A stretch of 64,000 bases of DNA from an uncultured Phycisphaerae bacterium (GTDB lineage: Bacteria > Planctomycetota > Phycisphaerae > UBA1845 > Fen-1342). Numbering within the stretch: position 1 is the stretch's first letter; every line of letters starts with the position of its first letter. Location: positions 1 to 64,000 of the forward strand of contig CALGJV010000009.1 in the NCBI GenBank assembly GCA_937928595.1, written 5' to 3'. A program made the position numbers and the translations under genes. Shown piece after piece: positions 1-64,000 of this stretch. The notes under the pieces are model-generated. The model did not search any database, was not told the DNA's origin, and was given only the letters and a program-made list of their open reading frames with translations.

Positions 1-133
1 GCTGATGAGCGTCTACCGCACCCTCCAACTCCGCGGCCACGACCCGCTGCGGGCCATCTCCCAGGCGCTGCGAACCTACCTGCAAACCGGTCAACTCCCA
101 CCGCTACCCGCGCCAATCCCTGCAGACGGCTGA
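1..133 (+). mobile_element. IS66-family transposase, C-terminal remnant
   Basis: An open frame enters from the left edge and stops with TGA at 131-133, giving 44 residues. The motifs YRTLQLRGHDPL and YLQTGQLPPLP resemble the extreme C-terminus of IS66-type DDE transposases, where a similar arginine-rich segment is followed by a TGQLPPLP tail. The catalytic domain lies outside the window, so it cannot be said whether the element is intact upstream. No terminal inverted repeat was recognised between 133 and 371. Family assignment is from memory of the conserved tail. Confidence 0.6.
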
Positions 134-204
134 AATCTTACCCTGATGAAATGTTTGGGGGCTGTTCGCGGCACGTTATCGCCGCCGAGACACGCGAGAC
201 ACCG

Positions 205-335
205 ATGCCGACCTTCAGGCTGAGCCGGTTCCTTTCGCAGCCGGAGAGTCTGCGGGGGATCGCTCCGGAAAACCTCTTGTCTCCTCTGGACGACCATGCG
301 GCGGCGCTGGAGCCGCTCGGGCTGAAGCGGGCGGC
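205..335 (+). pseudogene. Possible truncated N-terminal gene fragment next to the IS remnant
   Basis: Starting at the ATG at 205 the plus strand reads about 40 residues with coding-like character (start MPTFRLSRFLSQPESLRG). It then runs without a stop into sequence that is antisense to the lipoprotein gene at 372-947. The beginning looks like a real protein start, while the continuation past about 335 looks like shadow sequence. A plausible reading is a gene whose 3' part was lost in a rearrangement linked to the IS66 element. The family was not recognised. Confidence 0.22.
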
Positions 336-371
336 TGACAGGGGCCTCGGCCGCTGCTTCTGGCCGCGGTG

Positions 372-947
372 TCAGCCCTTCACCCAGATCTGCCGGGCGT
401 CGAGGACCACGATGCCGCCTTCCTCTACCCTCGCGATCCGTCCGGTGACGACCACCTCGGCCATGGGCTTCAGTCCGTGCGCTCCGGCGAGCCCCGTCCG
501 CAGCGCCTTGCCGTCCGGTCCGGGGACCTGGACCGTCAGTGACTGCCGGACGACCTCCGTCGCCGGCTCGCAGCAATAGTCCCAGGGCGTCGGGCAGCCG
601 TCCCCGTGCTTGTCGTTGCAGGTCGGCAGAGCCAGCTCGACGAGGGTGAACATCGCCCGGCCCTCGACGAACGGTTCCTTGCGCCCGCCGATGCGCCCGC
701 GCACGGTCACCTCCTCCCCGACCCGGGCGGCCGCCTTGGCCTCCAGCACGCCGCGGGCGCCCGCCGGTTCGGCCGTCGCGAACAGGTCCGCCGGTAGCGC
801 GGGTGCGGCCGGGGCCGGCCCCGCGGCGGGCGCGGTGGCGGCCGAGGAGCCGCCGGTGGCGGGGGCGGCGCCCCGGTCGCAGCCGGACAGGCCGCAAGCG
901 AGCAGCAGCACGGTGAGCAGTCGGCACGTCTTGAGCATGTTGGTCAT
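372..947 (-). CDS. Secreted lipoprotein, OB-fold-like, with conserved Cys-rich motif
   Basis: The gene encodes 191 residues, with ATG at 947 preceded by a good GGAAAGGA ribosome site. Residues 5-23 form a lipoprotein signal peptide with lipobox L-S-G-C, Cys23 being the acylated residue. A low-complexity Ala/Pro linker follows, then a compact domain with the pattern VTVRGRIGG, a Cys cluster (PTCNDKHGDGCPTPWDYCC) and VVVTGRI. The alternating short strands suggest an OB-like fold. The CPTPWDYCC signature recurs, as I recall, in small planctomycete lipoproteins of unknown function. It is the last gene of a minus-strand run after two ABC permeases, 141 bases downstream of the nearer one, so it may be part of the export system or only a neighbour. 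The function is unknown. Confidence 0.72.
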   Translation of the reverse strand: MTNMLKTCRLLTVLLLACGLSGCDRGAAPATGGSSAATAPAAGPAPAAPALPADLFATAEPAGARGVLEAKAAARVGEEVTVRGRIGGRKEPFVEGRAMFTLVELALPTCNDKHGDGCPTPWDYCCEPATEVVRQSLTVQVPGPDGKALRTGLAGAHGLKPMAEVVVTGRIARVEEGGIVVLDARQIWVKG

Positions 948-972
948 TCCTTTCCGCCAGAACTCGTTCGAA

Positions 973-1090
973 TGCAACGCAGGTACCACGGCTCCGTCAG
1001 GGGCCACGCGAGTGCAACGTAAGTACCAAGACTCCGTCAGAGGCCATGCGCCCCCGACGCAAGCACCACGACGCACCAGGGCCGCGGCTC
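973..1090. repeat. Imperfect 40-bp tandem repeat, three units
   Basis: Units begin at 973, 1013 and about 1053. The first two share TGCAACGYARGTACCA and ACTCCGTCAGRGGCCAYGCG-like blocks with few mismatches. The third is more diverged (GACGCAAGCACCACGACGCACC). The array fills the gap between the permease end at 1089 and the lipoprotein start at 947, so it lies in the leader of the lipoprotein gene on the minus strand. Confidence 0.6.
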
Positions 1091-2264
1091 AGGCGATCCG
1101 CAGCGCCTCGACGATCGGCAGTCGCAGGCACCGCCACGCCGGCGGCAGCACGCCGACCAGCGCGAGCACCACCCCGGCGAGCAGCCCGATCAGCAGCACG
1201 GGCGCATCGAGCACGAGCGCGAACGCTCCCATCGAGACGCGCACGGCCAGGCCGTTCAGCAGCGCGAGCGTCAGCGCGGCGGCCGCGAGTCCGCCGGCCG
1301 CGGTCGCCAGCAGCGATTCCTGCACGAAGCTCACGACGAGCGCGGCCCGGGAGAACCCGAGGGTCTGGAGCGCGCCGAGTTCGCGGACCCGGGTCGCGAA
1401 GGCCGCGTACATCGTGTTGAGCCCGCCGAAGAACCCGCCCAGCGCAATCAGCGCCGCCGTGACCCAGACCATGACGCGGATGGGCAGGTAGAACTTCAGC
1501 AGCTTGCCGTAGTAATCCGACTCGCGCAGGGCCACCAGCTCCAGATCGAGCCGCTGCTTGGCGAATGCGTCGACGTCGGCGAACTCGGCCGTGTCGAGCG
1601 TCACCACGACGCACGAGACGGTCGTGTCGCGCTTGGTCGCGATCTGGAGCTCCGTCAGCGGGCACCAGATCTCGGCGGCCATGACCGTGCCCGCCGCCTC
1701 GAAACGCCCGACGATCGTCCACGGCCGGTTGTCGAACCACAGCGCCCGCCCGACCGCGAGCGTCTCCGGCGCGACGCCCAGCCGCGTGGCCGCGAGGTTG
1801 CCGACCATCATCTCGTACTGCCCGGCCGCGGGCGCGCGGCCCTCGACGATGCGCACCGGTTCGTGGACGAGAAACGCGGCCGGCGTCACGCCGCGGAGGA
1901 CGGCCGGCAGGGGCCGGGTCGCGTCGCGGTCGGTCTTGAGAATGGCGGCCATGTGGACCTCGGGCGACACATAGGGGGTGCTGAGCCGGGTGCGCAGGCC
2001 GTCCACGCTGGCGGTCACGATGCTAGCGACCTGGCCGGCGATCTGGCTGCGCTCGATGCTCTCCTCGCTGCCGGCCCCGAGCAGGATCACGTTGGCCGGG
2101 CTCCCGGAGACGCCGAGGCTGCGCTCCAGTCCGCGCACGAAGCCGCCGGCCGCGAGCATCAACGCGACGACGAGGCCGCTGCCCAGCACGCTCGCGACCA
2201 GGCGGGCCCGCGAGCGGCCGAGATTGCGGACGGCGTATTCGAACGGCAGCAGTTTCAGTCGCAC
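1089..2264 (-). CDS. ABC transporter permease, FtsX/MacB/DevC type (second permease)
   Basis: This 391-residue membrane protein has the FtsX-like layout: one N-terminal membrane helix (about 24-46), a long extracytoplasmic domain of about 220 residues, then three C-terminal helices (about 265-375). The phrase FFGGLNTMYAAFATRVRELG, with a following LGFSR, is typical of the coupling region of this family. It lies 31 bases downstream of another permease of the same family. Two unlike permeases, one ATPase and one HlyD adaptor make a heteromeric tripartite exporter similar in kind to DevBCA or MacAB-like systems. The substrate cannot be read from the sequence. Confidence 0.88.
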   Translation of the reverse strand: MRLKLLPFEYAVRNLGRSRARLVASVLGSGLVVALMLAAGGFVRGLERSLGVSGSPANVILLGAGSEESIERSQIAGQVASIVTASVDGLRTRLSTPYVSPEVHMAAILKTDRDATRPLPAVLRGVTPAAFLVHEPVRIVEGRAPAAGQYEMMVGNLAATRLGVAPETLAVGRALWFDNRPWTIVGRFEAAGTVMAAEIWCPLTELQIATKRDTTVSCVVVTLDTAEFADVDAFAKQRLDLELVALRESDYYGKLLKFYLPIRVMVWVTAALIALGGFFGGLNTMYAAFATRVRELGALQTLGFSRAALVVSFVQESLLATAAGGLAAAALTLALLNGLAVRVSMGAFALVLDAPVLLIGLLAGVVLALVGVLPPAWRCLRLPIVEALRIA

Positions 2265-2295
2265 GGTCTTCTCCGCGGTGCGCGCTGGCGTCCCT

Positions 2296-3450
2296 TCAGA
2301 CGGCCCGGAAGCAGGCCACGATTTCCCGGCGGCCGGCCTGCCATGCCGGCACCAGGCCGGCGAGCACGCCCAGGGCGGCCGCGATGCCCAGCCCGGTCAC
2401 GAAGATCCGCGGGTCGGCCGCGACGCCGATGCTCAGGCCGTCCACCGACAGCGCGAACCGGCCCCAGAGCAGGACGGCCAGGGCGATGGCCGTGCCGGCG
2501 GCGCCGCCGATCAGGCTGAGCACCAGCCCCTCAATCACGATGAGCCGCGCGATGAGCCCGCCGCGGAAGCCCAGGGTCTGGAGCACGGCGTGCTCGCGGA
2601 TGCGGTCCTGCACCGAGAGCACGATCGCGTTGGCCACCAGGGCCAGCACGGCGGCGAGGCAGCCCCAGCCGAGCCACCGCATGAAGCCGACGATCTCGAT
2701 GACGTCCGACGCAGCCCGGGCGATGAACGCTTTCTCGGGGCTGGTCGCAGTCGGCTCCTGGTCGGCGCGGAAGAGCTCGTCGATCGCCTTGGCGACCGGT
2801 TCGAGCCGGTCCGGAGCCGTGACCCGCACGTTGAACTGCGTGACGATTCCGCCGGCGCGGCTGCCGGCGGCAAATTGCAGGAACGGCAAGTGTACGTACG
2901 CAACGTTGTCGTGTTGCGGCTCGTCGGAGTGGATGATGCCGGCCACATACGTGGTGATGCCTGCGGCGTTGAAGCGGTCCCCGACCTTCAGCCCGCGGCG
3001 CGCCGCGAGCTTCTCGCCGATCAGGGCCGCGTCGCTGCGCCGCCGCCAGTCCGCCAGCGAGCCCGCTCGCACCTGGACGTGCGACCCGTACATCGCCACG
3101 AATTGCTCCTCGGGCACGCCGCGGAACGTGACGACATCGAGGCTCGTCCGGCAGTTGCTCACCACGATCTTGATCGGCACGACGCTGGCCACGCCGGGCA
3201 GCCGCGCGATCTGCTGGAGGTACGACTCCGGCAGGCGGCTGGCGAACGGGCAGTAGCGGTCCTTGCGGTACACGACCAGCGTCGTGTCGGCCGCGTTCTG
3301 CTCCGTCGCCGCCTGCACGCCGGCCTGCATCGCCTGGACGGCCGAGAACAGGAACATGGCCACGGTTACGCCGGCGATGGTCAGCAGGCTCCGCGCGCGC
3401 TGCCGCACGACCTGCTTGAGCACGACCGGCAGGAACTTCGGTGCGAGCAT
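2296..3450 (-). CDS. ABC transporter permease, FtsX/MacB/DevC type (first permease)
   Basis: The ATG at 3450 has an AAGGAG ribosome site, so the longer open frame upstream was not used. The 384-residue product starts with a membrane helix ([20 protein letters not shown]), followed by a large periplasmic region and three C-terminal helices. The family coupling motif is seen as [17 protein letters not shown]. It differs clearly in sequence from the permease encoded just downstream, so the two probably form a heterodimer. The gene follows the ATPase gene by 10 bases in the same operon. Confidence 0.88.
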
Positions 3451-3460
3451 GGAATCTCCT

Positions 3461-4159
3461 TCAGGCCGCCGCCTCGGCGGCCGCCGGCGCCTCGACGAGC
3501 CGGCCCTTTTCCAGGTGCAGCGTGTGCCGCGCGTACGCGGCGCACTTGGCATCGTGCGTCACCATGATCAGCGTCTTGCCCAGCTCGCGGTTGAGCCGCA
3601 CGAGCAGGGCCATGATGGCCGCGGCCGCCGTGGCGTCGAGGTCGCCGGTCGGCTCGTCGGCCACGAGGATGTGCGGGTCGGTCACGATCGCCCGCGCAAT
3701 CGCGACGCGTTGCTCCTGGCCGCCGCTAAGCTGGCGCGGGAAGTGGTCGTGCCGGTCGGCCAATCCGACCAGCTCGAGCGCCAGCGCGACCTTCGCGTGC
3801 CGCGCCTTGCGCGACAGCGGGTGCAAGAGCAGCGGCAGCTCGATGTTCTCGTAGGCGGTCAGCGTCGGTACCAGGTTGTAGAGCTGGAAGATGTAGCCGA
3901 CGTACTCCGACCGCCACGCCGCGAGCTGCGACCGCGACATCGTCGCCAGCTCGTGCCCGTCGATGCGCAGGCTGCCGGACGTCGGCCGGTCGATGCCCGC
4001 GATCAGGTTCAGCAGCGTCGTCTTGCCGCTGCCCGACGGCCCCATCAGCGCCAGAAAGTCGCCGGCCTCGACGTCGAGGTCGAGGTCGGCCAGCGGCGTG
4101 ATCTCGATCTCGCCCTTGCGATACGAACGCGTGAGCCGGCGGCATTCAATGAGCGCCAT
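3461..4159 (-). CDS. ABC transporter ATP-binding protein, LolD/MacB type
   Basis: The product is a 232-residue ATPase with Walker A GPSGSGKT near residue 40, signature [14 protein letters not shown], Walker [13 protein letters not shown] and an H-loop MVTHD. The sequence [21 protein letters not shown] is typical of the LolD/MacB/DevA branch, which powers export or lipoprotein release with FtsX-type permeases. It overlaps the 3' end of the HlyD gene by 14 bases and is followed by the two permeases, which argues for translational coupling. It would act at the cytoplasmic face of the inner membrane. Confidence 0.93.
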
Positions 4160-5765
4160 GCGACGTACCTCCCTTCACGGGCGCCTCGCCCAGAATCCGA
4201 ATACGCTGGCCGTCGCGCAGGGCGGCCGGCGCGTCGGCGATCAACCGGTCGCCGGGCATAAGGCCCTGCGTCACTTCCACCCACTGATCGATCCGCCCGG
4301 CACCGATAGTCACGAGCCGCCGCGTGGCGACGTTGCGCGCGGGGTCGGCCAGCCACACGTGCGCCTGCCCCTCGCCCCTGCGGTACAACAGCCCCTCGGG
4401 CACGAACAGGTGCGCACCGCCGCCAGCCTCCGGCGTGCCCGCCGGCGTCACCGGCAGGAAGCGGGCCCGGGCGAGCATCTCGGGTTTCAGCTCGGGCGAC
4501 GGGTCGCTGATCGCCACCTTGACCTGCAAGGTGTTCTTCTGCACGTCGGCCTCGTTGACGATCCGCGTAACCCGGCCGTGAAAGACCCGCTCCGGCAGCA
4601 CGTCGACGATGATTTCGGCGGGCTGGTCGACCCCGACCTGGGCGGCGTCGGCCAGCGGCACGTCGACACGGACCTGAAGCTTGCGCGGGTCGTACAGCCG
4701 CATGGCGATCGCGGACTGCATCTCGGTCGCGTTCAGCATGAGCTTCGAGCCCGGCTCCACCAGCCGGTTCATCACCACGCCCGCCACCGGGGCGCGGACC
4801 TCCATGCGCTCGAGCCGCAGCGCCGCCTCGTCGCGCGCCGCCTGCTTCTCCGCTATCGTGGCCTCGGCCGCACTGACCGCGGCGCGGGCCTCCTCCAGCG
4901 CGCGCGTCTCCGGGATGCGCAGCCGGAGGTTCTCGCGCGCCGCCTGCACCTCCGCCTGCGCGTTGGCAACCTGTGCTTCGAGGACCGCCTTGCGTGCGCG
5001 GATCGCCTCGGTCGCCGCCCGCTGCGACTCGAACTGCTGCCGAGCGCGGATGTACTCGATGTCGCTGGCCTGCCCCGCGGCCCGCAGCGGCGTCACGCGG
5101 TCGAGCTCGGCCCGCAGCTCCTCCGTCAGGGCTTCGGCCGAGGCGAGCTCCGCCGGCCAGCGCTCGAGTTCCGCCTGCTTCTCGGCCAGTGTGGCCTCGG
5201 CAGTCGCGAGCTTGCGGGTCAGTTCGACCGGGTGGTCCCATTCGCGCTGCGTTGCGGTCAGCGCCGCCTGCACCGCCGCCAGGTGGGCGGTCACCTGTCG
5301 GAGCTCCGCCTCGGCCCGCGCCAACGCGAGCCGGGCGTCGTCCGGCACGAGCCGGATCACGACCTGGCCCGCCTCCACGGCCGCGCCTTCGAGAACAAGC
5401 ACCTCCTGCACGACACCGTCCGCCAGGGCCGACACGGCCAGTGGATAGGGGTCCGGTTCGACCCACCCCGGGGCCTGCACGACCGCCCTGGCCCCCGACG
5501 TGCTACCGGCGGGCGGACTCGTGCCGGGCACGCCCGACTTGGTCATGACGGGCACCACGTGGACAGACACCGCCGGCCATAATGTCGTGCCCGCAGCGTA
5601 GAGCAGCAGGCCACCGGTCGCGGCCAGCAGCACACCGGGCAGCAGAATGCGCGTCCGCCAACGCACGTGCGGCAGGGGTACTCGCGCGTGCGAGGGAGCG
5701 GTGTGCGGGTCGGCGCCGGGCGCCGCGCGCGCCAGTGCCGAAAGATCGAAGTTTCCAGTAGTCAT
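4146..5765 (-). CDS. HlyD/MFP-family efflux adaptor
   Basis: The gene encodes 539 residues from the ATG at 5765, with AGGAG about 10 bases upstream. A short cytoplasmic N-terminus is followed by one membrane anchor (about residues 48-72). A lipoyl-like half comes next (VVQEVLVLEGAAVEAGQVV), then a long Ala/Glu-rich coiled-coil hairpin with repeated EAQVANAQAEVQAARE-type heptads. After this are the second lipoyl half (VRAPVAGVVMNRLVEPGSKL) and beta-barrel domains. In this family the protein links an inner-membrane transporter to an outer channel. It is the first transport gene of the operon. The coiled coil is long, which suits a periplasm-spanning adaptor. Confidence 0.9.
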   Translation of the reverse strand: MTTGNFDLSALARAAPGADPHTAPSHARVPLPHVRWRTRILLPGVLLAATGGLLLYAAGTTLWPAVSVHVVPVMTKSGVPGTSPPAGSTSGARAVVQAPGWVEPDPYPLAVSALADGVVQEVLVLEGAAVEAGQVVIRLVPDDARLALARAEAELRQVTAHLAAVQAALTATQREWDHPVELTRKLATAEATLAEKQAELERWPAELASAEALTEELRAELDRVTPLRAAGQASDIEYIRARQQFESQRAATEAIRARKAVLEAQVANAQAEVQAARENLRLRIPETRALEEARAAVSAAEATIAEKQAARDEAALRLERMEVRAPVAGVVMNRLVEPGSKLMLNATEMQSAIAMRLYDPRKLQVRVDVPLADAAQVGVDQPAEIIVDVLPERVFHGRVTRIVNEADVQKNTLQVKVAISDPSPELKPEMLARARFLPVTPAGTPEAGGGAHLFVPEGLLYRRGEGQAHVWLADPARNVATRRLVTIGAGRIDQWVEVTQGLMPGDRLIADAPAALRDGQRIRILGEAPVKGGTSHGAH

Positions 5766-5951
5766 GGTCGAGTAGCTCCTGGCTCGGGCAGCGGCCCGCC
5801 GCGAGCCGACCACCGTCCGGCGGGCGACGCATCAAAGCGTCCTCCCGTCGGGAATCCTGAGCCGCCGCGCGGGCCTCAACCGAGCAAGCCGGACGGCCCA
5901 GCGCGGGGCGATAGCCCACTGACAGACTGTGTGAACAGGGAATGGGCGCGG

Positions 5952-6371
5952 CTAGGCGCGCGGGGGTCGGAGCAACCCGTCGAGGCTGACCATCTCGGGG
6001 GCGGAGGGCTCGGCGATCGCCAGCGTCCCCGCCGGCGCGAAAGCGAACGCGACCACGACGGGGGTGGGAACCGTGCAAGGAGCCTGCCCGGTGGCGCAAG
6101 GCGCGGTGCACCCCGGCGGGCAGCATCCGTGTGGTTTTCCGGACGGGGCGTGCGGTTGCGAGGCAGGCGAAATCGGTCCTGTCGGTTCGGACGGAACGTT
6201 TTTCGCGCAGCAGGCGTGAGCAAGCTTGGCCGGTACCGGGTTGTCCGCGGCCGGAACTGTGCATTCTTCACAGCTATCACAACAGGGGAGAACACGAGAA
6301 GGCAAGACGATACTCAGCACCGCGACGGCGGCCAGAAGCGTTCCCACAAATCCTCGTTGCGGGCTGAACAT
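5952..6371 (-). CDS. Small Cys-rich secreted protein of unknown function
   Basis: This 139-residue product starts at the ATG at 6371 (an upstream in-frame start at 6428 is possible). A hydrophobic signal segment covers residues 10-27. Eleven cysteines follow between about residues 30 and 99, in the clusters PCCDSCEEC, HACCAKN and HGCCPPGCTAPC. A Pro/Ala-rich spacer and a final hydrophobic stretch (VVVAFAFAPAGTLAIA) complete it. No family was recognised. The clustered CC and CxxC pairs suggest disulfides or soft-metal binding in the envelope. It lies 186 bases upstream of the HlyD gene on the same strand and below a good promoter, so it is probably the first gene of the exporter operon. A metal-sensing or metal-buffering role is inference only. 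Confidence 0.55.
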   Translation of the reverse strand: MFSPQRGFVGTLLAAVAVLSIVLPSRVLPCCDSCEECTVPAADNPVPAKLAHACCAKNVPSEPTGPISPASQPHAPSGKPHGCCPPGCTAPCATGQAPCTVPTPVVVAFAFAPAGTLAIAEPSAPEMVSLDGLLRPPRA

Positions 6372-6433
6372 CGTGCGACCCAATCGCGCTCGGCGGCCCG
6401 GGGCCACCCTTAGCGACAACCATCCCACAGTCG

Positions 6434-6461
6434 ATCATATTTCGGCATCCACCGACGGCAA
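6434..6461 (-). promoter_or_regulatory. Putative sigma-70 promoter for the Cys-rich/exporter operon
   Basis: On the minus strand TTGCCG (6456-6461) and TATGAT (6434-6439) are separated by 16 bases. The -10 box lies about 63 bases upstream of the ATG at 6371. Confidence 0.5.
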
Positions 6462-6663
6462 GCACGACTCGCGGAGGTCGTCGTTTTCCCCGCCCGGACC
6501 AGCCGGGGGAGTCGGTGGCCGCGAGTAGAGAGGCGCAGGCTACGGGTGCGAGTGGTGACCGCCCCCGCCGGGCCTGCGGATCGCAAGGGTATTCACAGCA
6601 AGGGCTTGCGAGGTCTGCGGGTTGACGATCCGCCCGCCTGTTGGCTACGTCCCGATCGCGGGT

Positions 6664-6778
6664 CAGGAAAAATCAACGAAATCACGGGCGAGGCGCTGGA
6701 CTTCCGTTTCGGACCGGGCCTAACACCTAGTGAAACTCCTCCTCCTCCTCAGGGCCCGGCAACCGGGCCCCTTTTTTT
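6664..6778 (+). ncRNA. Candidate small RNA, copy 1, anti-Shine-Dalgarno type
   Basis: The unit begins with CAGGAAAAAT, which it shares with copy 2. It continues with a conserved GGCGCTGGACTTCCG block, a small hairpin (TCCG-TTT-CGGA), and a run CTCCTCCTCCTCCTC (6736-6750) complementary to Shine-Dalgarno sequences. It ends in an intrinsic terminator with a T7 run. No plus-strand gene follows for more than 2 kb, so it is not an obvious mRNA leader. A weak upstream promoter is possible (TTGACG 6622-6627, CTACGT 6645-6650, spacing 17). The design resembles in principle the CCUCCUCCC-motif RNAs described in alphaproteobacteria, but homology is not claimed. Transcription is inferred, not shown. Confidence 0.5.
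6752..6778 (+). terminator. Rho-independent terminator of RNA copy 1
   Basis: GGGCCCGG (6752-6759) pairs with CCGGGCCC (6763-6770) around a CAA loop. A C and seven T residues (6772-6778) follow. Confidence 0.8.
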
Positions 6779-6951
6779 GGGCCCCATTTCCTGAGCTGAC
6801 TGCGAGGCGCGCAGGGCCGAAGGCGGCTCCCACCGGCGGGAAGATTCCGGGGCCGGCGCAAATCGGCTCGCGAGCAGACCACGCCCACACGGATGCCCGC
6901 AACCGGCTTCTGCGAGACCCGCTGCCGAGGCTGTGCTCTCCATGGACGTCC

Positions 6952-7066
6952 CAGGAAAAATGTCGCCGGATTCGTCCTCGGCGCTGGACTTCCGGTTCCG
7001 GCCTGGCCTAAGACCTAACGATACTCCTCCTCCTCCTCCTCAGGGCCCGGATCCCGGGCCCTTTTT
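6952..7066 (+). ncRNA. Candidate small RNA, copy 2, anti-Shine-Dalgarno type
   Basis: This is a second unit with the same order as copy 1: CAGGAAAAAT at 6952, GGCGCTGGACTTCCG, a small CCGG/CCGG hairpin, GGCCTAAGACCTA, the run CTCCTCCTCCTCCTCCTC (7024-7041) and a terminator. Over the roughly 68-base core it differs from copy 1 by about eight substitutions and one extra CTC triplet. The hairpin persists despite substitutions in it, and the terminator loop sequence differs while the stem is unchanged. That pattern suggests selection on RNA structure. The next gene to the right is on the opposite strand, so a leader role is unlikely. Confidence 0.5.
7043..7066 (+). terminator. Rho-independent terminator of RNA copy 2
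   Basis: GGGCCCGG (7043-7050) pairs with CCGGGCCC (7054-7061) around an ATC loop, followed by five T residues (7062-7066). Confidence 0.8.
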
Positions 7067-7299
7067 GTTTCGTCCTAGAGAGAGCGCGGAGCAGCGCGTT
7101 GGCCACGGCTTCCACGTGCCGCCGGCACCGCCCAGCATCGGCGCCTGGACCGCAAGCCTTCGCTTCGTCGGCCAATCTCGGCCGACAGCTTCGACGCCGG
7201 CTTGGCAGCCGAGGCTCGGACGACAGCCGTGATCGCAGTCCGATAATAATAGATTTCTCAACCGGCTCTCATGCTCGGTCGCAGTCTCGACCCTCGCCC

Positions 7300-8493
7300 T
7301 CACTTCATACGGTAAAAAAAGTTGCGTTGCAGCCCGCGCTCGGCCGCCGAGCGGCCGCGCAGCACTTCGGCAATGTCGCGCAGCACGTCCGGGCTCTCGG
7401 CGTAGTACAGGTGGCCGATCAGGCCCCGGTCGAGCGCCGTCACGTCCACCACCTCGATCCGGTCGATCAGCAGCGCCAAGTCCACGTTCGGCAGGTCGCC
7501 CTGCCCCAGCCGGCTGAAACCGTGCAGCCGCCGCGCGCCGCCCAGCGCCCAGTCCGCCGTCGAGATGTAGATCGTCACCCGGCGGGCCGCCGCCGCCAGC
7601 CACGGTGCGTAGTCCCGCTCGAAGATCTCCGCGTCGATGTCCGCGGCCGCGAAGATGAGCTGGTCGATCGGGGGCGCAGAGAGGTGGGCGGGGCCGCGGG
7701 CCGGCGACGCGGCGACGTCGGCCGGCGCGGGCCGCGTCGCGGTGGGTGGCTCCAGGGCGCGCGCGGCCACATGGTCCTTGACCGCCCGAGCCACGACGCG
7801 GGTGCCCATGCTGTGTGCGAGCACGTGGACGTGCTCGGCGCCGGTCTCCGTCGCCAGCAGGTCCAGCAGCTCCGCGAAGTATGGGGCGGTCCAGTCGGCG
7901 TTGGAAGCGTCCGCGAGGTAGCTGAGCAGCAGGCCCTGCGTCGGCCATGAGTACGTGATCGCCACACCCTCGAACCCGATGTCGTGTGCAATCTGGGCGG
8001 TGCGCCGGGTCGCGTCCTCGAACGTGACGGCGTAGCCGTGGACGAACACGAGCACGTCGCGTTGCGGCGCCTGCGCCAGCTTTTCCCGCAACGTCTCGAG
8101 GAATGCCGCCTGGTCGACGGCCGGCTCAACACTCAGGAGCGCAACGTGGTGTTTCGGGTCGCGGGCCGGGAGCGGCACGAGCGGCTCGAGCTGCCCGCGC
8201 CCGTGCCCGGGCGGGATGCTGACTTCGCACACGCCGTACGCGAGCCCCCGCGCGCGTTCACAGCCGTAGCACAGCGTCGGTTGCGGGGCCCCGGTCGGAC
8301 GGCGGTCGGTCGCGTACAGCAGTTGCACGACGCCATGCCCGGCCCGCATCTCCCCCAACGCCGGCGCCAGGCGCGGCGGGCAGGCCTCGAAGCGATACGG
8401 AGAGCAACCCGCCAGAGACGCAAGCAGTAGCGCCGTGGTGGCGACCGCACGAACTCGGGCGGTCTGTCGCCGGCCGACTGGAAGTTCGGTCAT
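7300..8493 (-). CDS. Alpha/beta hydrolase lipoprotein (DUF900-like)
   Basis: The product has 397 residues from the ATG at 8493. A signal peptide with lipobox LAGC lies near residues 12-29. The hydrolase core shows a DVLVFVHGYAVTFEDA strand and oxyanion region, the phrase ITYSWPTQG, and a nucleophile elbow HSMG (VLAHSMGTRVVARA). This order matches the DUF900 family of alpha/beta hydrolases, described as esterase or lipase-like. An FAAADIDAEIF segment near the C-terminus may carry the catalytic acid. A TATAAT box on the minus strand (8570-8575) lies about 80 bases upstream. It is probably anchored in an envelope membrane. The substrate is unknown. Confidence 0.82.
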   Translation of the reverse strand: MTELPVGRRQTARVRAVATTALLLASLAGCSPYRFEACPPRLAPALGEMRAGHGVVQLLYATDRRPTGAPQPTLCYGCERARGLAYGVCEVSIPPGHGRGQLEPLVPLPARDPKHHVALLSVEPAVDQAAFLETLREKLAQAPQRDVLVFVHGYAVTFEDATRRTAQIAHDIGFEGVAITYSWPTQGLLLSYLADASNADWTAPYFAELLDLLATETGAEHVHVLAHSMGTRVVARAVKDHVAARALEPPTATRPAPADVAASPARGPAHLSAPPIDQLIFAAADIDAEIFERDYAPWLAAAARRVTIYISTADWALGGARRLHGFSRLGQGDLPNVDLALLIDRIEVVDVTALDRGLIGHLYYAESPDVLRDIAEVLRGRSAAERGLQRNFFYRMK

Positions 8494-8569
8494 TCGAGCC
8501 GCGCCCGCGTCGCTGCTTTGCGATCGCCGACCACGCGTTGCATCGCACCGCCCGTCGCGCATGGGGGGC

Positions 8570-8575
8570 ATTATA
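8570..8575 (-). promoter_or_regulatory. Candidate -10 box for the hydrolase lipoprotein
   Basis: The minus strand reads TATAAT here, 77 bases upstream of the ATG at 8493. No convincing -35 element was found at the usual distance. Confidence 0.35.
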
Positions 8576-8630
8576 CGAGCGACCGGAGCAGAGCGCTGTG
8601 GGTGTCGGGGGACGCCTGCGGGGAGTCGTC

Positions 8631-8972
8631 TCAGCGGGACCGAAGCGGACCCCAGGCCGCGTATTCCGCCTGGGTCTGAGTGCCTTCACCGGCGATGGCG
8701 GCAGGCCAGACCCACGTCGCGAGCATGGCCCGCACCGCCAGCTCGTAGCGCTCATCGGGCGGGCAGGCGGCGTCGGCGTATGCCGCAAACAGCGGTCGGA
8801 GCTGCCGCTCAAGTTGTCGACGCACGGCGCGGCGCACGAGGGAGCTCAGGTTGCGGCCGCGGGCCGTGCAGGCCGCGTCGATGAACTCGTGCACGAGCCG
8901 GCCCTGGACGGCGAAGAGCTCCAGGCGCACTTCACGGCGGCGGGTTTCCGTCACACCATCCTGTCGGCTCAT
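8631..8972 (-). CDS. Small hypothetical protein, possible ribbon-helix-helix fold
   Basis: The ATG at 8972 lies downstream of a GGAGGTGG site at a slightly long spacing, and an ATG at 9005 is an alternative. The 112-residue product has a short strand (REVRLEL) followed by two helices ending in SLVRRAVRRQLERQL. This pattern resembles ribbon-helix-helix DNA-binding proteins, but the similarity is weak. The C-terminal half has no recognisable motif. It lies upstream of the hydrolase lipoprotein on the same strand with a gap of about 137 bases. The long upstream extension of the frame lacks coding features and was left out. Confidence 0.45.
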   Translation of the reverse strand: MSRQDGVTETRRREVRLELFAVQGRLVHEFIDAACTARGRNLSSLVRRAVRRQLERQLRPLFAAYADAACPPDERYELAVRAMLATWVWPAAIAGEGTQTQAEYAAWGPLRSR

Positions 8973-9005
8973 CGGACTCTCGCCACCTCCCCCGTCCACG
9001 GACAT

Positions 9006-9625
9006 CTCGACCGACGCCACCCCGCCGGGGGGCGGGGTGGGCGTCTGGTCAGGTCCCCGGGCCGATGCAGCGGGACGACGTCGCCCCGCCACGAGCGGAA
9101 AGGTGGCGCATGCTCCCGACAGGATGGGTCGCTCCTGACACCTGTAAGGGTCCGACAGCACGGGTCGGACCCACGAGTTCATGCGATTTCCGAGCCGCTG
9201 AGGCGCAACGTTTCGGGGTAAATGTGACTCTGCTGGAATCCCGCGTTTTTTTTGAAGCGCGTTCCAGGCGAGCCCCAGTGGCCGACGCGAGGCGCGGCGA
9301 ACAGGAGCGGTGATCGGCTCCCCACCGGACCGTCGCCCGCAGCCGGCGTTCGCGAGCGGGCATCTCCGCCGGCGAGCGCGGCCGTTGTACGGGGCTATCG
9401 TCTTGCGGGTTCGAGAGTTACGTCGCGCATGGGCGTTGGCGCAAGCGTCGCCCGGGCGCGGGTCCTTTGCGCGGAGGGCGTTCCTGGATATGCTGCTCCG
9501 TATGACCGGCCGGCGGGCCGGTTCCCCGTCTGGCGGGCGCGGGTGCCGGCGACGTCCGCGGGACTCGGCCGCACCCCGGTGCCGGCCGAGCGGCACATCT
9601 GACTCCGAACGAAGGCGAGTTGCAC
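9006..9625. other. 620-base intergenic region with hairpins, no gene seen
   Basis: No convincing reading frame was found. A 9-bp inverted repeat, GGGTCCGAC (9148-9156) with GTCGGACCC (9164-9172), lacks a T-run and so is not a clear terminator. A T8 run lies at about 9247-9254. The sequence GTTACGTCGCGCATG (9417-9431), followed by a GGGCG/CGCCC hairpin and TTGGCGCAAG, recurs in similar form at 24895-24937 upstream of another gene. Confidence 0.5.
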
Positions 9626-10408
9626 GTGGAAGTGATCATCTGCCCGACGTATGCCGACATGAGCCGCGCCGCGGCGCGGGAAGTGGCCAACGTGCTGTAC
9701 GCGAAGCCGAACGCCGTGCTGGGCATGGCGACCGGCTCGACGCCGCTGGGCCTGTACCAGGAGCTGGTGCGGATGCACCGCGAGGAGGGGTTGGACTTCT
9801 CGCAGGTGACGACGTTCAACCTGGACGAGTACGTGGGGCTCAGCCCGCAGCACGAGCAGAGCTACCACTTCTTCATGCACGAGAACTTCTTCAAGCACGT
9901 GAACATCCCGCCGCAGAACGTGTACATCCCGTCGGGGACGACCAACAACTACAAGGCGTTCTGCGAGTGGTACGAGCGGCGGATCAAGGAGGTCGGCGGA
10001 ATCGACATCCAGATCCTGGGGATCGGCTCGGACGGGCACATCGCGTTCAACGAGCCCGGCAGTTCGCTCATGTCGCGGACGCGGCTCAAGACGTTGGCCA
10101 AGCCGACGATCGATGACAACGCGCGGTTCTTCGCCCAGCGCGAGGACGTACCGATCTACGCCATCACGATGGGCGTCGGGACGATCCTCGAGGCCCGCGA
10201 GCTGATTCTGCTCGCCAACGGCAAGAAGAAGGCCCATGCCGTGGCGGAGGCCGTCGAGGGCCCCGTCACCAGCATGATCACGGCCAGCGCGCTGCAGTTG
10301 CACCCGGCCGCCACCGTGTTCCTTGACACCGAGGCCGCCGCCGAACTGAAGATGCGCGACTACTACCAATGGATTCAGAAGAACAAGCCGGGCGCGCCGC
10401 GCACCTGA
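9626..10408 (+). CDS. nagB: Glucosamine-6-phosphate deaminase
   Basis: NagB converts glucosamine-6-phosphate to fructose-6-phosphate and ammonia in the cytoplasm. The GTG at 9626 gives the usual family start (MEVIICPTYADMS) and has AAGG 10 bases upstream; a TTG at 9620 is also possible. The 260-residue product has the conserved phosphate loop GMATGSTPLGLY, the catalytic segment NLDEYVGL (Asp67) and the motif GIGSDGHIAFNEPGS with the ring-opening His138. The length is normal for the family. It is followed after 67 bases by a GlmU-like enzyme that uses the same hexosamine pool, so the pair may balance amino-sugar breakdown against UDP-GlcNAc synthesis. Confidence 0.95.
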   Translation: MEVIICPTYADMSRAAAREVANVLYAKPNAVLGMATGSTPLGLYQELVRMHREEGLDFSQVTTFNLDEYVGLSPQHEQSYHFFMHENFFKHVNIPPQNVYIPSGTTNNYKAFCEWYERRIKEVGGIDIQILGIGSDGHIAFNEPGSSLMSRTRLKTLAKPTIDDNARFFAQREDVPIYAITMGVGTILEARELILLANGKKKAHAVAEAVEGPVTSMITASALQLHPAATVFLDTEAAAELKMRDYYQWIQKNKPGAPRT

Positions 10409-10475
10409 GCCGCGCCACGGTCCGACCGCCGGCGGTGTCGGGTCTTGGCGCGCGGCATCGCCCGGGAGTCCGGGC

Positions 10476-11741
10476 ATGAAGCTCGTCATCTTCGAGGACG
10501 ACCAGTTCGACCGGTTCCTGCCGCTGGCGTGGGTCCGCGGCGTCTTCGAGCTGCGTTGCGGCGCGACGACGCTGGCCGAGAAGATCGCCCGCGCTGCCGG
10601 ACGCCGCCCCGACGCCCTGCTGCTGCGGGACTACCTGGTGCCGACCGCCCGCCGCCGCGCGGGCGGCGCCGCCCTCAACGACCTGTCCGCTTGCCGCGGC
10701 GAGGAAGTGCTGCTCGTCAACGCGCGCGCCGGGGCGTCCGCGTTCAAGCTCCCGCCGGAGCGCGGCGCGCAGTGGCACGGCGACCGGCTGGCCGTCTGGC
10801 GCACGACCGCCGACCTCACCCGCGTGCGCGACTACGCGGCGCTGGCGGCCGCGGCCCGTCCGGAGCCCCGCGCGGACTACGCCGGCCCGTGGTTCGAGTA
10901 CATCTGGGACGTCATGCTGGCCAATCCGCAGGAGGTGACGGCCGACTTCGCGGCGGCCGGGCGGAGCGGGATCGAGGGGCAGGTGCACCCGAGCGCGGTC
11001 GTGTTCGGTCCGGCGGACCGGCTGTACGTCGGCCCCGGCGCGGAGGTCCACCCGTTCGTCTGCCTCGACACGCGCAACGGCCCGGTGACGCTCGAAGCCG
11101 GGGTGGAGGTGCATCCGTTCACGCGCATCGAGGGTCCGTGCTACGTCGGGGCCAAAAGCATCCTGCTCGGGGCGAAGGTACGCGAGGGGTGCAGCATCGG
11201 CCCGCTGTGCCGCGTGGGCGGCGAGGTCGAGGAGACCATCATCCACGGGCACTCGAACAAGTACCACGACGGGTTCCTCGGGCACGCGTACGTCGGCGAG
11301 TGGGTGAACCTCGGCGCGCTGACGACCAACAGCGACCTCAAGAACGACTACGGCACCGTCTCGGTCCTGATGGGCGGCGCGCCCATCGACACCGGGTCGA
11401 CCAAGGTCGGCGCCTTCATCGGCGACCACGTCAAGACGAGCATCGGCACGCTCCTGAACACCGGCACGATCATCGGCACGGCGGCCGTGCTGGTCGCGAC
11501 GGGCGCGCCGCTGCCGAAGTACATCCCGGCCTTCACCTGGTTCCTGAACGGCATGATCGGCAAGGGCTTCGGTCTGACGCCGCTGCTCAAGACCGCCCGG
11601 ACCGCCCTGTCGCGCCGCAAGGTGGAGATGACGGCCGAGGACGAGCAGCTGCTGCGGACCGTGTTCGAGCGGACCGCGGAGGATCGCGAGGCGCACGTGC
11701 GCCGCGCGCTGAAGACGTTGGCACAGCAGACGAAGAGGTAG
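10476..11741 (+). CDS. GlmU-like bifunctional nucleotidyltransferase/acetyltransferase
   Basis: The 421-residue product resembles the alternative GlmU family (TIGR03991 type), in which a degenerate N-terminal nucleotidyltransferase (LVIFEDDQFDRFLPLAWVRG and FELRCG) precedes a left-handed beta helix. The helix shows hexapeptide turns and the stretch HGHSNKYHDGFLGHAYVGEW, then LGALTTNSDLKNDYGTV, typical of the acetyl- or nucleotidyltransferase active site. The usual role would be making UDP-GlcNAc from glucosamine-1-phosphate. The canonical pyrophosphorylase signature of GlmU is not present, so the exact sugar is uncertain. It lies just after nagB on the same strand. Confidence 0.8.
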   Translation: MKLVIFEDDQFDRFLPLAWVRGVFELRCGATTLAEKIARAAGRRPDALLLRDYLVPTARRRAGGAALNDLSACRGEEVLLVNARAGASAFKLPPERGAQWHGDRLAVWRTTADLTRVRDYAALAAAARPEPRADYAGPWFEYIWDVMLANPQEVTADFAAAGRSGIEGQVHPSAVVFGPADRLYVGPGAEVHPFVCLDTRNGPVTLEAGVEVHPFTRIEGPCYVGAKSILLGAKVREGCSIGPLCRVGGEVEETIIHGHSNKYHDGFLGHAYVGEWVNLGALTTNSDLKNDYGTVSVLMGGAPIDTGSTKVGAFIGDHVKTSIGTLLNTGTIIGTAAVLVATGAPLPKYIPAFTWFLNGMIGKGFGLTPLLKTARTALSRRKVEMTAEDEQLLRTVFERTAEDREAHVRRALKTLAQQTKR

Positions 11742-11826
11742 CCGCGCAGGCCGGACGCCCGCGCCGCGTTCGAGCGGGCGGTCCCGCGCGGGGCCGCGCC
11801 CTCCCGGCGTTCGTGAGAGTACCCAC

Positions 11827-13983
11827 GTGAGCACCGTTTCAAGCACACCGACGGCCCCCACCGGGCTGGACAGCATCTTCCGGCCGCAGTCGATCGCGGT
11901 GCTGGGCGTGACGAACACGCCCGGCACGGTCCCGCACGACATCTTCGTGAACCTGCTGGACAGCCGGTTCAACGGCGTCGTGTACCCGGTGGCGCCGCGC
12001 AAGAAGCACATCGCCGGCGTGCGGGCCTACGACTACGTGCTGGACATTCCCGACCCCCTGGAGCTGGCGATTCTCGTGTTCCCCGGGGCCGTGTGCGAAT
12101 TGGCCCTCCAGCAGTGCGTCCAGAAAGGCATCCGCGCCGCGATCATCATCTCGGCCGGCTTCCGCGAGGTCGGCCCGGCCGGCGCCGCCCGCGAGGAGCG
12201 CATCAAGGCCATCGCCGCCTCGGGCGGCATGCGCCTCATCGGCCCGAACTGCCTGGGCGTGATCAACACCGAGCCCGACGTGCGGCTCAACGCCAGCTTC
12301 GCCCGGGCCATGCCGGCCGCCGGCCGGATCGCGTTCCTGTCGCAGAGCGGCGCGCTGTGCACGGCCGTGCTGGACTACGCCGCCGGCAAGCAGATCGGCT
12401 TCTCGAAGTTCGTCAGCCTGGGGAACAAGGCGGACGTCAGCGAGGTCGATCTGCTGTACTACCTGGCCGATGATCCGCAGACGTCGGTCATCCTGATGTA
12501 CCTCGAGTCGATCACGCGCGGCCGCGAGCTGATGCGCGCGGCGCGCGAGATCGCCGGCAACCGCGCGAACCCCAAGCCGATCCTCGCGATCAAGGGTGGC
12601 CGCACGGCGCAGGGGGCGGCCGCGGCCCAGTCGCACACGGGCGCGCTGGCGGCGCGGGCCGAGGTCTGCGACGGCGTGTTCGAGCAGTCCGGCATCATCC
12701 GCTGCGCCTCGATCGAGGAGATGTTCAACACGGCGCAGCTCCTGGCGTGCCAGCCCCCGCCGCGCGGGCCGCGGCTGGCGATCGTCACGAACGCCGGCGG
12801 CCCGGGCGTCATGGCGACCGACGCCGCGATCGGCAAGGGACTCGAGCTGGCCCGCTTCGCGCCCGAGACCACGGCCAAGCTCAAGAAGGCGCTGCCCGCG
12901 GCCGCGAACTTGAAGAACCCGATCGATGTCATCGGCGACGCGCGCGAGGACCGCTACGCGGCGGCGCTCGAGGCCGTGTGCGCCGACCCGGGCGTGGACC
13001 AGGTGCTGGTGATTCTCACCCCCCAGTCCATGACGAACATCAACACGATCGCGCAGACCGTGGCCGACCGGAAGGCCGCGTTCGCGGAAGCGGGCAAGAC
13101 GCTGGCGTGCTCGTTCATGGGCGCGCGCGACGTGGCGCCCGGCGTGCAGATCCTCCAGCAGTACGGCATCCCGCACTACATCCTGCCGGAGTGGGCCGCC
13201 GACGCCCTCTGGAACGCGACCTGGTACCAGCGCTGGCTCAACCGCGAAGTGACGGAGGTGCAGCACTACGCCGTGGACCGCGAGCGGGCGGCGCGGATCT
13301 TCGCCGCCGCGCCCGACGGCCACCTGCCCGAGCCCCAGGCGCTCGAGGTCCTGGCGGCCTACGGCTTCCCGGTCGTGCCGTCGGCCCTGACGCAGACGGC
13401 CGACGAGGCCGTGGCCGCGGCCGACCGCATCGGCTACCCCGTGGTGCTGCGGGTCGTGTCGCCGAAGATCGTCCACAAGATCGAGATGAAGGGCGTCGTG
13501 CTGAACCTCCAGACGGCCCCGGAGGTGCGCGACGCGTGGGGCGCGATGCGGGACCACGTCCTGCGGCACATCGCCCCGGGCGACCTGTCCGGCATCCTGG
13601 TGCGGAAGATGATCCCGGCCGGCAAGGAGGTCATCCTGGGCGTGAGCCGCGACCCGGTGTTCGGGCACATGCTGATGTTCGGGCTGGGCGGCATCTACGT
13701 CGAGGCGTTCAAGGACGTCACGTTCCGCATCGTGCCGATCCGCGCGCGGGCGGCCGGCAAGATGGTGCGCGAGCTGCGGACGTCGGCGGTGCTCATGGGC
13801 CTGCGCGGCGAGCCGCCGAGCGACTTGCCCGCGATCGAGGAGGCGCTCAAGCGACTGTCGCAGCTTGCGGAGGAGCACCCGCGCATTGCCGAGCTCGACA
13901 TCAACCCGCTGATCGTGCATCCGGTCGGCCAGGGCTGCCACGTGGCGGACGTGCGCATTCGGCTGGAGCAGCAAACCGGATAG
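11827..13983 (+). CDS. Acetate/acyl-CoA ligase (ADP-forming), fused alpha and beta subunits
   Basis: The 718-residue protein starts at the GTG at 11827. It has, in order, a CoA-binding Rossmann domain (SIAVLGVTNTPGT), a succinyl-CoA ligase-like flavodoxin domain with the phosphohistidine region QSHTGALAAR, and a C-terminal ATP-grasp domain (from about 500, with ELDINPLIVHP near the end). This order fits ADP-forming acetyl-CoA synthetases, which interconvert acyl-CoA, ADP and phosphate with acid, CoA and ATP. The Pat-type protein acetyltransferases have the same core plus a GNAT domain, which is absent here. The gene is followed after 49 bases by an acyl carrier protein, an uncommon partner. 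Confidence 0.88.
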   Translation: MSTVSSTPTAPTGLDSIFRPQSIAVLGVTNTPGTVPHDIFVNLLDSRFNGVVYPVAPRKKHIAGVRAYDYVLDIPDPLELAILVFPGAVCELALQQCVQKGIRAAIIISAGFREVGPAGAAREERIKAIAASGGMRLIGPNCLGVINTEPDVRLNASFARAMPAAGRIAFLSQSGALCTAVLDYAAGKQIGFSKFVSLGNKADVSEVDLLYYLADDPQTSVILMYLESITRGRELMRAAREIAGNRANPKPILAIKGGRTAQGAAAAQSHTGALAARAEVCDGVFEQSGIIRCASIEEMFNTAQLLACQPPPRGPRLAIVTNAGGPGVMATDAAIGKGLELARFAPETTAKLKKALPAAANLKNPIDVIGDAREDRYAAALEAVCADPGVDQVLVILTPQSMTNINTIAQTVADRKAAFAEAGKTLACSFMGARDVAPGVQILQQYGIPHYILPEWAADALWNATWYQRWLNREVTEVQHYAVDRERAARIFAAAPDGHLPEPQALEVLAAYGFPVVPSALTQTADEAVAAADRIGYPVVLRVVSPKIVHKIEMKGVVLNLQTAPEVRDAWGAMRDHVLRHIAPGDLSGILVRKMIPAGKEVILGVSRDPVFGHMLMFGLGGIYVEAFKDVTFRIVPIRARAAGKMVRELRTSAVLMGLRGEPPSDLPAIEEALKRLSQLAEEHPRIAELDINPLIVHPVGQGCHVADVRIRLEQQTG

Positions 13984-14032
13984 AGGCCGGCAACCGGCAC
14001 GGCGGCGCTCCGCCGTGCGAGGAGTGACAGAC

Positions 14033-14278
14033 ATGGCGGACCCGCAGGTGCTGAATCGGGTGATCCAGGTGACGGCCCGCGTGCTGGGGCTCGACCCCGC
14101 CGAGGTCAAGCCAGAGGCCAACTTCGTCTTCGACCTCGGGGCCGAGTCCAGCCAGAGCGTCGAGCTCGTCACGGCCTTCGAGGCCGAGTTCGACATCTCG
14201 ATGGACCCGGAGCAGGCCCTGGCGGTGCAAACCGTCGCGGGCGCGGCCGAGTTCATCGCCCAGCACCTGAAGAAGTGA
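14033..14278 (+). CDS. Acyl carrier protein
   Basis: The product has 81 residues from the ATG at 14033, with AGGAG 10 bases upstream. The four-helix carrier pattern is clear, with the phosphopantetheine attachment segment DLGAESSQSVELV. The Ser following Ala-Glu corresponds to the DSL serine of standard carriers, but Leu is replaced by Ser, so this is a divergent carrier. There are no fatty-acid synthase genes nearby. The neighbour is the ADP-forming acyl-CoA ligase, which suggests a dedicated carrier for a special acyl group rather than AcpP of the housekeeping cycle. That is inference. Confidence 0.85.
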   Translation: MADPQVLNRVIQVTARVLGLDPAEVKPEANFVFDLGAESSQSVELVTAFEAEFDISMDPEQALAVQTVAGAAEFIAQHLKK

Positions 14279-14374
14279 CGCCCGGCCACGCCCGTGCCGA
14301 GGGTGCGGGCCGGCGCGGCCCGCCGGTCAGACCGCCGCCCGCCGGCCGGCGCGCGCTCCGGCGGTCGGTGCCGC

Positions 14375-15418
14375 CTACAGCCGCACCTCCCGCCCGGTCT
14401 CCGCCGACTCGTACAGCGCCGCCAGCATCCGCGCCACCGTCAGGCTCTGCTCCGCCGGCACCGGCGACGGCTGCCCGTGCAGCACCGCGTCGGCGCAGGC
14501 CGCCAGCTCGTGCTTGTGCCCGTCCCCGCCGGTCTGGCTCACGATCGTCGTGTCGACCAGCAGCCCGTCCCGCACGGACGCCAGCTTCAGGTCCGGCCAA
14601 TGCGCCCCGCCCTCCGTGCCGAACAGCCACACGCCGTACTGCTCTTTCTCGAGCATGTTCAGCAGCCAGCTCACCTCCAGCGACAGCGCCGCCCCGTTGC
14701 GGAACCGGATGAACCCGGCCGCGAACTCCTCGACCTCGAAATCCGCCGCCTTGAACGCGCCCCACTCGTTGGCGACGTCCGGCCTTTGCGCGAGGTGCCG
14801 CGCCGTGAGGCCCGTGACGCTCACGGGCTGCGGGTGGCCGAGGAAGTGCATGGCCAGGTCGAGCACATGGACGCCGATGTCCAGGCCGGGGCCGTAGCCC
14901 GCCTGGGACTTGCGGAGGAAGCCCGGCTTCACGGGGGCACAGCGCCGGCGCAGCCACCACGCCCGCGTGTAGTACACCTCGCCCAGCCGCCCGGCATCGA
15001 TCACGCGCTTGAGCGTCTGCGAGCGCTGCTCGAACCGCATGTGCTGGGCCGTCATCAGCAGCTTGCCGGACCGGTCGCGGGCCGCGATCATCGCTTCGAT
15101 CTCGGCCGGCGTGACCGCCAGCGGCTTCTCGCAAAGGCAGTGCTTGCCGGCCTCCAGCGCCGCGACCACGCCCTCCCGGTGGAACATGTTCGGCGAGCAG
15201 ATGTCCACGAGATCGACCCTCGGGTCGCCCACCGCCTCGGCCAGCGCGGCGTAGATCTTCTTCACGCCGTACCGCTCGGCCGCTTCCTTCGCCGCAGCGG
15301 CGTCGGGATCGAAAACGCCGACGACTTCCGCCGTCGCCAGCTCCTGCCAGAGCCGAATGTGGTACTTGCCGATGCCGCCGGTGCCGACGACGGCCACGCG
15401 CACACGTTCGGGTTTCAT
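14375..15418 (-). CDS. Gfo/Idh/MocA-family NAD(P)-dependent oxidoreductase
   Basis: The ATG at 15418 has an AGGTGG ribosome site and gives 347 residues. The N-terminal Rossmann fold shows VAVVGTGGIGKYHI, and the family marker CEKPLAVTPAE follows at about residue 95. The C-terminal half has the alpha/beta sheet typical of the family, with DIGVHVLDLAMHFLG holding the usual catalytic His region. Members oxidise or reduce sugars, inositols or related polyols with a bound nicotinamide cofactor. The gene is convergent with the acyl carrier protein gene and stands alone, so the substrate cannot be inferred. Confidence 0.9.
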   Translation of the reverse strand: MKPERVRVAVVGTGGIGKYHIRLWQELATAEVVGVFDPDAAAAKEAAERYGVKKIYAALAEAVGDPRVDLVDICSPNMFHREGVVAALEAGKHCLCEKPLAVTPAEIEAMIAARDRSGKLLMTAQHMRFEQRSQTLKRVIDAGRLGEVYYTRAWWLRRRCAPVKPGFLRKSQAGYGPGLDIGVHVLDLAMHFLGHPQPVSVTGLTARHLAQRPDVANEWGAFKAADFEVEEFAAGFIRFRNGAALSLEVSWLLNMLEKEQYGVWLFGTEGGAHWPDLKLASVRDGLLVDTTIVSQTGGDGHKHELAACADAVLHGQPSPVPAEQSLTVARMLAALYESAETGREVRL

Positions 15419-15524
15419 GCCGTCCACCTCGCGTCAGAATCCGCCCGACGGGCGGGAAAGCCGCGCACTTTACGAGCGTCGGGGTGGCGGTGCCACGGCC
15501 CCGGCTGCTGCACCCGCGGCAAGC

Positions 15525-15715
15525 GAACCGCTGAGGCGCCAAGAGCGCGGAGAACGCAAAGGGGAGAACAGAGAAGCAGTCCTGTCGGGCGTGCAGACCA
15601 GCAGACGGTCGCACGCCGTTCCCGGCCGACACCCGCGTTGCGCTCGGGCGCGGGCTACCTCCCTCCCTCCGTGGCTACGTGCCTCCGTGCCTTCGTGCCT
15701 TCGTGCCTTCTTCCC
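15525..15715. repeat. Intergenic short-period repeats (GAGGCGC/AGAGCGC and CGTGCCTTC types)
   Basis: Two simple repeats lie in the gap between divergent genes. At 15525-15570 the sequence reads AACCGCTGAGGCGCCAAGAG and continues as GCGGAGAACGCAAAG. At 15668-15712 a 9-base period, CGTGCCTTC with variants, is repeated about five times. The second type recurs at 42837-42871 and 50463-50500. Confidence 0.6.
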
Positions 15716-15729
15716 TTCTTCCCCCCGCC

Positions 15730-15757
15730 TTGCCCGGTTCGGCCGCGTCCTTATAAT
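15730..15757 (+). promoter_or_regulatory. Putative sigma-70 promoter for the SdhC-like gene
   Basis: TTGCCC (15730-15735) and a perfect TATAAT (15752-15757) are spaced 16 bases apart. The -10 box lies 55 bases upstream of the GTG start at 15813. Confidence 0.6.
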
Positions 15758-15812
15758 CGGGGTCGGACTCGGAAGCGTTTGCGAGCCAGTCCCGGGGGGC
15801 TGAGGTTGGCCC

Positions 15813-16541
15813 GTGGCCGAAACGGCACCGCACCAGACCGGCGACTATCACTTTCTGCTCCGCCGCCTGCATTCGCTGACGGGCATCGTCCCGATCGGCG
15901 CGTTTCTGATCAACCACCTGCTGACAAACTCGACCGCATTCCTGGGGCCCGAGCACTTCGACGACCATGTGAAGTGGCTGCACAGCCTGCCGTGGTTGCT
16001 GGCGATCGAAGTCTGCTTCATTTTCGCCCCGCTCGCGTTCCACGCCGGGTACGGCGTCGTGATCGCGCTCCAGGGCCGCTCGAACGTCAACGCCTACCCG
16101 TACATGGACAACTGGCGCTACACGCTCCAGCGCGTGACGGCCTGGATCACGGTCGTCTTCGTCATCGTGCACCTGCTGCACTTCCGGTTCGCGCACTGGT
16201 TCGGGCTGCCGAACTACAAGTCGTTCCACCCCGCTTTCTTTGTGAACACGGCCGCGGGCTTCACCTGGCTGCTGCCGCTGTGGGCGTGGATGGTGCTGTA
16301 CTTCATCGGGCTGACGGCCGCGGTCTACCACTTCTGCAACGGCCTGGTCACGTTCTGCATCACGTGGGGGATCACCGTCGGCGACCAGTCGCGGCGCAAG
16401 GTGCTCGTGGGCGCCACCGGCCTGGCGGTGCTGCTGATGGCCTGGGGCCTGCTGTCGCTCTGGGCGCTGGCGCAGGTGCCGGGCAGTCCGCCGGCCGCGG
16501 CCGCTGCGGCCCAAACGGCGCTGCGGGCGGTGGCGGCGTAG
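15813..16541 (+). CDS. Succinate dehydrogenase cytochrome b-like membrane subunit (SdhC/b558 type)
   Basis: The gene encodes 242 residues from the GTG at 15813, behind a GGGGGGCTGAGG stretch. The start RRLHSLTGIVPIGAFLINHL matches the first haem-binding helix of Bacillus-type SdhC. Five membrane helices and further histidines (FHAGYGVVIA, VHLLHF, AVYHFCNGL) fit a dihaem cytochrome b558. The family anchors the flavoprotein and iron-sulfur subunits of succinate:quinone reductase. Those genes (sdhA, sdhB) normally follow but are missing here. Instead an MFS transporter follows after 54 bases, so the subunit either works with distant sdhAB or has another role. The C-terminal 25 residues are Ala-rich. 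Confidence 0.83.
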   Translation: MAETAPHQTGDYHFLLRRLHSLTGIVPIGAFLINHLLTNSTAFLGPEHFDDHVKWLHSLPWLLAIEVCFIFAPLAFHAGYGVVIALQGRSNVNAYPYMDNWRYTLQRVTAWITVVFVIVHLLHFRFAHWFGLPNYKSFHPAFFVNTAAGFTWLLPLWAWMVLYFIGLTAAVYHFCNGLVTFCITWGITVGDQSRRKVLVGATGLAVLLMAWGLLSLWALAQVPGSPPAAAAAAQTALRAVAA

Positions 16542-16595
16542 GCGGAGGGCGGGCGGCCGGCCGCCGCGCGCACGGACCCGAAACAGGGAGCGGAC

Positions 16596-18092
16596 ATGGC
16601 GGCCGAGACGTCGCGCATCGGGGGCTTCCTCAGCAAGTTCACGGTGCTGCGCGGAGCGCTGCCCGAGCTGTGGGTGGTCTTCGCGATCAAGCTGCTGGGC
16701 ATCGTCGCGTACAGCACGATGAACCGCACGTTCGTCCTGTGGTTCTCGCACGACCTGGGCTACAGCGACCCGGCGGCCGGCTGGTGGGTCGCGCTGTGGT
16801 CGGCGCTGATGACGCTCTGCACGGTGCTGGTCGGCTCGCTCACGGACGCGATCGGGTTGCGCCGGGCCTTCCTGCTCGGCGCGTACGTCTGCGTCATCGC
16901 GCGGGCCTTCCTCACCTTCTCATCGACGCCGGCGATTGCAATCACGTTCGGGCTGCTTCCGCTGGCCCTGGGGGAAGCGCTGGGCACGCCGGTGTTGGTG
17001 GCCGCCGTCCGCCGCTACTCGACCACAGCGCAGCGCTCGATCTCGTTCTCGATCTTCTACGCCGTGATGAACATCGGCTTCCTGATCGCGAGCGTAATCT
17101 TCGATTTCGTGCGTCGCCGCTGGCTGGGCGAATACGGCGTGCTGTCGGTGCCGGTGCCGGCCGTCGGCCCGCTCGAGTTGTCGAGCTATCGCGTGCTGTT
17201 CCTGATCAGCCTTGGGGTGCAGGTGCTGCTGGTGCCGCTGATGCTCTTCGGCTTGCGGGAGGGCGTCGAGGCGACCGACCAGGGCGTCGTGATCACGCCC
17301 GAGCGGCCCCGGTATCCCGGCGTCGGGCTGCTCACCGCGCTCCCACGACTGGTCTTCGACACGCTGGTCGACAGCGCACGGATCTTCGCCGGCCTGTGGC
17401 GCCAGCCGGGCTTCTACAAGTTCCTGGCCTTCCTCGGGCTGGCGGCATTCGTCCGGCTGATCTTCATCCAGATGGACTACCTGTACCCGAAGTTCGGCAT
17501 CCGCGAACTCGGCGCTGGCGCTCCGGTCGGAACGCTCTGGGGGCTCAACTCGCTCCTGATCATCTTCCTCGTGCCGCTGGTCGGAGCGGTGTCACAGAGC
17601 ATTCCCGCCTACACGATGGTCAGCTTCGGCAGCGCGATCGCCGCGGCCTCGGTGTTCCTGATGGCGCTGCCGACGGCCTGGTTCCAGGGACTGGCCGACG
17701 GCTGGCCGGGATACTTCGTGGGCCGCATCTACTTGCAGCTGGAAGGCCCGATCCACCCGTACTACGTCATGATCTTCATCTACGTCGTGATACTCTCGGT
17801 TGGCGAGTCGATCTACTCACCACGCCTGTATGAGTATGCGGCGTCGATCGCGCCGAAGGGTCAGGAGGCGTCCTACATGTCGCTGTCGTACCTGCCCTTC
17901 TTCCTCGCGAAGCTGTGCGTCGCGACGTTCTCCGGCGTGCTGCTCGCCTGGTTCTGTCCGGAAGACGGCCCCCGCAACTCTGCCGCCATGTGGCTCATCG
18001 TCGCCTCGATCACCACGATCACCCCCATCGGCCTGCTCGTGTTCCGCCGCTACATCCGTGTGGCCGAGGCCGGCCGCGAACCGACCACCTGA
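16596..18092 (+). CDS. MFS transporter
   Basis: This 498-residue polytopic protein starts at the ATG at 16596 with an AGGGAG site. At least twelve hydrophobic helices are apparent. The loop between helices 2 and 3 has GSLTDAIGLRRAFLLG, the usual MFS A-motif, and ALGEALGTPVLVAAVRRYS follows. The general pattern, including the EALGTP segment, recalls the proton-dependent oligopeptide branch, but no ExxER-like signature was identified. It probably imports a small solute with protons. It appears to be co-transcribed with the SdhC-like gene. Confidence 0.85.
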   Translation: MAAETSRIGGFLSKFTVLRGALPELWVVFAIKLLGIVAYSTMNRTFVLWFSHDLGYSDPAAGWWVALWSALMTLCTVLVGSLTDAIGLRRAFLLGAYVCVIARAFLTFSSTPAIAITFGLLPLALGEALGTPVLVAAVRRYSTTAQRSISFSIFYAVMNIGFLIASVIFDFVRRRWLGEYGVLSVPVPAVGPLELSSYRVLFLISLGVQVLLVPLMLFGLREGVEATDQGVVITPERPRYPGVGLLTALPRLVFDTLVDSARIFAGLWRQPGFYKFLAFLGLAAFVRLIFIQMDYLYPKFGIRELGAGAPVGTLWGLNSLLIIFLVPLVGAVSQSIPAYTMVSFGSAIAAASVFLMALPTAWFQGLADGWPGYFVGRIYLQLEGPIHPYYVMIFIYVVILSVGESIYSPRLYEYAASIAPKGQEASYMSLSYLPFFLAKLCVATFSGVLLAWFCPEDGPRNSAAMWLIVASITTITPIGLLVFRRYIRVAEAGREPTT

Positions 18093-18136
18093 CGCGACCG
18101 TCCGGCGCTTCGGCCGGCGCCGGGCCGGCGTGCCTC

Positions 18137-23221
<5,085 letters not shown>

Positions 23222-23324
23222 GGCTCGGTATCTGCGGCGCCGCCGCGGGCGTGCGCCGAGTCCGTGATAATAGTCGGAAACGCCTGAGCCGGTGGGTGTG
23301 CGCCGCGGGCGGAGTCGGCGTCGT

Positions 23325-23735
23325 TCAGGACCGGACGCCGGCCGCCAGATCGGCGATCGCCGTCTGGGCCAGCCGCATCCGGGCGAACTCGGCGACCTCG
23401 CGGCAGGCCTGCTCCAGCCGGTCGAGCGCCGGTCCCTTGCCGCTGCCGACGTTGCGCATCAGCAGGTCGCCGCAGATGGGGCCGTCGATCGCCTCGATGA
23501 CGTCCAGCAGCGTGATTTCGTTGGCGGGTTTGCGCAGGGCGAACCCCCCGGACGGCCCCCGCTCGCTGCTGATGAGCTGCGCCCGCACCAGTTGCTGGAG
23601 GATCTTCAGCAGGTGCCCCGGCGGTACCGCGCAGGCCGCCGCGATGTCACGCCCCTGGATCGGCGCGCCGTCCGCGTGCTCGGCCAGGTGCGTGAGCGCC
23701 AGGACGGCGTAGGCGGAAGCACGACCCAATCGCAT
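23325..23735 (-). CDS. Rrf2-family transcriptional regulator
   Basis: The gene encodes 136 residues from the ATG at 23735. The winged helix-turn-helix is clear: SAYAVLALTHLAEH, RDIAAACAVPPGHLLKILQQLVRAQLI and GPSGGFALRKPANEITLLDVIEAIDG. Iron-sulfur Rrf2 proteins such as IscR and NsrR carry three cysteines after this point. Here only one cysteine (GPICGD) is in that region, so a cluster of the usual kind is unlikely. A TATACT box on the minus strand (23894-23899) may drive it with a leader of about 150 bases. It lies upstream of the uvrA start region but on the same strand as uvrA, so readthrough into uvrA is possible. Confidence 0.85.
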   Translation of the reverse strand: MRLGRASAYAVLALTHLAEHADGAPIQGRDIAAACAVPPGHLLKILQQLVRAQLISSERGPSGGFALRKPANEITLLDVIEAIDGPICGDLLMRNVGSGKGPALDRLEQACREVAEFARMRLAQTAIADLAAGVRS

Positions 23736-24188
23736 GACGCACCTCGACGCGCCGCAGGAGGCCGGACCCGCCTCGGCCGATATCCCGGCGCACGCGAGCC
23801 GTGAGCAAGCGCCGCTCGACGGCCGGTCACCGAACCAACCGCGACACCGCTCACGTTCTTTCGGCAAGGCCCAAATCGTCCACGGTCGTCGGGAGTATAG
23901 CGCGGCAAACCGGCGAGTCGAACCGGCCTGCCGATCGTGAGCGTCGCTCGCAGGGCGCCGCGCGATGCGACGGGGTACGCGGCGCCGCATGTACGCAACG
24001 CGCTCCGCGGCAGAGATGCCGGCCAGGTCCGGTTGCGTGGACTGCGCGAGCACGCGCAACGTCACGATCAAGAGCACGGTGTGAGCCCCTGGGAACCTTC
24101 GTTCCGACCGCGCCCAGTGATGCCGTCACGACATCCGAAACGACATGCATGGTCGCCCGCCGCCGGTATGATCCGACCGGAGTCACCG
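23736..24188. other. 450-base intergenic region between Rrf2 and GNAT genes
   Basis: No coding frame with good features was found. A minus-strand -10-like box TATACT (23894-23899) probably serves the Rrf2 gene. TATGAT at 24167-24172 on the plus strand lies just before the GNAT gene, but no matching -35 was seen. Confidence 0.4.
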
Positions 24189-24707
24189 ATGCAGCTCGTC
24201 CCGGCTCATGCCGCTTCGTACGTGCCCAGCGTGCGGCAGCTCTTCGAGGAATACGCCGCGGAACTGGAGGCCGACTTGTGCTTCCAGGGCTTTCAGCGCG
24301 AGCTGGCTGAGTTGCCGGGCAAGTACGCTCCGCCGCGGGGCGCGCTGTTCCTGGCGCTCGAGCCCGCGACCCCCGGGGCTCCCGCGCCCGCAACGCCCGT
24401 GCGCATCGAGCCGCACGGCCTCGTTACGGTCCTGGGCTGCGTCGCGCTCCGGCCGCTGGATGCCGACACCTGCGAGATGAAGCGGCTGTACGTGCGGCCG
24501 GCGGCCCGGGGGCAGGGACTGGGGCGGGCGCTGGCCGAGGCGATCATCGCAGCGGGGCGGGCAGCGGGGTATCGGCGAATGTGGCTGGATACGCTGTCAC
24601 GGCTGGAGGCGGCGCTGAAGCTATACCGGGCGCTGGGATTCGTGGAGATCCCGCCGTACTATCCGAATCCGCTCCCGGGAGTTGTTTACTTGGGCTTGGA
24701 GCTGTGA
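24189..24707 (+). CDS. GNAT-family N-acetyltransferase
   Basis: The ATG at 24189 has GGAG seven bases upstream and gives 172 residues. The acetyl-CoA-binding motif A is clear as EMKRLYVRPAARGQGLGRAL, followed by YRRMWLDTLSRLEAALKLY and a GFVEIPPYYPNP ending. The FEEYAAELEADLCFQGFQRE start occurs, as I recall, in a common bacterial GNAT subgroup with unknown substrates. Family members transfer an acetyl group to amines of small molecules or proteins. The gene stands alone between an Rrf2 regulator and a pseudopilin-like gene. Confidence 0.88.
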   Translation: MQLVPAHAASYVPSVRQLFEEYAAELEADLCFQGFQRELAELPGKYAPPRGALFLALEPATPGAPAPATPVRIEPHGLVTVLGCVALRPLDADTCEMKRLYVRPAARGQGLGRALAEAIIAAGRAAGYRRMWLDTLSRLEAALKLYRALGFVEIPPYYPNPLPGVVYLGLEL

Positions 24708-24851
24708 CGATCAGACGCTTGGAGCCCGAAGTTTGGATTATTTGACGTCTGATAACTCGCTAGCAACGCGACCACGTGTCCTTCCACACCTACACATTTT
24801 TCTTGCGAGCCTGAAACGCTGGGGGTATCATTTTCTCATGAAACGGCGGCG

Positions 24852-24918
24852 CTCGCGCCGATAAGTCCGGATTGGCGAGCACGCTCGTGCTTGGGTTACG
24901 TCGCTCATGAGGCGACGT
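24852..24918 (+). promoter_or_regulatory. Leader with stacked hairpins upstream of the pseudopilin-like gene
   Basis: Two clear inverted repeats precede the start at 24963: AGCACG/CGTGCT, and ACGTCGC (24898-24904) with GCGACGT (24912-24918). A further CGGCG-CTCG-CGCCG hairpin is near 24850. Part of this leader matches sequence upstream of nagB. No known riboswitch was recognised. Confidence 0.3.
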
Positions 24919-24962
24919 GGCCGCGTTTGGGCGCAAGTTCGGCTTCGGCCGAGGGAACGGAT

Positions 24963-25907
24963 ATGCCCAACCGGCAACCTGCTCGACGGCACGCACGGGG
25001 GGAACGCCCCCGTTGTCGGAACAGGTTGCGGTGCGCGGGTTTCACACTGCCGGAACTCCTTATCGTCATTGGGATTATCGCTCTGCTCATCGCGATCATG
25101 ACGCCACCGCTGCGTGCCGCACACCAGCAGGCGATGCAGACTCGGTGCGCCGTGCAGCTTCAGCAGCAGGGCCTCGCGCTGGAGGCGGCGAAATCGGAAT
25201 ACGGCTACTACCCCGTATGGGATGACGCCGGCAGCCCCAACCGCTACACGTGGATCGACGTGCTGGTGCAGTGCGAGCTGCTCCCCAATGCCCGTGTCGG
25301 CTACTGCCCGGAAGATCCGCGTCCGTCGTCACTCAACTCGACGCGCGGCCGCTTCTACGATGTGCTCTACCCGGGCACGACGCGGCAGACCGGCATCGAC
25401 TACAGCTACGGAATCAGCGTACCGCTCTCGTCGGGCGGATGGGCTTGGCGGCCGACGGGTGCGTCGGGTGAGCGACCGCGGCGGCTCGAGGACACGGATC
25501 GCTACGCGGCCCAGCGCGTGCTCGCCGGCGACGCGAGCTGGAGCACGATTTACAACCTGAGCGGCAACACGCTGCTCGGCCGCGACTGGTCGTACCCCAC
25601 CGTGTACGACAACACGGTCGAATTCCGTCATCCCGGACTGGCGGCCAACCTGCTGTTCCAGGACGGGCACGTCGGCCGTGTGAAGTTCCAGCGGTCGTCG
25701 CCAACGCCGATCGACACCGCGCGGCAGTTCGTGTGGTTCCCGGGAGAGTCGCAGAGCGTCGGGCCCGAAGATTCGCACAACGGCAACTGGTATCCGTGCG
25801 CGCCGCCGCTCGACGTGCAGGGCCAGCCGCTCGGCAACTTCCCGCGCGAGATGGCCCCGGCATACTACACGAGCCACATGCTCTGGACGCAGATTCTCCA
25901 CAAGTAA
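24963..25907 (+). CDS. Type II/IV pseudopilin-like protein with H-X9-DG box
   Basis: The ATG at 24963 follows a GAGGGAAC site, and the product has 314 residues. A basic leader of about 28 residues precedes a prepilin peptidase site and membrane helix, GFTLPELLIVIGIIALLIAI, with the Glu five residues after the cleavage site. The long globular domain ends with HPGLAANLLFQDGHVG, which fits the H-X9-DG element found in large paralogous families of planctomycetes and related bacteria. These proteins are processed like pilins and are exposed outside the inner membrane, but their roles are mostly unknown. No secretion-system genes are adjacent, so it is an orphan member. Confidence 0.88.
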   Translation: MPNRQPARRHARGERPRCRNRLRCAGFTLPELLIVIGIIALLIAIMTPPLRAAHQQAMQTRCAVQLQQQGLALEAAKSEYGYYPVWDDAGSPNRYTWIDVLVQCELLPNARVGYCPEDPRPSSLNSTRGRFYDVLYPGTTRQTGIDYSYGISVPLSSGGWAWRPTGASGERPRRLEDTDRYAAQRVLAGDASWSTIYNLSGNTLLGRDWSYPTVYDNTVEFRHPGLAANLLFQDGHVGRVKFQRSSPTPIDTARQFVWFPGESQSVGPEDSHNGNWYPCAPPLDVQGQPLGNFPREMAPAYYTSHMLWTQILHK

Positions 25908-26198
25908 GCCGCGCGGCGGTCTTCAGTTCCACGGGCCAACCAGGTGCTTCCCCTCGACGCAGCCGTCTGCCGCAGTCGCCATCCGCGCGAACGCCGCACC
26001 CGCGGGCGTACGGACCGCCTCAGTCCATGGGGAAGCCGCAGCGGCGGATGTTCGCATCTTTCCCGAGCACCCGGCCGTATCGCAGGCGCGTCCGACGCGG
26101 GGGTCGGACGCGACGCGGCATGTCCCCCGCGCGCTCGGGACAGGCAGCGGGTCAGACGTTACGTCCGGTGCCATCGGGTGTTCTTCATCGAGGTGCCG

Positions 26199-26504
26199 CT
26201 ACGAGCGCGTCTGACGCGAATCCACGGTGCGCCCGCCGAAGCGGTGTGACACCGCTGTGTACGGACGGCCGAGCAGCTTCTTGACCAGGATCCACTCGCC
26301 GACGTCGTTGCCCTCGTGGCGATGGCCGAGGTACTGGAGCACGTAGCCCGCAACGATCAGCGCGACCGGCCGCCACCAGAGGTCCCAGCGCCCTTGCCAC
26401 AACTGATACAACGCGAGCAGACCCCCGGCCACGGCCAGCGGGATGCCGAACGCGTGCAGAATCTGCGACCCGCGTGTCTGATGCCGTTCCAGCCAGTTTG
26501 TCAT
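26199..26504 (-). CDS. Mpo1-like/DUF962 membrane protein
   Basis: The small product has 101 residues from the ATG at 26504; a GTG at 26522 would add six. Two hydrophobic segments are visible (about residues 14-35 and 44-62). The family hallmark GHRHEGN and the preceding LQYL identify the DUF962/Mpo1-like group. In yeast Mpo1 is an iron-dependent dioxygenase in fatty-acid alpha-oxidation; the bacterial role is not established. The histidines of HAFGIPLA and GHRHEGN could bind metal. The gene is isolated between convergent and divergent neighbours, with no clear ribosome site. Confidence 0.72.
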   Translation of the reverse strand: MTNWLERHQTRGSQILHAFGIPLAVAGGLLALYQLWQGRWDLWWRPVALIVAGYVLQYLGHRHEGNDVGEWILVKKLLGRPYTAVSHRFGGRTVDSRQTRS

Positions 26505-26837
26505 CCAAGGGGGTCGCTTCACACCGCGATGGTACCCCGCCGGCGGCGGATCGCCAGCCGTGGGGCGGATCCCTGAAGCGCCGTCGCACGCGGGCGGAGT
26601 CGTTCGCCCGGGCCGCCAGCCCGGCGGAAGCGACGAACAGAACCGGCGCGATCACGCCGGGATGCAGCGCCAAGGCCGAGTCGGACATGGGCATCGTTTC
26701 CCCGGGGATCGGGTGTGAGCGGCCTCATGATCGCAGCCTCGGGAGGGCGGGTCAAGGCGCCGGGACCGGACGCGCGCAGGCGATTTTCGGCTCCCGCGCT
26801 GGAGAGCCTCCGCGGGTCCCCCCGTATCGCGTGCTGC
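26505..26837. other. 330-base intergenic region, nothing recognised
   Basis: Frames are open on both strands because of the high GC content, but none has a ribosome site, a motif or a coherent protein pattern. No repeat or strong hairpin was seen. Confidence 0.4.
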
Positions 26838-27488
26838 TCAGTGCGCGCAGCCCGGAACGTGCGCGGCCGGACCGGTGTAGGGCCCGGCGGAGAGCGGTCG
26901 GCCGAATTCCTGTACCCAGTACACGCCGTAGTCGCCGCCGAACCGCACGCCCACGCCCAGTTCGGTGAACGCGGGATTCAGGATGTTCTGCTTGTGGCAC
27001 GGGCTCTCGAGCCAGGCCTGCACGACCTCCGCCGGCGTGCGCTGCCCCGCCGCGAGATTCTCACCCACGGTCCAGTATTGGTAGCCGAACTCGTTCACGC
27101 GGTCGGACAGCGACGACCCGGTGACCGGGTTGTTGTGCGAGAAAAAGTCGTAGTGGATCATCTCACACGCGTAAGCGGTGGCCTGCGCCTCGAGCAGAGC
27201 GTTCCACGCGAGCGCACCGACTCCTTCCCGACGGCGTGCTTCGTTGACCAGCCGCAGGACCTCGTCCCGCCAGGCGTTCCCTTCGGCGGCTTCCGTGCAG
27301 CCTGGGTAGCGGTCCGCCAGCACATCAGCCGCGCCGGCGCCCCCACCGCCGGTGCCGCCGCCCGTCAGGACCCCACCGGCCGTGTTGACCGTCCCGCCGC
27401 CCCCGAGGTTCCCTGGTCCCGGGCACCCGCCCAGTGTCGAGAGAAGAAGAAGCGCGCCCCCGGCCACGCATAGCGCGATGCGGTTCAT
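26838..27488 (-). CDS. CAP/SCP-domain lipoprotein
   Basis: The gene encodes 216 residues from the ATG at 27488, behind a GAGG site. A signal peptide ends in the lipobox LGGC (about residue 22), followed by a Gly/Pro/Thr-rich linker. The CAP domain covers about residues 60-205, with the conserved pieces EVLRLVNEARRREGVGALAW, HYDFFSHNNP, TVGENLAAGQRT and SPCHKQNILNPAFTELGVGV. These include the two histidines and the Glu of the canonical CAP cleft. Bacterial CAP proteins are secreted, and their activity is generally unknown. It is divergent from the PKD-domain gene, with a 307-base gap between them. Confidence 0.88.
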   Translation of the reverse strand: MNRIALCVAGGALLLLSTLGGCPGPGNLGGGGTVNTAGGVLTGGGTGGGGAGAADVLADRYPGCTEAAEGNAWRDEVLRLVNEARRREGVGALAWNALLEAQATAYACEMIHYDFFSHNNPVTGSSLSDRVNEFGYQYWTVGENLAAGQRTPAEVVQAWLESPCHKQNILNPAFTELGVGVRFGGDYGVYWVQEFGRPLSAGPYTGPAAHVPGCAH

Positions 27489-27795
27489 AGCGATCCTCAG
27501 CGACCCGCGCACCGCGCGGCGCCGCCCGTCGAGTGCCTCGTTCGGCTGCGACACGAGTGCCTGTTGCGCCGCCGCCCGGCCGCTGCGCCGGCCGGAACCT
27601 CCGATCAGCAGTATATGCTATCGGACAAGCCCCTTGATACGACTTTCAGACCGCCCCATACTTACCACGGCCCGTCGGCCCGGCCGGTGGTGGTCGTATC
27701 GCTGCGCCGGCCGGGTCGGGCGTCCGCCCGCCCGGACGCCAAGGTGCGCCACAGCCGGCCGGGGCCGGTGCCGCCCCGCAGCGGAGGAATAGTGC
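27489..27795. other. 307-base divergent intergenic region
   Basis: It separates the CAP lipoprotein (minus) from the PKD protein (plus) and must hold both promoters. AT-richer sequence lies at 27605-27665, including TTGATA near 27633. No -10 box at good spacing was convincing. Confidence 0.35.
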
Positions 27796-29838
27796 ATGCT
27801 CCGACCGCGTAGCCTCCCGATTCCAACTCTCGTGCTTGCCGCATGTTCGGTCGTTGTCCCGCAACTGGCCTGCACTCCCGCGGACGGTGGCGGAGGCGGG
27901 GGGGGCGGTGGCGGGCTGCTTTTCAATTTGCCGCCGTCGGTGGTCATGACCGCCGACATCACGCGGGGCGTGGCGCCGCTGGTCGTGCATTTCAGTTCCT
28001 CGGGCAGCACGGACGACGGCGTCATCGTGCAGCGGAACTGGGATTTCGGCGACGGACAAACGAGTGTCGAGGTGTCGCCGACGCACGTGTACACCGCCAA
28101 CGGCGTCTACACGGCGAAGCTCACCCTCGTGGATGACGGCGGAGCGTCGAACTCGAAGACGTTGACGATTACGGTTTCGGAGCGTCCCGTTGCCGTGATT
28201 GCCGTGGACGCGACCACGGCTCCCAATCCGCCCGCCACCTTCACGTTCGACGCGAGCGGGTCGTTCGACCCCGACGCGAAGCCCGGCGAGACGCTGACGT
28301 ACGCCTGGGACTTTGGAGACGGTACGCGCGGCAGCTTCGTGACCGGGACGCACGTGTTCGCGCGCGCCGGCACCTTCCGCGTCGTGCTGACGGTCACGGA
28401 TGCGACCGGGATCATCGGCCGTGCGACCCGCTACATCCAAGTCGGGATTCCGGCGCCGACAATCGAGTTCCGCACGCCGGCGGCCGTGTCGAATCTCGTG
28501 CTGACCCCGGAATCTCCGCTGTGGACGTACATCGTGTTCACGGTCGAGCCGGGCGTGCCGTATCGCCTCTCGGCGGGACTTACCCCCGTCGCCGGCGGCG
28601 ACGACATCTCGCTCGACACGAACCCTCCGCAGGGCAACGACCTCAATCTTTCGCTGCCGCAGCCGCTCGACCTGTCGGCCGTGCCCGCCGCCAGCGGCGG
28701 CACGGCGTACTACCTGTGGGCCCAGATTGACACCGATCGCACCGAGCCGACGCGCGAATACTGGCCGACCACGGCGAGCCGCGGCCAGATCCTGCTGGTT
28801 CCGAGCTTTCCGTCATTGCTGACCACGACGCCCCCCGTCGTTCCGCTCGGCGCCGCCGACGAGGCGGTCATCGTAATGCCCCGCGTAGCCGACCCGCGGA
28901 TCGTGGATCTTGGTCCGCTGGCACGCGGCGATCGCCTGCAAATCGAGCTGCTCAACCTGCCCGGTTTCCTGGGCACGTATACGTACCCCGGATACAGCCT
29001 GCTCATGCTCGACGCCAACCAGAATCTGTACGCGTGGTACCAGGACCGCTTCGCGTTGTTCTCGGCGGGCAGTCGCCTGATCGTCGGCCACGACACCGCG
29101 CACTTCTACCTGATCGTGGATCAGTTGTTTGGCGGGAGCTTCGTGCTCCCCAGCCTGCGTGTGCGGGTGCAACGCGGGTTCGCAGCGGATTCCCAACCGC
29201 GACCGCAGAAGGTGTTCCTCGACTTCCGCGGGGCCGCCAACTTCAGTCTCGCCGGATACCCCCCCGTCGAGACGCTCCCGTCGTTCAACCTGCCGGGAGC
29301 TTGGAACCCAGCCGTAAAAACGAACATCCTGGACCGGGTGCGGGAGATCTTCCCGTCGGCGACGTACGGCATCGAGGTCACGTCTTCAGACGAAAACCCC
29401 GCGGGGCTGACCGGTCCCCACATCACCATCTACTTTGACACAAACAATCCCAGCACCCTGCTGACGCAGACTCCGTTGCGGCCCACGAGCCTGCTCGTCT
29501 ACGGGCTGCCCGATTTCCATGATCCGCGCAACGACACGCTGAGCGGGCGCGCCGTCGTGATCACAGCCCCCCTCCTGAGCGCGAACCCCGGGCTCGACAC
29601 CGATGCAAAGAAGGGCAAAGGCATCGGTAACGCCGTGGCCCACCAAGTCGGCCTGCTGCTGGGCCTGAGGGAAACAACCGGGCTCGCCGGCGACATCATG
29701 GCCACCGTGCCCACGCTCACGGACTTCACGCTGTCGATCAAGAACGACCCGGCGAATCTGGTCGGATACGGCGGCGCCACCGCGTTTGGCAAGCAGCAGG
29801 CTCAGCAGCTCCTGCTTGAAGTCGTCGGCCCCCCGTAA
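27796..29838 (+). CDS. Secreted PKD-domain protein with degenerate metalloprotease-like C-terminus
   Basis: This 680-residue protein starts at the ATG at 27796 behind a GGAGGA site. A lipoprotein-type signal (VVPQLAC) is followed by a Gly-rich linker and two PKD domains, each with WDFGDG (about residues 50-130 and 132-218). A middle region of beta-rich character follows (about 225-465). The C-terminal part (about 470-680) begins with KVFLDFRGA and has NAVAHQVGLLLGLRE at about 613-627, then DIMATVP. That layout resembles the zinc helix and Met-turn of metzincins (HExxHxxGxxH, then a Met), but the catalytic Glu is Gln and two histidines are absent. It is therefore probably a non-catalytic binding or structural protein at the cell surface. 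Confidence 0.8.
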   Translation: MLRPRSLPIPTLVLAACSVVVPQLACTPADGGGGGGGGGGLLFNLPPSVVMTADITRGVAPLVVHFSSSGSTDDGVIVQRNWDFGDGQTSVEVSPTHVYTANGVYTAKLTLVDDGGASNSKTLTITVSERPVAVIAVDATTAPNPPATFTFDASGSFDPDAKPGETLTYAWDFGDGTRGSFVTGTHVFARAGTFRVVLTVTDATGIIGRATRYIQVGIPAPTIEFRTPAAVSNLVLTPESPLWTYIVFTVEPGVPYRLSAGLTPVAGGDDISLDTNPPQGNDLNLSLPQPLDLSAVPAASGGTAYYLWAQIDTDRTEPTREYWPTTASRGQILLVPSFPSLLTTTPPVVPLGAADEAVIVMPRVADPRIVDLGPLARGDRLQIELLNLPGFLGTYTYPGYSLLMLDANQNLYAWYQDRFALFSAGSRLIVGHDTAHFYLIVDQLFGGSFVLPSLRVRVQRGFAADSQPRPQKVFLDFRGAANFSLAGYPPVETLPSFNLPGAWNPAVKTNILDRVREIFPSATYGIEVTSSDENPAGLTGPHITIYFDTNNPSTLLTQTPLRPTSLLVYGLPDFHDPRNDTLSGRAVVITAPLLSANPGLDTDAKKGKGIGNAVAHQVGLLLGLRETTGLAGDIMATVPTLTDFTLSIKNDPANLVGYGGATAFGKQQAQQLLLEVVGPP

Positions 29839-30002
29839 TCGCTCCGCCCACCGCCGCTCGTAACCGCTGTACGCGTCCGGTGGCGCATCCACCGGCGGCG
29901 CGCTGGTAGTCGTGCGTGAAGTTCGGTTACTGTTCGCGGATCTGTCACGCCGGCGCACCCCGCGCGTCGCGATAATCCGTAACCGGACACGATCGCCGCC
30001 TT

Positions 30003-30026
30003 GGACCGAAAAAGTTTCCTTGGTCC
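30003..30026. promoter_or_regulatory. Imperfect palindrome upstream of the LacI-type gene
   Basis: GGACC (30003-30007) and GGTCC (30022-30026) flank an inner GAAA/TTTC pair. It lies 130 bases upstream of the regulator start and just before the likely promoter, so it could be an operator. That is inference. Confidence 0.3.
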
Positions 30027-30040
30027 GAGAAGGATATCGA

Positions 30041-30068
30041 TTGCTACGCGCAGGGAAATCGCTACACT
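30041..30068 (+). promoter_or_regulatory. Putative sigma-70 promoter for the LacI-type regulator
   Basis: TTGCTA (30041-30046) and TACACT (30063-30068) are spaced 16 bases apart, in an AT-richer stretch about 88 bases upstream of the ATG at 30156. Confidence 0.4.
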
Positions 30069-30155
30069 GGATTTTGCTTACGGAGACCGCTCTGCGGAAG
30101 TCGGCCAGCGCGGTGATTGGGCCGCGCGGGGACACTGACCGACAGGACACGGCCC

Positions 30156-31148
30156 ATGACCAAAGTAACGATCGAAGACATCAGCCGGCACACCGGACTG
30201 TCGCGCGGAACGGTGTCGCGGGCCCTGAACGATCGTCCCGATATCAGCCAGGCCACGAAAAACAAGGTGCTCGAGGCGTGCCGCCAGCTGAACTATGTGC
30301 CGAGCCACGCCGCGCGCTCGCTGGCGACCGGCCGGGCCTACGCCGTGGCCGTGCTGGTCGATGACCTGCGGGCCGCGTTCGATGCCGATTTTCTGCGCGG
30401 CGTCATCGCGCGCGCCCAGTCCGACCACTACGCCGTCATCGTCGTGGAAGCGGCCGCGGATCGGGAGGGGTCCCTTCAGCATGTCGCCGGGTTGGCCCGT
30501 GAGCGCGTTGATGCCGTGCTCATGGCGGCTCCCACGGTCACGGCGCTGCCTGAAGCGCTCACGGATGCGTTCGCGCGGCGTCCGCTGGTGGCGGGAGCGA
30601 TGGTCAGCGGCATGGCGTGCGACGTGCTCGCGCCCGACATGATCGAATCCGGTCGACTCGTCGGTCGCCGACTGCTCCGCGAGGGCGCCAGCGACGTCCT
30701 CTATGTGCATGCTCCCTCCGCGACGGGCGCCGCCGAGCGGTTGGCCGGTTTCCACGAGATATGCCGCGAGCGGCACGTCGACGCGGGTGCGGTCACCCTG
30801 ACCGTTACGGGCCCGCGCGACCCCGGCTGGGAGAGCGTTTCAGCGCGTCTGGCCGGCCTGCGGGCGGTGGCCGGAAGTGATGATTACGTCGGTCTGCAAC
30901 TGCTGCTTCTGGCGCGCGGCGCCGGGCGGACCCCCGGGCGTGACTTGGCGGTCATCGGCCAGGGCAACGAGCCGCTCGCGCAGTGCATCGAACCGGCGCT
31001 GTCCTCCGTCGACTTCGCGGGCGAGGAAATCGGCCGCCGGGCGATGGATCTGGTTCTCCAGCGGGTCAACAAGACTCGCCTGGACGCTCCGCAATCGACT
31101 TACGTCGCCCCGACGTTGGTCGAGCGGGGCTCGACGGCATGCCTGTAA
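30156..31148 (+). CDS. LacI-family transcriptional regulator
   Basis: The 330-residue product starts at the ATG at 30156 with AGGA upstream. The N-terminal helix-turn-helix and hinge are typical: VTIEDISRHTGLSRGTVSRA and YVPSHAARSLATGRA. The periplasmic-binding-protein-like effector domain follows (about 60-330), with SSVDFAGEEIGRRAMDLVLQ near the end, as in other family members. Such proteins usually bind a sugar or a related ligand and repress nearby catabolic genes. No sugar operon adjoins it. The closest downstream block is hpf-EIIA-HPr-EI, 292 bases away, so control of that block or of distant genes is possible. Confidence 0.93.
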   Translation: MTKVTIEDISRHTGLSRGTVSRALNDRPDISQATKNKVLEACRQLNYVPSHAARSLATGRAYAVAVLVDDLRAAFDADFLRGVIARAQSDHYAVIVVEAAADREGSLQHVAGLARERVDAVLMAAPTVTALPEALTDAFARRPLVAGAMVSGMACDVLAPDMIESGRLVGRRLLREGASDVLYVHAPSATGAAERLAGFHEICRERHVDAGAVTLTVTGPRDPGWESVSARLAGLRAVAGSDDYVGLQLLLLARGAGRTPGRDLAVIGQGNEPLAQCIEPALSSVDFAGEEIGRRAMDLVLQRVNKTRLDAPQSTYVAPTLVERGSTACL

Positions 31149-31217
31149 CGAGGCGGCCCGGCGGGCCACCGGCCGAAGAGCAGGTCGGCGGTCGAAAAGT
31201 CGGCCCGGGGGTCCAAC

Positions 31218-31247
31218 TTGACGCACGGTCGCGGATTCGGCTAGATT
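31218..31247 (+). promoter_or_regulatory. Putative promoter of the hpf-PTS block
   Basis: TTGACG (31218-31223) and TAGATT (31242-31247) are 18 bases apart, some 190 bases upstream of the hpf start at 31441. Confidence 0.35.
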
Positions 31248-31440
31248 CCGCAACAGCCGTGGAATCATCGGCACGGTACAAGGGCTCGCGCTGGGCGGTG
31301 CCTGCGGTCGGCTTTCCGACCGCCCCGGAACCGTCTGCGGGGGTGTCTTGTTTCCGTCGCGGGGCCGGGCTGCTGGTCCCGGTGGAGCGTGCGCAGTACC
31401 CCGGCGGAGCGCCGGCCGTCGGACGAGAGGAGAACGGACC

Positions 31441-31767
31441 ATGCGAGTGACGGTGACCGGCCGGCACATGGGCGTCAGCGATGCGCTAAAGCAGTACTGC
31501 ATCGAGAAGGCGGAGCGGCTGCCCCGGTTCCTCGACCGGATCAGCGCGGTGGAGGTCATCCTGGACGGCAAGGATGGGGTCCACGCCGCCGAGATGATCG
31601 TACACTCCGACGGGGCGGCGCCCTTCGTGGCGCACGAGCGCAACGCGGACGCGTACGCCGCGGTCGACCTCCTGCTCGACAAGATCGAGGAGCAGCTCCG
31701 GCGCTACAAGGAACGGCACCGGAACCGCAAGCATCCGCGGGGGACGGCGGAGGCGGGGCCGGAGTGA
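31441..31767 (+). CDS. hpf: Ribosome hibernation-promoting factor, short form
   Basis: The ATG at 31441 follows an AGGAG site and gives 108 residues. The fold signature is clear: MRVTVTGRHMGVSDALKQYC, then YAAVDLLLDKIEEQLRRYK. It lacks the C-terminal dimerisation domain of long HPF. The protein binds the 30S decoding region and the mRNA channel in slow-growing cells, favouring inactive ribosome dimers or protected ribosomes. It heads a run of PTS genes spaced closely (26 bases to the EIIA gene). This recalls the hpf-ptsN neighbourhood of the rpoN locus in proteobacteria, although rpoN itself is not here. Confidence 0.93.
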   Translation: MRVTVTGRHMGVSDALKQYCIEKAERLPRFLDRISAVEVILDGKDGVHAAEMIVHSDGAAPFVAHERNADAYAAVDLLLDKIEEQLRRYKERHRNRKHPRGTAEAGPE

Positions 31768-31793
31768 GTACGCGCCGAGTCGGGAGCTGAAGT

Positions 31794-32294
31794 ATGAAGC
31801 TGCTGGACCTGGTCCACCCGAGTTCGATTATCGCGGACTGGCCGCTGCCGGCCGAGCCGCACCGGCTGATCGAACGGAACACGGTGATTCGCGACCTGGT
31901 GCAGGTGCTGGCGGACGGCAAGCTGATCGACGGCGGCCAGGTGGAGAGCATCGTGCGCTCGATCATCACGCGCGAGCGCACGCGCGGCACCACGGGCTTC
32001 GGCAAGGGCGTCGCGGTGCCCCACGCGAAGGTGGAGGGCCTCTCGCGGGTGGTGGCCGCGGTCGGTCGCAGCAGCCGCGGCATTGATTTCGGCTCCCTCG
32101 ACGGTCAGCCGGTGTATTGCGTGTTCCTGATCGTGAGTCCGGCAGACCAGCCGGAGGAGCACCTGCGGGCGATGGACCTGGTGTTCCGCCACCTGCAGCA
32201 GGAGAAGTTCCGGAAGTTTCTCCGGCAGTCAGACCGGCCGGAGATGGTTTACGATCTGCTCAAGGAAGCGGACGAGAAAGCCCTGGTTTCCTGA
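31794..32294 (+). CDS. PTS EIIA protein, PtsN/fructose type
   Basis: This 166-residue EIIA protein has the phosphorylation site GVAVPHAK (His77) preceded by TTGFGKG, and VFLIVSPADQPEEHL further on, typical of the fructose/mannitol-PtsN branch. It would accept phosphate from HPr. No EIIB or EIIC gene is in the window, and the neighbours are hpf, HPr and EI. A regulatory role like that of EIIA-Ntr is therefore more likely than sugar uptake. The next gene, HPr, begins about 83 bases downstream. Confidence 0.9.
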   Translation: MKLLDLVHPSSIIADWPLPAEPHRLIERNTVIRDLVQVLADGKLIDGGQVESIVRSIITRERTRGTTGFGKGVAVPHAKVEGLSRVVAAVGRSSRGIDFGSLDGQPVYCVFLIVSPADQPEEHLRAMDLVFRHLQQEKFRKFLRQSDRPEMVYDLLKEADEKALVS

Positions 32295-32376
32295 GGCGGG
32301 TGGCGGTGCGGCCGCGGATCGGTCGGCGGCGCAGCGCGCGGCTGCCGCGTGGAATGGTGGTGGAGTGGTTTCCGGC

Positions 32377-32646
32377 GTGGCAGTGACGCGCGAGGTGGTC
32401 ATCCCGAACAAGGAAGGGCTGCACTTCCGGCCCATCATGAAATTCGTGGACACCGCGCAGCGGTACCAGGCCGGCGTGACCGTCCACTGCGAGGACCGGC
32501 AGGCGGACGGGCGCAGCCCGATGGAAATGCTGATGCTGGTCGCGACGCAGGGCGCGAAGGTCAAGGTAGTGGCCGACGGCGTGGATGCGGAAGAACTGGT
32601 CAACGCGCTCGTCAGCCTGGTGGAATCTGGCTTCGGCGAAATGTAG
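32377..32646 (+). CDS. Phosphocarrier protein HPr
   Basis: HPr relays phosphate from EI to EIIA. The start is uncertain: GTG at 32377 gives 89 residues, has GGAG 11 bases upstream and is chosen because family members begin a few residues before the first strand. GTG at 32365 would add four residues. The active-site segment is NKEGLHFRPIMKF (His16; Ala is replaced by Phe after His, a common NPr-like variation). The regulatory serine site DGRSPMEML is present (Ser47), so HPr kinase control is conceivable, though no kinase gene is in the window. It sits between EIIA and EI genes in one operon. Confidence 0.9.
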   Translation: MAVTREVVIPNKEGLHFRPIMKFVDTAQRYQAGVTVHCEDRQADGRSPMEMLMLVATQGAKVKVVADGVDAEELVNALVSLVESGFGEM

Positions 32647-32717
32647 CCGCTTTACGGACGGACTACGGCGCGCGCGCTCCGCGGCGCGACCGCCACTCGC
32701 CGCGAACAACGCGGCCC

Positions 32718-34463
32718 ATGATCACAAAGAAAGGGATCAACGCCTCGCCCGGGGTGGCGATCGGTCCGGCTCTGGTTCTGGATACCGAAGAGTACCGCAT
32801 CCCCCTTCGGACGGTTGATCCGTCACAACTGGCGACTCAGATCCGCAACCTCGACGCGGCCTTGCAGGCGTCGCGCCAGGAGGTCCAGGAGCTGCGCGTC
32901 GCCGCCACGCGCAAGCTCGGCGACGACACCGCCGGCATCTTCGCCTTCCACGAGCAGTTCATCGCCGATCCGCGCCTCCGCGAGCAGGTCGTGGAGCTCA
33001 TCCAGCAGCGTCGTTACTCCGCCGCCTACGCGTTCGGCCAGGTCATGAACCAGCGGCAGAAGCTCTTCCGCAGCGTGGCCGACCCGTACCTCAAGGAGCG
33101 TGTCCGCGACATCTTTGACATCGAGAAGCGCGTCCTGCGCCACATCCTCGGCCGCACCCGCGAGGACATGACGCGCCTCACCGAGCCGGTCGTCGTCGTG
33201 GCCGCCGACATCACGCCCTCGCAGGCCATCTCCCTGGATCGCCGCCACATCCTGGGCTTCGCCATCAACGTCGGCGGCCCGACGTCGCACATGGCGATCA
33301 TCTCGAAACTGCTCGGCATTCCCGCCGTGGTCGCCCTCGGCGACATCACCAGCGACGTGTCCGGCGGCGAAACGCTGATCGTCGACGGCACCGCCGGAAT
33401 CGTGGTGGCCTCCCCCGATCCCGAGACGATCGCCCGCTACCAGGAGCGGCAGCGCGAGCACGAGCGCCAGGTCGCCCGCCTGCGCACGCTGCGCGACCAG
33501 CCGGCCGTCACGCGTGACGGCGTGGCGATCGAACTGCTGGCCAACATCGAAGTCCCCGAGGAAGCCGCGGCCGCGGTCGAGGCGGGCGCTCAGGGCGTCG
33601 GTCTGTACCGCACCGAGCTGCTCTTCCTCTCGAGCACGCGCGTCCCGACCGAGGAGCAGCAGTACGAGACATACCGTGCGGCGGTCGAGGCCGCCGCCGG
33701 CCGGCCGGTCATCATCCGCACGCTCGACCTGGGCGCCGACAAGCTGGCCCCCGCTCTCGGCGCGGCGCCGCACGAGCACAATCCGGTGCTGGGGCTCCGC
33801 TCGCTGCGCTACTGTCTCCTGCACCTCGACCTGTTCAAGACGCACCTGCGAGCCATTCTGCGGGCTTCGGTCGCGGGCGATGTGCGCATCATGTTCCCGA
33901 TGATCGCGACCGTGATGGAGCTGCGCCAGGCCAAGGCCACGCTCGCCGACGTGATGGAGGACCTCGACGAAGAGGGCCTCGCGTTCCGCCGCGATTTGCC
34001 CATCGGCATGATGGTCGAGACGCCGGCCGCGGCCCTGCTGGCGCCCGCCTTCGCCCGCGAAGCCGCCTTCCTCAGCATCGGCAGCAACGACCTCACGCAG
34101 TACACGCTGGCCGTCGACCGCGGCAATGAGCGTGTCGCCCATCTGTTCTCGGCGCACAACCCGGCCGTCCTGCGGCTGCTGCACCGCGTGGCGCGCGCCG
34201 GGCGCGTCTACGGCTGCGAAGTCAGCCTGTGCGGCGAGATGGCGGGCGCGCCGCTCTACACCCAGCTCCTGCTCGGTCTCGGCCTGCGCCGGCTCTCGAT
34301 GGCGTCGTGCGACATCCCGGCCGTCAAGCAGGTGGTCCGCCGCACGACGCTCGCGGCGTGCCGGGCCCTCGCCGCACGGGTGCTGAAGTTCGACGCGGAT
34401 CGGCAGGTGTTGAACACGCTGCGCGACGCCCACCGGGCACTCGATCCGGAGGACGAATCATGA
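32718..34463 (+). CDS. ptsI: PTS enzyme I, phosphoenolpyruvate-protein phosphotransferase
   Basis: The product has 581 residues, the usual length. The N-terminal HPr-binding and phosphohistidine domains end at GGPTSHMAII (His191). The C-terminal PEP-binding barrel shows GVGLYRTELLFL, FLSIGSNDLTQYTLAVDRGN and the catalytic Cys505 in VSLCGEMAG. The ATG is at 32718, and an upstream in-frame extension overlapping HPr was rejected. The enzyme autophosphorylates from PEP in the cytoplasm and feeds HPr. Its stop overlaps the next ATG as ATGA (34460-34463), so translation of the following gene is probably coupled. Confidence 0.96.
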   Translation: MITKKGINASPGVAIGPALVLDTEEYRIPLRTVDPSQLATQIRNLDAALQASRQEVQELRVAATRKLGDDTAGIFAFHEQFIADPRLREQVVELIQQRRYSAAYAFGQVMNQRQKLFRSVADPYLKERVRDIFDIEKRVLRHILGRTREDMTRLTEPVVVVAADITPSQAISLDRRHILGFAINVGGPTSHMAIISKLLGIPAVVALGDITSDVSGGETLIVDGTAGIVVASPDPETIARYQERQREHERQVARLRTLRDQPAVTRDGVAIELLANIEVPEEAAAAVEAGAQGVGLYRTELLFLSSTRVPTEEQQYETYRAAVEAAAGRPVIIRTLDLGADKLAPALGAAPHEHNPVLGLRSLRYCLLHLDLFKTHLRAILRASVAGDVRIMFPMIATVMELRQAKATLADVMEDLDEEGLAFRRDLPIGMMVETPAAALLAPAFAREAAFLSIGSNDLTQYTLAVDRGNERVAHLFSAHNPAVLRLLHRVARAGRVYGCEVSLCGEMAGAPLYTQLLLGLGLRRLSMASCDIPAVKQVVRRTTLAACRALAARVLKFDADRQVLNTLRDAHRALDPEDES

Positions 34464-35194
34464 GCGCCGCGCACGCCGCGCCGTCGCCCGCGTCCCCCCC
34501 GCCCGGCCGTTTCCCCGTCGCCGCGGCGCTGACGGTCACCGGCGACCTGCGCTTCCTCGCGCACCACGACGAGCTGCGGGCCGTCACGCGCGCGGTCATT
34601 CGCGCCCGCTGGCCGCTGGCCTACTCGCACGGCTACAACCCCCAGCCCCGCGTGCGCATCCCCCTGCCGCGCAATCTCGGTGTGGCCGCGGTCGCGCATT
34701 GGGTGCTGGTCGACCTGGACGCGCCTCGCGCGCCGGACGATCTGTTCGTCGGGCTGGTCGCCGCGTTACCGCCGGGCCTGGTCCTCGAACGCGTCGTGGC
34801 GCCGGCCCCCCGCGGCACGCCGCACCCGCAGATCGCCACCTACGAACTCACGCTCGACCCCGCGACCGCCGCGCCGCTCGCGCCCCGCGTCGCCGCGCTG
34901 CTGGCCGCACCGCAGATCCCGATCGAGCGCACCGGCGCCCCCGGCGTTCGGCCGCGCCCCTTCGATCTGCGACCGTACCTCGATTCTCTGGACCTTCGCG
35001 GCTCCACGCTGACGATGCGATTGCGCTTCGTGGCGCAGCGCACGGCCCGACCGGCCGAGGTCCTCCAGGCATTGGGACTGTCCGTTCAGGACTGCGGCCA
35101 CCGGCTGCGGCGGACGGCCGTCCTGTGGGACATGGAACTGGCGGGCCCCGAGTGTGGCCCTCAAACCGCAACGAAAGGGACTGAATTTGTCTGA
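34460..35194 (+). CDS. TIGR03936/DUF2344 family protein
   Basis: This 244-residue protein has GGAGGA before its ATG and overlaps the EI gene by four bases. The segments GDLRFLAHHDELRAVTRAVIRA, YSHGYNPQPRVRIPLP and LGLSVQDCGHRLRRTAV match the DUF2344/TIGR03936 family, which is usually fused to or encoded beside a radical SAM protein and often precedes RNase E/G. No radical SAM gene is present in this window. Its 3' end overlaps the start of the RNase gene by eight bases. The molecular function is not known; a link to rRNA or ribosome processing is inferred from the conserved neighbourhood. Confidence 0.82.
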   Translation: MSAAHAAPSPASPPPGRFPVAAALTVTGDLRFLAHHDELRAVTRAVIRARWPLAYSHGYNPQPRVRIPLPRNLGVAAVAHWVLVDLDAPRAPDDLFVGLVAALPPGLVLERVVAPAPRGTPHPQIATYELTLDPATAAPLAPRVAALLAAPQIPIERTGAPGVRPRPFDLRPYLDSLDLRGSTLTMRLRFVAQRTARPAEVLQALGLSVQDCGHRLRRTAVLWDMELAGPECGPQTATKGTEFV

Positions 35195-37868
35195 GAAGAA
35201 AACCACCCGCAAGAAGAGCCGCGCGGCCGCTGCCAAGACGACCGCGACCAAGCGCGGCGGCAAGCGCCGGTCAACGGCGCGCACGTCCGAGGCGCCTCAC
35301 CAAGAGGAGACCGGCACCACCCTGACCGACACGCCGGCCGCCCCGCGCGGCCGCCGACGCGGCGGTCGCAAGGTGGCCGAGGCCGCCGCACATGCGGAGA
35401 CGCCCGCGGCGCTGGCCGCGCCGGAGGTCCACGAGGAGGACGGCGCGGTGGTCGTCCGCTTCCCCCCCGTCGCACCGCCACCGTTCAGCCTGCCTCCCCA
35501 GGCGGCCGCCCCAGCGCCGGCCAAGCCGGCGCCGGAGGCGCCCGCGGCGCAGGCACTGCCGCCGGAGCCGGTCGAGGCGCCGGCGCCGCGCACCGCGAGT
35601 ACGGCTCCGCCGCCGATTGCTCCGCCGCGGGGCCCCGAGCCGCCGCCTCGGTCGGACGAGCGCCGCAGTCCGCGCGACGACCAGCGTGATGAGCGTTGTG
35701 ACGACCGCCGCGACGACGGCCGGGAACGGCGCGACGACGCGCACCGACCGCCCCGTCCGGCCGAGACCGGCGCCGCGCGCGGCGGGCCCGGACCCGGTGA
35801 GCGGCTGCTGACGGAAGACGAGGAGCGGCGCCTGTCACCGAGTCAGAAACGGCGGCTCCGCCGCCGGCGCCGTCGCGAGCGCGCGCCGGGCGGCGACGGA
35901 GCATCCGCGCCGGGTCCGGTCGCGCCGAGTCGGCCCGCGCCGCCGGGCACCGACCGCGCGCTCGAGATCGACGAGGACGACGAGGAACAGCACGTCCTCG
36001 AGCGCTCGAACGGCCTCGACGAGCCGGGCGTGGAGGTCGAAGACGCACCGGATCTCGCCGAGGAAGTGTCCGTGACCGAGGTTGACGAGCCCGACTGGTA
36101 CGACGAGGTCCCGCGCGAGACGGTCGCGACGGAGGCGGAAGCGGAGGGCGCGGCCGAGCCGGGTGCCGGCCCGGTCGTGGCCGCGCCCGCAGCAGAGGGC
36201 CGGCGGGACCGGCGCGGACGCCGCCGGCGTGGTCGGGATCGCGACCGCGGACGCGGGCGGGATTCGGAGGTGGGCGCCGGGCCGCCGCGGCTCGAGGTGG
36301 TCGAGATCGGGGAGGGGCCGGGCGAGCTGTCGGAGTCGCGCGGGCGGCGCGAGATGGTCATCAACGCGGTGCCGCGCGAGGAATGCCGGATCGCCATCCT
36401 GAAAGACGGGAAGCTCGAGGAGATCTACCTGGAGCGGGCGACGCTCGAGAGTCACGTCGGCAACATCTACAAGGGCGTGGTGACCAACGTCGAGGCCAGC
36501 ATCCAGGCGGCGTTTATCGATTTCGGCCAGGGCAAGAACGGGTTCCTGCATATCTCCGATCTGCACCCGCAGTACTTCCCGGATGGAGCCGGGCAGACGG
36601 AGAACGTGGGCCACAAGCTCCCGCGGCGGCATCGTCCGCCGATCCAGCGGTGCCTGCGACGCGGGCAGGAGCTGCTGGTGCAGGTGACGAAAGAGGGCAT
36701 CGGCACGAAGGGACCGACGCTCACTACCTACCTGAGCATCCCGGGTCGGTTCCTGGTCATGATGCCGGGGATGCGGCGGCTGGGCGTGTCGCGGCGGATC
36801 GAGGACGACGCCTCGCGGATCGCGCTGCGCGACGTGCTGAACGAACTGGAGCTGCCGGAGGGCATGGGCTTCATCGCCCGGACGGCGGCCCTGGGCCGGC
36901 CGAAGAAGGAGGTCCAGAACGACCTCAATTACCTTACGCGCCTGTGGCGTGCGGTCGAGAAGCGCATCAAGCACGACGTCGCCCCGGCGGAGCTCTACCG
37001 GGAGTCGGACCTCGTGATCCGCACGATCCGCGACGCGTTCACGTCGGACGTCGAGCGCATCATCGTGGACGACGCGGACGTGGCGCAGCGGGCGCGCGAG
37101 TTCCTGTCGATCTTCAGCCCGCGCTCGGAGGACATCGTCAATCTGTATGAGGACCCGATGCCGATCTTCCACAAGTACGGCATCGAGGCCGAGCTCGAGC
37201 GGTTGCACTCCCGGCACGTCCCGCTGAAGTCGGGCGGCTCGCTGGTCATCGACCAGACCGAAGCGCTGGTCGCGATCGACGTGAACAGCGGGCGCTTCCG
37301 CACCGAGGACGACGCCGAGGCCACGGCCTTCAAGATCGACCTCGAGGCGGCCGACGAGATCCCCCGGCAGCTCCGTCTGCGCGACCTGGGCGGCGTGGTC
37401 GTGTGCGACTTCATCGACGTCCGGCAGGAAGCCCACCGCCGCGAGATCGAGCGCCGGCTGATCAAGAACCTCAAGGAGCACAAGGAGCGGGCCAAGGTCC
37501 TGCGCATGAGCGCGTTCGGCATCATCGAGCTGACGCGCCAGCGACAGCGGGCCAGCCTGACGCGCAGCATCTACCAGGACTGCCGGCACTGCCGCGGCAC
37601 CGGCCTGGTCAAGACGGTCGAGTCGGTCGCGCTGGACGTGATGCGGCTGATCCAGCTCGCGGTCTCGCGCGAGCACGTCGCGACCATCGAGGTCTCGGTC
37701 TCGCCGGACGTGGCGTACCTGCTCCAGAACCGCAAGCGGCGGCTGATCTCCGACCTCGAGCAACGGTTCCGCCGCACCGTGTCGATCCGGCCGGAGCCGA
37801 GCTACAGCCTCGACCAGGTCGAGATCCGCTGCTCCGACGCCCGCGGACGGCTGGTGCCGTACACCTAG
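35187..37868 (+). CDS. Ribonuclease E/G family protein with disordered N-terminal extension
   Basis: The preferred start is TTG at 35187 with AAAGGGA upstream (GTG 35154 is an alternative), giving 893 residues. The first 380 or so are low-complexity, Ala/Pro/Arg-rich and charged, and look disordered. The catalytic half follows: an S1-type segment (SHVGNIYKGVV to NGFLHISDLH, about 420-462), the DNase I-like core with AIDVNSG (about 697) and CDFIDV (about 742), and a zinc-link CRHC (about 799). RNase E cleaves mRNA and rRNA precursors. In E. coli the disordered scaffold lies after the catalytic half, whereas here it lies before it. The gene is the last of a coupled series with EI and DUF2344. 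Confidence 0.93.
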   Translation: MSEKKTTRKKSRAAAAKTTATKRGGKRRSTARTSEAPHQEETGTTLTDTPAAPRGRRRGGRKVAEAAAHAETPAALAAPEVHEEDGAVVVRFPPVAPPPFSLPPQAAAPAPAKPAPEAPAAQALPPEPVEAPAPRTASTAPPPIAPPRGPEPPPRSDERRSPRDDQRDERCDDRRDDGRERRDDAHRPPRPAETGAARGGPGPGERLLTEDEERRLSPSQKRRLRRRRRRERAPGGDGASAPGPVAPSRPAPPGTDRALEIDEDDEEQHVLERSNGLDEPGVEVEDAPDLAEEVSVTEVDEPDWYDEVPRETVATEAEAEGAAEPGAGPVVAAPAAEGRRDRRGRRRRGRDRDRGRGRDSEVGAGPPRLEVVEIGEGPGELSESRGRREMVINAVPREECRIAILKDGKLEEIYLERATLESHVGNIYKGVVTNVEASIQAAFIDFGQGKNGFLHISDLHPQYFPDGAGQTENVGHKLPRRHRPPIQRCLRRGQELLVQVTKEGIGTKGPTLTTYLSIPGRFLVMMPGMRRLGVSRRIEDDASRIALRDVLNELELPEGMGFIARTAALGRPKKEVQNDLNYLTRLWRAVEKRIKHDVAPAELYRESDLVIRTIRDAFTSDVERIIVDDADVAQRAREFLSIFSPRSEDIVNLYEDPMPIFHKYGIEAELERLHSRHVPLKSGGSLVIDQTEALVAIDVNSGRFRTEDDAEATAFKIDLEAADEIPRQLRLRDLGGVVVCDFIDVRQEAHRREIERRLIKNLKEHKERAKVLRMSAFGIIELTRQRQRASLTRSIYQDCRHCRGTGLVKTVESVALDVMRLIQLAVSREHVATIEVSVSPDVAYLLQNRKRRLISDLEQRFRRTVSIRPEPSYSLDQVEIRCSDARGRLVPYT

Positions 37869-38025
37869 GCCCCGCGGCCCGGTGAATCTGCCGCCCTCGG
37901 CCGACCCGCGCGGGCCGTGCCGGGGGCGGCGGCGTTCTCCGGCTCGGGCCCCGGCCCCGCCGCCGTCCGCGTAAAATTCACGGGTTGGGCCCCGGCGGCC
38001 GGACCCGGCTCTCACAGGACTTCCC

Positions 38026-38976
38026 ATGAACGGGCACCATCTCGGCGAACAGCTCCCGCGGCTGGTCGAGCGCATCGTCGCCAGCTACTACTCCGACGAA
38101 CGCACGCAGTACATCGACCGCGATTTCCTCCCCGCCCGGCGCGACATCATCGAAATCTGCAACCTGCTGCTGGAGCTGACGTTCCCCGGCTTCATCGGCC
38201 GGCGCGGCCTCACGCGGCACAACATCGGCTATCACGTCGGCGAGCTCCTGCCCAAGCTCTGGGAGCTGCTGGTCGACCAGATCGGCCAGTGTCTCTGCCA
38301 CGTGCAGGAGTGCGGCTGCACCGGCGGTCCCGGGGCGCGCGCCGCGACCGCCGGCGACTGCGCGCAGCGCGCCCGCGAGCTCGCCAGCACCTTCGTCGAG
38401 CAGATCCCCGCCATTCGGGCGCGCTTGGCCGAAGACGTCCAGGCCGCCTACGACGGCGACCCGGCCGCCAGCGGAACGGCCGAGGTCATCCTGGCGTACC
38501 CAGCGCTGCTGGCGATCACAATCTACCGCTACGCGCACGAGCTCTACCGGCTGGACGTGCCGCTGATGCCGCGGATCATGACCGAGCACGCGCACTACCT
38601 GACGGGCATCGACATCCACCCCGGCGCCCGCATCGGCCGCTACTTCTTCATCGACCACGGCACGGGCGTCGTCATCGGCGAGACCACCGAGATCGGCGAT
38701 CACGTCAAAATCTACCAGGGGGTGACGCTCGGCGCGCTGTCGTTCCCGAAGGACGAGCGCGGGCGCCTCATTCGCGGCCACAAGCGGCACCCCACCGTCG
38801 GCAACCACGTCACGATCTATGCGAACGCGACGGTGCTGGGCGGCAACACCAAGCTCGGCGACGGCGCGATCATCGGCGGCTCGGTGTTCCTCACGCGCGA
38901 CGTCGAGCCCGGCCACCAGGTTTCGATCAGCCCGCCGGTGCTGAAAGTCCGCCCGCCGGAGAAACCGGCGGAATAG
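38026..38976 (+). CDS. cysE: Serine O-acetyltransferase (EpsC type)
   Basis: The 316-residue enzyme starts at the ATG at 38026 with AGGA upstream. The C-terminal third is a left-handed beta helix with hexapeptide turns: IDIHPGARIGRYFFIDHGTG, VVIGETTEIGDHVKIYQGVT and GNHVTIYANATVLGG. The N-terminal helical domain is longer than in E. coli CysE and fits the EpsC subgroup. The enzyme makes O-acetylserine from serine and acetyl-CoA, the first step of cysteine synthesis. A Cys cluster (CLCHVQECGC) lies at about residues 89-98. No cysK is adjacent. Confidence 0.93.
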   Translation: MNGHHLGEQLPRLVERIVASYYSDERTQYIDRDFLPARRDIIEICNLLLELTFPGFIGRRGLTRHNIGYHVGELLPKLWELLVDQIGQCLCHVQECGCTGGPGARAATAGDCAQRARELASTFVEQIPAIRARLAEDVQAAYDGDPAASGTAEVILAYPALLAITIYRYAHELYRLDVPLMPRIMTEHAHYLTGIDIHPGARIGRYFFIDHGTGVVIGETTEIGDHVKIYQGVTLGALSFPKDERGRLIRGHKRHPTVGNHVTIYANATVLGGNTKLGDGAIIGGSVFLTRDVEPGHQVSISPPVLKVRPPEKPAE

Positions 38977-39024
38977 CCGCCGAAACGCGCGCCTTCGCAG
39001 ACCGCCGACCGGTAGCGCCGCGAA

Positions 39025-39098
39025 CGCGCCCGAGACGATTCGAACGTCCGACCTGCGGTTTAGGAAACCGCTGCTCTATCCTGCTGAGCTACGGGCGC
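39025..39098 (-). tRNA. tRNA-Arg (anticodon CCU)
   Basis: The minus strand folds as a full cloverleaf. The acceptor stem is GCGCCCG (39098-39092) with CGGGCGC (39032-39026), and G is the discriminator at 39025. The anticodon stem GCGGT/ACCGC holds the loop TTCCTAA, so the anticodon is CCT, reading AGG. The T arm has TTCGAAT. The 3' CCA is not encoded. It lies 31 bases downstream of the WecA-like gene on the same strand. Confidence 0.93.
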
Positions 39099-39129
39099 TG
39101 CGCGCGGGATTATACCGCCGCATTCCGTG

Positions 39130-40293
39130 TCAGGAGCGACGGCCGCGCCGCAGCGGCGCCTCCAGGATCGCGATGATCGCCAGCACCATCAGTACCAGCA
39201 CGCCGATCGTTACCGTCCGCACGAGCCCGGCCCCCGGCAGCAGCGTCGCCGCCAGGCCCGTCGTCGCCGTCGCGAGATAGATCGTCAGCACCGCCTGCCG
39301 CCGGCTCAGCCCCCGCTCCACCAGCCGGTGCGAGAAGTGCCGCTGGTCGCCCCGCATCGGGCTGCGCCCCTCCAGCAGCCGGATCACCACCACGCTCACG
39401 AAGTCGTATAGCGGAATCGCCAGCACCACCAGCGGCGCCGCCAGCACATACGGCCGCACCGCCGCGGCGGCCTCGCCGACCGCCGGCAACGTCGCCGCGG
39501 CCGCATCCACCGCCGCGGCGTCCGGCGCCGGCTGGTAATACGTCGTCAACGTCGAGACCGTCGCGAGCATGTAACCGACCACGAGGCTGCCCGCGTCCCC
39601 CATGAAGATCCGCGCCGGCGGGAAGTTGAGCACCAGGAACCCGAGCACCGCGCCGCAGAACGCCGCCGCCAGCGCCGGCACCAGCACCTGCCCCGCCAGC
39701 AGCCCGAACGCCGCGAAAAACGCCAGGCACAGCACGGCCACCCCCGCGCTCAGCCCGTCCATGTTGTCGAGGAAGTTGAACGCGTTGACGATCACGATGA
39801 ACCACAGCGTCGTCAGCACGACCGACACTTCGCGCCCCCACAGCTCGGCCAGCCGCACGCGCCCCTGCGTCGCCGCCAGTACCGCCACGCCCGCAATCAC
39901 CGCCAGTTTCCACCACGGGCCGAGCGGCCGGCGGTCGTCGAGCAGCCCCACGCCGTGCAGCACGAGCCCCCCGAGCAGAATCCAGAGCATCTGCGGCGTC
40001 CGCGTGCGCACGCCGCCGACGTACGGCAGCAGCCGCTCCCCGAACCGCGCGGCGATCCACGCTTCGGGGACGACCGCCGCCGCCAGCATCAGCACCGCCA
40101 GCGTCCCCCACGCCGCCGCCACGATCGCGCAGCCGCCGCCGTACGGCAGCGGCACCGCATGCGACTTGTGCCCGCCCGGCCGATCGACAAACCCGACGCG
40201 CAGCGCCACCCGCCGCGCGACCAGCGTCAGCACGAACGCGACCGCCGCCACGGCCAGCGTCGCCCCCGCCAGCAGCAGCGGCCGGCCGAACAT
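39130..40293 (-). CDS. WecA/MraY-family glycosyl-1-phosphate transferase
   Basis: This 387-residue integral membrane protein has about ten helices. The catalytic elements of the polyprenyl-phosphate phosphoglycosyl transferases are present: DDR at 119-121, NFLDNMDG at 173-180, GDAGS at 232-236 and HFSHRL near residue 333. The NFLDNMDG form and the C-terminal HFSHRLVERGLS fit the WecA branch rather than MraY. It would transfer a sugar-1-phosphate from a UDP-sugar, probably HexNAc, to undecaprenyl phosphate and begin a surface polysaccharide. Its ATG overlaps the stop of the DUF4416 gene (TGATG), so it is translationally coupled. Confidence 0.92.
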   Translation of the reverse strand: MFGRPLLLAGATLAVAAVAFVLTLVARRVALRVGFVDRPGGHKSHAVPLPYGGGCAIVAAAWGTLAVLMLAAAVVPEAWIAARFGERLLPYVGGVRTRTPQMLWILLGGLVLHGVGLLDDRRPLGPWWKLAVIAGVAVLAATQGRVRLAELWGREVSVVLTTLWFIVIVNAFNFLDNMDGLSAGVAVLCLAFFAAFGLLAGQVLVPALAAAFCGAVLGFLVLNFPPARIFMGDAGSLVVGYMLATVSTLTTYYQPAPDAAAVDAAAATLPAVGEAAAAVRPYVLAAPLVVLAIPLYDFVSVVVIRLLEGRSPMRGDQRHFSHRLVERGLSRRQAVLTIYLATATTGLAATLLPGAGLVRTVTIGVLVLMVLAIIAILEAPLRRGRRS

Positions 40294-40895
40294 CACGGCG
40301 CGGCCTCCGGCCCGGTCGCGGCCGCGTCCTCCGCGTCGTGCGCCGCCGGGTCGCCCAGCGCGCGGCGCTGCGCGCGCAGCCGCGCGCGCATCTGCGCGAA
40401 GACCGCCTGGGCTTCCGGCCGGCGGTAATCGGGGTAGGTCCACGGCTGCGCCTGCCAGCCGCCCGCGGCGTAGAGCAGCGTGACTTCGGCGTAGATGCCG
40501 TGCCCGAGGTAGATGCGGTGCGCGCGGTCCTTGGTCGTGGCCAGCACCAGCCGTGCCAGGTCGATGTAGCCGGGGTCGATGTTGACGGGCCGCGGAATGT
40601 CGGCCAGCAGAACCTCCTCGGCGATCTGCTGCTCGAGGGCGTTGGTCTCGTGCTTGATCTCGGTCAGCCGGTCGGGACTCAGCAGTTGCTCGAAGCTCAG
40701 GAACTGCCGCCGGAGCCCCGGGCCCATTTCCGGCGTGTAGTAGTCAGTCTCGTCGAACGGCCACAAGGGGCTTTCGACGTCCGTGGGGCCGAAGCGCTTC
40801 ACGAGGAGCTGCCGCGCGCGGCGCAGCAGGTCCGGGTCGCCGGACAGCAGGCCGACCAGCAGCTTGACGGGTTGCGCCGCACGCGGACGGGCCAT
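40293..40895 (-). CDS. DUF4416 family protein
   Basis: The product has 200 residues from the ATG at 40895. Segments such as KLLVGLLSGDPDLL, WPFDETDYYTPEMG and NIDPGYIDLARLVLATTKD match a small conserved family (DUF4416) known from planctomycetes and other environmental bacteria. No catalytic motif can be named. The last 30 residues are Ala/Asp-rich. It lies between coaB (29-base gap) and the WecA-like gene (one-base overlap) in a minus-strand operon, so a link to envelope or cofactor metabolism is possible but unproven. Confidence 0.8.
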   Translation of the reverse strand: MARPRAAQPVKLLVGLLSGDPDLLRRARQLLVKRFGPTDVESPLWPFDETDYYTPEMGPGLRRQFLSFEQLLSPDRLTEIKHETNALEQQIAEEVLLADIPRPVNIDPGYIDLARLVLATTKDRAHRIYLGHGIYAEVTLLYAAGGWQAQPWTYPDYRRPEAQAVFAQMRARLRAQRRALGDPAAHDAEDAAATGPEAAP

Positions 40896-40924
40896 CGGCC
40901 GACCAGTGTAGCGTGTCGGGCCGC

Positions 40925-41575
40925 TTACGGGGTGGCCGGCCCGAGCCACGCGATCAGCCACCGGGCGAACGCCGCCTTGTCGAGCGGCCCGCCGCCCCCG
41001 GGCGTCAACCGCTCGCCGCCCGCGGTCAGGAGCACCGCCCCGATGTCCCCCGCCCCCATCGTCTCCAGCGGGTTGGCGACGATCGCATCGAGGCCCTTGC
41101 GGCGGAGCTTCTCGGCCGCCCGCGACTCGAGCGCGGCCGCGTCCTCCAGCGCGAAGCCGATGATCCGCTGCCCCGGACGCTTCCGGGCGACACACGCGGC
41201 CACGAGATCCGGCGTCGGCTCGAGCTCCAGCCGCAGGGGCCGGCCGCTCCGCGGCAGCTTCGGGACCGTCGCCGACCGCGGCCGATAGTCGGCCACCGCC
41301 ACCGCCATGATGAGCACGTCGCAATCCGGGAAGCAGGCATCGAGTCGGGCCGCGAGGTCGGCCGTCGACTCGAACCGGTGCGTGGTCACGCCCGCGGGGG
41401 GCTCCGCGGCCACCGGCCCGAGCAGCAGCGTCACGTCCCAGCCGGCATCGCGGGCCGCCGCGGCCAGCGCCAGCCCGAGCCGCCCGCTGGAGCGGTTGGC
41501 GATGTAGCGAACGGCGTCGATCGGCTCGTGCGTCGGGCCCGCGGTGATCAGCAGGCGGCGGGCACGCGCGCTCAT
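40925..41575 (-). CDS. coaB: Phosphopantothenate-cysteine ligase, stand-alone CoaB
   Basis: This 216-residue protein begins LLITAGPTHEPIDAVRYIAN, followed by the SSGRLG segment, AVAVADYRP and IIGFALED, all features of the CoaB half of CoaBC. The enzyme joins cysteine to 4'-phosphopantothenate using a nucleotide triphosphate, early in coenzyme A synthesis. The N-terminal flavin decarboxylase domain (CoaC) of the usual bifunctional protein is absent, so decarboxylation must be encoded elsewhere. Its ATG overlaps the stop of tsaD by four bases, indicating coupling. Confidence 0.92.
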   Translation of the reverse strand: MSARARRLLITAGPTHEPIDAVRYIANRSSGRLGLALAAAARDAGWDVTLLLGPVAAEPPAGVTTHRFESTADLAARLDACFPDCDVLIMAVAVADYRPRSATVPKLPRSGRPLRLELEPTPDLVAACVARKRPGQRIIGFALEDAAALESRAAEKLRRKGLDAIVANPLETMGAGDIGAVLLTAGGERLTPGGGGPLDKAAFARWLIAWLGPATP

Positions 41576-42693
41576 GCGGGCCTCGCATCGGCCGCGGGCC
41601 GGGCGTTCCGTGCGCGGCACGGGGCCGGTCGCAGCAGCCCCGCGCGCGGCTCGAGGTCGAGCGCGGCGCGCGCCCCGCGGCGATAGTGGTGATAGCCGAG
41701 CGCTGCGATCATCGCGGCGTTGTCGGTGCAGTACTTGAGCGGCGTCAGGTGCAGGCGCAGGCCGGCCGCGTCGCAGGCCGCCTGGAGCGCCGCCCGCAGC
41801 GCCGAGTTGGCCGCCACGCCGCCGCCCACGACGACGTCGGCCACCCGGGCGCGCCGCGCCGCGGCGACCGTCTTGGCCACCAGCGTCTCCACCAGCGCCG
41901 CCTGGAAGCTCGCGGCCACGTCCGCGACGCCCTGCGGCCCGAGGTGGGCGGCCGAGCCGTACTTCTGCCCCGGCCCGTACACGCGGTACAGGACGGCCGT
42001 CTTGAGCCCGCTGAACGAGAAGTCGGCGTGCGGCGCGTCGATCCACGGGCGCGGGAAGCGGAACGCGCGCGGGTTGCCGTCGCGGGCGACGCGGTCGATG
42101 ACCGGCCCGCCGGGGTAGCCGAGCTCGAGGATGGCCGCGACCTTGTCGAACGCCTCACCCGCGGCGTCGTCCACGGTCTGGCCCACCAGCTCGATGTCGT
42201 CGAAGTCGCGCACGAGGTACAGCGAGGTATGCCCGCCGCTGACGACCAGCGCGACCGCGGGCCACGGCGGCCGGTCGGTGACCAGCGCGGCGCTCGTCGC
42301 GTGCGCCTCGATGTGGTCTACCGCGACCAGCGGCAGCCCGCGGGTCAGCGCGAGCGTCTTGGCCGCCGTCACGCCCACCAGCAGCGAGCCGACCAGGCCC
42401 GGGCCGGCCGTGACCGCCAACGCCTTGAGGTCCGACCACCCCACCCCCGCAACCGCGAGGGCCTCCTCGATCACCGGCCCGATGCGCTCGATGTGGGCGC
42501 GCGAGGCGATCTCCGGCACGATGCCCCCGTACCTCGCGTGCAGGTCCACCTGCGAGCTGACGATGTTCGAGCGCACGTCGCGCCCGTCGACGACCACGGC
42601 CGCCGACGTCTCGTCGCACGACGACTCGATGCCCAGGATCACCGTGCTCGGGGACCGCTCGCCGCCGGCATCCGTCACCTGCTGTTCGCCCAT
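41572..42693 (-). CDS. tsaD: tRNA N6-adenosine threonylcarbamoyltransferase
   Basis: TsaD transfers the threonylcarbamoyl group to A37 of ANN-decoding tRNAs, working with TsaB, TsaC and TsaE. The 373-residue product starts at the ATG at 42693 with an AGGTGAG site. Clear family features are ILGIESSCDETSAAVV, the metal-binding HIEAHATSA, VVSGGHTSLYLV, FDKVAAIL, and GGGVAANSALR near the C-terminus. All look intact and the length is close to the family norm, with about 25 extra C-terminal residues. It is first in the tsaD-coaB-DUF4416-wecA series. The partner genes are not in the window. Confidence 0.96.
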   Translation of the reverse strand: MGEQQVTDAGGERSPSTVILGIESSCDETSAAVVVDGRDVRSNIVSSQVDLHARYGGIVPEIASRAHIERIGPVIEEALAVAGVGWSDLKALAVTAGPGLVGSLLVGVTAAKTLALTRGLPLVAVDHIEAHATSAALVTDRPPWPAVALVVSGGHTSLYLVRDFDDIELVGQTVDDAAGEAFDKVAAILELGYPGGPVIDRVARDGNPRAFRFPRPWIDAPHADFSFSGLKTAVLYRVYGPGQKYGSAAHLGPQGVADVAASFQAALVETLVAKTVAAARRARVADVVVGGGVAANSALRAALQAACDAAGLRLHLTPLKYCTDNAAMIAALGYHHYRRGARAALDLEPRAGLLRPAPCRARNARPAADARPA

Positions 42694-42721
42694 CGACCCG
42701 CTCACCTGCCTGCCCGACCAC

Positions 42722-42871
42722 CTGATCGCGCCAGCACCTGATCGCGCCACCATCTGACCGCGTACGTGACCGTCTGCCCGCCCAGCCGCCCGACGGCCCC
42801 GCACGCCGCGTAGTCTCAATCCCTCAATCCCTTGCTCCGTGCCTTCGTGGCTTCGGGCCTCCGTGCCTTCC
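42722..42871. repeat. Intergenic short repeats between tsaD and the dehydrogenase gene
   Basis: Three kinds are stacked here: CACCTGATCGCGCCA twice in a row (about 42722-42751), CTCAATCC in an 8-base period (42815-42831), and the CGTGCCTTC-type 9-base period (42837-42871). The last two types also occur together at 50137-50500, the first in the opposite orientation. Confidence 0.6.
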
Positions 42872-42874
42872 TGC

Positions 42875-43882
42875 TCACCTCGTCACCACGATCTTCCCGA
42901 AGTGCTCCCCCGCCTCCATGCACCGCAACGCCTCCGGGAGCTGGTCGAAAGCGTAGCGGCGGTCGATCACCGGCCGCAGGTTCCACCGCTCGACGAACCG
43001 CACGAGGTCCTCGAACGCCCGCCGCGAGTCCACCATGATGCCGTGGATGTTCAGCCGCTTCATCAGGATCAGGCCCGTCGTCACCGCGCCGCAGCGCCCG
43101 GTCAACGCCCCCAGCAGCGCGATCCGCCCGCCCGCCCGCGTGGCCTTCATCGACTGGTCGAGCGTGCCCGGCCCGGCCGTCTCGACCGTCAGGTCGACGC
43201 CGACGCCGCCCGTCAGTTCCAGAACCGCCTGGTCCCAGTCGGTGCGCGTCGCGTAGTTGATCGTGTGCGTCGCCCCCAGCTCGCGGCAGCGCGCCAGCTT
43301 CGCATCGCTGCGGCTCGTGATGATCACGTTCAGCTCCATGAGCCGCGCGAGCTGAAGCGCGAAGATCGCCACCCCGCCCGTGCCGAGCGTCAGAACCGTC
43401 TGCCCGGCCTCGGCCTGCCCCACCGTCACCAGCGCGCTCCACGCCGTGAGCGCCGCGATCGGCAGCGTCGCTGCCTGCGCGTAGTCATACCCCTTCGGCA
43501 GCGGCAGCACGGCCGTCTCCGGCAGCACCACCTGCTCGGCCGCGAGCCCGGGCCCCGGCGTCCCCAGCGCCGTCCCGAGGTATTCGTGCCGATAGGGGCC
43601 GTCCTGCCAGTCCGCGACGAAATGCGACATCACGCGGTCGCCGACGCGCACCCGCGACACGTCCGGGCCCACCGCCGCCACGACCCCCGCCCCGTCCGAC
43701 ACCGGCACGGCGGGCAGCGTCAGCTTCGGGTTGTATGCCCCCTGGATGACAAGCAGGTCGCGGTAGTTCAGACTCAGCGCCTGTACATCCACGAGGATTT
43801 CGCCCGGTCCGGGCTGCGGCACCGGCGTTTCCACGAGACGCAGCCCCTCGATACCGAAACTCGTGAGGTGATACGCACGCAT
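42875..43882 (-). CDS. MDR-family NAD(P)-dependent alcohol dehydrogenase/quinone reductase
   Basis: The gene encodes 335 residues from the ATG at 43882. The medium-chain dehydrogenase fold is seen from the GroES-like start (VPQPGPGEILVDVQALSLNYRD) and the Rossmann turn LTLGTGGVAIFALQLA. VETAGPGTLDQS and GRIALLGALTG follow. The structural-zinc cysteine set of classical alcohol dehydrogenases is absent, so it is closer to zinc-free reductases. The substrate is unknown. It lies 181 bases upstream of tsaD on the same strand, with repeats in the gap. Confidence 0.88.
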   Translation of the reverse strand: MRAYHLTSFGIEGLRLVETPVPQPGPGEILVDVQALSLNYRDLLVIQGAYNPKLTLPAVPVSDGAGVVAAVGPDVSRVRVGDRVMSHFVADWQDGPYRHEYLGTALGTPGPGLAAEQVVLPETAVLPLPKGYDYAQAATLPIAALTAWSALVTVGQAEAGQTVLTLGTGGVAIFALQLARLMELNVIITSRSDAKLARCRELGATHTINYATRTDWDQAVLELTGGVGVDLTVETAGPGTLDQSMKATRAGGRIALLGALTGRCGAVTTGLILMKRLNIHGIMVDSRRAFEDLVRFVERWNLRPVIDRRYAFDQLPEALRCMEAGEHFGKIVVTR

Positions 43883-44014
43883 ACGTGTCTCCAGGACTCG
43901 GCCACAACTCCGCTGGGGTGATTCTACGCACGCGGGGCCGTCCGGCGATACAGTGGCGACCCGTGCGACGACCGGCGGCCGACGGGCCGCCCGTCGCACC
44001 GTCCGGAGCCCGCC

Positions 44015-46093
44015 ATGTCACATTCCGCACATCTCCCGCCCGCGGTCCTGGCACTCCTCGCGGTCCCGCTCGCGGCCTGCGCCCAGCCGCCCACGACGGC
44101 GCCGGCCACCGGCCCCGCGACGCCCTGCTTCGAGGTCCGGGTCGTGGACGAGCAGACCGGCCGCGGCGTCCCGCTCATCGAGCTGACCACGACCTACAAC
44201 GCGCGTTACGTCACCGACAGCGCCGGCCGCATCGCGTTCCACGAGCCCGGCCTGATGGACCAGGAGGTGCACTTCACGGTCCGCGGGCACGGGTACGAGT
44301 ACCCGAAGGACGGGTTCGGCATCGCGGGCGTGCGGCTGGTCCCGACGGCCGGCGGCAGCGCCACCGTCCCCGTCCGCCGTGTGAACATCGCCGAGCGCCT
44401 CTACCGCATCACGGGGGTGGGCATCTACCGGGACAGCGTCCTGCTCGGTCGCCCTGTGCCGCTGGCCGCCCCGGTGCTGAACGGTCGCGTGGCCGGGTGC
44501 GACAGTGTGCTGACGGCGCTGTACCGCGGGCGGCTGTTCTGGATCTGGGGCGACACGGCCCGGCCCGCGTACCCGCTGGGCAACTTCCACGCGACCGGGG
44601 CCACTTCGCGCCGCCCGGAGGACGGCGGACTCGACCCCGATCTCGGCATCGACTTCACGTACTTCGTTCGCGTCGACGGCTTCGCGCAGCCGATGGCGCC
44701 GATGGCCGAGGAGGGCGCGGTCTGGCTCGATGCGCTCACCGTCTTCACCGACGCACCCGCCGCCGCCGCCGCGGGCACGCCGCGCGAGCGGCTGCTGGCC
44801 GCGTTCGCCCGCGTCCGCGGCCTGGAGGCGACGCTCGAGCGCGGCTTCGTGGAGTTCGACGACGAAAAGCGGCATTTCGAACGCGTGGCCCGCTTTCCGG
44901 TCGAGGCGCCGGTGTACCCGGCCGGACACCCGTTCCGCGTGCGTGTCGGCGACGCGCCATACGTCTACTTCTCGACGGCCTTTCCGCTGCGGCGGGTGCG
45001 GGACGAGCGCGCGGCCTTTCTCGACGTGGCGCAGTGTGAGGCGTTCACGTGCCTGGCCGCCGGCACGCGGCTCGAAGCGGGCGCAATCGACCGCGGTCCG
45101 GACGGTGCGGTCCGCTGGGGATGGAAGCGCGACACGCCGCCGCTGGGGCCGAAGGACGAAGCCGATCTCGTCAAGGCCGGTAAGCTCCAGCCCGGCGAGG
45201 CCCTGCTCCAGACGCGCGACATCGAGACCGGACAGCCGGTCTGGATGCACGGCGGCTCGACCTACTGGAACGCATACCGCGGCCGCTGGGTCATGATCGC
45301 CACGCAGATCTTCGGCACGTCGATGCTCGGCGAGCTCTGGTACTGCGAAGCGGACACGCCGACGGGGCCGTGGGTCTACGCGCGAAAGGTGCTGACGCAC
45401 GAGAAGTACAGCTTCTACAACCCGCGGCAGCACCCGGAGTTCGCGAAGGAGGGCGGACGCATCGTGTATTTCGAGGGCACCTACACGGTGCTGTTCTCGG
45501 GCAACGAGCACCCGACGCCGTTCTACGAGTACAACCAGATCATGTACCGGCTCGACCTGGACGAGGAGCGCCTCGTGCTGCCGGTCCCGGTGTACGCGCC
45601 GGGCGGCAGCGCGGCGGCGGACCGGCTGACCACACGCGCGTCGCTCGGTGCGGCCGCCGGGACCGCCCGGGGCGGCTCGCGCGCGGCACCCGGGCCCGAC
45701 ACTTGCGGCCCGCCGCCGATCGCGTTCTTCGCGTGCGACCGCCCCCGGCCGGGGCTGGTGCCGATCGTGTGCGTGGTGGAGGACGGGGTGCCGGTCTTGC
45801 GGGTCGGGCGGCCGGAGAGCGCTGCGGACCGCGATGACCGCCCCAGCGACGACTCCGGCCGCGTGGCGTTCTACGCCTTGCCGCCGGACATCGGACCGGT
45901 CCCGCCGTGCACCGTCGGACTGCACGAGTATCGCCGCGCCGACGGCCCCGACCGCTGGTACGGCACCGATCCGACCGCGGCTCCGCCGGGGTTTGCGCGG
46001 CAGGCGGAGCCCCTGTGCTACGTCTGGCAGAATCCGTACGCCCCGACGATGCGTTTCGATCCGACCTCCGAGAGCTCGGCCGAGCCGTGGTGA
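44015..46093 (+). CDS. Secreted lipoprotein, beta-propeller-like, possible glycosidase
   Basis: This 692-residue protein has a lipobox-type signal (VPLAACAQ, Cys22). A short carboxypeptidase-regulatory-like module (about 38-125, VRVVDEQTGRGVPLIELTTT) comes first. A large domain follows with repeated YRGRLFWIWGDTARP, FSTAFPL, TYWNAYRGRWVMIATQIFG and TPTGPWVYARKVLTH motifs. These W/Y-rich blades with a TGPW turn resemble five-bladed glycoside hydrolases (GH43/GH117-like), but catalytic residues could not be assigned. It probably acts at the cell surface on a polysaccharide. It is convergent with the transglutaminase/beta-lactamase fusion gene. The family was not firmly recognised. Confidence 0.7.
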   Translation: MSHSAHLPPAVLALLAVPLAACAQPPTTAPATGPATPCFEVRVVDEQTGRGVPLIELTTTYNARYVTDSAGRIAFHEPGLMDQEVHFTVRGHGYEYPKDGFGIAGVRLVPTAGGSATVPVRRVNIAERLYRITGVGIYRDSVLLGRPVPLAAPVLNGRVAGCDSVLTALYRGRLFWIWGDTARPAYPLGNFHATGATSRRPEDGGLDPDLGIDFTYFVRVDGFAQPMAPMAEEGAVWLDALTVFTDAPAAAAAGTPRERLLAAFARVRGLEATLERGFVEFDDEKRHFERVARFPVEAPVYPAGHPFRVRVGDAPYVYFSTAFPLRRVRDERAAFLDVAQCEAFTCLAAGTRLEAGAIDRGPDGAVRWGWKRDTPPLGPKDEADLVKAGKLQPGEALLQTRDIETGQPVWMHGGSTYWNAYRGRWVMIATQIFGTSMLGELWYCEADTPTGPWVYARKVLTHEKYSFYNPRQHPEFAKEGGRIVYFEGTYTVLFSGNEHPTPFYEYNQIMYRLDLDEERLVLPVPVYAPGGSAAADRLTTRASLGAAAGTARGGSRAAPGPDTCGPPPIAFFACDRPRPGLVPIVCVVEDGVPVLRVGRPESAADRDDRPSDDSGRVAFYALPPDIGPVPPCTVGLHEYRRADGPDRWYGTDPTAAPPGFARQAEPLCYVWQNPYAPTMRFDPTSESSAEPW

Positions 46094-46117
46094 CGCCCTC
46101 GGCACGGCGGGCGGCCC

Positions 46118-48718
46118 TCACTCCGCCGGGATGCCCAACAGCGCCTCGCCGACCGTCCGCCACGTCCCGCGCCGCAGCCCGTCCACCTTGCCCTTGTCGT
46201 CGGGATGCACCCGGTTGGTCAGCGCGATCACGTACACGCCGACGTCGGGGTAGATGCGGATGGCCGTGCCGGTGTAGCCCGCGTGTCCGTACGCCCGCAG
46301 CGCAGCGAGCCCCGTATCGTCCGCGTCGGGCACATAGAGGTCCCACAGCAGGCCGCGGCGGTCCGGCCGACCCTGCCGGTTCACGGCGCCCTCGTTCTGG
46401 ATCGTCGTCATCGCCGTGACGGTCTCGGGCTTCAGAACGCGCACACCGTCCAGCTCGCCGCCGCTCAACATCATCTGCGCCAGCCGGCCCAGGTCCGCCG
46501 CGGTCGAGAACACGCCCGCGTTGCCCGACACGCCGCCCTGCATGGCGGCCAGCGGGTCGTGGACCTGCCCGCACAGAAAGCCGCCGGGGCCCGCTCCGTG
46601 CGGCGCGGTCGTCGTCGGTACCAGGCGCGCGGCCTGCGCCGCCGACGGGTGGTAGCCGGTGTCGTTCATTTTCAGCGGACCGAACACGTGCTCTGCCGCG
46701 AAGACATCCAGCGGACAGCCCGCCACGTGCTCGACGATCTCCGCGCACAGGATCGCGTTCAGGCAGCTATAGATCACCGTGCGCCCCGGCTCGCCGCGGA
46801 TGGGCAGGCCGCGGATGTGCGCCCGCGTCGCCGCCGCACAAGGGAACCCCGCCCTCTCCCGCAGCGCTTTCTGCTGCGCCGCATCGACGTACGGCGGCAG
46901 TCCTGACGTGTGCGTCATCAGGTGCCGGATCGTGACCTGGCGCTTGTCCCCCTCGTTGAACTCCGGCAGATACCGGCCCACGGGATCGTCGAGGCCCAGT
47001 TTGCCCTGCTCCGCGAGGATCATCAGGCACGTGCCCGTCGCGACCGGCTTGCTCACCGACGCCAGATCGAACACCGCATCGACCGGCATCGGGGCCTCCT
47101 CCGGCTGTGTCCGCAAGCGCCCGTACGCCTTGCGCCACGTGCGGAAACCCGTCGCCGTGCGCCAGCCGACCTCGAACACCGCCCCCGGGACCCGCTCCTC
47201 CGCCAGCCAGCGCGGCACGCGCGCGTCGAACGCATCCGCCAGCGCCGCCTCCGGCGTCAACGCCTCCGTGTGGAAATCGAACGTCCAGTCCCACTCGTCG
47301 AAGTACAGGTTGTGCCCGTCGATCTCGATCTCCCCCCGCTGGAAGTCCGCCGGCTCGCTGCGGAAGCTCGTCTTCGGCGGATCGAGCGGCCGGCCGTAAT
47401 CCAGATTGACGATCAGCCGGTACGCATCCATGTGCCCGCAGTAGAACTCCTGCACGGCCGGATCGGGGTGCGCCTGCACGCCGTACGACGGATCGGCCGG
47501 CAGCCAGCCCCACGGCTCGACGTTGAACTCCGTCCAGTCGTGCATGTTCCAGTCGCCGGGGAGCGTCTCCCAGCCCGACTGCCAGCGCGCCGGCACGCCC
47601 GCCGCCCGGCACAGCGTGATGAACAGCAGCCCCTGCACGCCGCAGTCGCCCTGCCGCGTCCGCAGCGCCTTGGCCGAGATGTTCGGAATCGTGCTGTACT
47701 CCACCTCCGCGCAGTAGCGGATGTTCTCCGAAACCCAGCGGAAGATCCGCCGGACCTTGCGCAGCGGGTTCGTCTCCTCGCCGACGATCTCCGCGGCCGT
47801 CGCCCGAATTTCCGGCGTGAAGACGATGTGCGGCGGCCGCTCGGCCGTGTACTCGCGATACAGCGCGCTCGCCGGGTCGGCCGGCCGGGCCTGCGCCGCA
47901 TCGAGCCGCGGCACGAACGCGGCGACGACGTACTCGAACTCCACCATGAAATGCGGCCGCTCGGGCGGGTCGCCGATCGTCTGCTCGAAATAGATCGTCC
48001 GCTGCGGCGTCCCGTTCGGTGCGATGCGGCCGCCCGCGGGCGAGCACGCCACCAGCCGCACGTCGCGCTGCTGGCGGTACTCCTGCGGATACGGCAGCCA
48101 GCAGCGCACGACCGCACCGGGCTTCACGCGCGGGTGCCCCGGCTTGACGCGCAACTCGTACCGCACCCGGTGCCGGGTCGGGCGGACCAGCGGGCCGCGG
48201 GCCGTCTGCGCCTCGGCCAGCAGCTCCGCCACGTGCGCCGGCAGCGAAAACGCGCCGGCCGGAGCGCTCGCGGGCGTCTTGCGCCGGGCCTGCGCCTCGG
48301 CGGAGAAACGGAACAGGTTGCTCGGCTCGCGCACGAAGTACCACACCGCCCCGTCCAGTACGCGGTGCTGCAAGACGCCCGCCGCGCGCCACCGCTCAAC
48401 ATCCTCGGCCGTCGCGTCCGGGATGCTGCGCCGCAGCTTCGCGAGCATCTGCTCCGGCGTCAGCGCGTAGTCCAGCCGGATCCGCCGCATGATCTCCAGC
48501 AGAATCGCCGGCTCGCCCGTCACCGGCGCCGTCGGGTCCGCAATGAGCGGCCGCAACAGCGCTTCGGCCTGCTTGAACTCCCCCGCCTCGATCGCCGCCC
48601 GCGCCTGCGCGAGCGTCTCGGCCGGCGGCGGGTCGGCCGCCCACCCCCCCGCGACCAAGGCGCCGCAGACCAGAATCGTCGCCGGCAGAACCCGCCTGTG
48701 CATCGCCGCGCTCGACAT
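46118..48718 (-). CDS. Secreted fusion: transglutaminase-like domain plus serine beta-lactamase/AmiE-like domain
   Basis: The 866-residue protein starts at the ATG at 48718 with GGAAGGG upstream and a signal peptide ending near GWA-AD. Residues about 20-150 are a helical lead. A transglutaminase-like cysteine peptidase domain (about 180-460) has RQGDCGVQGLLF (Cys near 358), HDWTEFNVE and PADPSYG, which gives a plausible Cys-His-Asp triad. The C-terminal part (about 490-866) is a class C beta-lactamase-fold hydrolase with SVSK near 553, YSCLN and HAGYTG as the three motifs. The muramyl-amidase AmiE of Bacillus belongs to this fold and is encoded with NamZ. A NamZ-like gene lies divergently 78 bases away here. 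A role in cleaving peptidoglycan fragments is therefore inferred. Confidence 0.85.
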   Translation of the reverse strand: MSSAAMHRRVLPATILVCGALVAGGWAADPPPAETLAQARAAIEAGEFKQAEALLRPLIADPTAPVTGEPAILLEIMRRIRLDYALTPEQMLAKLRRSIPDATAEDVERWRAAGVLQHRVLDGAVWYFVREPSNLFRFSAEAQARRKTPASAPAGAFSLPAHVAELLAEAQTARGPLVRPTRHRVRYELRVKPGHPRVKPGAVVRCWLPYPQEYRQQRDVRLVACSPAGGRIAPNGTPQRTIYFEQTIGDPPERPHFMVEFEYVVAAFVPRLDAAQARPADPASALYREYTAERPPHIVFTPEIRATAAEIVGEETNPLRKVRRIFRWVSENIRYCAEVEYSTIPNISAKALRTRQGDCGVQGLLFITLCRAAGVPARWQSGWETLPGDWNMHDWTEFNVEPWGWLPADPSYGVQAHPDPAVQEFYCGHMDAYRLIVNLDYGRPLDPPKTSFRSEPADFQRGEIEIDGHNLYFDEWDWTFDFHTEALTPEAALADAFDARVPRWLAEERVPGAVFEVGWRTATGFRTWRKAYGRLRTQPEEAPMPVDAVFDLASVSKPVATGTCLMILAEQGKLGLDDPVGRYLPEFNEGDKRQVTIRHLMTHTSGLPPYVDAAQQKALRERAGFPCAAATRAHIRGLPIRGEPGRTVIYSCLNAILCAEIVEHVAGCPLDVFAAEHVFGPLKMNDTGYHPSAAQAARLVPTTTAPHGAGPGGFLCGQVHDPLAAMQGGVSGNAGVFSTAADLGRLAQMMLSGGELDGVRVLKPETVTAMTTIQNEGAVNRQGRPDRRGLLWDLYVPDADDTGLAALRAYGHAGYTGTAIRIYPDVGVYVIALTNRVHPDDKGKVDGLRRGTWRTVGEALLGIPAE

Positions 48719-48796
48719 GATGCGTTACCCTTCCAGAAACCGACCGCAGGCCGTCGGCAGCGTACCGCGGTCCGGCCCGACCGTCGAGGAAGCCCC

Positions 48797-50062
48797 ATGC
48801 GCACGTACCCACTGTTCATGGCCGCCGCGGTGCTCTTTCTTCCGGTCGCCGTAGCCCCGGCGCAACCGGCGCCGGACCGTCCCGCCGTGCCGTCGGCGCA
48901 GGTGCGGCTCGGCATCGACGTTCTGGAGCGCGACGGGTTCGCGCTGCTCAGGGGCAAGCGCGTCGGCCTCGTGACCAACCCGACGGGCGTGACGAGCGAC
49001 CTGCGGCCGACGCTCGACGTGCTCTACCGGGCGCCGGGCGTCCGGCTTGTCGCGATCTACGGACCGGAGCACGGCGCGCGGGGCGACGTGCCGGCCGGTG
49101 ACAAGGTGGACGACGCCCGCGACGCCGCCACCGGACTGCCGGTGTACTCGCTCTACGGCCAGACGCGCAAGCCGACGCCGGAGATGCTCGCGGGGCTCGA
49201 CGTGCTGGTCTACGACATCCAGGACATCGGCTCGCGCTCGTACACCTTCATCAGCACGCTGGCGCTCGTGCAGGAGGCCGCCGCGGAGCAGCGCCTGCCG
49301 CTGCTGGTGCTGGATCGGCCGAACCCGCTCGGGGGGCTGCGAATCGAGGGCCGGCCGCTGGATCTGAAGTTCCAGTCGTTCGTCGGCCAGCTCCCGATCC
49401 CGTACCTGCACGGCATGACGGTGGGCGAACTGGCCCGGATGGCCAACGGCGAGAAATGGCTGAAGGGCGGCGTGCAGTGCGACCTGACCGTCGTGCCGAT
49501 GGAGGGCTGGCGGCGAGCGATGCGCTGGGAGCAGACCGGGCTGACGTGGGTGCCGACCTCGCCGCACGTGCCGCGGGCCGACAGCGCCGCGTTCTACGCC
49601 GCCACCGGCATCCTGGGCGAGCTGCATTTCCTGAGCGAGGGCGTGGGCTACACGCTGCCGTTCGAGCTCATCGGGGCCCCCTGGCTCGAGCCGCAGAAGC
49701 TGGCCGACGAGCTGAACGCGCGGCGTCTGCCGGGCGTATATTTCCGCCCGCTGTATTTCCAGCCGTACTACGGCCGGTTCGCGAAGGAACCATGCGGCGG
49801 CGTACAGGTCCTGCTGAGCGACCCGGAGCGCGTCGAGCTCACGCCGATCCAGTTCCACGCGCTCGATGCCGTGCGCAAGCTGGCCCCGGACCGCAAGCCG
49901 ACCGGCGACCGGCGCGACAGCATGTTCGACAAGGTCTGCGGAACGGACCGCATTCGAAAACTCATCGAGGCCGGGCGGCCGGTGGACGAAATCCTGGCGG
50001 TCTGGCGCGAAGGCGTCGACGAGTTCCGCACGCAGCGAGCCAAGTACCTGCTGTACGAGTGA
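48797..50062 (+). CDS. namZ: DUF1343 protein, exo-beta-N-acetylmuramidase NamZ type
   Basis: The product has 421 residues from the ATG at 48797 behind GAGGAAG. A signal peptide (about 1-22) is followed by the DUF1343 core with GLVTNPTGVTS, IYGPEHGARG, VLVYDIQDIGSRSYTFISTL and LDRPNPLGG. This family is known from Bacillus NamZ to release MurNAc from the non-reducing end of peptidoglycan chains. The conserved Glu of GPEHG and the Asp of YDIQD are the likely active-site region. It is divergent from the fusion gene with the AmiE-like domain, so a shared control region (48719-48796) is likely. The export signal suggests action in the periplasm. Confidence 0.9.
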   Translation: MRTYPLFMAAAVLFLPVAVAPAQPAPDRPAVPSAQVRLGIDVLERDGFALLRGKRVGLVTNPTGVTSDLRPTLDVLYRAPGVRLVAIYGPEHGARGDVPAGDKVDDARDAATGLPVYSLYGQTRKPTPEMLAGLDVLVYDIQDIGSRSYTFISTLALVQEAAAEQRLPLLVLDRPNPLGGLRIEGRPLDLKFQSFVGQLPIPYLHGMTVGELARMANGEKWLKGGVQCDLTVVPMEGWRRAMRWEQTGLTWVPTSPHVPRADSAAFYAATGILGELHFLSEGVGYTLPFELIGAPWLEPQKLADELNARRLPGVYFRPLYFQPYYGRFAKEPCGGVQVLLSDPERVELTPIQFHALDAVRKLAPDRKPTGDRRDSMFDKVCGTDRIRKLIEAGRPVDEILAVWREGVDEFRTQRAKYLLYE

Positions 50063-50523
50063 GCCCGGTCAGCGCGCAGGCAGCATACTTCGCCAGGCCC
50101 GAGTTCGGGCGCGAGTGAGGGGTCGAGGGGCCAGGGGATTGAGGGACTGAGAAACTGAGCGACTGAAGCATTGAGGGACGGGGGGATTGAGGGACGGAGG
50201 GATTGAGGGATCGAGCGTGCGCCCCTTCCAACCGGGCCCGTGCGGCGGCGCAAGGTCCGGCGCGGTGACAAGGTCGCGAAGTCACAGTAACAAGGTCGCA
50301 AAGTGACAACGGACGCGCGTCGGCCGCCGCATCCGAAAGCGAAGCGCCGGCGAGCGCCGATGCCAACCCGCGGCAGACGCCACGCGGACCCGCCTGCGGC
50401 CCACGAGCGAGCGCCGACCCCGCCGAACCCGGCAGGGCGGCCGGCGGCGTTGATCTCTTCTCTTCGTGCCTTCGTGCCTCCGTGCCTTCGTGCCTTTTTG
50501 TGTCCTTCCCTGCTCCGCCGCCC
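50063..50523. repeat. 460-base repeat-rich intergenic region with three short-period arrays
   Basis: No gene is seen. ATTGAGGGA occurs at 50138, 50170, 50186 and 50202, a 16-base period with drift (50134-50212). A 22-base unit G-T-R-A-C-A-A-G-G-T-C-G-C follows twice (50265-50286 and 50287-50308). The CGTGCCTTC/CGTGCCTCC 9-base array lies at 50463-50500, close to the gcvT stop. Two of these array types also lie together at 42815-42871. Confidence 0.65.
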
Positions 50524-51615
50524 TCAGCCCTTTTTCGCCTTGTAGAACGGCAACGGCACGACCGTCGCGGTCGTCCGGCTCCCGCGGATATCGACCTCGA
50601 GCCGCGTGCCGACGGCCACGCTGGCCGTCTCGACCAGCGCCATCGCGATGTTCTTGCCGAGTGTCGGGCTCTGCGTGCCGCTGGTGACGGCCCCGACCGG
50701 CCGCCCGTCGCGCAACACTTCGGCGCCCTGCCGGGCGATCCGCTTGCCCTCGAGCTCGAGCCCGACGATCTGCCGCCGGAGCCCCTCGGCTTGGAGCCGC
50801 CGCAGCACGTCGGCCCCGATGAAGTCCTTCGTGAGATCGACCGCCCACGCCTGCCCCGCCGTCAGCGAGTCCCACTCCTCCGTGAGTTCGTGCCCGTACA
50901 GCGGCATCCCGGCCTCGAGCCGGAGCGTGTCACGGGCCCCCAGCCCTGCGGGCTTGACCGGCCGGCCCAGCTCCGCCGACTTGCTCACGAGCATGCGGAC
51001 CGCCGGCAGCGCGAAGCCGGCCGGCAGAATGATTTCGGCGCCGTCCTCGCCGGTGTAGCCGCTGCGGGCCACGAAGTACTCGGCCCCCATGAGGTTGCCC
51101 GACGTGAAGCGGTAGCGCTTGAGGTCGCCGACCGGTATCGGGAGCAACTGCCCCAGCGTCTCGAGCGCCTCGGGCCCCTGGATCGCGACCATGGCCGTCT
51201 CGAACGTGCGGTCGCGAATCTCCACGTCGAACCCGCTGCGCTGCTGCTCCCACCACCACAGCAGCTTCTCGCGGTTCGACGCGTTGCACACGACGAGGTA
51301 GCGGTCCTCGAAGCGCGACACGATCACGTCGTCCAGAATGCCGCCGTCCGGCTTGCACATGTGGCTGTAGCGGCACATCCCCGGTGCGGCGCTGCCGATG
51401 TTCCGCGTGTTCAGCCGCTCGAGCAGCCGCCCCGCGTCGGGCCCGCGGAACTCCACGCGGCCCATGTGCGACACGTCGAACAGCGAAGCGTGCTGCCGCG
51501 TCCAGTTGTGCTCGTCGATGATGCTCGTGTAGATGACCGGCATCTCCCAGCCGGCGAAGTCCACGAGGCGGGCGCCCGCCTCCCGGTGGTACGCATTGAG
51601 CGGCGTTTGCAGCAT
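50524..51615 (-). CDS. gcvT: Aminomethyltransferase, glycine cleavage T protein
   Basis: GcvT transfers the methylene group from aminomethyl-lipoyl H protein to tetrahydrofolate, releasing ammonia. The 363-residue product begins at the ATG at 51615 with AGGA upstream; the long upstream frame was discarded. Family features include LVDFAGWEMPVIY, LFDVSHMGRVEFRG, the folate-binding Asp segment CKPDGGILDDVIV, RSGYTGEDGAEI and VTSGTQSPTLGKNI. The length is normal. The rest of the glycine cleavage system (gcvH, gcvP) is not in the window. A repeat array lies directly after its stop. Confidence 0.95.
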   Translation of the reverse strand: MLQTPLNAYHREAGARLVDFAGWEMPVIYTSIIDEHNWTRQHASLFDVSHMGRVEFRGPDAGRLLERLNTRNIGSAAPGMCRYSHMCKPDGGILDDVIVSRFEDRYLVVCNASNREKLLWWWEQQRSGFDVEIRDRTFETAMVAIQGPEALETLGQLLPIPVGDLKRYRFTSGNLMGAEYFVARSGYTGEDGAEIILPAGFALPAVRMLVSKSAELGRPVKPAGLGARDTLRLEAGMPLYGHELTEEWDSLTAGQAWAVDLTKDFIGADVLRRLQAEGLRRQIVGLELEGKRIARQGAEVLRDGRPVGAVTSGTQSPTLGKNIAMALVETASVAVGTRLEVDIRGSRTTATVVPLPFYKAKKG

Positions 51616-51738
51616 GTCGGGGTTTCCTGATACCGGGCGTTCGGCCCTCTCGCCGGCCGGCGGCGCCCAGCGGGTAGCATACGGCCCCCGCGGCCTTGGC
51701 GGGAGGGCGCCCGTCCGAGGTGAAATTCGCCCCGCGCC

Positions 51739-51767
51739 TTGACAACCGTCCGTCTCCGGGCGATACT
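51739..51767 (+). promoter_or_regulatory. Strong sigma-70 promoter of the TetR-type gene
   Basis: TTGACA (51739-51744) and GATACT (51762-51767) are spaced exactly 17 bases apart. The operator at 51768-51785 begins right after the -10 box. Confidence 0.7.
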
Positions 51768-51785
51768 GTATGTGTTCGCTTACAT
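51768..51785 (+). promoter_or_regulatory. Operator copy 1 at the TetR gene promoter
   Basis: GTATGTGTTCGCTTACAT, with ATGT/ACAT ends forming a partial palindrome. It matches a site at 52434-52451 in 17 of 18 positions and covers the expected transcription start, which suits autorepression. Confidence 0.6.
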
Positions 51786-51801
51786 TGTGCGAGGTGTTCG
51801 C

Positions 51802-52395
51802 ATGCCGCGCCCGAGTCGGATCCGCGAGAAACGCGAAAGCCTGCTGCCCGTCCTGGCGGACGCGTTCACCGAGCTCGGCTACCGGCGCGCCACGACCGCG
51901 GCCCTGGCCGAGCGCTGCGGCGTCCAGGAGAACATCCTCTACCGCCTCTGGCCCGACAAGAAGGCCATGTTCGTGGCGGCCATCGAGTACGTGTACGACT
52001 TCTCCGAGCAGACCTGGCTCCGCCTGCTGGAGCGCCGCCGCGGCGAGGGCAGCGCCGCGCAGAAGCTGCTGGCCTTCGAGGCGGAGCACCACGGCGAATT
52101 CGGCCACTATCGCATCATTTTCGCCGGCCTGAGCGAGGCCGACGACCCCGACGTCCGCGAGACGCTGCGCCGCGTGTACGCCCGGTTCCACCGCTTCCTG
52201 CTCGGACAGATTGTGAGCCACCGCCAGGCCGCGCCCGCCCCCCAGGCACTCCCCGCCGACCTGGCCGCCTGGGCCGTGATCGGCCTCGGCACCGTCAGCA
52301 ACATCGCCCGCGAGCTCGGCGCGCTGTCGGACGCCGACCGCAGACGGCTCATCCACACCGTCGGACGCCAACTGCTGGAGGGCGATTCCCGCTAG
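51802..52395 (+). CDS. TetR/AcrR-family transcriptional regulator
   Basis: The product has 197 residues from the ATG at 51802, preceded by GAGGTG. The N-terminal helix-turn-helix is typical (AFTELGYRRATTAALAERCG and ILYRLWPDKKAMFVAAI). The C-terminal helical ligand-binding domain is not close to any named member. The gene has its own strong promoter with an operator-like site over the start point, and the same site lies before the next gene. It therefore probably represses itself and the lipoprotein gene at 52474. The inducer is unknown. Confidence 0.93.
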   Translation: MPRPSRIREKRESLLPVLADAFTELGYRRATTAALAERCGVQENILYRLWPDKKAMFVAAIEYVYDFSEQTWLRLLERRRGEGSAAQKLLAFEAEHHGEFGHYRIIFAGLSEADDPDVRETLRRVYARFHRFLLGQIVSHRQAAPAPQALPADLAAWAVIGLGTVSNIARELGALSDADRRRLIHTVGRQLLEGDSR

Positions 52396-52433
52396 GCCGG
52401 GGCATGCCCGGCCGGCGCTCGCACCGCAAAAAA

Positions 52434-52451
52434 GTATGTGGTCGCTTACAT
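52434..52451 (+). promoter_or_regulatory. Operator copy 2 upstream of the lipoprotein gene
   Basis: GTATGTGGTCGCTTACAT differs from the site at 51768 at only one base. It lies 23 bases upstream of the ATG at 52474 and 39 bases after the regulator stop, so the lipoprotein gene has its own controlled promoter or leader. Confidence 0.6.
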
Positions 52452-52473
52452 GACGGTCTTCTGGAGAACAACC

Positions 52474-53031
52474 ATGCGACACGCTTCCTGGCCTGCCGGC
52501 CTCAGCCTCCTGGCCGGCGCGCTCCTGACCGGCGGCTGTACGACCCCCGCCGGCGCCCAGTCCCCACCCACCGGCCCCCGGGCCGAGCGGCCGGCCGCCC
52601 TGCGGGACGCGGGCCCGCACGCGAAGCTGATCCTGGATCCCGTGTCCGTCGGCGGCGCGCCGAACCGCAACGTCGCCGACGCGCTCGGCCTGCTGCTGGA
52701 GTCCTACGGCATGCAGAACCATGACACCACGGACAGTTCGATCACCCCACCCCCGGACGCGGACTGGGACGCGATCGGTACCGCGTTCGGCGCCTTCATC
52801 CGAGACCACAAGCCCGCGGGCGACTACGCGCTTTACGCCGAGTACCTGGGCACCCCCAAGACCGGGCCCCAGGAGGTCCGCTGGCTGATCGTCACCGCCG
52901 CGGGCGACCTGCTCCTCTCGGACCGCCAGGCGCCGACCGACGCCGACTTCAAGCGCACCGCCGCACGCGACCCCGACCCGATGGGCTGCTCCATGCTCGT
53001 CGCGGAGCGCGTCTTCTCGCAACTCCAATGA
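52474..53031 (+). CDS. Lipoprotein gene, 5' part, ended by a possibly premature TGA
   Basis: The ATG at 52474 has GGAG upstream. The 185-residue product has a lipoprotein signal (LLTGGC, Cys near 22). The mature domain includes HAKLILDPVSVGGAPNRNVA, ADWDAIGTAFGAFIRDHKP and LYAEYLGTPKTGPQEVRWLI, without a recognised family. The frame stops at TGA 53029-53031, but the same frame continues for 78 more sense codons with coding character to a second TGA. The stop may therefore be a nonsense mutation, or be read through. The operator upstream places the gene under the neighbouring TetR protein. Confidence 0.75.
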   Translation: MRHASWPAGLSLLAGALLTGGCTTPAGAQSPPTGPRAERPAALRDAGPHAKLILDPVSVGGAPNRNVADALGLLLESYGMQNHDTTDSSITPPPDADWDAIGTAFGAFIRDHKPAGDYALYAEYLGTPKTGPQEVRWLIVTAAGDLLLSDRQAPTDADFKRTAARDPDPMGCSMLVAERVFSQLQ

Positions 53032-53268
53032 AAGAAGGCCGGTGGCGAACCACGCGGCAAGTTCGCCCAGCGTGGGGCGGAGAAATCCGGCACCCCCAGC
53101 GAGGCCGAGCGCGCGGCCATCAAGGACCGCCTCGCCAAGCTCAAGAGAGACCTCAAGAGCGTCCGGCTCGGCGTGCTGCCCACGCGGGCCCTCGAGCGTA
53201 CCGATGCCGAGAGCGCTGCGCGCCTGGCCACCGAGGTCACGAAGCAACTTGGCTGGCCGGCTGTCTGA
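53032..53268 (+). pseudogene. In-frame 3' continuation of the lipoprotein gene after the TGA
   Basis: Directly after the TGA the same frame reads KKAGGEPRGKFAQRGAEKSG and then TPSEAERAAIKDRLAKLKRD, ending in TEVTKQLGWPAV and TGA at 53266-53268. The codon use matches the neighbourhood (G or C in third positions), and the helical Lys/Arg/Leu pattern is protein-like. No start codon with a ribosome site near the beginning would allow separate initiation. The ATG at 53028 opens a different frame of poor quality. The simplest reading is one ancestral gene of about 264 codons split by one base change. A sequencing error or programmed readthrough cannot be excluded. Confidence 0.6.
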
Positions 53269-54542
<1,274 letters not shown>

Positions 54543-54618
54543 TCGGCCGCTTCGTCGCGCGTCCGGCGGCGCGGGACGCTCCGGCCCCGGCCCGTCGGCC
54601 TTCTCTGGAACATACGCC

Positions 54619-55308
54619 ATGACCCACCGCAGCGCCCTGACCCTTGTTCTGGCTTCCGCCCCGCTCTGGGCCGCGGCCCAGCCCGCGACCACTCGGCCCG
54701 CCGCTCCGCCGGCCGCCACGACCCAACCCGCGGCGACCGCCCCGGCCGCCGTGATTCCGTGCCCAGTCACCGGCCGGCCGATCGATCGCCACGTCGTCAC
54801 ACGCTTCCGCAACCGTTGGGTCTACTGCGCCGACGCGGACGCCCTGAAGAAGTTCGAGGCCGACCCCTACGAATACGCGGACCAGGTGCAGCGGCAGTGG
54901 GTGCTCGATCGCCCGCTGCGCGTGCAGGTCCGCTGCCCCGTCACCGGGCGTCCGATCGACCCGCAGGTCTACGAGGGCCGCGGCGAAACGGCCGTGTTCT
55001 TCGCCACCCCCGCAGCCCGCGACGAGTACCGCGCCGACCCCGCTCGCTTCGCCGCAAAACTGGCCGAGGCGTACACGTATCAGGCCGGTTGCGGCACCTG
55101 CGGCGGCGACATCGTCCCGGAGGTGTCTCTCGCCGACGACGGCCGCGTGCTGTACTTCTGCTGCCGCGGCTGCCGTGCAGCGTTCGAGAAGGACCCGGCC
55201 GCGTACCGCGCGAAGATTCTCGCGGGCATCGCCGCCAACGAGGCGGCCTGGCGCGCCCGCCACCCCGCGACGGCGACCGCGCCGGCCGACCGCCCGGCGC
55301 CCCCGTGA
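54619..55308 (+). CDS. Secreted protein with three YHS/TRASH-like modules
   Basis: This 229-residue protein has a signal peptide (about 1-20) and an Ala/Pro/Thr linker. Three similar modules of about 40-45 residues follow. The first two start with CPVTGRPID and end with a DPYEY or DPARF segment; the third reads CGTCGGDIVPE, then YFCCRGCRAAFEKDPAAY. Their spacing resembles YHS/TRASH metal-binding domains. The second module has no second cysteine, while the third has extra ones. It probably binds a transition metal in the periplasm. It sits between mdh and malQ, with no metal-transport gene next to it. Confidence 0.75.
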   Translation: MTHRSALTLVLASAPLWAAAQPATTRPAAPPAATTQPAATAPAAVIPCPVTGRPIDRHVVTRFRNRWVYCADADALKKFEADPYEYADQVQRQWVLDRPLRVQVRCPVTGRPIDPQVYEGRGETAVFFATPAARDEYRADPARFAAKLAEAYTYQAGCGTCGGDIVPEVSLADDGRVLYFCCRGCRAAFEKDPAAYRAKILAGIAANEAAWRARHPATATAPADRPAPP

Positions 55309-55316
55309 GGAACCCC

Positions 55317-56849
55317 GTGCCCGTGTCCGACTCGCCCGCCTTCCGGCTCGCCGACCGCGCAGCCGGCCTGCTGCTCCATCCCACGTCCCTGCCCGGACCG
55401 CACGGCTGCGGCGACCTGGGCCCCGCGGCCCGCGAGTTCGTGCAGTTTCTGGCGGCGGCCGGCGTGCGCTGGTGGCAGATGCTGCCGGTCGGCCCGACGC
55501 CGCCCAACGGAGCCCCGTACAGCTCGAGCTCTGCCTTCGCCGGCAACCCTTTGCTCGTGAGCCTCGCAGCGCTGGCCGCGGAGGGCCTGCTCGAGCGCCG
55601 CGAACTGGCCTCGGCCGCTTTGCCGTCGCGCGAACAGGCCGACTACCGCGCCGCGCGGGCGGTGCGGCTGCCGCGTCTGCGAACGGCGTGCCGCCGCTTC
55701 GTCGCCGACGGCGGCCTGCGCAGCGCCGCGTTCGGCGCGTTTCTGGCGACCGAGGGCGCGTGGGTCATGCCGTGGGCGCTGTACGAGGCGCTCCGCAGCC
55801 ACCACGGCGGGCGGCCCTGGCCGATGTGGCGGTCGCATCGGGAAAAACCCGCACCGGCCGACCTGCGGGCGGAGGTCGAGTTCGCGCTCTTCGCCCAGTA
55901 TGCGTTTCATCGGCAGTGGGCGGCCCTGCGGTCGTACGCCGCCGCGCGCGGCGTCGGCCTGCTCGGTGACATCCCGATCTTCGTCTCGCACGACAGTTGC
56001 GACGTGTGGGCCCATCCGCACCTTTTCGACCTGCACCCGGACGGCCGCCCCCGCACCGTCTCGGGCGTGCCCCCGGACCTGTTCAGCCGCACCGGGCAAC
56101 TCTGGGGCCACCCGCAGTACCGCTGGGACGTGCACGCGGCGAGCGGCTTCGCCTGGTGGCTGGCCCGCTTCCGCCGGACGCAGGCGCTGTTCGACGCCGT
56201 CCGCATCGACCACTTCCTCGGCTTCAACCGCGTCTGGGCCGTACCGGGCGGGGCGCAGACCGCCCGGCGCGGCCGCTGGGTGGCGACGCCCGGTCGGGCC
56301 CTGTTCGCGACGCTGCGCCGCGCGCTCGGCCCGCTCGAAGTCATCGCCGAGGACCTGGGCGTCGTCACGCCCGAAGCCGCGGCCCTGCGGGAGGCCTGCG
56401 GCTTCCCCGGTATGCGCATCCTCCAATTCGCCTTCGGCAGCGACGATCCCGGCAGCCGTTATCACCAGCCGCACACCTACCCGCGCGCTTGCGTCGTGTA
56501 CCCCGGCACCCACGACAACGACACGGCCGTCGGGTGGTTCCAGAGGGTTCGCGCGCAGCATCGGCAGGCCCCGCGCGGCCGGCGCTCGGAATACGACCGC
56601 GTCCGGGCCTACCTCGGCACCGACGGCCGGGCGATCCATCGCGACCTCACGCGTCTGGCGCTGGCGTCGCCCGCGAACCTCGCCGTCATCCCGGTGCAGG
56701 ATGTGCTGGGACTGGACAACCGCGCGCGGATGAACCGCCCGGCGACGACGCGCGGCAACTGGGTCTGGCGGATGCGCCCCGGCGCGCTCACGCCGGCGCA
56801 CGCCCGCTGGTTGCGGGAGCTGAACGAGATCTACGACCGACGACGGTAG
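55317..56849 (+). CDS. malQ: 4-alpha-glucanotransferase (amylomaltase)
   Basis: MalQ transfers alpha-1,4-glucan segments during glycogen or maltodextrin metabolism. The GTG at 55317, five bases after GAGGAA, gives 510 residues, the usual size; GTG at 55323 is an alternative. GH77 features include LLLHPTSLPGPHGCGDLG, PVGPTPPNGAPYSSSSAFAG, DIPIFVSHDSCDVWAH, the nucleophile segment VRIDHFLGF, the acid IAEDLGVV, and GTHDNDTAVGW. All three catalytic carboxylates are visible. It starts eight bases after the YHS-like gene, so it is probably in the same transcript. No other glycogen genes are in the window. Confidence 0.95.
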   Translation: MPVSDSPAFRLADRAAGLLLHPTSLPGPHGCGDLGPAAREFVQFLAAAGVRWWQMLPVGPTPPNGAPYSSSSAFAGNPLLVSLAALAAEGLLERRELASAALPSREQADYRAARAVRLPRLRTACRRFVADGGLRSAAFGAFLATEGAWVMPWALYEALRSHHGGRPWPMWRSHREKPAPADLRAEVEFALFAQYAFHRQWAALRSYAAARGVGLLGDIPIFVSHDSCDVWAHPHLFDLHPDGRPRTVSGVPPDLFSRTGQLWGHPQYRWDVHAASGFAWWLARFRRTQALFDAVRIDHFLGFNRVWAVPGGAQTARRGRWVATPGRALFATLRRALGPLEVIAEDLGVVTPEAAALREACGFPGMRILQFAFGSDDPGSRYHQPHTYPRACVVYPGTHDNDTAVGWFQRVRAQHRQAPRGRRSEYDRVRAYLGTDGRAIHRDLTRLALASPANLAVIPVQDVLGLDNRARMNRPATTRGNWVWRMRPGALTPAHARWLRELNEIYDRRR

Positions 56850-56865
56850 ACCCGCGCCGCCCGGC

Positions 56866-58185
56866 TTACTTCGCGAGCCGCTTGACCGTCTCGTACTTCT
56901 TCTTGAACTCGCTCTTCCACCGCCGCGTGATTTCGCGGGCTTCGCGGTCACCGCTTTCGAGCTTCTTCGCGAGCTCCGCGCCCTCGGCCTCGGTGAACGG
57001 CAGCTTGCGCCACTCCTCGAGCGCGGCCAGCTTCAGGCCGCCGTCGATCAGCGCCTTCCAGGCCTCCTTCACGTCGGCGTGCAGGTCGACCAGCGCCGCG
57101 CCCATCAGCTCCGACAGCAGCGTGTTGCGGCTGCGCTGGAGCTCGTCGTTCACCTGGAAGAACGTGCCGGCCTCGGCTTCCTTGTAGGGGTCCTTGATCA
57201 GCAGCTTGTCGGCGTACTGTGCGCAGACGTCCGGCCGGACGGGCATGCGGTACAGGGCGTGCTCCTTGGGCCCGCCCGGCTCGCCCGGCGGCAGCACCCA
57301 CAGCCGCTGGCCTTCGGGGCTGAGCACGAACGCGATGAACCGCTCCGCCAGCTCGCGGTTCGGCGCCTTGCGCAGCAGCGCGATCGGGTCCGGCGTGATG
57401 GCCGACCCGCCCACGGGGTTGACGTACGCCAGCACGTCGGGCCCGGCCTCCGCGACGCGCCCGTAGGCGTAGAAGTCGATGCACGGCCCCGCCAGCACGT
57501 TCCCCGTGGCCACCTCGTTCGGGATCGCGCTGGACGAGTCGGTGATCAGGCGCGAGTTGGCGACGATCTGCATCAGCAGCGGCCAGCCCCGCTCCCAGCC
57601 GTACTGCTGAAGGATCAGCTCGTAGCTGACCCGCACGCTCGAGCTCTTGCGCGGGTCGGCGACCACCACCCAGCTGAACATCCGCGGATCGCCAAGGTCC
57701 TCCCACTTCGTGATCTCCGGCAGGCCCTGTTTGCTCAGGCCCCGCCGGTTCATCAGCACGCCGAAAGACGACAGCGCCGACCCGAACCACAGGTGCTGCG
57801 CGTCGTAGTTCGCGACGCCCGCAATGCCCTTCGGAATGCCCGCCAGGATCTCCGCGGAGATGTTCGCCTTCTCGAGGTAGCCCTTCGACGCCGCCAGGTC
57901 GTGGTCCGGCACGCCGCCCCCGAAGAACACGTCCAGACCGAACGAGCCGCCCTTCGCGCCACGCTCCTGGGCGTCCAGTTGCTGGATGATCTGGCCCGTC
58001 CCCTTCTTGATCCAGCGGATCCGCAGCGGCCGGCCGACGTGCGCGCAGAACGCCCGCTCGAACTCCGCCTGAATGTTCTCGTTGTGCGGCGTGATGATCT
58101 CCAGGTCGTACGACTGCGCCGCCGCCGACGCCGCCAGCGCCGCCGCCGTGCTCACCGCCAGGATTCCGATCAGGCTGCCTCGCAT
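56866..58185 (-). CDS. ABC transporter substrate-binding protein, Fe(III)-type family
   Basis: The product has 439 residues with a signal peptide (about 1-23, ending AAAQS). The mature protein starts DLEIITPHNENIQAEFERAF and has an internal PEGQRLWVLPPGEPGGPKEH region. It belongs to the class of binding proteins for iron(III), thiamine or small anions (type 2 periplasmic fold). The next gene downstream of its reading direction is malQ, on the opposite strand. An ABC ATPase gene is 42 bases upstream on the same strand. No permease gene is present between or beside them, so the importer is incomplete here. Iron is favoured because of the ferritin gene nearby, but this is inference. Confidence 0.82.
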   Translation of the reverse strand: MRGSLIGILAVSTAAALAASAAAQSYDLEIITPHNENIQAEFERAFCAHVGRPLRIRWIKKGTGQIIQQLDAQERGAKGGSFGLDVFFGGGVPDHDLAASKGYLEKANISAEILAGIPKGIAGVANYDAQHLWFGSALSSFGVLMNRRGLSKQGLPEITKWEDLGDPRMFSWVVVADPRKSSSVRVSYELILQQYGWERGWPLLMQIVANSRLITDSSSAIPNEVATGNVLAGPCIDFYAYGRVAEAGPDVLAYVNPVGGSAITPDPIALLRKAPNRELAERFIAFVLSPEGQRLWVLPPGEPGGPKEHALYRMPVRPDVCAQYADKLLIKDPYKEAEAGTFFQVNDELQRSRNTLLSELMGAALVDLHADVKEAWKALIDGGLKLAALEEWRKLPFTEAEGAELAKKLESGDREAREITRRWKSEFKKKYETVKRLAK

Positions 58186-58227
58186 CGGCTTACTCCCACA
58201 GGGCCCGGACCGCCGCCCGGCCTCGTC

Positions 58228-59289
58228 CTACTCGCGGAGCACCACGACATCCTGCGGATCGACCCGGCACTGCACTTCCGTCCCCGCCCGCAGCACCGTC
58301 GTCGCCGCCCGCTCCAGCAGCATCGCCCGCACCACCAGCGCGCCGGCCGTCAGCGTGACCTGGAGCGACTCGCCCAGGTACACCGTTTCCACCACCCGCG
58401 CTCCGAACACGTTCGGGCCGGACGCGGCTTCGACCGCCACGGCCTCCGGTCGTATGGACACGGTACACGGCCCCACGCGGGGCGCATCGCCCGCCACGAC
58501 CGCCTCCAGCACCCCCAGCGGCGTCTCCACCGTCCGCCGGTCGCCCGCGGCCTGCGTCACCGTGGCCGCGATGAAGTTCGTCTCCCCCAGGAAGTCCGCG
58601 ACGGCTGCGCTGCCCGGCCGCCGGTACAGCTCGCGCGGCGTGCCGACCTGCGCGATCCGCCCCCCGAACATCACGGCCATGCGGTCGGCCACCGACAGCG
58701 CCTCCTTCTGGTCGTGCGTGACGTACACGGCCGTCAGGCCGGCTTCCTTGCACAGCCGGCGGATCTCGCCCCGCATCTCCAGGCGCAGCTTGGCGTCCAG
58801 GTTGCTCAGCGGCTCGTCCAGCAGCAGGCATTGCGGGCGAATCACCAGTGCCCGCGCCAGCGCCACCCGCTGCTGCTGTCCGCCCGAGAGCTGGTTCGGC
58901 TTCCGCCGGGCGTACTCGGACATCCGGACCAGCGACAGCGCTTCGGCCACGCGCTGCCGCCGCTCCGCCCGCGGCACCCGCCGCACTCTGAGGCCGAACG
59001 CCACGTTGGCTTCGACCGTCATGTGCGGCCACAGCGCGTAGTTCTGAAAGACCATGCCGGTATCGCGCCGCTGCGGCGGCAGAAAGGTCACGTCCCGCTC
59101 GCCGAACCGCACCCGCCCCGCGTCCGGCTCGTAGAACCCCGCGATCGTCCGCAGCAACGTGGTCTTGCCGCAACCGGACGGTCCCAGCAGGAAGAACAGC
59201 TCGCCCCGTTCGATCTCGAGACTGACGTCGTCGAGGGCCCGCACGCGGCCGAAGCACTTCACCACGCGCTCGATCGAAACCGGTATCAC
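58228..59289 (-). CDS. ABC transporter ATP-binding protein, PotA/FbpC type
   Basis: The 353-residue ATPase starts at the GTG at 59289 behind a GAGGAA site. Walker A GPSGCGKTT is at residues 36-44, signature LSGGQQQRVALARAL at 134-148, Walker B CLLLDEPLSNLDAKL at 154-168 and the H-loop VTHDQKEALSV at 190-200. Residues 240-353 form a TOBE-like regulatory domain. The architecture fits importers for iron(III), spermidine or sugars. The frame is open upstream of the GTG but lacks protein character there. The gene precedes the binding-protein gene, but no permease is seen. Confidence 0.93.
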   Translation of the reverse strand: MIPVSIERVVKCFGRVRALDDVSLEIERGELFFLLGPSGCGKTTLLRTIAGFYEPDAGRVRFGERDVTFLPPQRRDTGMVFQNYALWPHMTVEANVAFGLRVRRVPRAERRQRVAEALSLVRMSEYARRKPNQLSGGQQQRVALARALVIRPQCLLLDEPLSNLDAKLRLEMRGEIRRLCKEAGLTAVYVTHDQKEALSVADRMAVMFGGRIAQVGTPRELYRRPGSAAVADFLGETNFIAATVTQAAGDRRTVETPLGVLEAVVAGDAPRVGPCTVSIRPEAVAVEAASGPNVFGARVVETVYLGESLQVTLTAGALVVRAMLLERAATTVLRAGTEVQCRVDPQDVVVLRE

Positions 59290-59483
59290 GCTGCCCGTTC
59301 CTCGTCCCGCGCCCGCCCCGCTCCGGGCCGGGTCGTCCGCCGCTAATCCGGCCGCGACGGGGTATTGAACGAGCAACCGCGACCGGCGGTCAAGCCTCGC
59401 ACCGGGCCGCTGCGCCGCGGCTGCAGCCTCCCGTGCGACGACTGTCTGTTCGGCCGCCTCGCCACACGCCATGCGACGAAAAC

Positions 59484-59508
59484 GGGGACCGGCGCTCGGC
59501 CGGTCCCC
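59484..59508 (-). terminator. Rho-independent terminator of the ferritin gene
   Basis: GGGGACCGGC (59484-59493) pairs with GCCGGTCCCC (59499-59508) around a five-base loop. On the minus strand the stem is followed by GTTTTCG. It lies 30 bases after the ferritin stop at 59538. Confidence 0.75.
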
Positions 59509-59537
59509 GGGAAGCTCACGCGCTTCGCACCGCGGCG

Positions 59538-60029
59538 CTAGTCCTTGCGGCCGAGCTGCGCGACATACGCCTCGAGCTGCAGCAGGTTCTTGCCGGCCAT
59601 GTTCGCGACCTCGTAGAGGTGCGTCACCGACTCGACCTCCTCGACCTGCTCCTTGACGAACCAGCCGAGGAACTCGCGGGTCGCGAAGTCGTGCTCCTTC
59701 TCGGCCAGCGCCATCAGCTCGTGGATGCACTTGGTGATCTTCTTCTCGTGCTCCACCGCGGCCTTGATGGCGTCGGCGGGCGAGGCGTACTCGGCCGGCG
59801 GCTCCGGGATCGCCTTCAGATGCACCACGCCCTGCTGGGCGTTCACGTAGTCGATGAACTTGTAGGCGTGCGACAGCTCCTCCCGGGCCTGGAGCTTGAA
59901 CCAGCCGGCCAGCATCTTGAGCGCCTGCCGCTCGAACTGGCAGGCGATCGCCAGGTAAATGTGCGACGAGTGGAACTCGTGCGTGATCTGCTCGTTGAGC
60001 TTCGCATTCATCGCATCCGAAATCAGCAT
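59538..60029 (-). CDS. Ferritin, non-haem, FtnA-like
   Basis: The 163-residue protein starts at the ATG at 60029, nine bases after AGGTGG. The four-helix ferritin pattern is clear: EQITHEFHSSHIYLAIAC, the ferroxidase segment AREELSHAYKFIDYV (Glu50, Glu51 and His53), EHEKKITKCIHELMALAEKE, and FVKEQVEEVESVTHLYEVA. The length fits bacterial FtnA. The protein oxidises and stores iron as a mineral in a 24-mer shell. A terminator follows, and a perfect TATAAT on the minus strand (60171-60176) precedes it by about 140 bases. No Fur box was recognised. Confidence 0.95.
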   Translation of the reverse strand: MLISDAMNAKLNEQITHEFHSSHIYLAIACQFERQALKMLAGWFKLQAREELSHAYKFIDYVNAQQGVVHLKAIPEPPAEYASPADAIKAAVEHEKKITKCIHELMALAEKEHDFATREFLGWFVKEQVEEVESVTHLYEVANMAGKNLLQLEAYVAQLGRKD

Positions 60030-60170
60030 CTCATCCACCTTTCCTATGCGGCCTCCGGCGCTCGGCCGGACGGCACGGGGTTTGTGGGGCCCATTGCCCG
60101 GGCGGCCATCCGCCGGCCGGCCGCGGGGATCCGCTCGCACAGGCGCAGCCCCGATTCGAGTGGATCGTGG

Positions 60171-60176
60171 ATTATA
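60171..60176 (-). promoter_or_regulatory. Candidate -10 box of the ferritin gene
   Basis: The minus strand reads TATAAT, followed by a leader of about 140 bases to the ATG at 60029. No clear -35 element was found at 16-18 bases. Confidence 0.4.
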
Positions 60177-60277
60177 GCGGGCGTCCGAACGGCCCACACG
60201 GACGCCCGTCGGCTCCGCGGCCCGCCTGCCCAGCGCCGCCGGCGGCCGGCCCGCGAAACCCGGCGGACGCCGGCCGT

Positions 60278-60306
60278 TTGCGGGCCCGCCGCCGGCCCGC
60301 TACACT
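60278..60306 (+). promoter_or_regulatory. Putative promoter of the ribH-nusB-ftsY operon
   Basis: TTGCGG (60278-60283) and TACACT (60301-60306) are spaced 17 bases apart, leaving a leader of about 110 bases before ribH. No FMN riboswitch features were recognised in it. Confidence 0.45.
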
Positions 60307-60422
60307 ATGCGCTCGCCGCGCGTCGGACTGCGCAAGTAACGTAGGCGTAGACTCTTAGCCTCCGCAGCGGGCCCGGGCGGGCCCGTGGGCGGTGCGGCCG
60401 GCGACGGCGCCAGGGACAAGCG

Positions 60423-60893
60423 ATGGGCCAGGTCATCTCGGGCAAGCTCGACGCCGCGCCGTACGCGTTCGCGCTGGTGGTCGCGCGGTTCAACGAGTTC
60501 ATCACGGGGCGTCTCGTCGCCGGGGCGCTCGACGAGCTCACCCGCCACGGCGCCGATCCGCAGCGCATCACGCAGGTCTGGGTCCCGGGATCGTGGGAGA
60601 TCCCCCTGGTCGCCCAGCGCCTCGCCGCCAGCGGCCAGTTCCACGCGATCATCGGCCTGGGCTGCGTGATCCGCGGCCAGACGCCGCACTTCGAGTACGT
60701 CGCGGCCGAGGTCGCCAAGGGCATCGCGCAGGTCGCGCTGGCCACCGGGGTGCCGGTGACGTTCGGCGTGATCACGGCCGACTCGCTCGAGCAGGCCATC
60801 GACCGCGCCGGCGCCAAGACCGGCAACAAGGGCGCCGACGCCGCCCGTGCCGCGATCGAAATGGCCAACCTGCTGGGGGCTCTCCCGCGGTGA
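60423..60893 (+). CDS. ribH: 6,7-dimethyl-8-ribityllumazine synthase
   Basis: RibH condenses the ribityl-aminouracil with dihydroxybutanone phosphate in riboflavin synthesis. The 156-residue product starts at the ATG at 60423. It has [18 protein letters not shown], the phosphate and substrate segment [28 protein letters not shown] with the catalytic His89, and [17 protein letters not shown] at the end. All are canonical. Its stop overlaps the GTG of nusB (60890-60893). Adjacent ribH and nusB genes are common in bacteria. Other rib genes are not in the window. Confidence 0.97.
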
Positions 60894-61408
60894 GCGCCGC
60901 CCGACCGCCGAGCGCGACGCCCGCCCGCCGCCCGCACCCGCGGTCGCAGGCCCGCATGCTCGCCGTGCAGGCCCTGTGCGCGTACGACGCCCTCGGCGAC
61001 GGCTTCGGCGCCGAGATCCACACCTTTCTGCAAGACACACACACGTACGCCGACCTGGGCTGGTCGCAACCGCCGCCGCCGGATGCCCTGAGCTTCGCGC
61101 GGGCGCTGGTCGAGGAGACCTGGGCCCGTCGGCCCGAGCTGGACGCGCTGCTGGTTCGGCTCGTGCCGGGCTGGTCGCTCGAGCGGATTCAGCCCGTCGA
61201 TCGCAACATTCTGCGGCTGGGGCTGTACGAGTTGCGGGAGTGCCCGCAGACGCCGCCCGCGGTGGTGATCAACGAGGCCATCGAGCTAGCGCGGCTTTTC
61301 GGCGGCGGCGACTCGCCCGCCTTCGTCAACGGCGTGCTTGACGCCGCGCGGCGGGAGCTGGAACAGGCGACTTCACCGGCTGCGCCCGATCCGGGCCCGG
61401 CCGCATGA
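60890..61408 (+). CDS. nusB: Transcription antitermination factor NusB
   Basis: The GTG at 60890 overlaps the ribH stop as GTGA and gives 172 residues. The core matches Nus[21 protein letters not shown], then [46 protein letters not shown]. NusB with NusE binds boxA RNA and supports antitermination on rRNA operons. The N-terminal 15 residues are basic and Pro-rich. The next gene, ftsY, begins nine bases after the stop. Confidence 0.93.
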
Positions 61409-61417
61409 GAGGCGGAC

Positions 61418-62335
61418 ATGGGGCTGTTTGACGCACTGCGGAAGGGACTGGCCAAGACGCGCGACAAGATCGTCGCCGGTCTGCGGACCGTCCTGCCGAT
61501 CGGGCGCAAGATCGACGAGGAGCTGCTCGACCAGCTCACCGACACGCTGCTGGCCGGCGACATGGGTCCGAAGGCCGTGGCCGGGCTCATCGAGGAAGTG
61601 CGGGCCGCCTGGAAAGCCGGCCAGGTGCGCGAGGCGCAGGAGATCGTGCCGTTTTTGAAGGAGCGCATCGCGGGCACCTGGAGCGACAAGGACCGCGCGC
61701 TGCGCCTGGCCCCGCAGCCGCCGACCGTCATCTTCGTGGTCGGGATCAACGGCTCCGGCAAGACCACCAGCGTGGCCAAGCTGGCCTGGTATCTGCGCCA
61801 GCAGGGCCGCACGGTGCTGCTCGGCGCGTGCGACACGTTCCGGGCCGCGGCCGTCGACCAGCTCGTCATCTGGGCCCACCGCGCCGACGTGGACATCGTC
61901 TACCAGGCCACCGGCAGCGACCCCGCCGCGGTGGCATACGACGCGTGCGACGCGGCCATCGCCCGCAAGGTGGACGTGCTGCTGATCGACACGGCCGGCC
62001 GGCTCCACACGCAGGACCACCTGATGCGCGAGCTGAACAAGATTCAGCGCGTCGTGCAGAAGCGGCTGCCGGACGCGCCGCACGAGGTGCTGCTCGTGCT
62101 CGATGCGACGATCGGGCAGAACGCGATCAATCAGGCCAAGGTCTTCTCGCAGGCCGTGAACGTGACGGGCCTGTTCCTGGCGAAGCTCGACGGCTCGGCC
62201 AAGGGCGGCATCGTGGTCGGCATCCGCGACCAGCTCGACATTCCCGTGAAGTTCGTCGGACTGGGCGAGACGATGGACGCGATCGAGCCGTTCGACCCGC
62301 AGCGGTTCGTCGAGGCGCTGTTCGCGGGCGTCTAG
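61418..62335 (+). CDS. ftsY: Signal recognition particle receptor FtsY
   Basis: FtsY is the membrane-side GTPase that docks the signal recognition particle with its cargo. The 305-residue protein has the N domain (about 1-95) and the G domain: GINGSGKTT at 109-117, DTFRAAA at 139-145, DTAGR at 191-195, and AKLDGSAKGG at 256-265 followed by FVGLGETMDAIEPFD. It lacks the acidic N-terminal A domain found in E. coli, as in many other bacteria. An AGAGG site precedes the ATG. It is the last gene of the ribH-nusB-ftsY series. Confidence 0.96.
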   Translation: MGLFDALRKGLAKTRDKIVAGLRTVLPIGRKIDEELLDQLTDTLLAGDMGPKAVAGLIEEVRAAWKAGQVREAQEIVPFLKERIAGTWSDKDRALRLAPQPPTVIFVVGINGSGKTTSVAKLAWYLRQQGRTVLLGACDTFRAAAVDQLVIWAHRADVDIVYQATGSDPAAVAYDACDAAIARKVDVLLIDTAGRLHTQDHLMRELNKIQRVVQKRLPDAPHEVLLVLDATIGQNAINQAKVFSQAVNVTGLFLAKLDGSAKGGIVVGIRDQLDIPVKFVGLGETMDAIEPFDPQRFVEALFAGV

Positions 62336-62364
62336 CCCCCGCGCCGGGACGGTCACCGCCGCGC

Positions 62365-63135
62365 TCAGCCCGCCTCGCAGACCAGCCCGTCGTACGCCAG
62401 CTCCACGCCCGGTGGCAGCGCCGCGCTCGTCGCCGCGTGCCCCAGCTCGTGCGCGATGTGCGTCAGCAGCGTCCGGCGCGCCCCGATCCGCGCCGCCGCC
62501 GCCAGCGCCTGCTCCAGGTTGAAGTGCGTCGGGTGCGGCCGGCGCCGCAGCGCATCGAGCACCAGCACGTCGAGCCCCGCCAGCAGGGGCCACGTCTCGT
62601 CCGGAATCGCGCTGCAATCCGGACAGTACGCGATGTCGCCGATCCGGAACCCCAGCACGCGCGCGGGGCCGTGCCAGTACGGCAGCGGCGTCACGAGCCG
62701 TCCACCGATCTCGAACAATCCGGTGATCGGCTCGGCCCGCAGTTGCGGCTTGGCGCTCGGGTACGACGGATCGTCCTCGAACGCGTAGCGGAACATCTCC
62801 CGCACCCGCGCCAACGTGTCCGCCGCCCCATACACCGGCAGCTCGCAGCCGAGCAGATCGTTGAACCGCCGTACGTCGTCCAGCCCGACGACATGGTCCG
62901 CGTGCGCGTGCGTCAGAAGCACCGCATCGACCCGCGTCACCCCGCACGCCACGCACTGGAGCCGCAGCTCCGGCGCCGTGTCGATCAGCACCCCGAGGCC
63001 GTCGTACTCCAGCAGCGCGCTGGTGCGCGTGCGGCGGTCGCGCGGATCGGACGACCGGCACACCTCGCAGCGGCAGGCGATCATCGGAATGCCGTGCGAC
63101 GTGCCCGAGCCCAGGATCGTCAGCCGCAGCCCCAT
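62365..63135 (-). CDS. Metallo-beta-lactamase-fold hydrolase, PhnP-like
   Basis: The ATG at 63135 has AGGAG seven bases upstream and gives 256 residues. The zinc motif THAHADH is at 75-81. Family pieces include LTILGSGTSHGIPMIACRC, the Cys-containing CRCEVCRSS, VVGLDDVRRFN and a late THIAHEL. The Cys set near the start and the SGTSHGIP phrase fit the PhnP/LipB-associated group of phosphodiesterases. In E. coli PhnP cleaves cyclic ribose phosphate, but here there are no phosphonate genes, so the substrate is unknown. It is convergent with ftsY. Confidence 0.87.
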   Translation of the reverse strand: MGLRLTILGSGTSHGIPMIACRCEVCRSSDPRDRRTRTSALLEYDGLGVLIDTAPELRLQCVACGVTRVDAVLLTHAHADHVVGLDDVRRFNDLLGCELPVYGAADTLARVREMFRYAFEDDPSYPSAKPQLRAEPITGLFEIGGRLVTPLPYWHGPARVLGFRIGDIAYCPDCSAIPDETWPLLAGLDVLVLDALRRRPHPTHFNLEQALAAAARIGARRTLLTHIAHELGHAATSAALPPGVELAYDGLVCEAG

Positions 63136-63181
63136 CGTCGCTCCTGTCACCGGCCGGCCGCGCTCGCGCCCCGGCGCCGGG

Positions 63182-63946
63182 CTACACGGCCCACAGGTCC
63201 GAAACCTCGTAGCGGCTCGCCACGTGCAGGGGGTACGCCGCCCCCACCCGTTGGCGACTGGTCGCCAGCGCCAGTTCCGGCGTGTTGTTCTCCGCGCTCA
63301 GATGCGCCAGCGCGATCCAGCTCGGCCGCGGGCAGCAGTGGTGCAGCAGCGCCGCCGCCTCGTCGTTCGAGATATGCCCGGCGTGCCCGCGGATGCGGGC
63401 CTTGAGCTCCGGCGGGTACGGCCCCGTGTCCAGCATCTGCGGGTCGTAGTTGCTCTCTAGATAGGCCGCGTGCACGTCGCGCAGCGCCGTCGCCAGCGCC
63501 CCGAACGGATGCCCGAGATCCGTGAAGATCCCCAGCCGCCGGCCCTCCGCCTCGACGATGAACGCGACGCTCTCGCGCGCGTCGTGCGGCGTCGGCAGCG
63601 TATGCACCCGCACCGCCCCGAACGTCAGCGTGTGCCCCGGCGCGAACGACCGCACACCGTCCCCCCGGACCGGTCCGAACTGAGACCGGATCGACTGGTG
63701 CGTGGCCGGCGTCGCGTACACCGGCCACTCGAACAGCCGGTGGCAGACGCCCGCCCCCCGGGTGTGGTCTCCGTGGGCGTGTGAAAGAATCAGCGCGTGC
63801 ACGCCGCGCGCGTCCCGGCCGTGCCGCGCCAGGCGCTCGCGGACGCGCCGCCCGCTCAGGCCGGCGTCGAAGAGCAGCCGCACGCCGGCCGCCTCGACGT
63901 AGATCGCGTTGCCGTTCGAGCCGGATTGCAGCGCACACGTGAGCAT
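63182..63946 (-). CDS. Metallo-beta-lactamase-fold hydrolase, YycJ/WalJ-like
   Basis: The product has 254 residues from the ATG at 63946 (TTG 63949 is possible). The start CALQSGSNGNAIYVEAAGVR and the zinc motif SHAHGDH (55-61) fit the YycJ/WalJ branch of the fold. FTDLGHP, YLESNYDPQML and HLSAENNTPELA follow. YycJ is a DNA exonuclease-like protein linked to the WalKR region in Firmicutes, but no walKR genes are here. It lies 46 bases upstream of the other MBL gene on the same strand, so the two may be co-transcribed. Confidence 0.87.
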   Translation of the reverse strand: MLTCALQSGSNGNAIYVEAAGVRLLFDAGLSGRRVRERLARHGRDARGVHALILSHAHGDHTRGAGVCHRLFEWPVYATPATHQSIRSQFGPVRGDGVRSFAPGHTLTFGAVRVHTLPTPHDARESVAFIVEAEGRRLGIFTDLGHPFGALATALRDVHAAYLESNYDPQMLDTGPYPPELKARIRGHAGHISNDEAAALLHHCCPRPSWIALAHLSAENNTPELALATSRQRVGAAYPLHVASRYEVSDLWAV

Positions 63947-64000
63947 CAACGCAGTCTATCCGATCCGCCGCCGGCGCGTCCCCTCAGGCGCCGCGCCGAT

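Follow-up and report, generated by a model that had tools for sequence, protein, structure and literature searches.

The LhrC1-5 RNAs of Listeria monocytogenes, in the portion of their description drawn on here (PMC4132741), block translation at the Shine-Dalgarno (SD) sequence and have the surface protein LapB as a target. The CcsR-like RNAs of alphaproteobacteria are linked to alternative sigma control through RpoHI and RpoHII (PMC3927594; PMC10253847), and loops with anti-SD sequence are also found in RNAs of the AbcR type (PMC3927594). For genes of the PEP-CTERM class, a sigma-54 promoter motif has been found in Proteobacteria only, and the paper that defined the PEP-CTERM/exosortase system left its control outside Proteobacteria open (PMC1569441). 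A full-text literature search found no paper on a small RNA (sRNA) acting on PEP-CTERM genes, nor on such control in Phycisphaerae; PMC3333781 concerns other sRNAs. Here we analysed a stretch of 64,000 nt from an uncultured Phycisphaerae bacterium, called the window below, in which two adjoining units resemble these anti-SD RNAs in some respects and differ from them in others.

Two homologous units in one intergenic region

A sequence-only reading of the window had pointed to a pair of homologous units spaced 288 nt apart, both with a strong terminator and a (CUC)n run (15 nt in one, 18 nt in the other), and repeat alignment and BLAST confirmed this arrangement. The copies form a direct repeat of 59 nt with 86% identity (6692-6750 and 6980-7038, spacing 288 nt), and a second block of 43 nt, with 88% identity, is repeated at 6736-6778 and 7027-7069. 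With copy 1 as the query against its own genome, BLAST returned copy 2 at E=4e-19, and therefore the pair did not arise by chance. Both units lie on the + strand in intergenic DNA, flanked by an HlyD-type efflux locus and a DUF900 hydrolase gene that are both on the minus strand. The genome holds a third CUC sRNA copy on the minus strand at G000:C7:119133, adjoining a moxR-type gene. Searches with Rfam 15 gave no family at the gathering threshold over 6730-7067; the matches obtained were two tRNAs, one at 39025-39098, which was the only match in the window, and the other in the locus of a relative. Adjoining the HlyD-type gene is a 158 aa ORF (5952-6428, minus strand), Cys/His-rich and with a signal-like N-terminus, which had no Pfam match and is possibly a metal-handling protein.

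Evidence for a two-box promoter in the 5' half of each unit

That reading had taken the units as sRNAs of about 115 bases with a small internal hairpin common to both copies. The reading as homologous sRNAs was supported, and the extent given to them was not. The 117-122 nt units fold differently 5' of the terminator in the two copies and are only marginally better folded than shuffles (z -1.8 for copy 1 and -1.2 for copy 2), and the 5' half aligns as a pair of boxes at fixed spacing; the 115-nt RNA with an internal hairpin was therefore rejected. The alignments indicate instead that the 5' half (TGGACTTCC...GGCCTAA, including GGCGCTGGACTTCCG) would be a two-box promoter, TGGA-N18-CCTA, and not part of the RNA. 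TGGA and CCTA are separated by exactly 18 nt, free of gaps, in 29-34 aligned instances, while the letters between them drift. Across 34 aligned instances TGGA is invariant or nearly so (rarely TAGA), and CCTA is rarely replaced by a CTCTA-like form. In copy 1 the -35-like upstream box TGGACT lies at 6697-6702 (+ strand; position weight matrix (PWM) score 21.3), and the -10-like downstream box CCTAAC, at 6719-6724, begins exactly 18 nt past TGGA; in copy 2 TGGACT lies at 6985-6990 (PWM 15.5) and CCTAAG, placed by the box-pair alignment and the PWM, at 7007-7012. A/T tracts recur 5' of TGGA in the homologues, peaking at -17 to -12 and rising again near -28 to -25. Copies 1 and 2 have theirs at the farther position, as the A tract AAAAAT of copy 1 (6668-6673, + strand), a possible UP element, illustrates.

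The promoter assignment rests on the spacing fixed at 18 nt and on the occurrence of the same boxes before RNAs that lack a CUC run, clustered beside moxR in relatives, and before protein genes. A PWM built without sequences of this genome gave only two sites scoring above 9 on both strands of the 64 kb window, and these were copies 1 and 2. When the pattern TGGA-N-GGCCTA was searched genome-wide with free spacing, its matches did not exceed the control, and thus only the fixed spacing is informative. From the promoter assignment we infer transcripts of about 50 nt that would start near 6730 and 7018. As to the factor that would read the boxes, GGAAC-like forms at first favoured an ECF promoter, a candidate dropped once TTGAC variants appeared before PEP-CTERM genes, where the upstream box is often TTGAC instead of TGGA; the TTGAC variants would suit a sigma-70-like factor. 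Near the cluster of one relative, the N-terminus encoded by a KAP-type ATPase gene had raised the suspicion of a sigma factor, which Pfam overturned. A further site in this genome, scoring 17.8, lies 40 nt 5' of a non-PEP-CTERM gene beginning MHDQRLDRLAKVVVHYSVGV (L043; G000:C11:154907-154932, minus strand).

The CUC-less RNAs beside moxR in relatives are of two types, each behind a box-pair promoter: type (a) has one or two hairpins with the loop A(C)GGGAGCC and a terminator, and type (c) has several hairpins with the loop CUGGCUCCCCA. Such loci include L054 (4171 and 4682, + strand), L055, L057, L058, L065, L124 and L161, and neither type had an Rfam match in the loci searched. The (a) and (c) loops are complementary over 7 nt, and therefore the two RNAs may kiss. 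This genome, too, has a (c)-type RNA with its promoter, at G000:C7:118928-118962 (L053:6962, minus strand), just downstream of the third CUC sRNA.

Predicted transcripts and their homologues

The fold predicted for both transcripts leaves the CUC run unpaired ahead of a terminator hairpin. The predicted transcript of copy 1 (6730-6778, + strand, about 49 nt, its position taken from the promoter and its start given to within a few nt) folds with z -2.5 and would consist of little beyond a (CUC)5 run of 15 nt (6736-6750), predicted to be unpaired and complementary to GAGGAGGAG SD sites, and an intrinsic terminator (6752-6778; hairpin 6752-6770, then a T run). That of copy 2 (7018-7067, + strand, about 50 nt, z -3.4) carries a (CUC)6 run of 18 nt (7024-7041), read directly from the sequence, and its terminator spans 7042-7067 (hairpin 7042-7062, then a T run). 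Both terminators are GC-rich. CUC is also a leucine codon, and copy 1 can be read as GUG AAA (CUC)5 from 6730, as in a leader peptide whose terminator would control a downstream gene by attenuation. But in copy 2 no in-frame start codon precedes the run, the runs of the homologues stand in differing frames or lack a start, and the ORFs overlapping the units had no Pfam match. What follows the terminator, moreover, is a further promoter or a gene on the opposite strand, with no same-strand gene to control. We rejected attenuation as hardly credible.

To follow the predicted sRNA into other genomes, we searched the family genomes first by pattern, with reversed-pattern controls near zero, and next with a sequence model of 18 copies. 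Homologues of the CUC RNA, which the sequence-only reading had proposed to seek, were present in 14 of the 27 family genomes (Phycisphaerae) and in 11 of 24 genera, thus also outside the genus of the window, with a best E of 6e-13 and with compensatory changes in their terminators. Searched at the DNA level, 61 genomes yielded matches within the same family, and across the order the fixed-spacing pattern was no commoner than chance outside it. Among 84,980 species genomes a strict pattern had 27 matches, of which 5 were in Phycisphaerae MAGs, and a strong hairpin with a T run followed only those 5. The homologues take a one-run form of 45-69 nt or a two-run form of 82-98 nt with a hairpin between the runs, and the length of their first CUC run, a feature that the sequence-only reading had suggested to be tuned, varies from roughly 8 to 18 nt by no evident rule. 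A looser pattern applied to 13 apparently sRNA-less genomes matched in only 3, fewer than in the control; two of the three sites lacked a terminator and the third was in the 3' UTR of a PEP-CTERM gene. In that single case (G022, a genome in which no stand-alone sRNA was detected; L374:1460-1530, minus strand) a 15 nt CUC run lies between the PEP-CTERM stop codon and the terminator.

In the two-run form, 98% of cells were paired in the terminator stem, where one pair had changed on both sides, and 89% in the inner hairpin, where two pairs had; the figure for slid controls was 30-64%. With 7 sequences this covariation is modest evidence for a conserved RNA structure. It bears on the reading of the units as a repeated DNA element that has no RNA function, a reading to which the occurrence of the unit two or three times in a genome, in similar form, lends something. 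Against it, the terminator stem stays paired through changes on both sides, the layout is conserved across genera despite diverged spacers, with the promoter spacing fixed, and no mobile-element signature was seen. We consider a purely DNA-level repeat very improbable.

Complementarity to the SD sites of PEP-CTERM genes

The genome has 43 matches to PF07589. Gene calls and start codons came from simple scripts, the start codons being picked by their match to the 16S tail, a choice that works against the claim made here. A (GAG)n match of at least 7 nt was found 5' of the start in 15 of 26 PEP-CTERM genes compared with 1 of 114 others (p=2e-12), and the run earlier described as anti-SD is complementary to SDs of this kind. 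In six further family genomes the association went in the same direction (p from 2e-4 to 0.05). The CUC run matches GAGGAGGAG SDs over 8-11 nt; predicted pairing energies agree with the (GAG)n counts, and shuffles of the run paired less well in 60 of 60 trials. Of the GGAGGAG-N2-9-ATG sites in this genome, the first 29 include 12 PEP-CTERM starts, the remainder being mostly implausible as gene starts. Complementarity to the SDs of a defined set of mRNAs is thus above chance, as in the class of SD-targeting trans-acting sRNAs. A PEP-CTERM-like protein ending LTPEPAGLALLALATLLRRR, with the SD AGGAGGAG, is encoded at L217:1514-2116 (+ strand) and was absent from the output of the PF07589 search.

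In general the SDs of PEP-CTERM genes are stronger than those of other genes, and therefore the (GAG)n association may reflect high expression. The CUC RNA might then be a general anti-SD sRNA that represses many strong-SD mRNAs, with the PEP-CTERM genes set apart only by having, as a class, the strongest SDs. In keeping with this, pairing with the 16S tail also separates PEP-CTERM genes from others (AUC 0.84, compared with 0.89 for the sRNA), and (GAG)n SDs are present in sRNA-less genomes too. Yet when the canonical SD was held at 5 nt or more, the (GAG)n extension still marked 31 of 63 PEP-CTERM genes versus 4 of 119 others in four sRNA-bearing genomes (p=2e-13), and 18 of 46 versus 2 of 61 in three genomes with no detected sRNA. 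In 13 of 17 PEP-CTERM genes of this genome, moreover, GGAGG is followed by A, a choice that the 16S tail does not favour, and the promoter link described below is independent of SD strength. We regard a general anti-SD role as unlikely.

Across the family, (GAG)n SDs occurred in 31 of 65 PEP-CTERM genes in genomes with the sRNA and in 18 of 58 in genomes in which no CUC sRNA was detected (p=0.07). This is a trend only and does not establish strict co-evolution of sRNA and (GAG)n SD by presence and absence. In an outgroup genome the pairing energy was likewise better for PEP-CTERM genes. The sRNA may exploit a pre-existing SD style instead of having shaped it.

The promoter provides a second connection to this gene class. 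A model of the promoter only found new sites in relatives, and 8 of the 9 protein genes examined behind them end in a PEP-CTERM sorting signal, judged by eye in all 8 and in most also by TIGR02595. In seven family genomes, with a leave-one-genome-out matrix applied to the 320 nt upstream of genes, sites with a PWM score above 9 preceded 15 of 122 PEP-CTERM genes but only 4 of 337 others (p=2e-6), and two of those four were the sRNA promoters themselves, adjoining spurious ORFs. In this genome most PEP-CTERM genes have a weak box-pair site or none, and therefore the shared control is seen mainly in relatives.

In several relatives the CUC RNA is clustered with GGGAGCC-loop and GGCUCCCC-loop RNAs behind the same promoter, and it could accordingly be their partner, titrated by GGGAG loops or titrating them, in place of an mRNA repressor. 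The twin copies of the window, however, have neither (a) nor (c) as neighbours, and CUCCU-GGGAG pairing extends over about 5 bp, weaker than the matches to GAGGAGGAG SDs. We consider a partnership of this kind quite improbable. The related idea of the sequence-only reading, that the units are sponges of a regulator, found no support, while its other suggestion, that they are trans-acting repressors of translation in a planctomycete, describes a plausible role by way of SD complementarity.

Discussion

We propose, as the probable explanation, that the units are stand-alone genes for trans-acting sRNAs of about 50 nt that block translation of PEP-CTERM mRNAs. In outline, the TGGA-N18-CCTA promoter would drive an RNA in which an unpaired (CUC)n stretch and the hairpin of a terminator make up nearly everything; the stretch would pair with (GAG)n SDs, which in this genome are almost exclusive to PEP-CTERM (exosortase-substrate) genes; and the pairing would block 30S binding on this class of mRNA. 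As this type of promoter also precedes some PEP-CTERM genes of relatives, the sRNA would act as a brake within a regulon. Base pairing in vivo, repression and the physiological sense of such a brake we infer from the conserved boxes, terminators, homologues and SD association. Together these suggest a dedicated RNA switch for the PEP-CTERM class of exported surface proteins. More tentatively, the (GAG)n extension might be a class-specific address, by which a multicopy (CUC)n RNA of 50 nt, made from the same promoter type, sets the translation of about 40 surface proteins; we hold this to be quite possible while leaning slightly against it. If it is true, a functional class of genes is here marked by the very form of its SD, which a matching RNA reads. 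The promoter motif, the sRNA family and the target gene set are now defined precisely enough for testing.

In its mode of action the CUC RNA would resemble LhrC and, among alphaproteobacteria, the CCUCCUCCC RNAs; we place it in no known family, and no Rfam family matched at the gathering threshold. The LhrC RNAs, as that portion of PMC4132741 presents them, differ in their UCCC motif, in their control by the LisRK two-component system and in belonging to Firmicutes, whereas the CUC run has UCC repeats with no UCCC; nor does that portion describe a promoter common to the sRNA and its target class. In SmelA075/SmelA099 and the CcsR-like CIN1 RNAs (PMC3927594; PMC10253847) an anti-SD motif nearly identical to that described here, CCUCCUCCC, is repeated, and these RNAs likewise occur in several copies. 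In the CcsR/CIN1 RNAs, however, CCUCCUCCC lies in hairpin loops, while the CUC run is predicted to be unpaired, before or between hairpins. The CcsR RNAs also stem from a single operon that includes a DUF1127 gene and are processed by RNase E, whereas here each copy has its own putative promoter and terminator; no DUF1127 match was found in the overlapping or neighbouring ORFs at the window locus, among which ORFs under 80 aa were scanned in part. The rhizobial AbcR1/AbcR2 RNAs (PMC8844928) are likewise an adjoining pair of homologous trans-acting sRNAs but appear to differ in sequence, and differ in lineage and regulator (LsrB). On the side of the target genes, the proteobacterial control of PEP-CTERM genes by sigma-54 and PrsK/PrsR (PMC1569441) is likewise class-wide and uses a shared promoter. 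The box pair described here differs in lacking the -24(GG)/-12(GC) pattern, and to control at the promoter our proposal would add an RNA arm.
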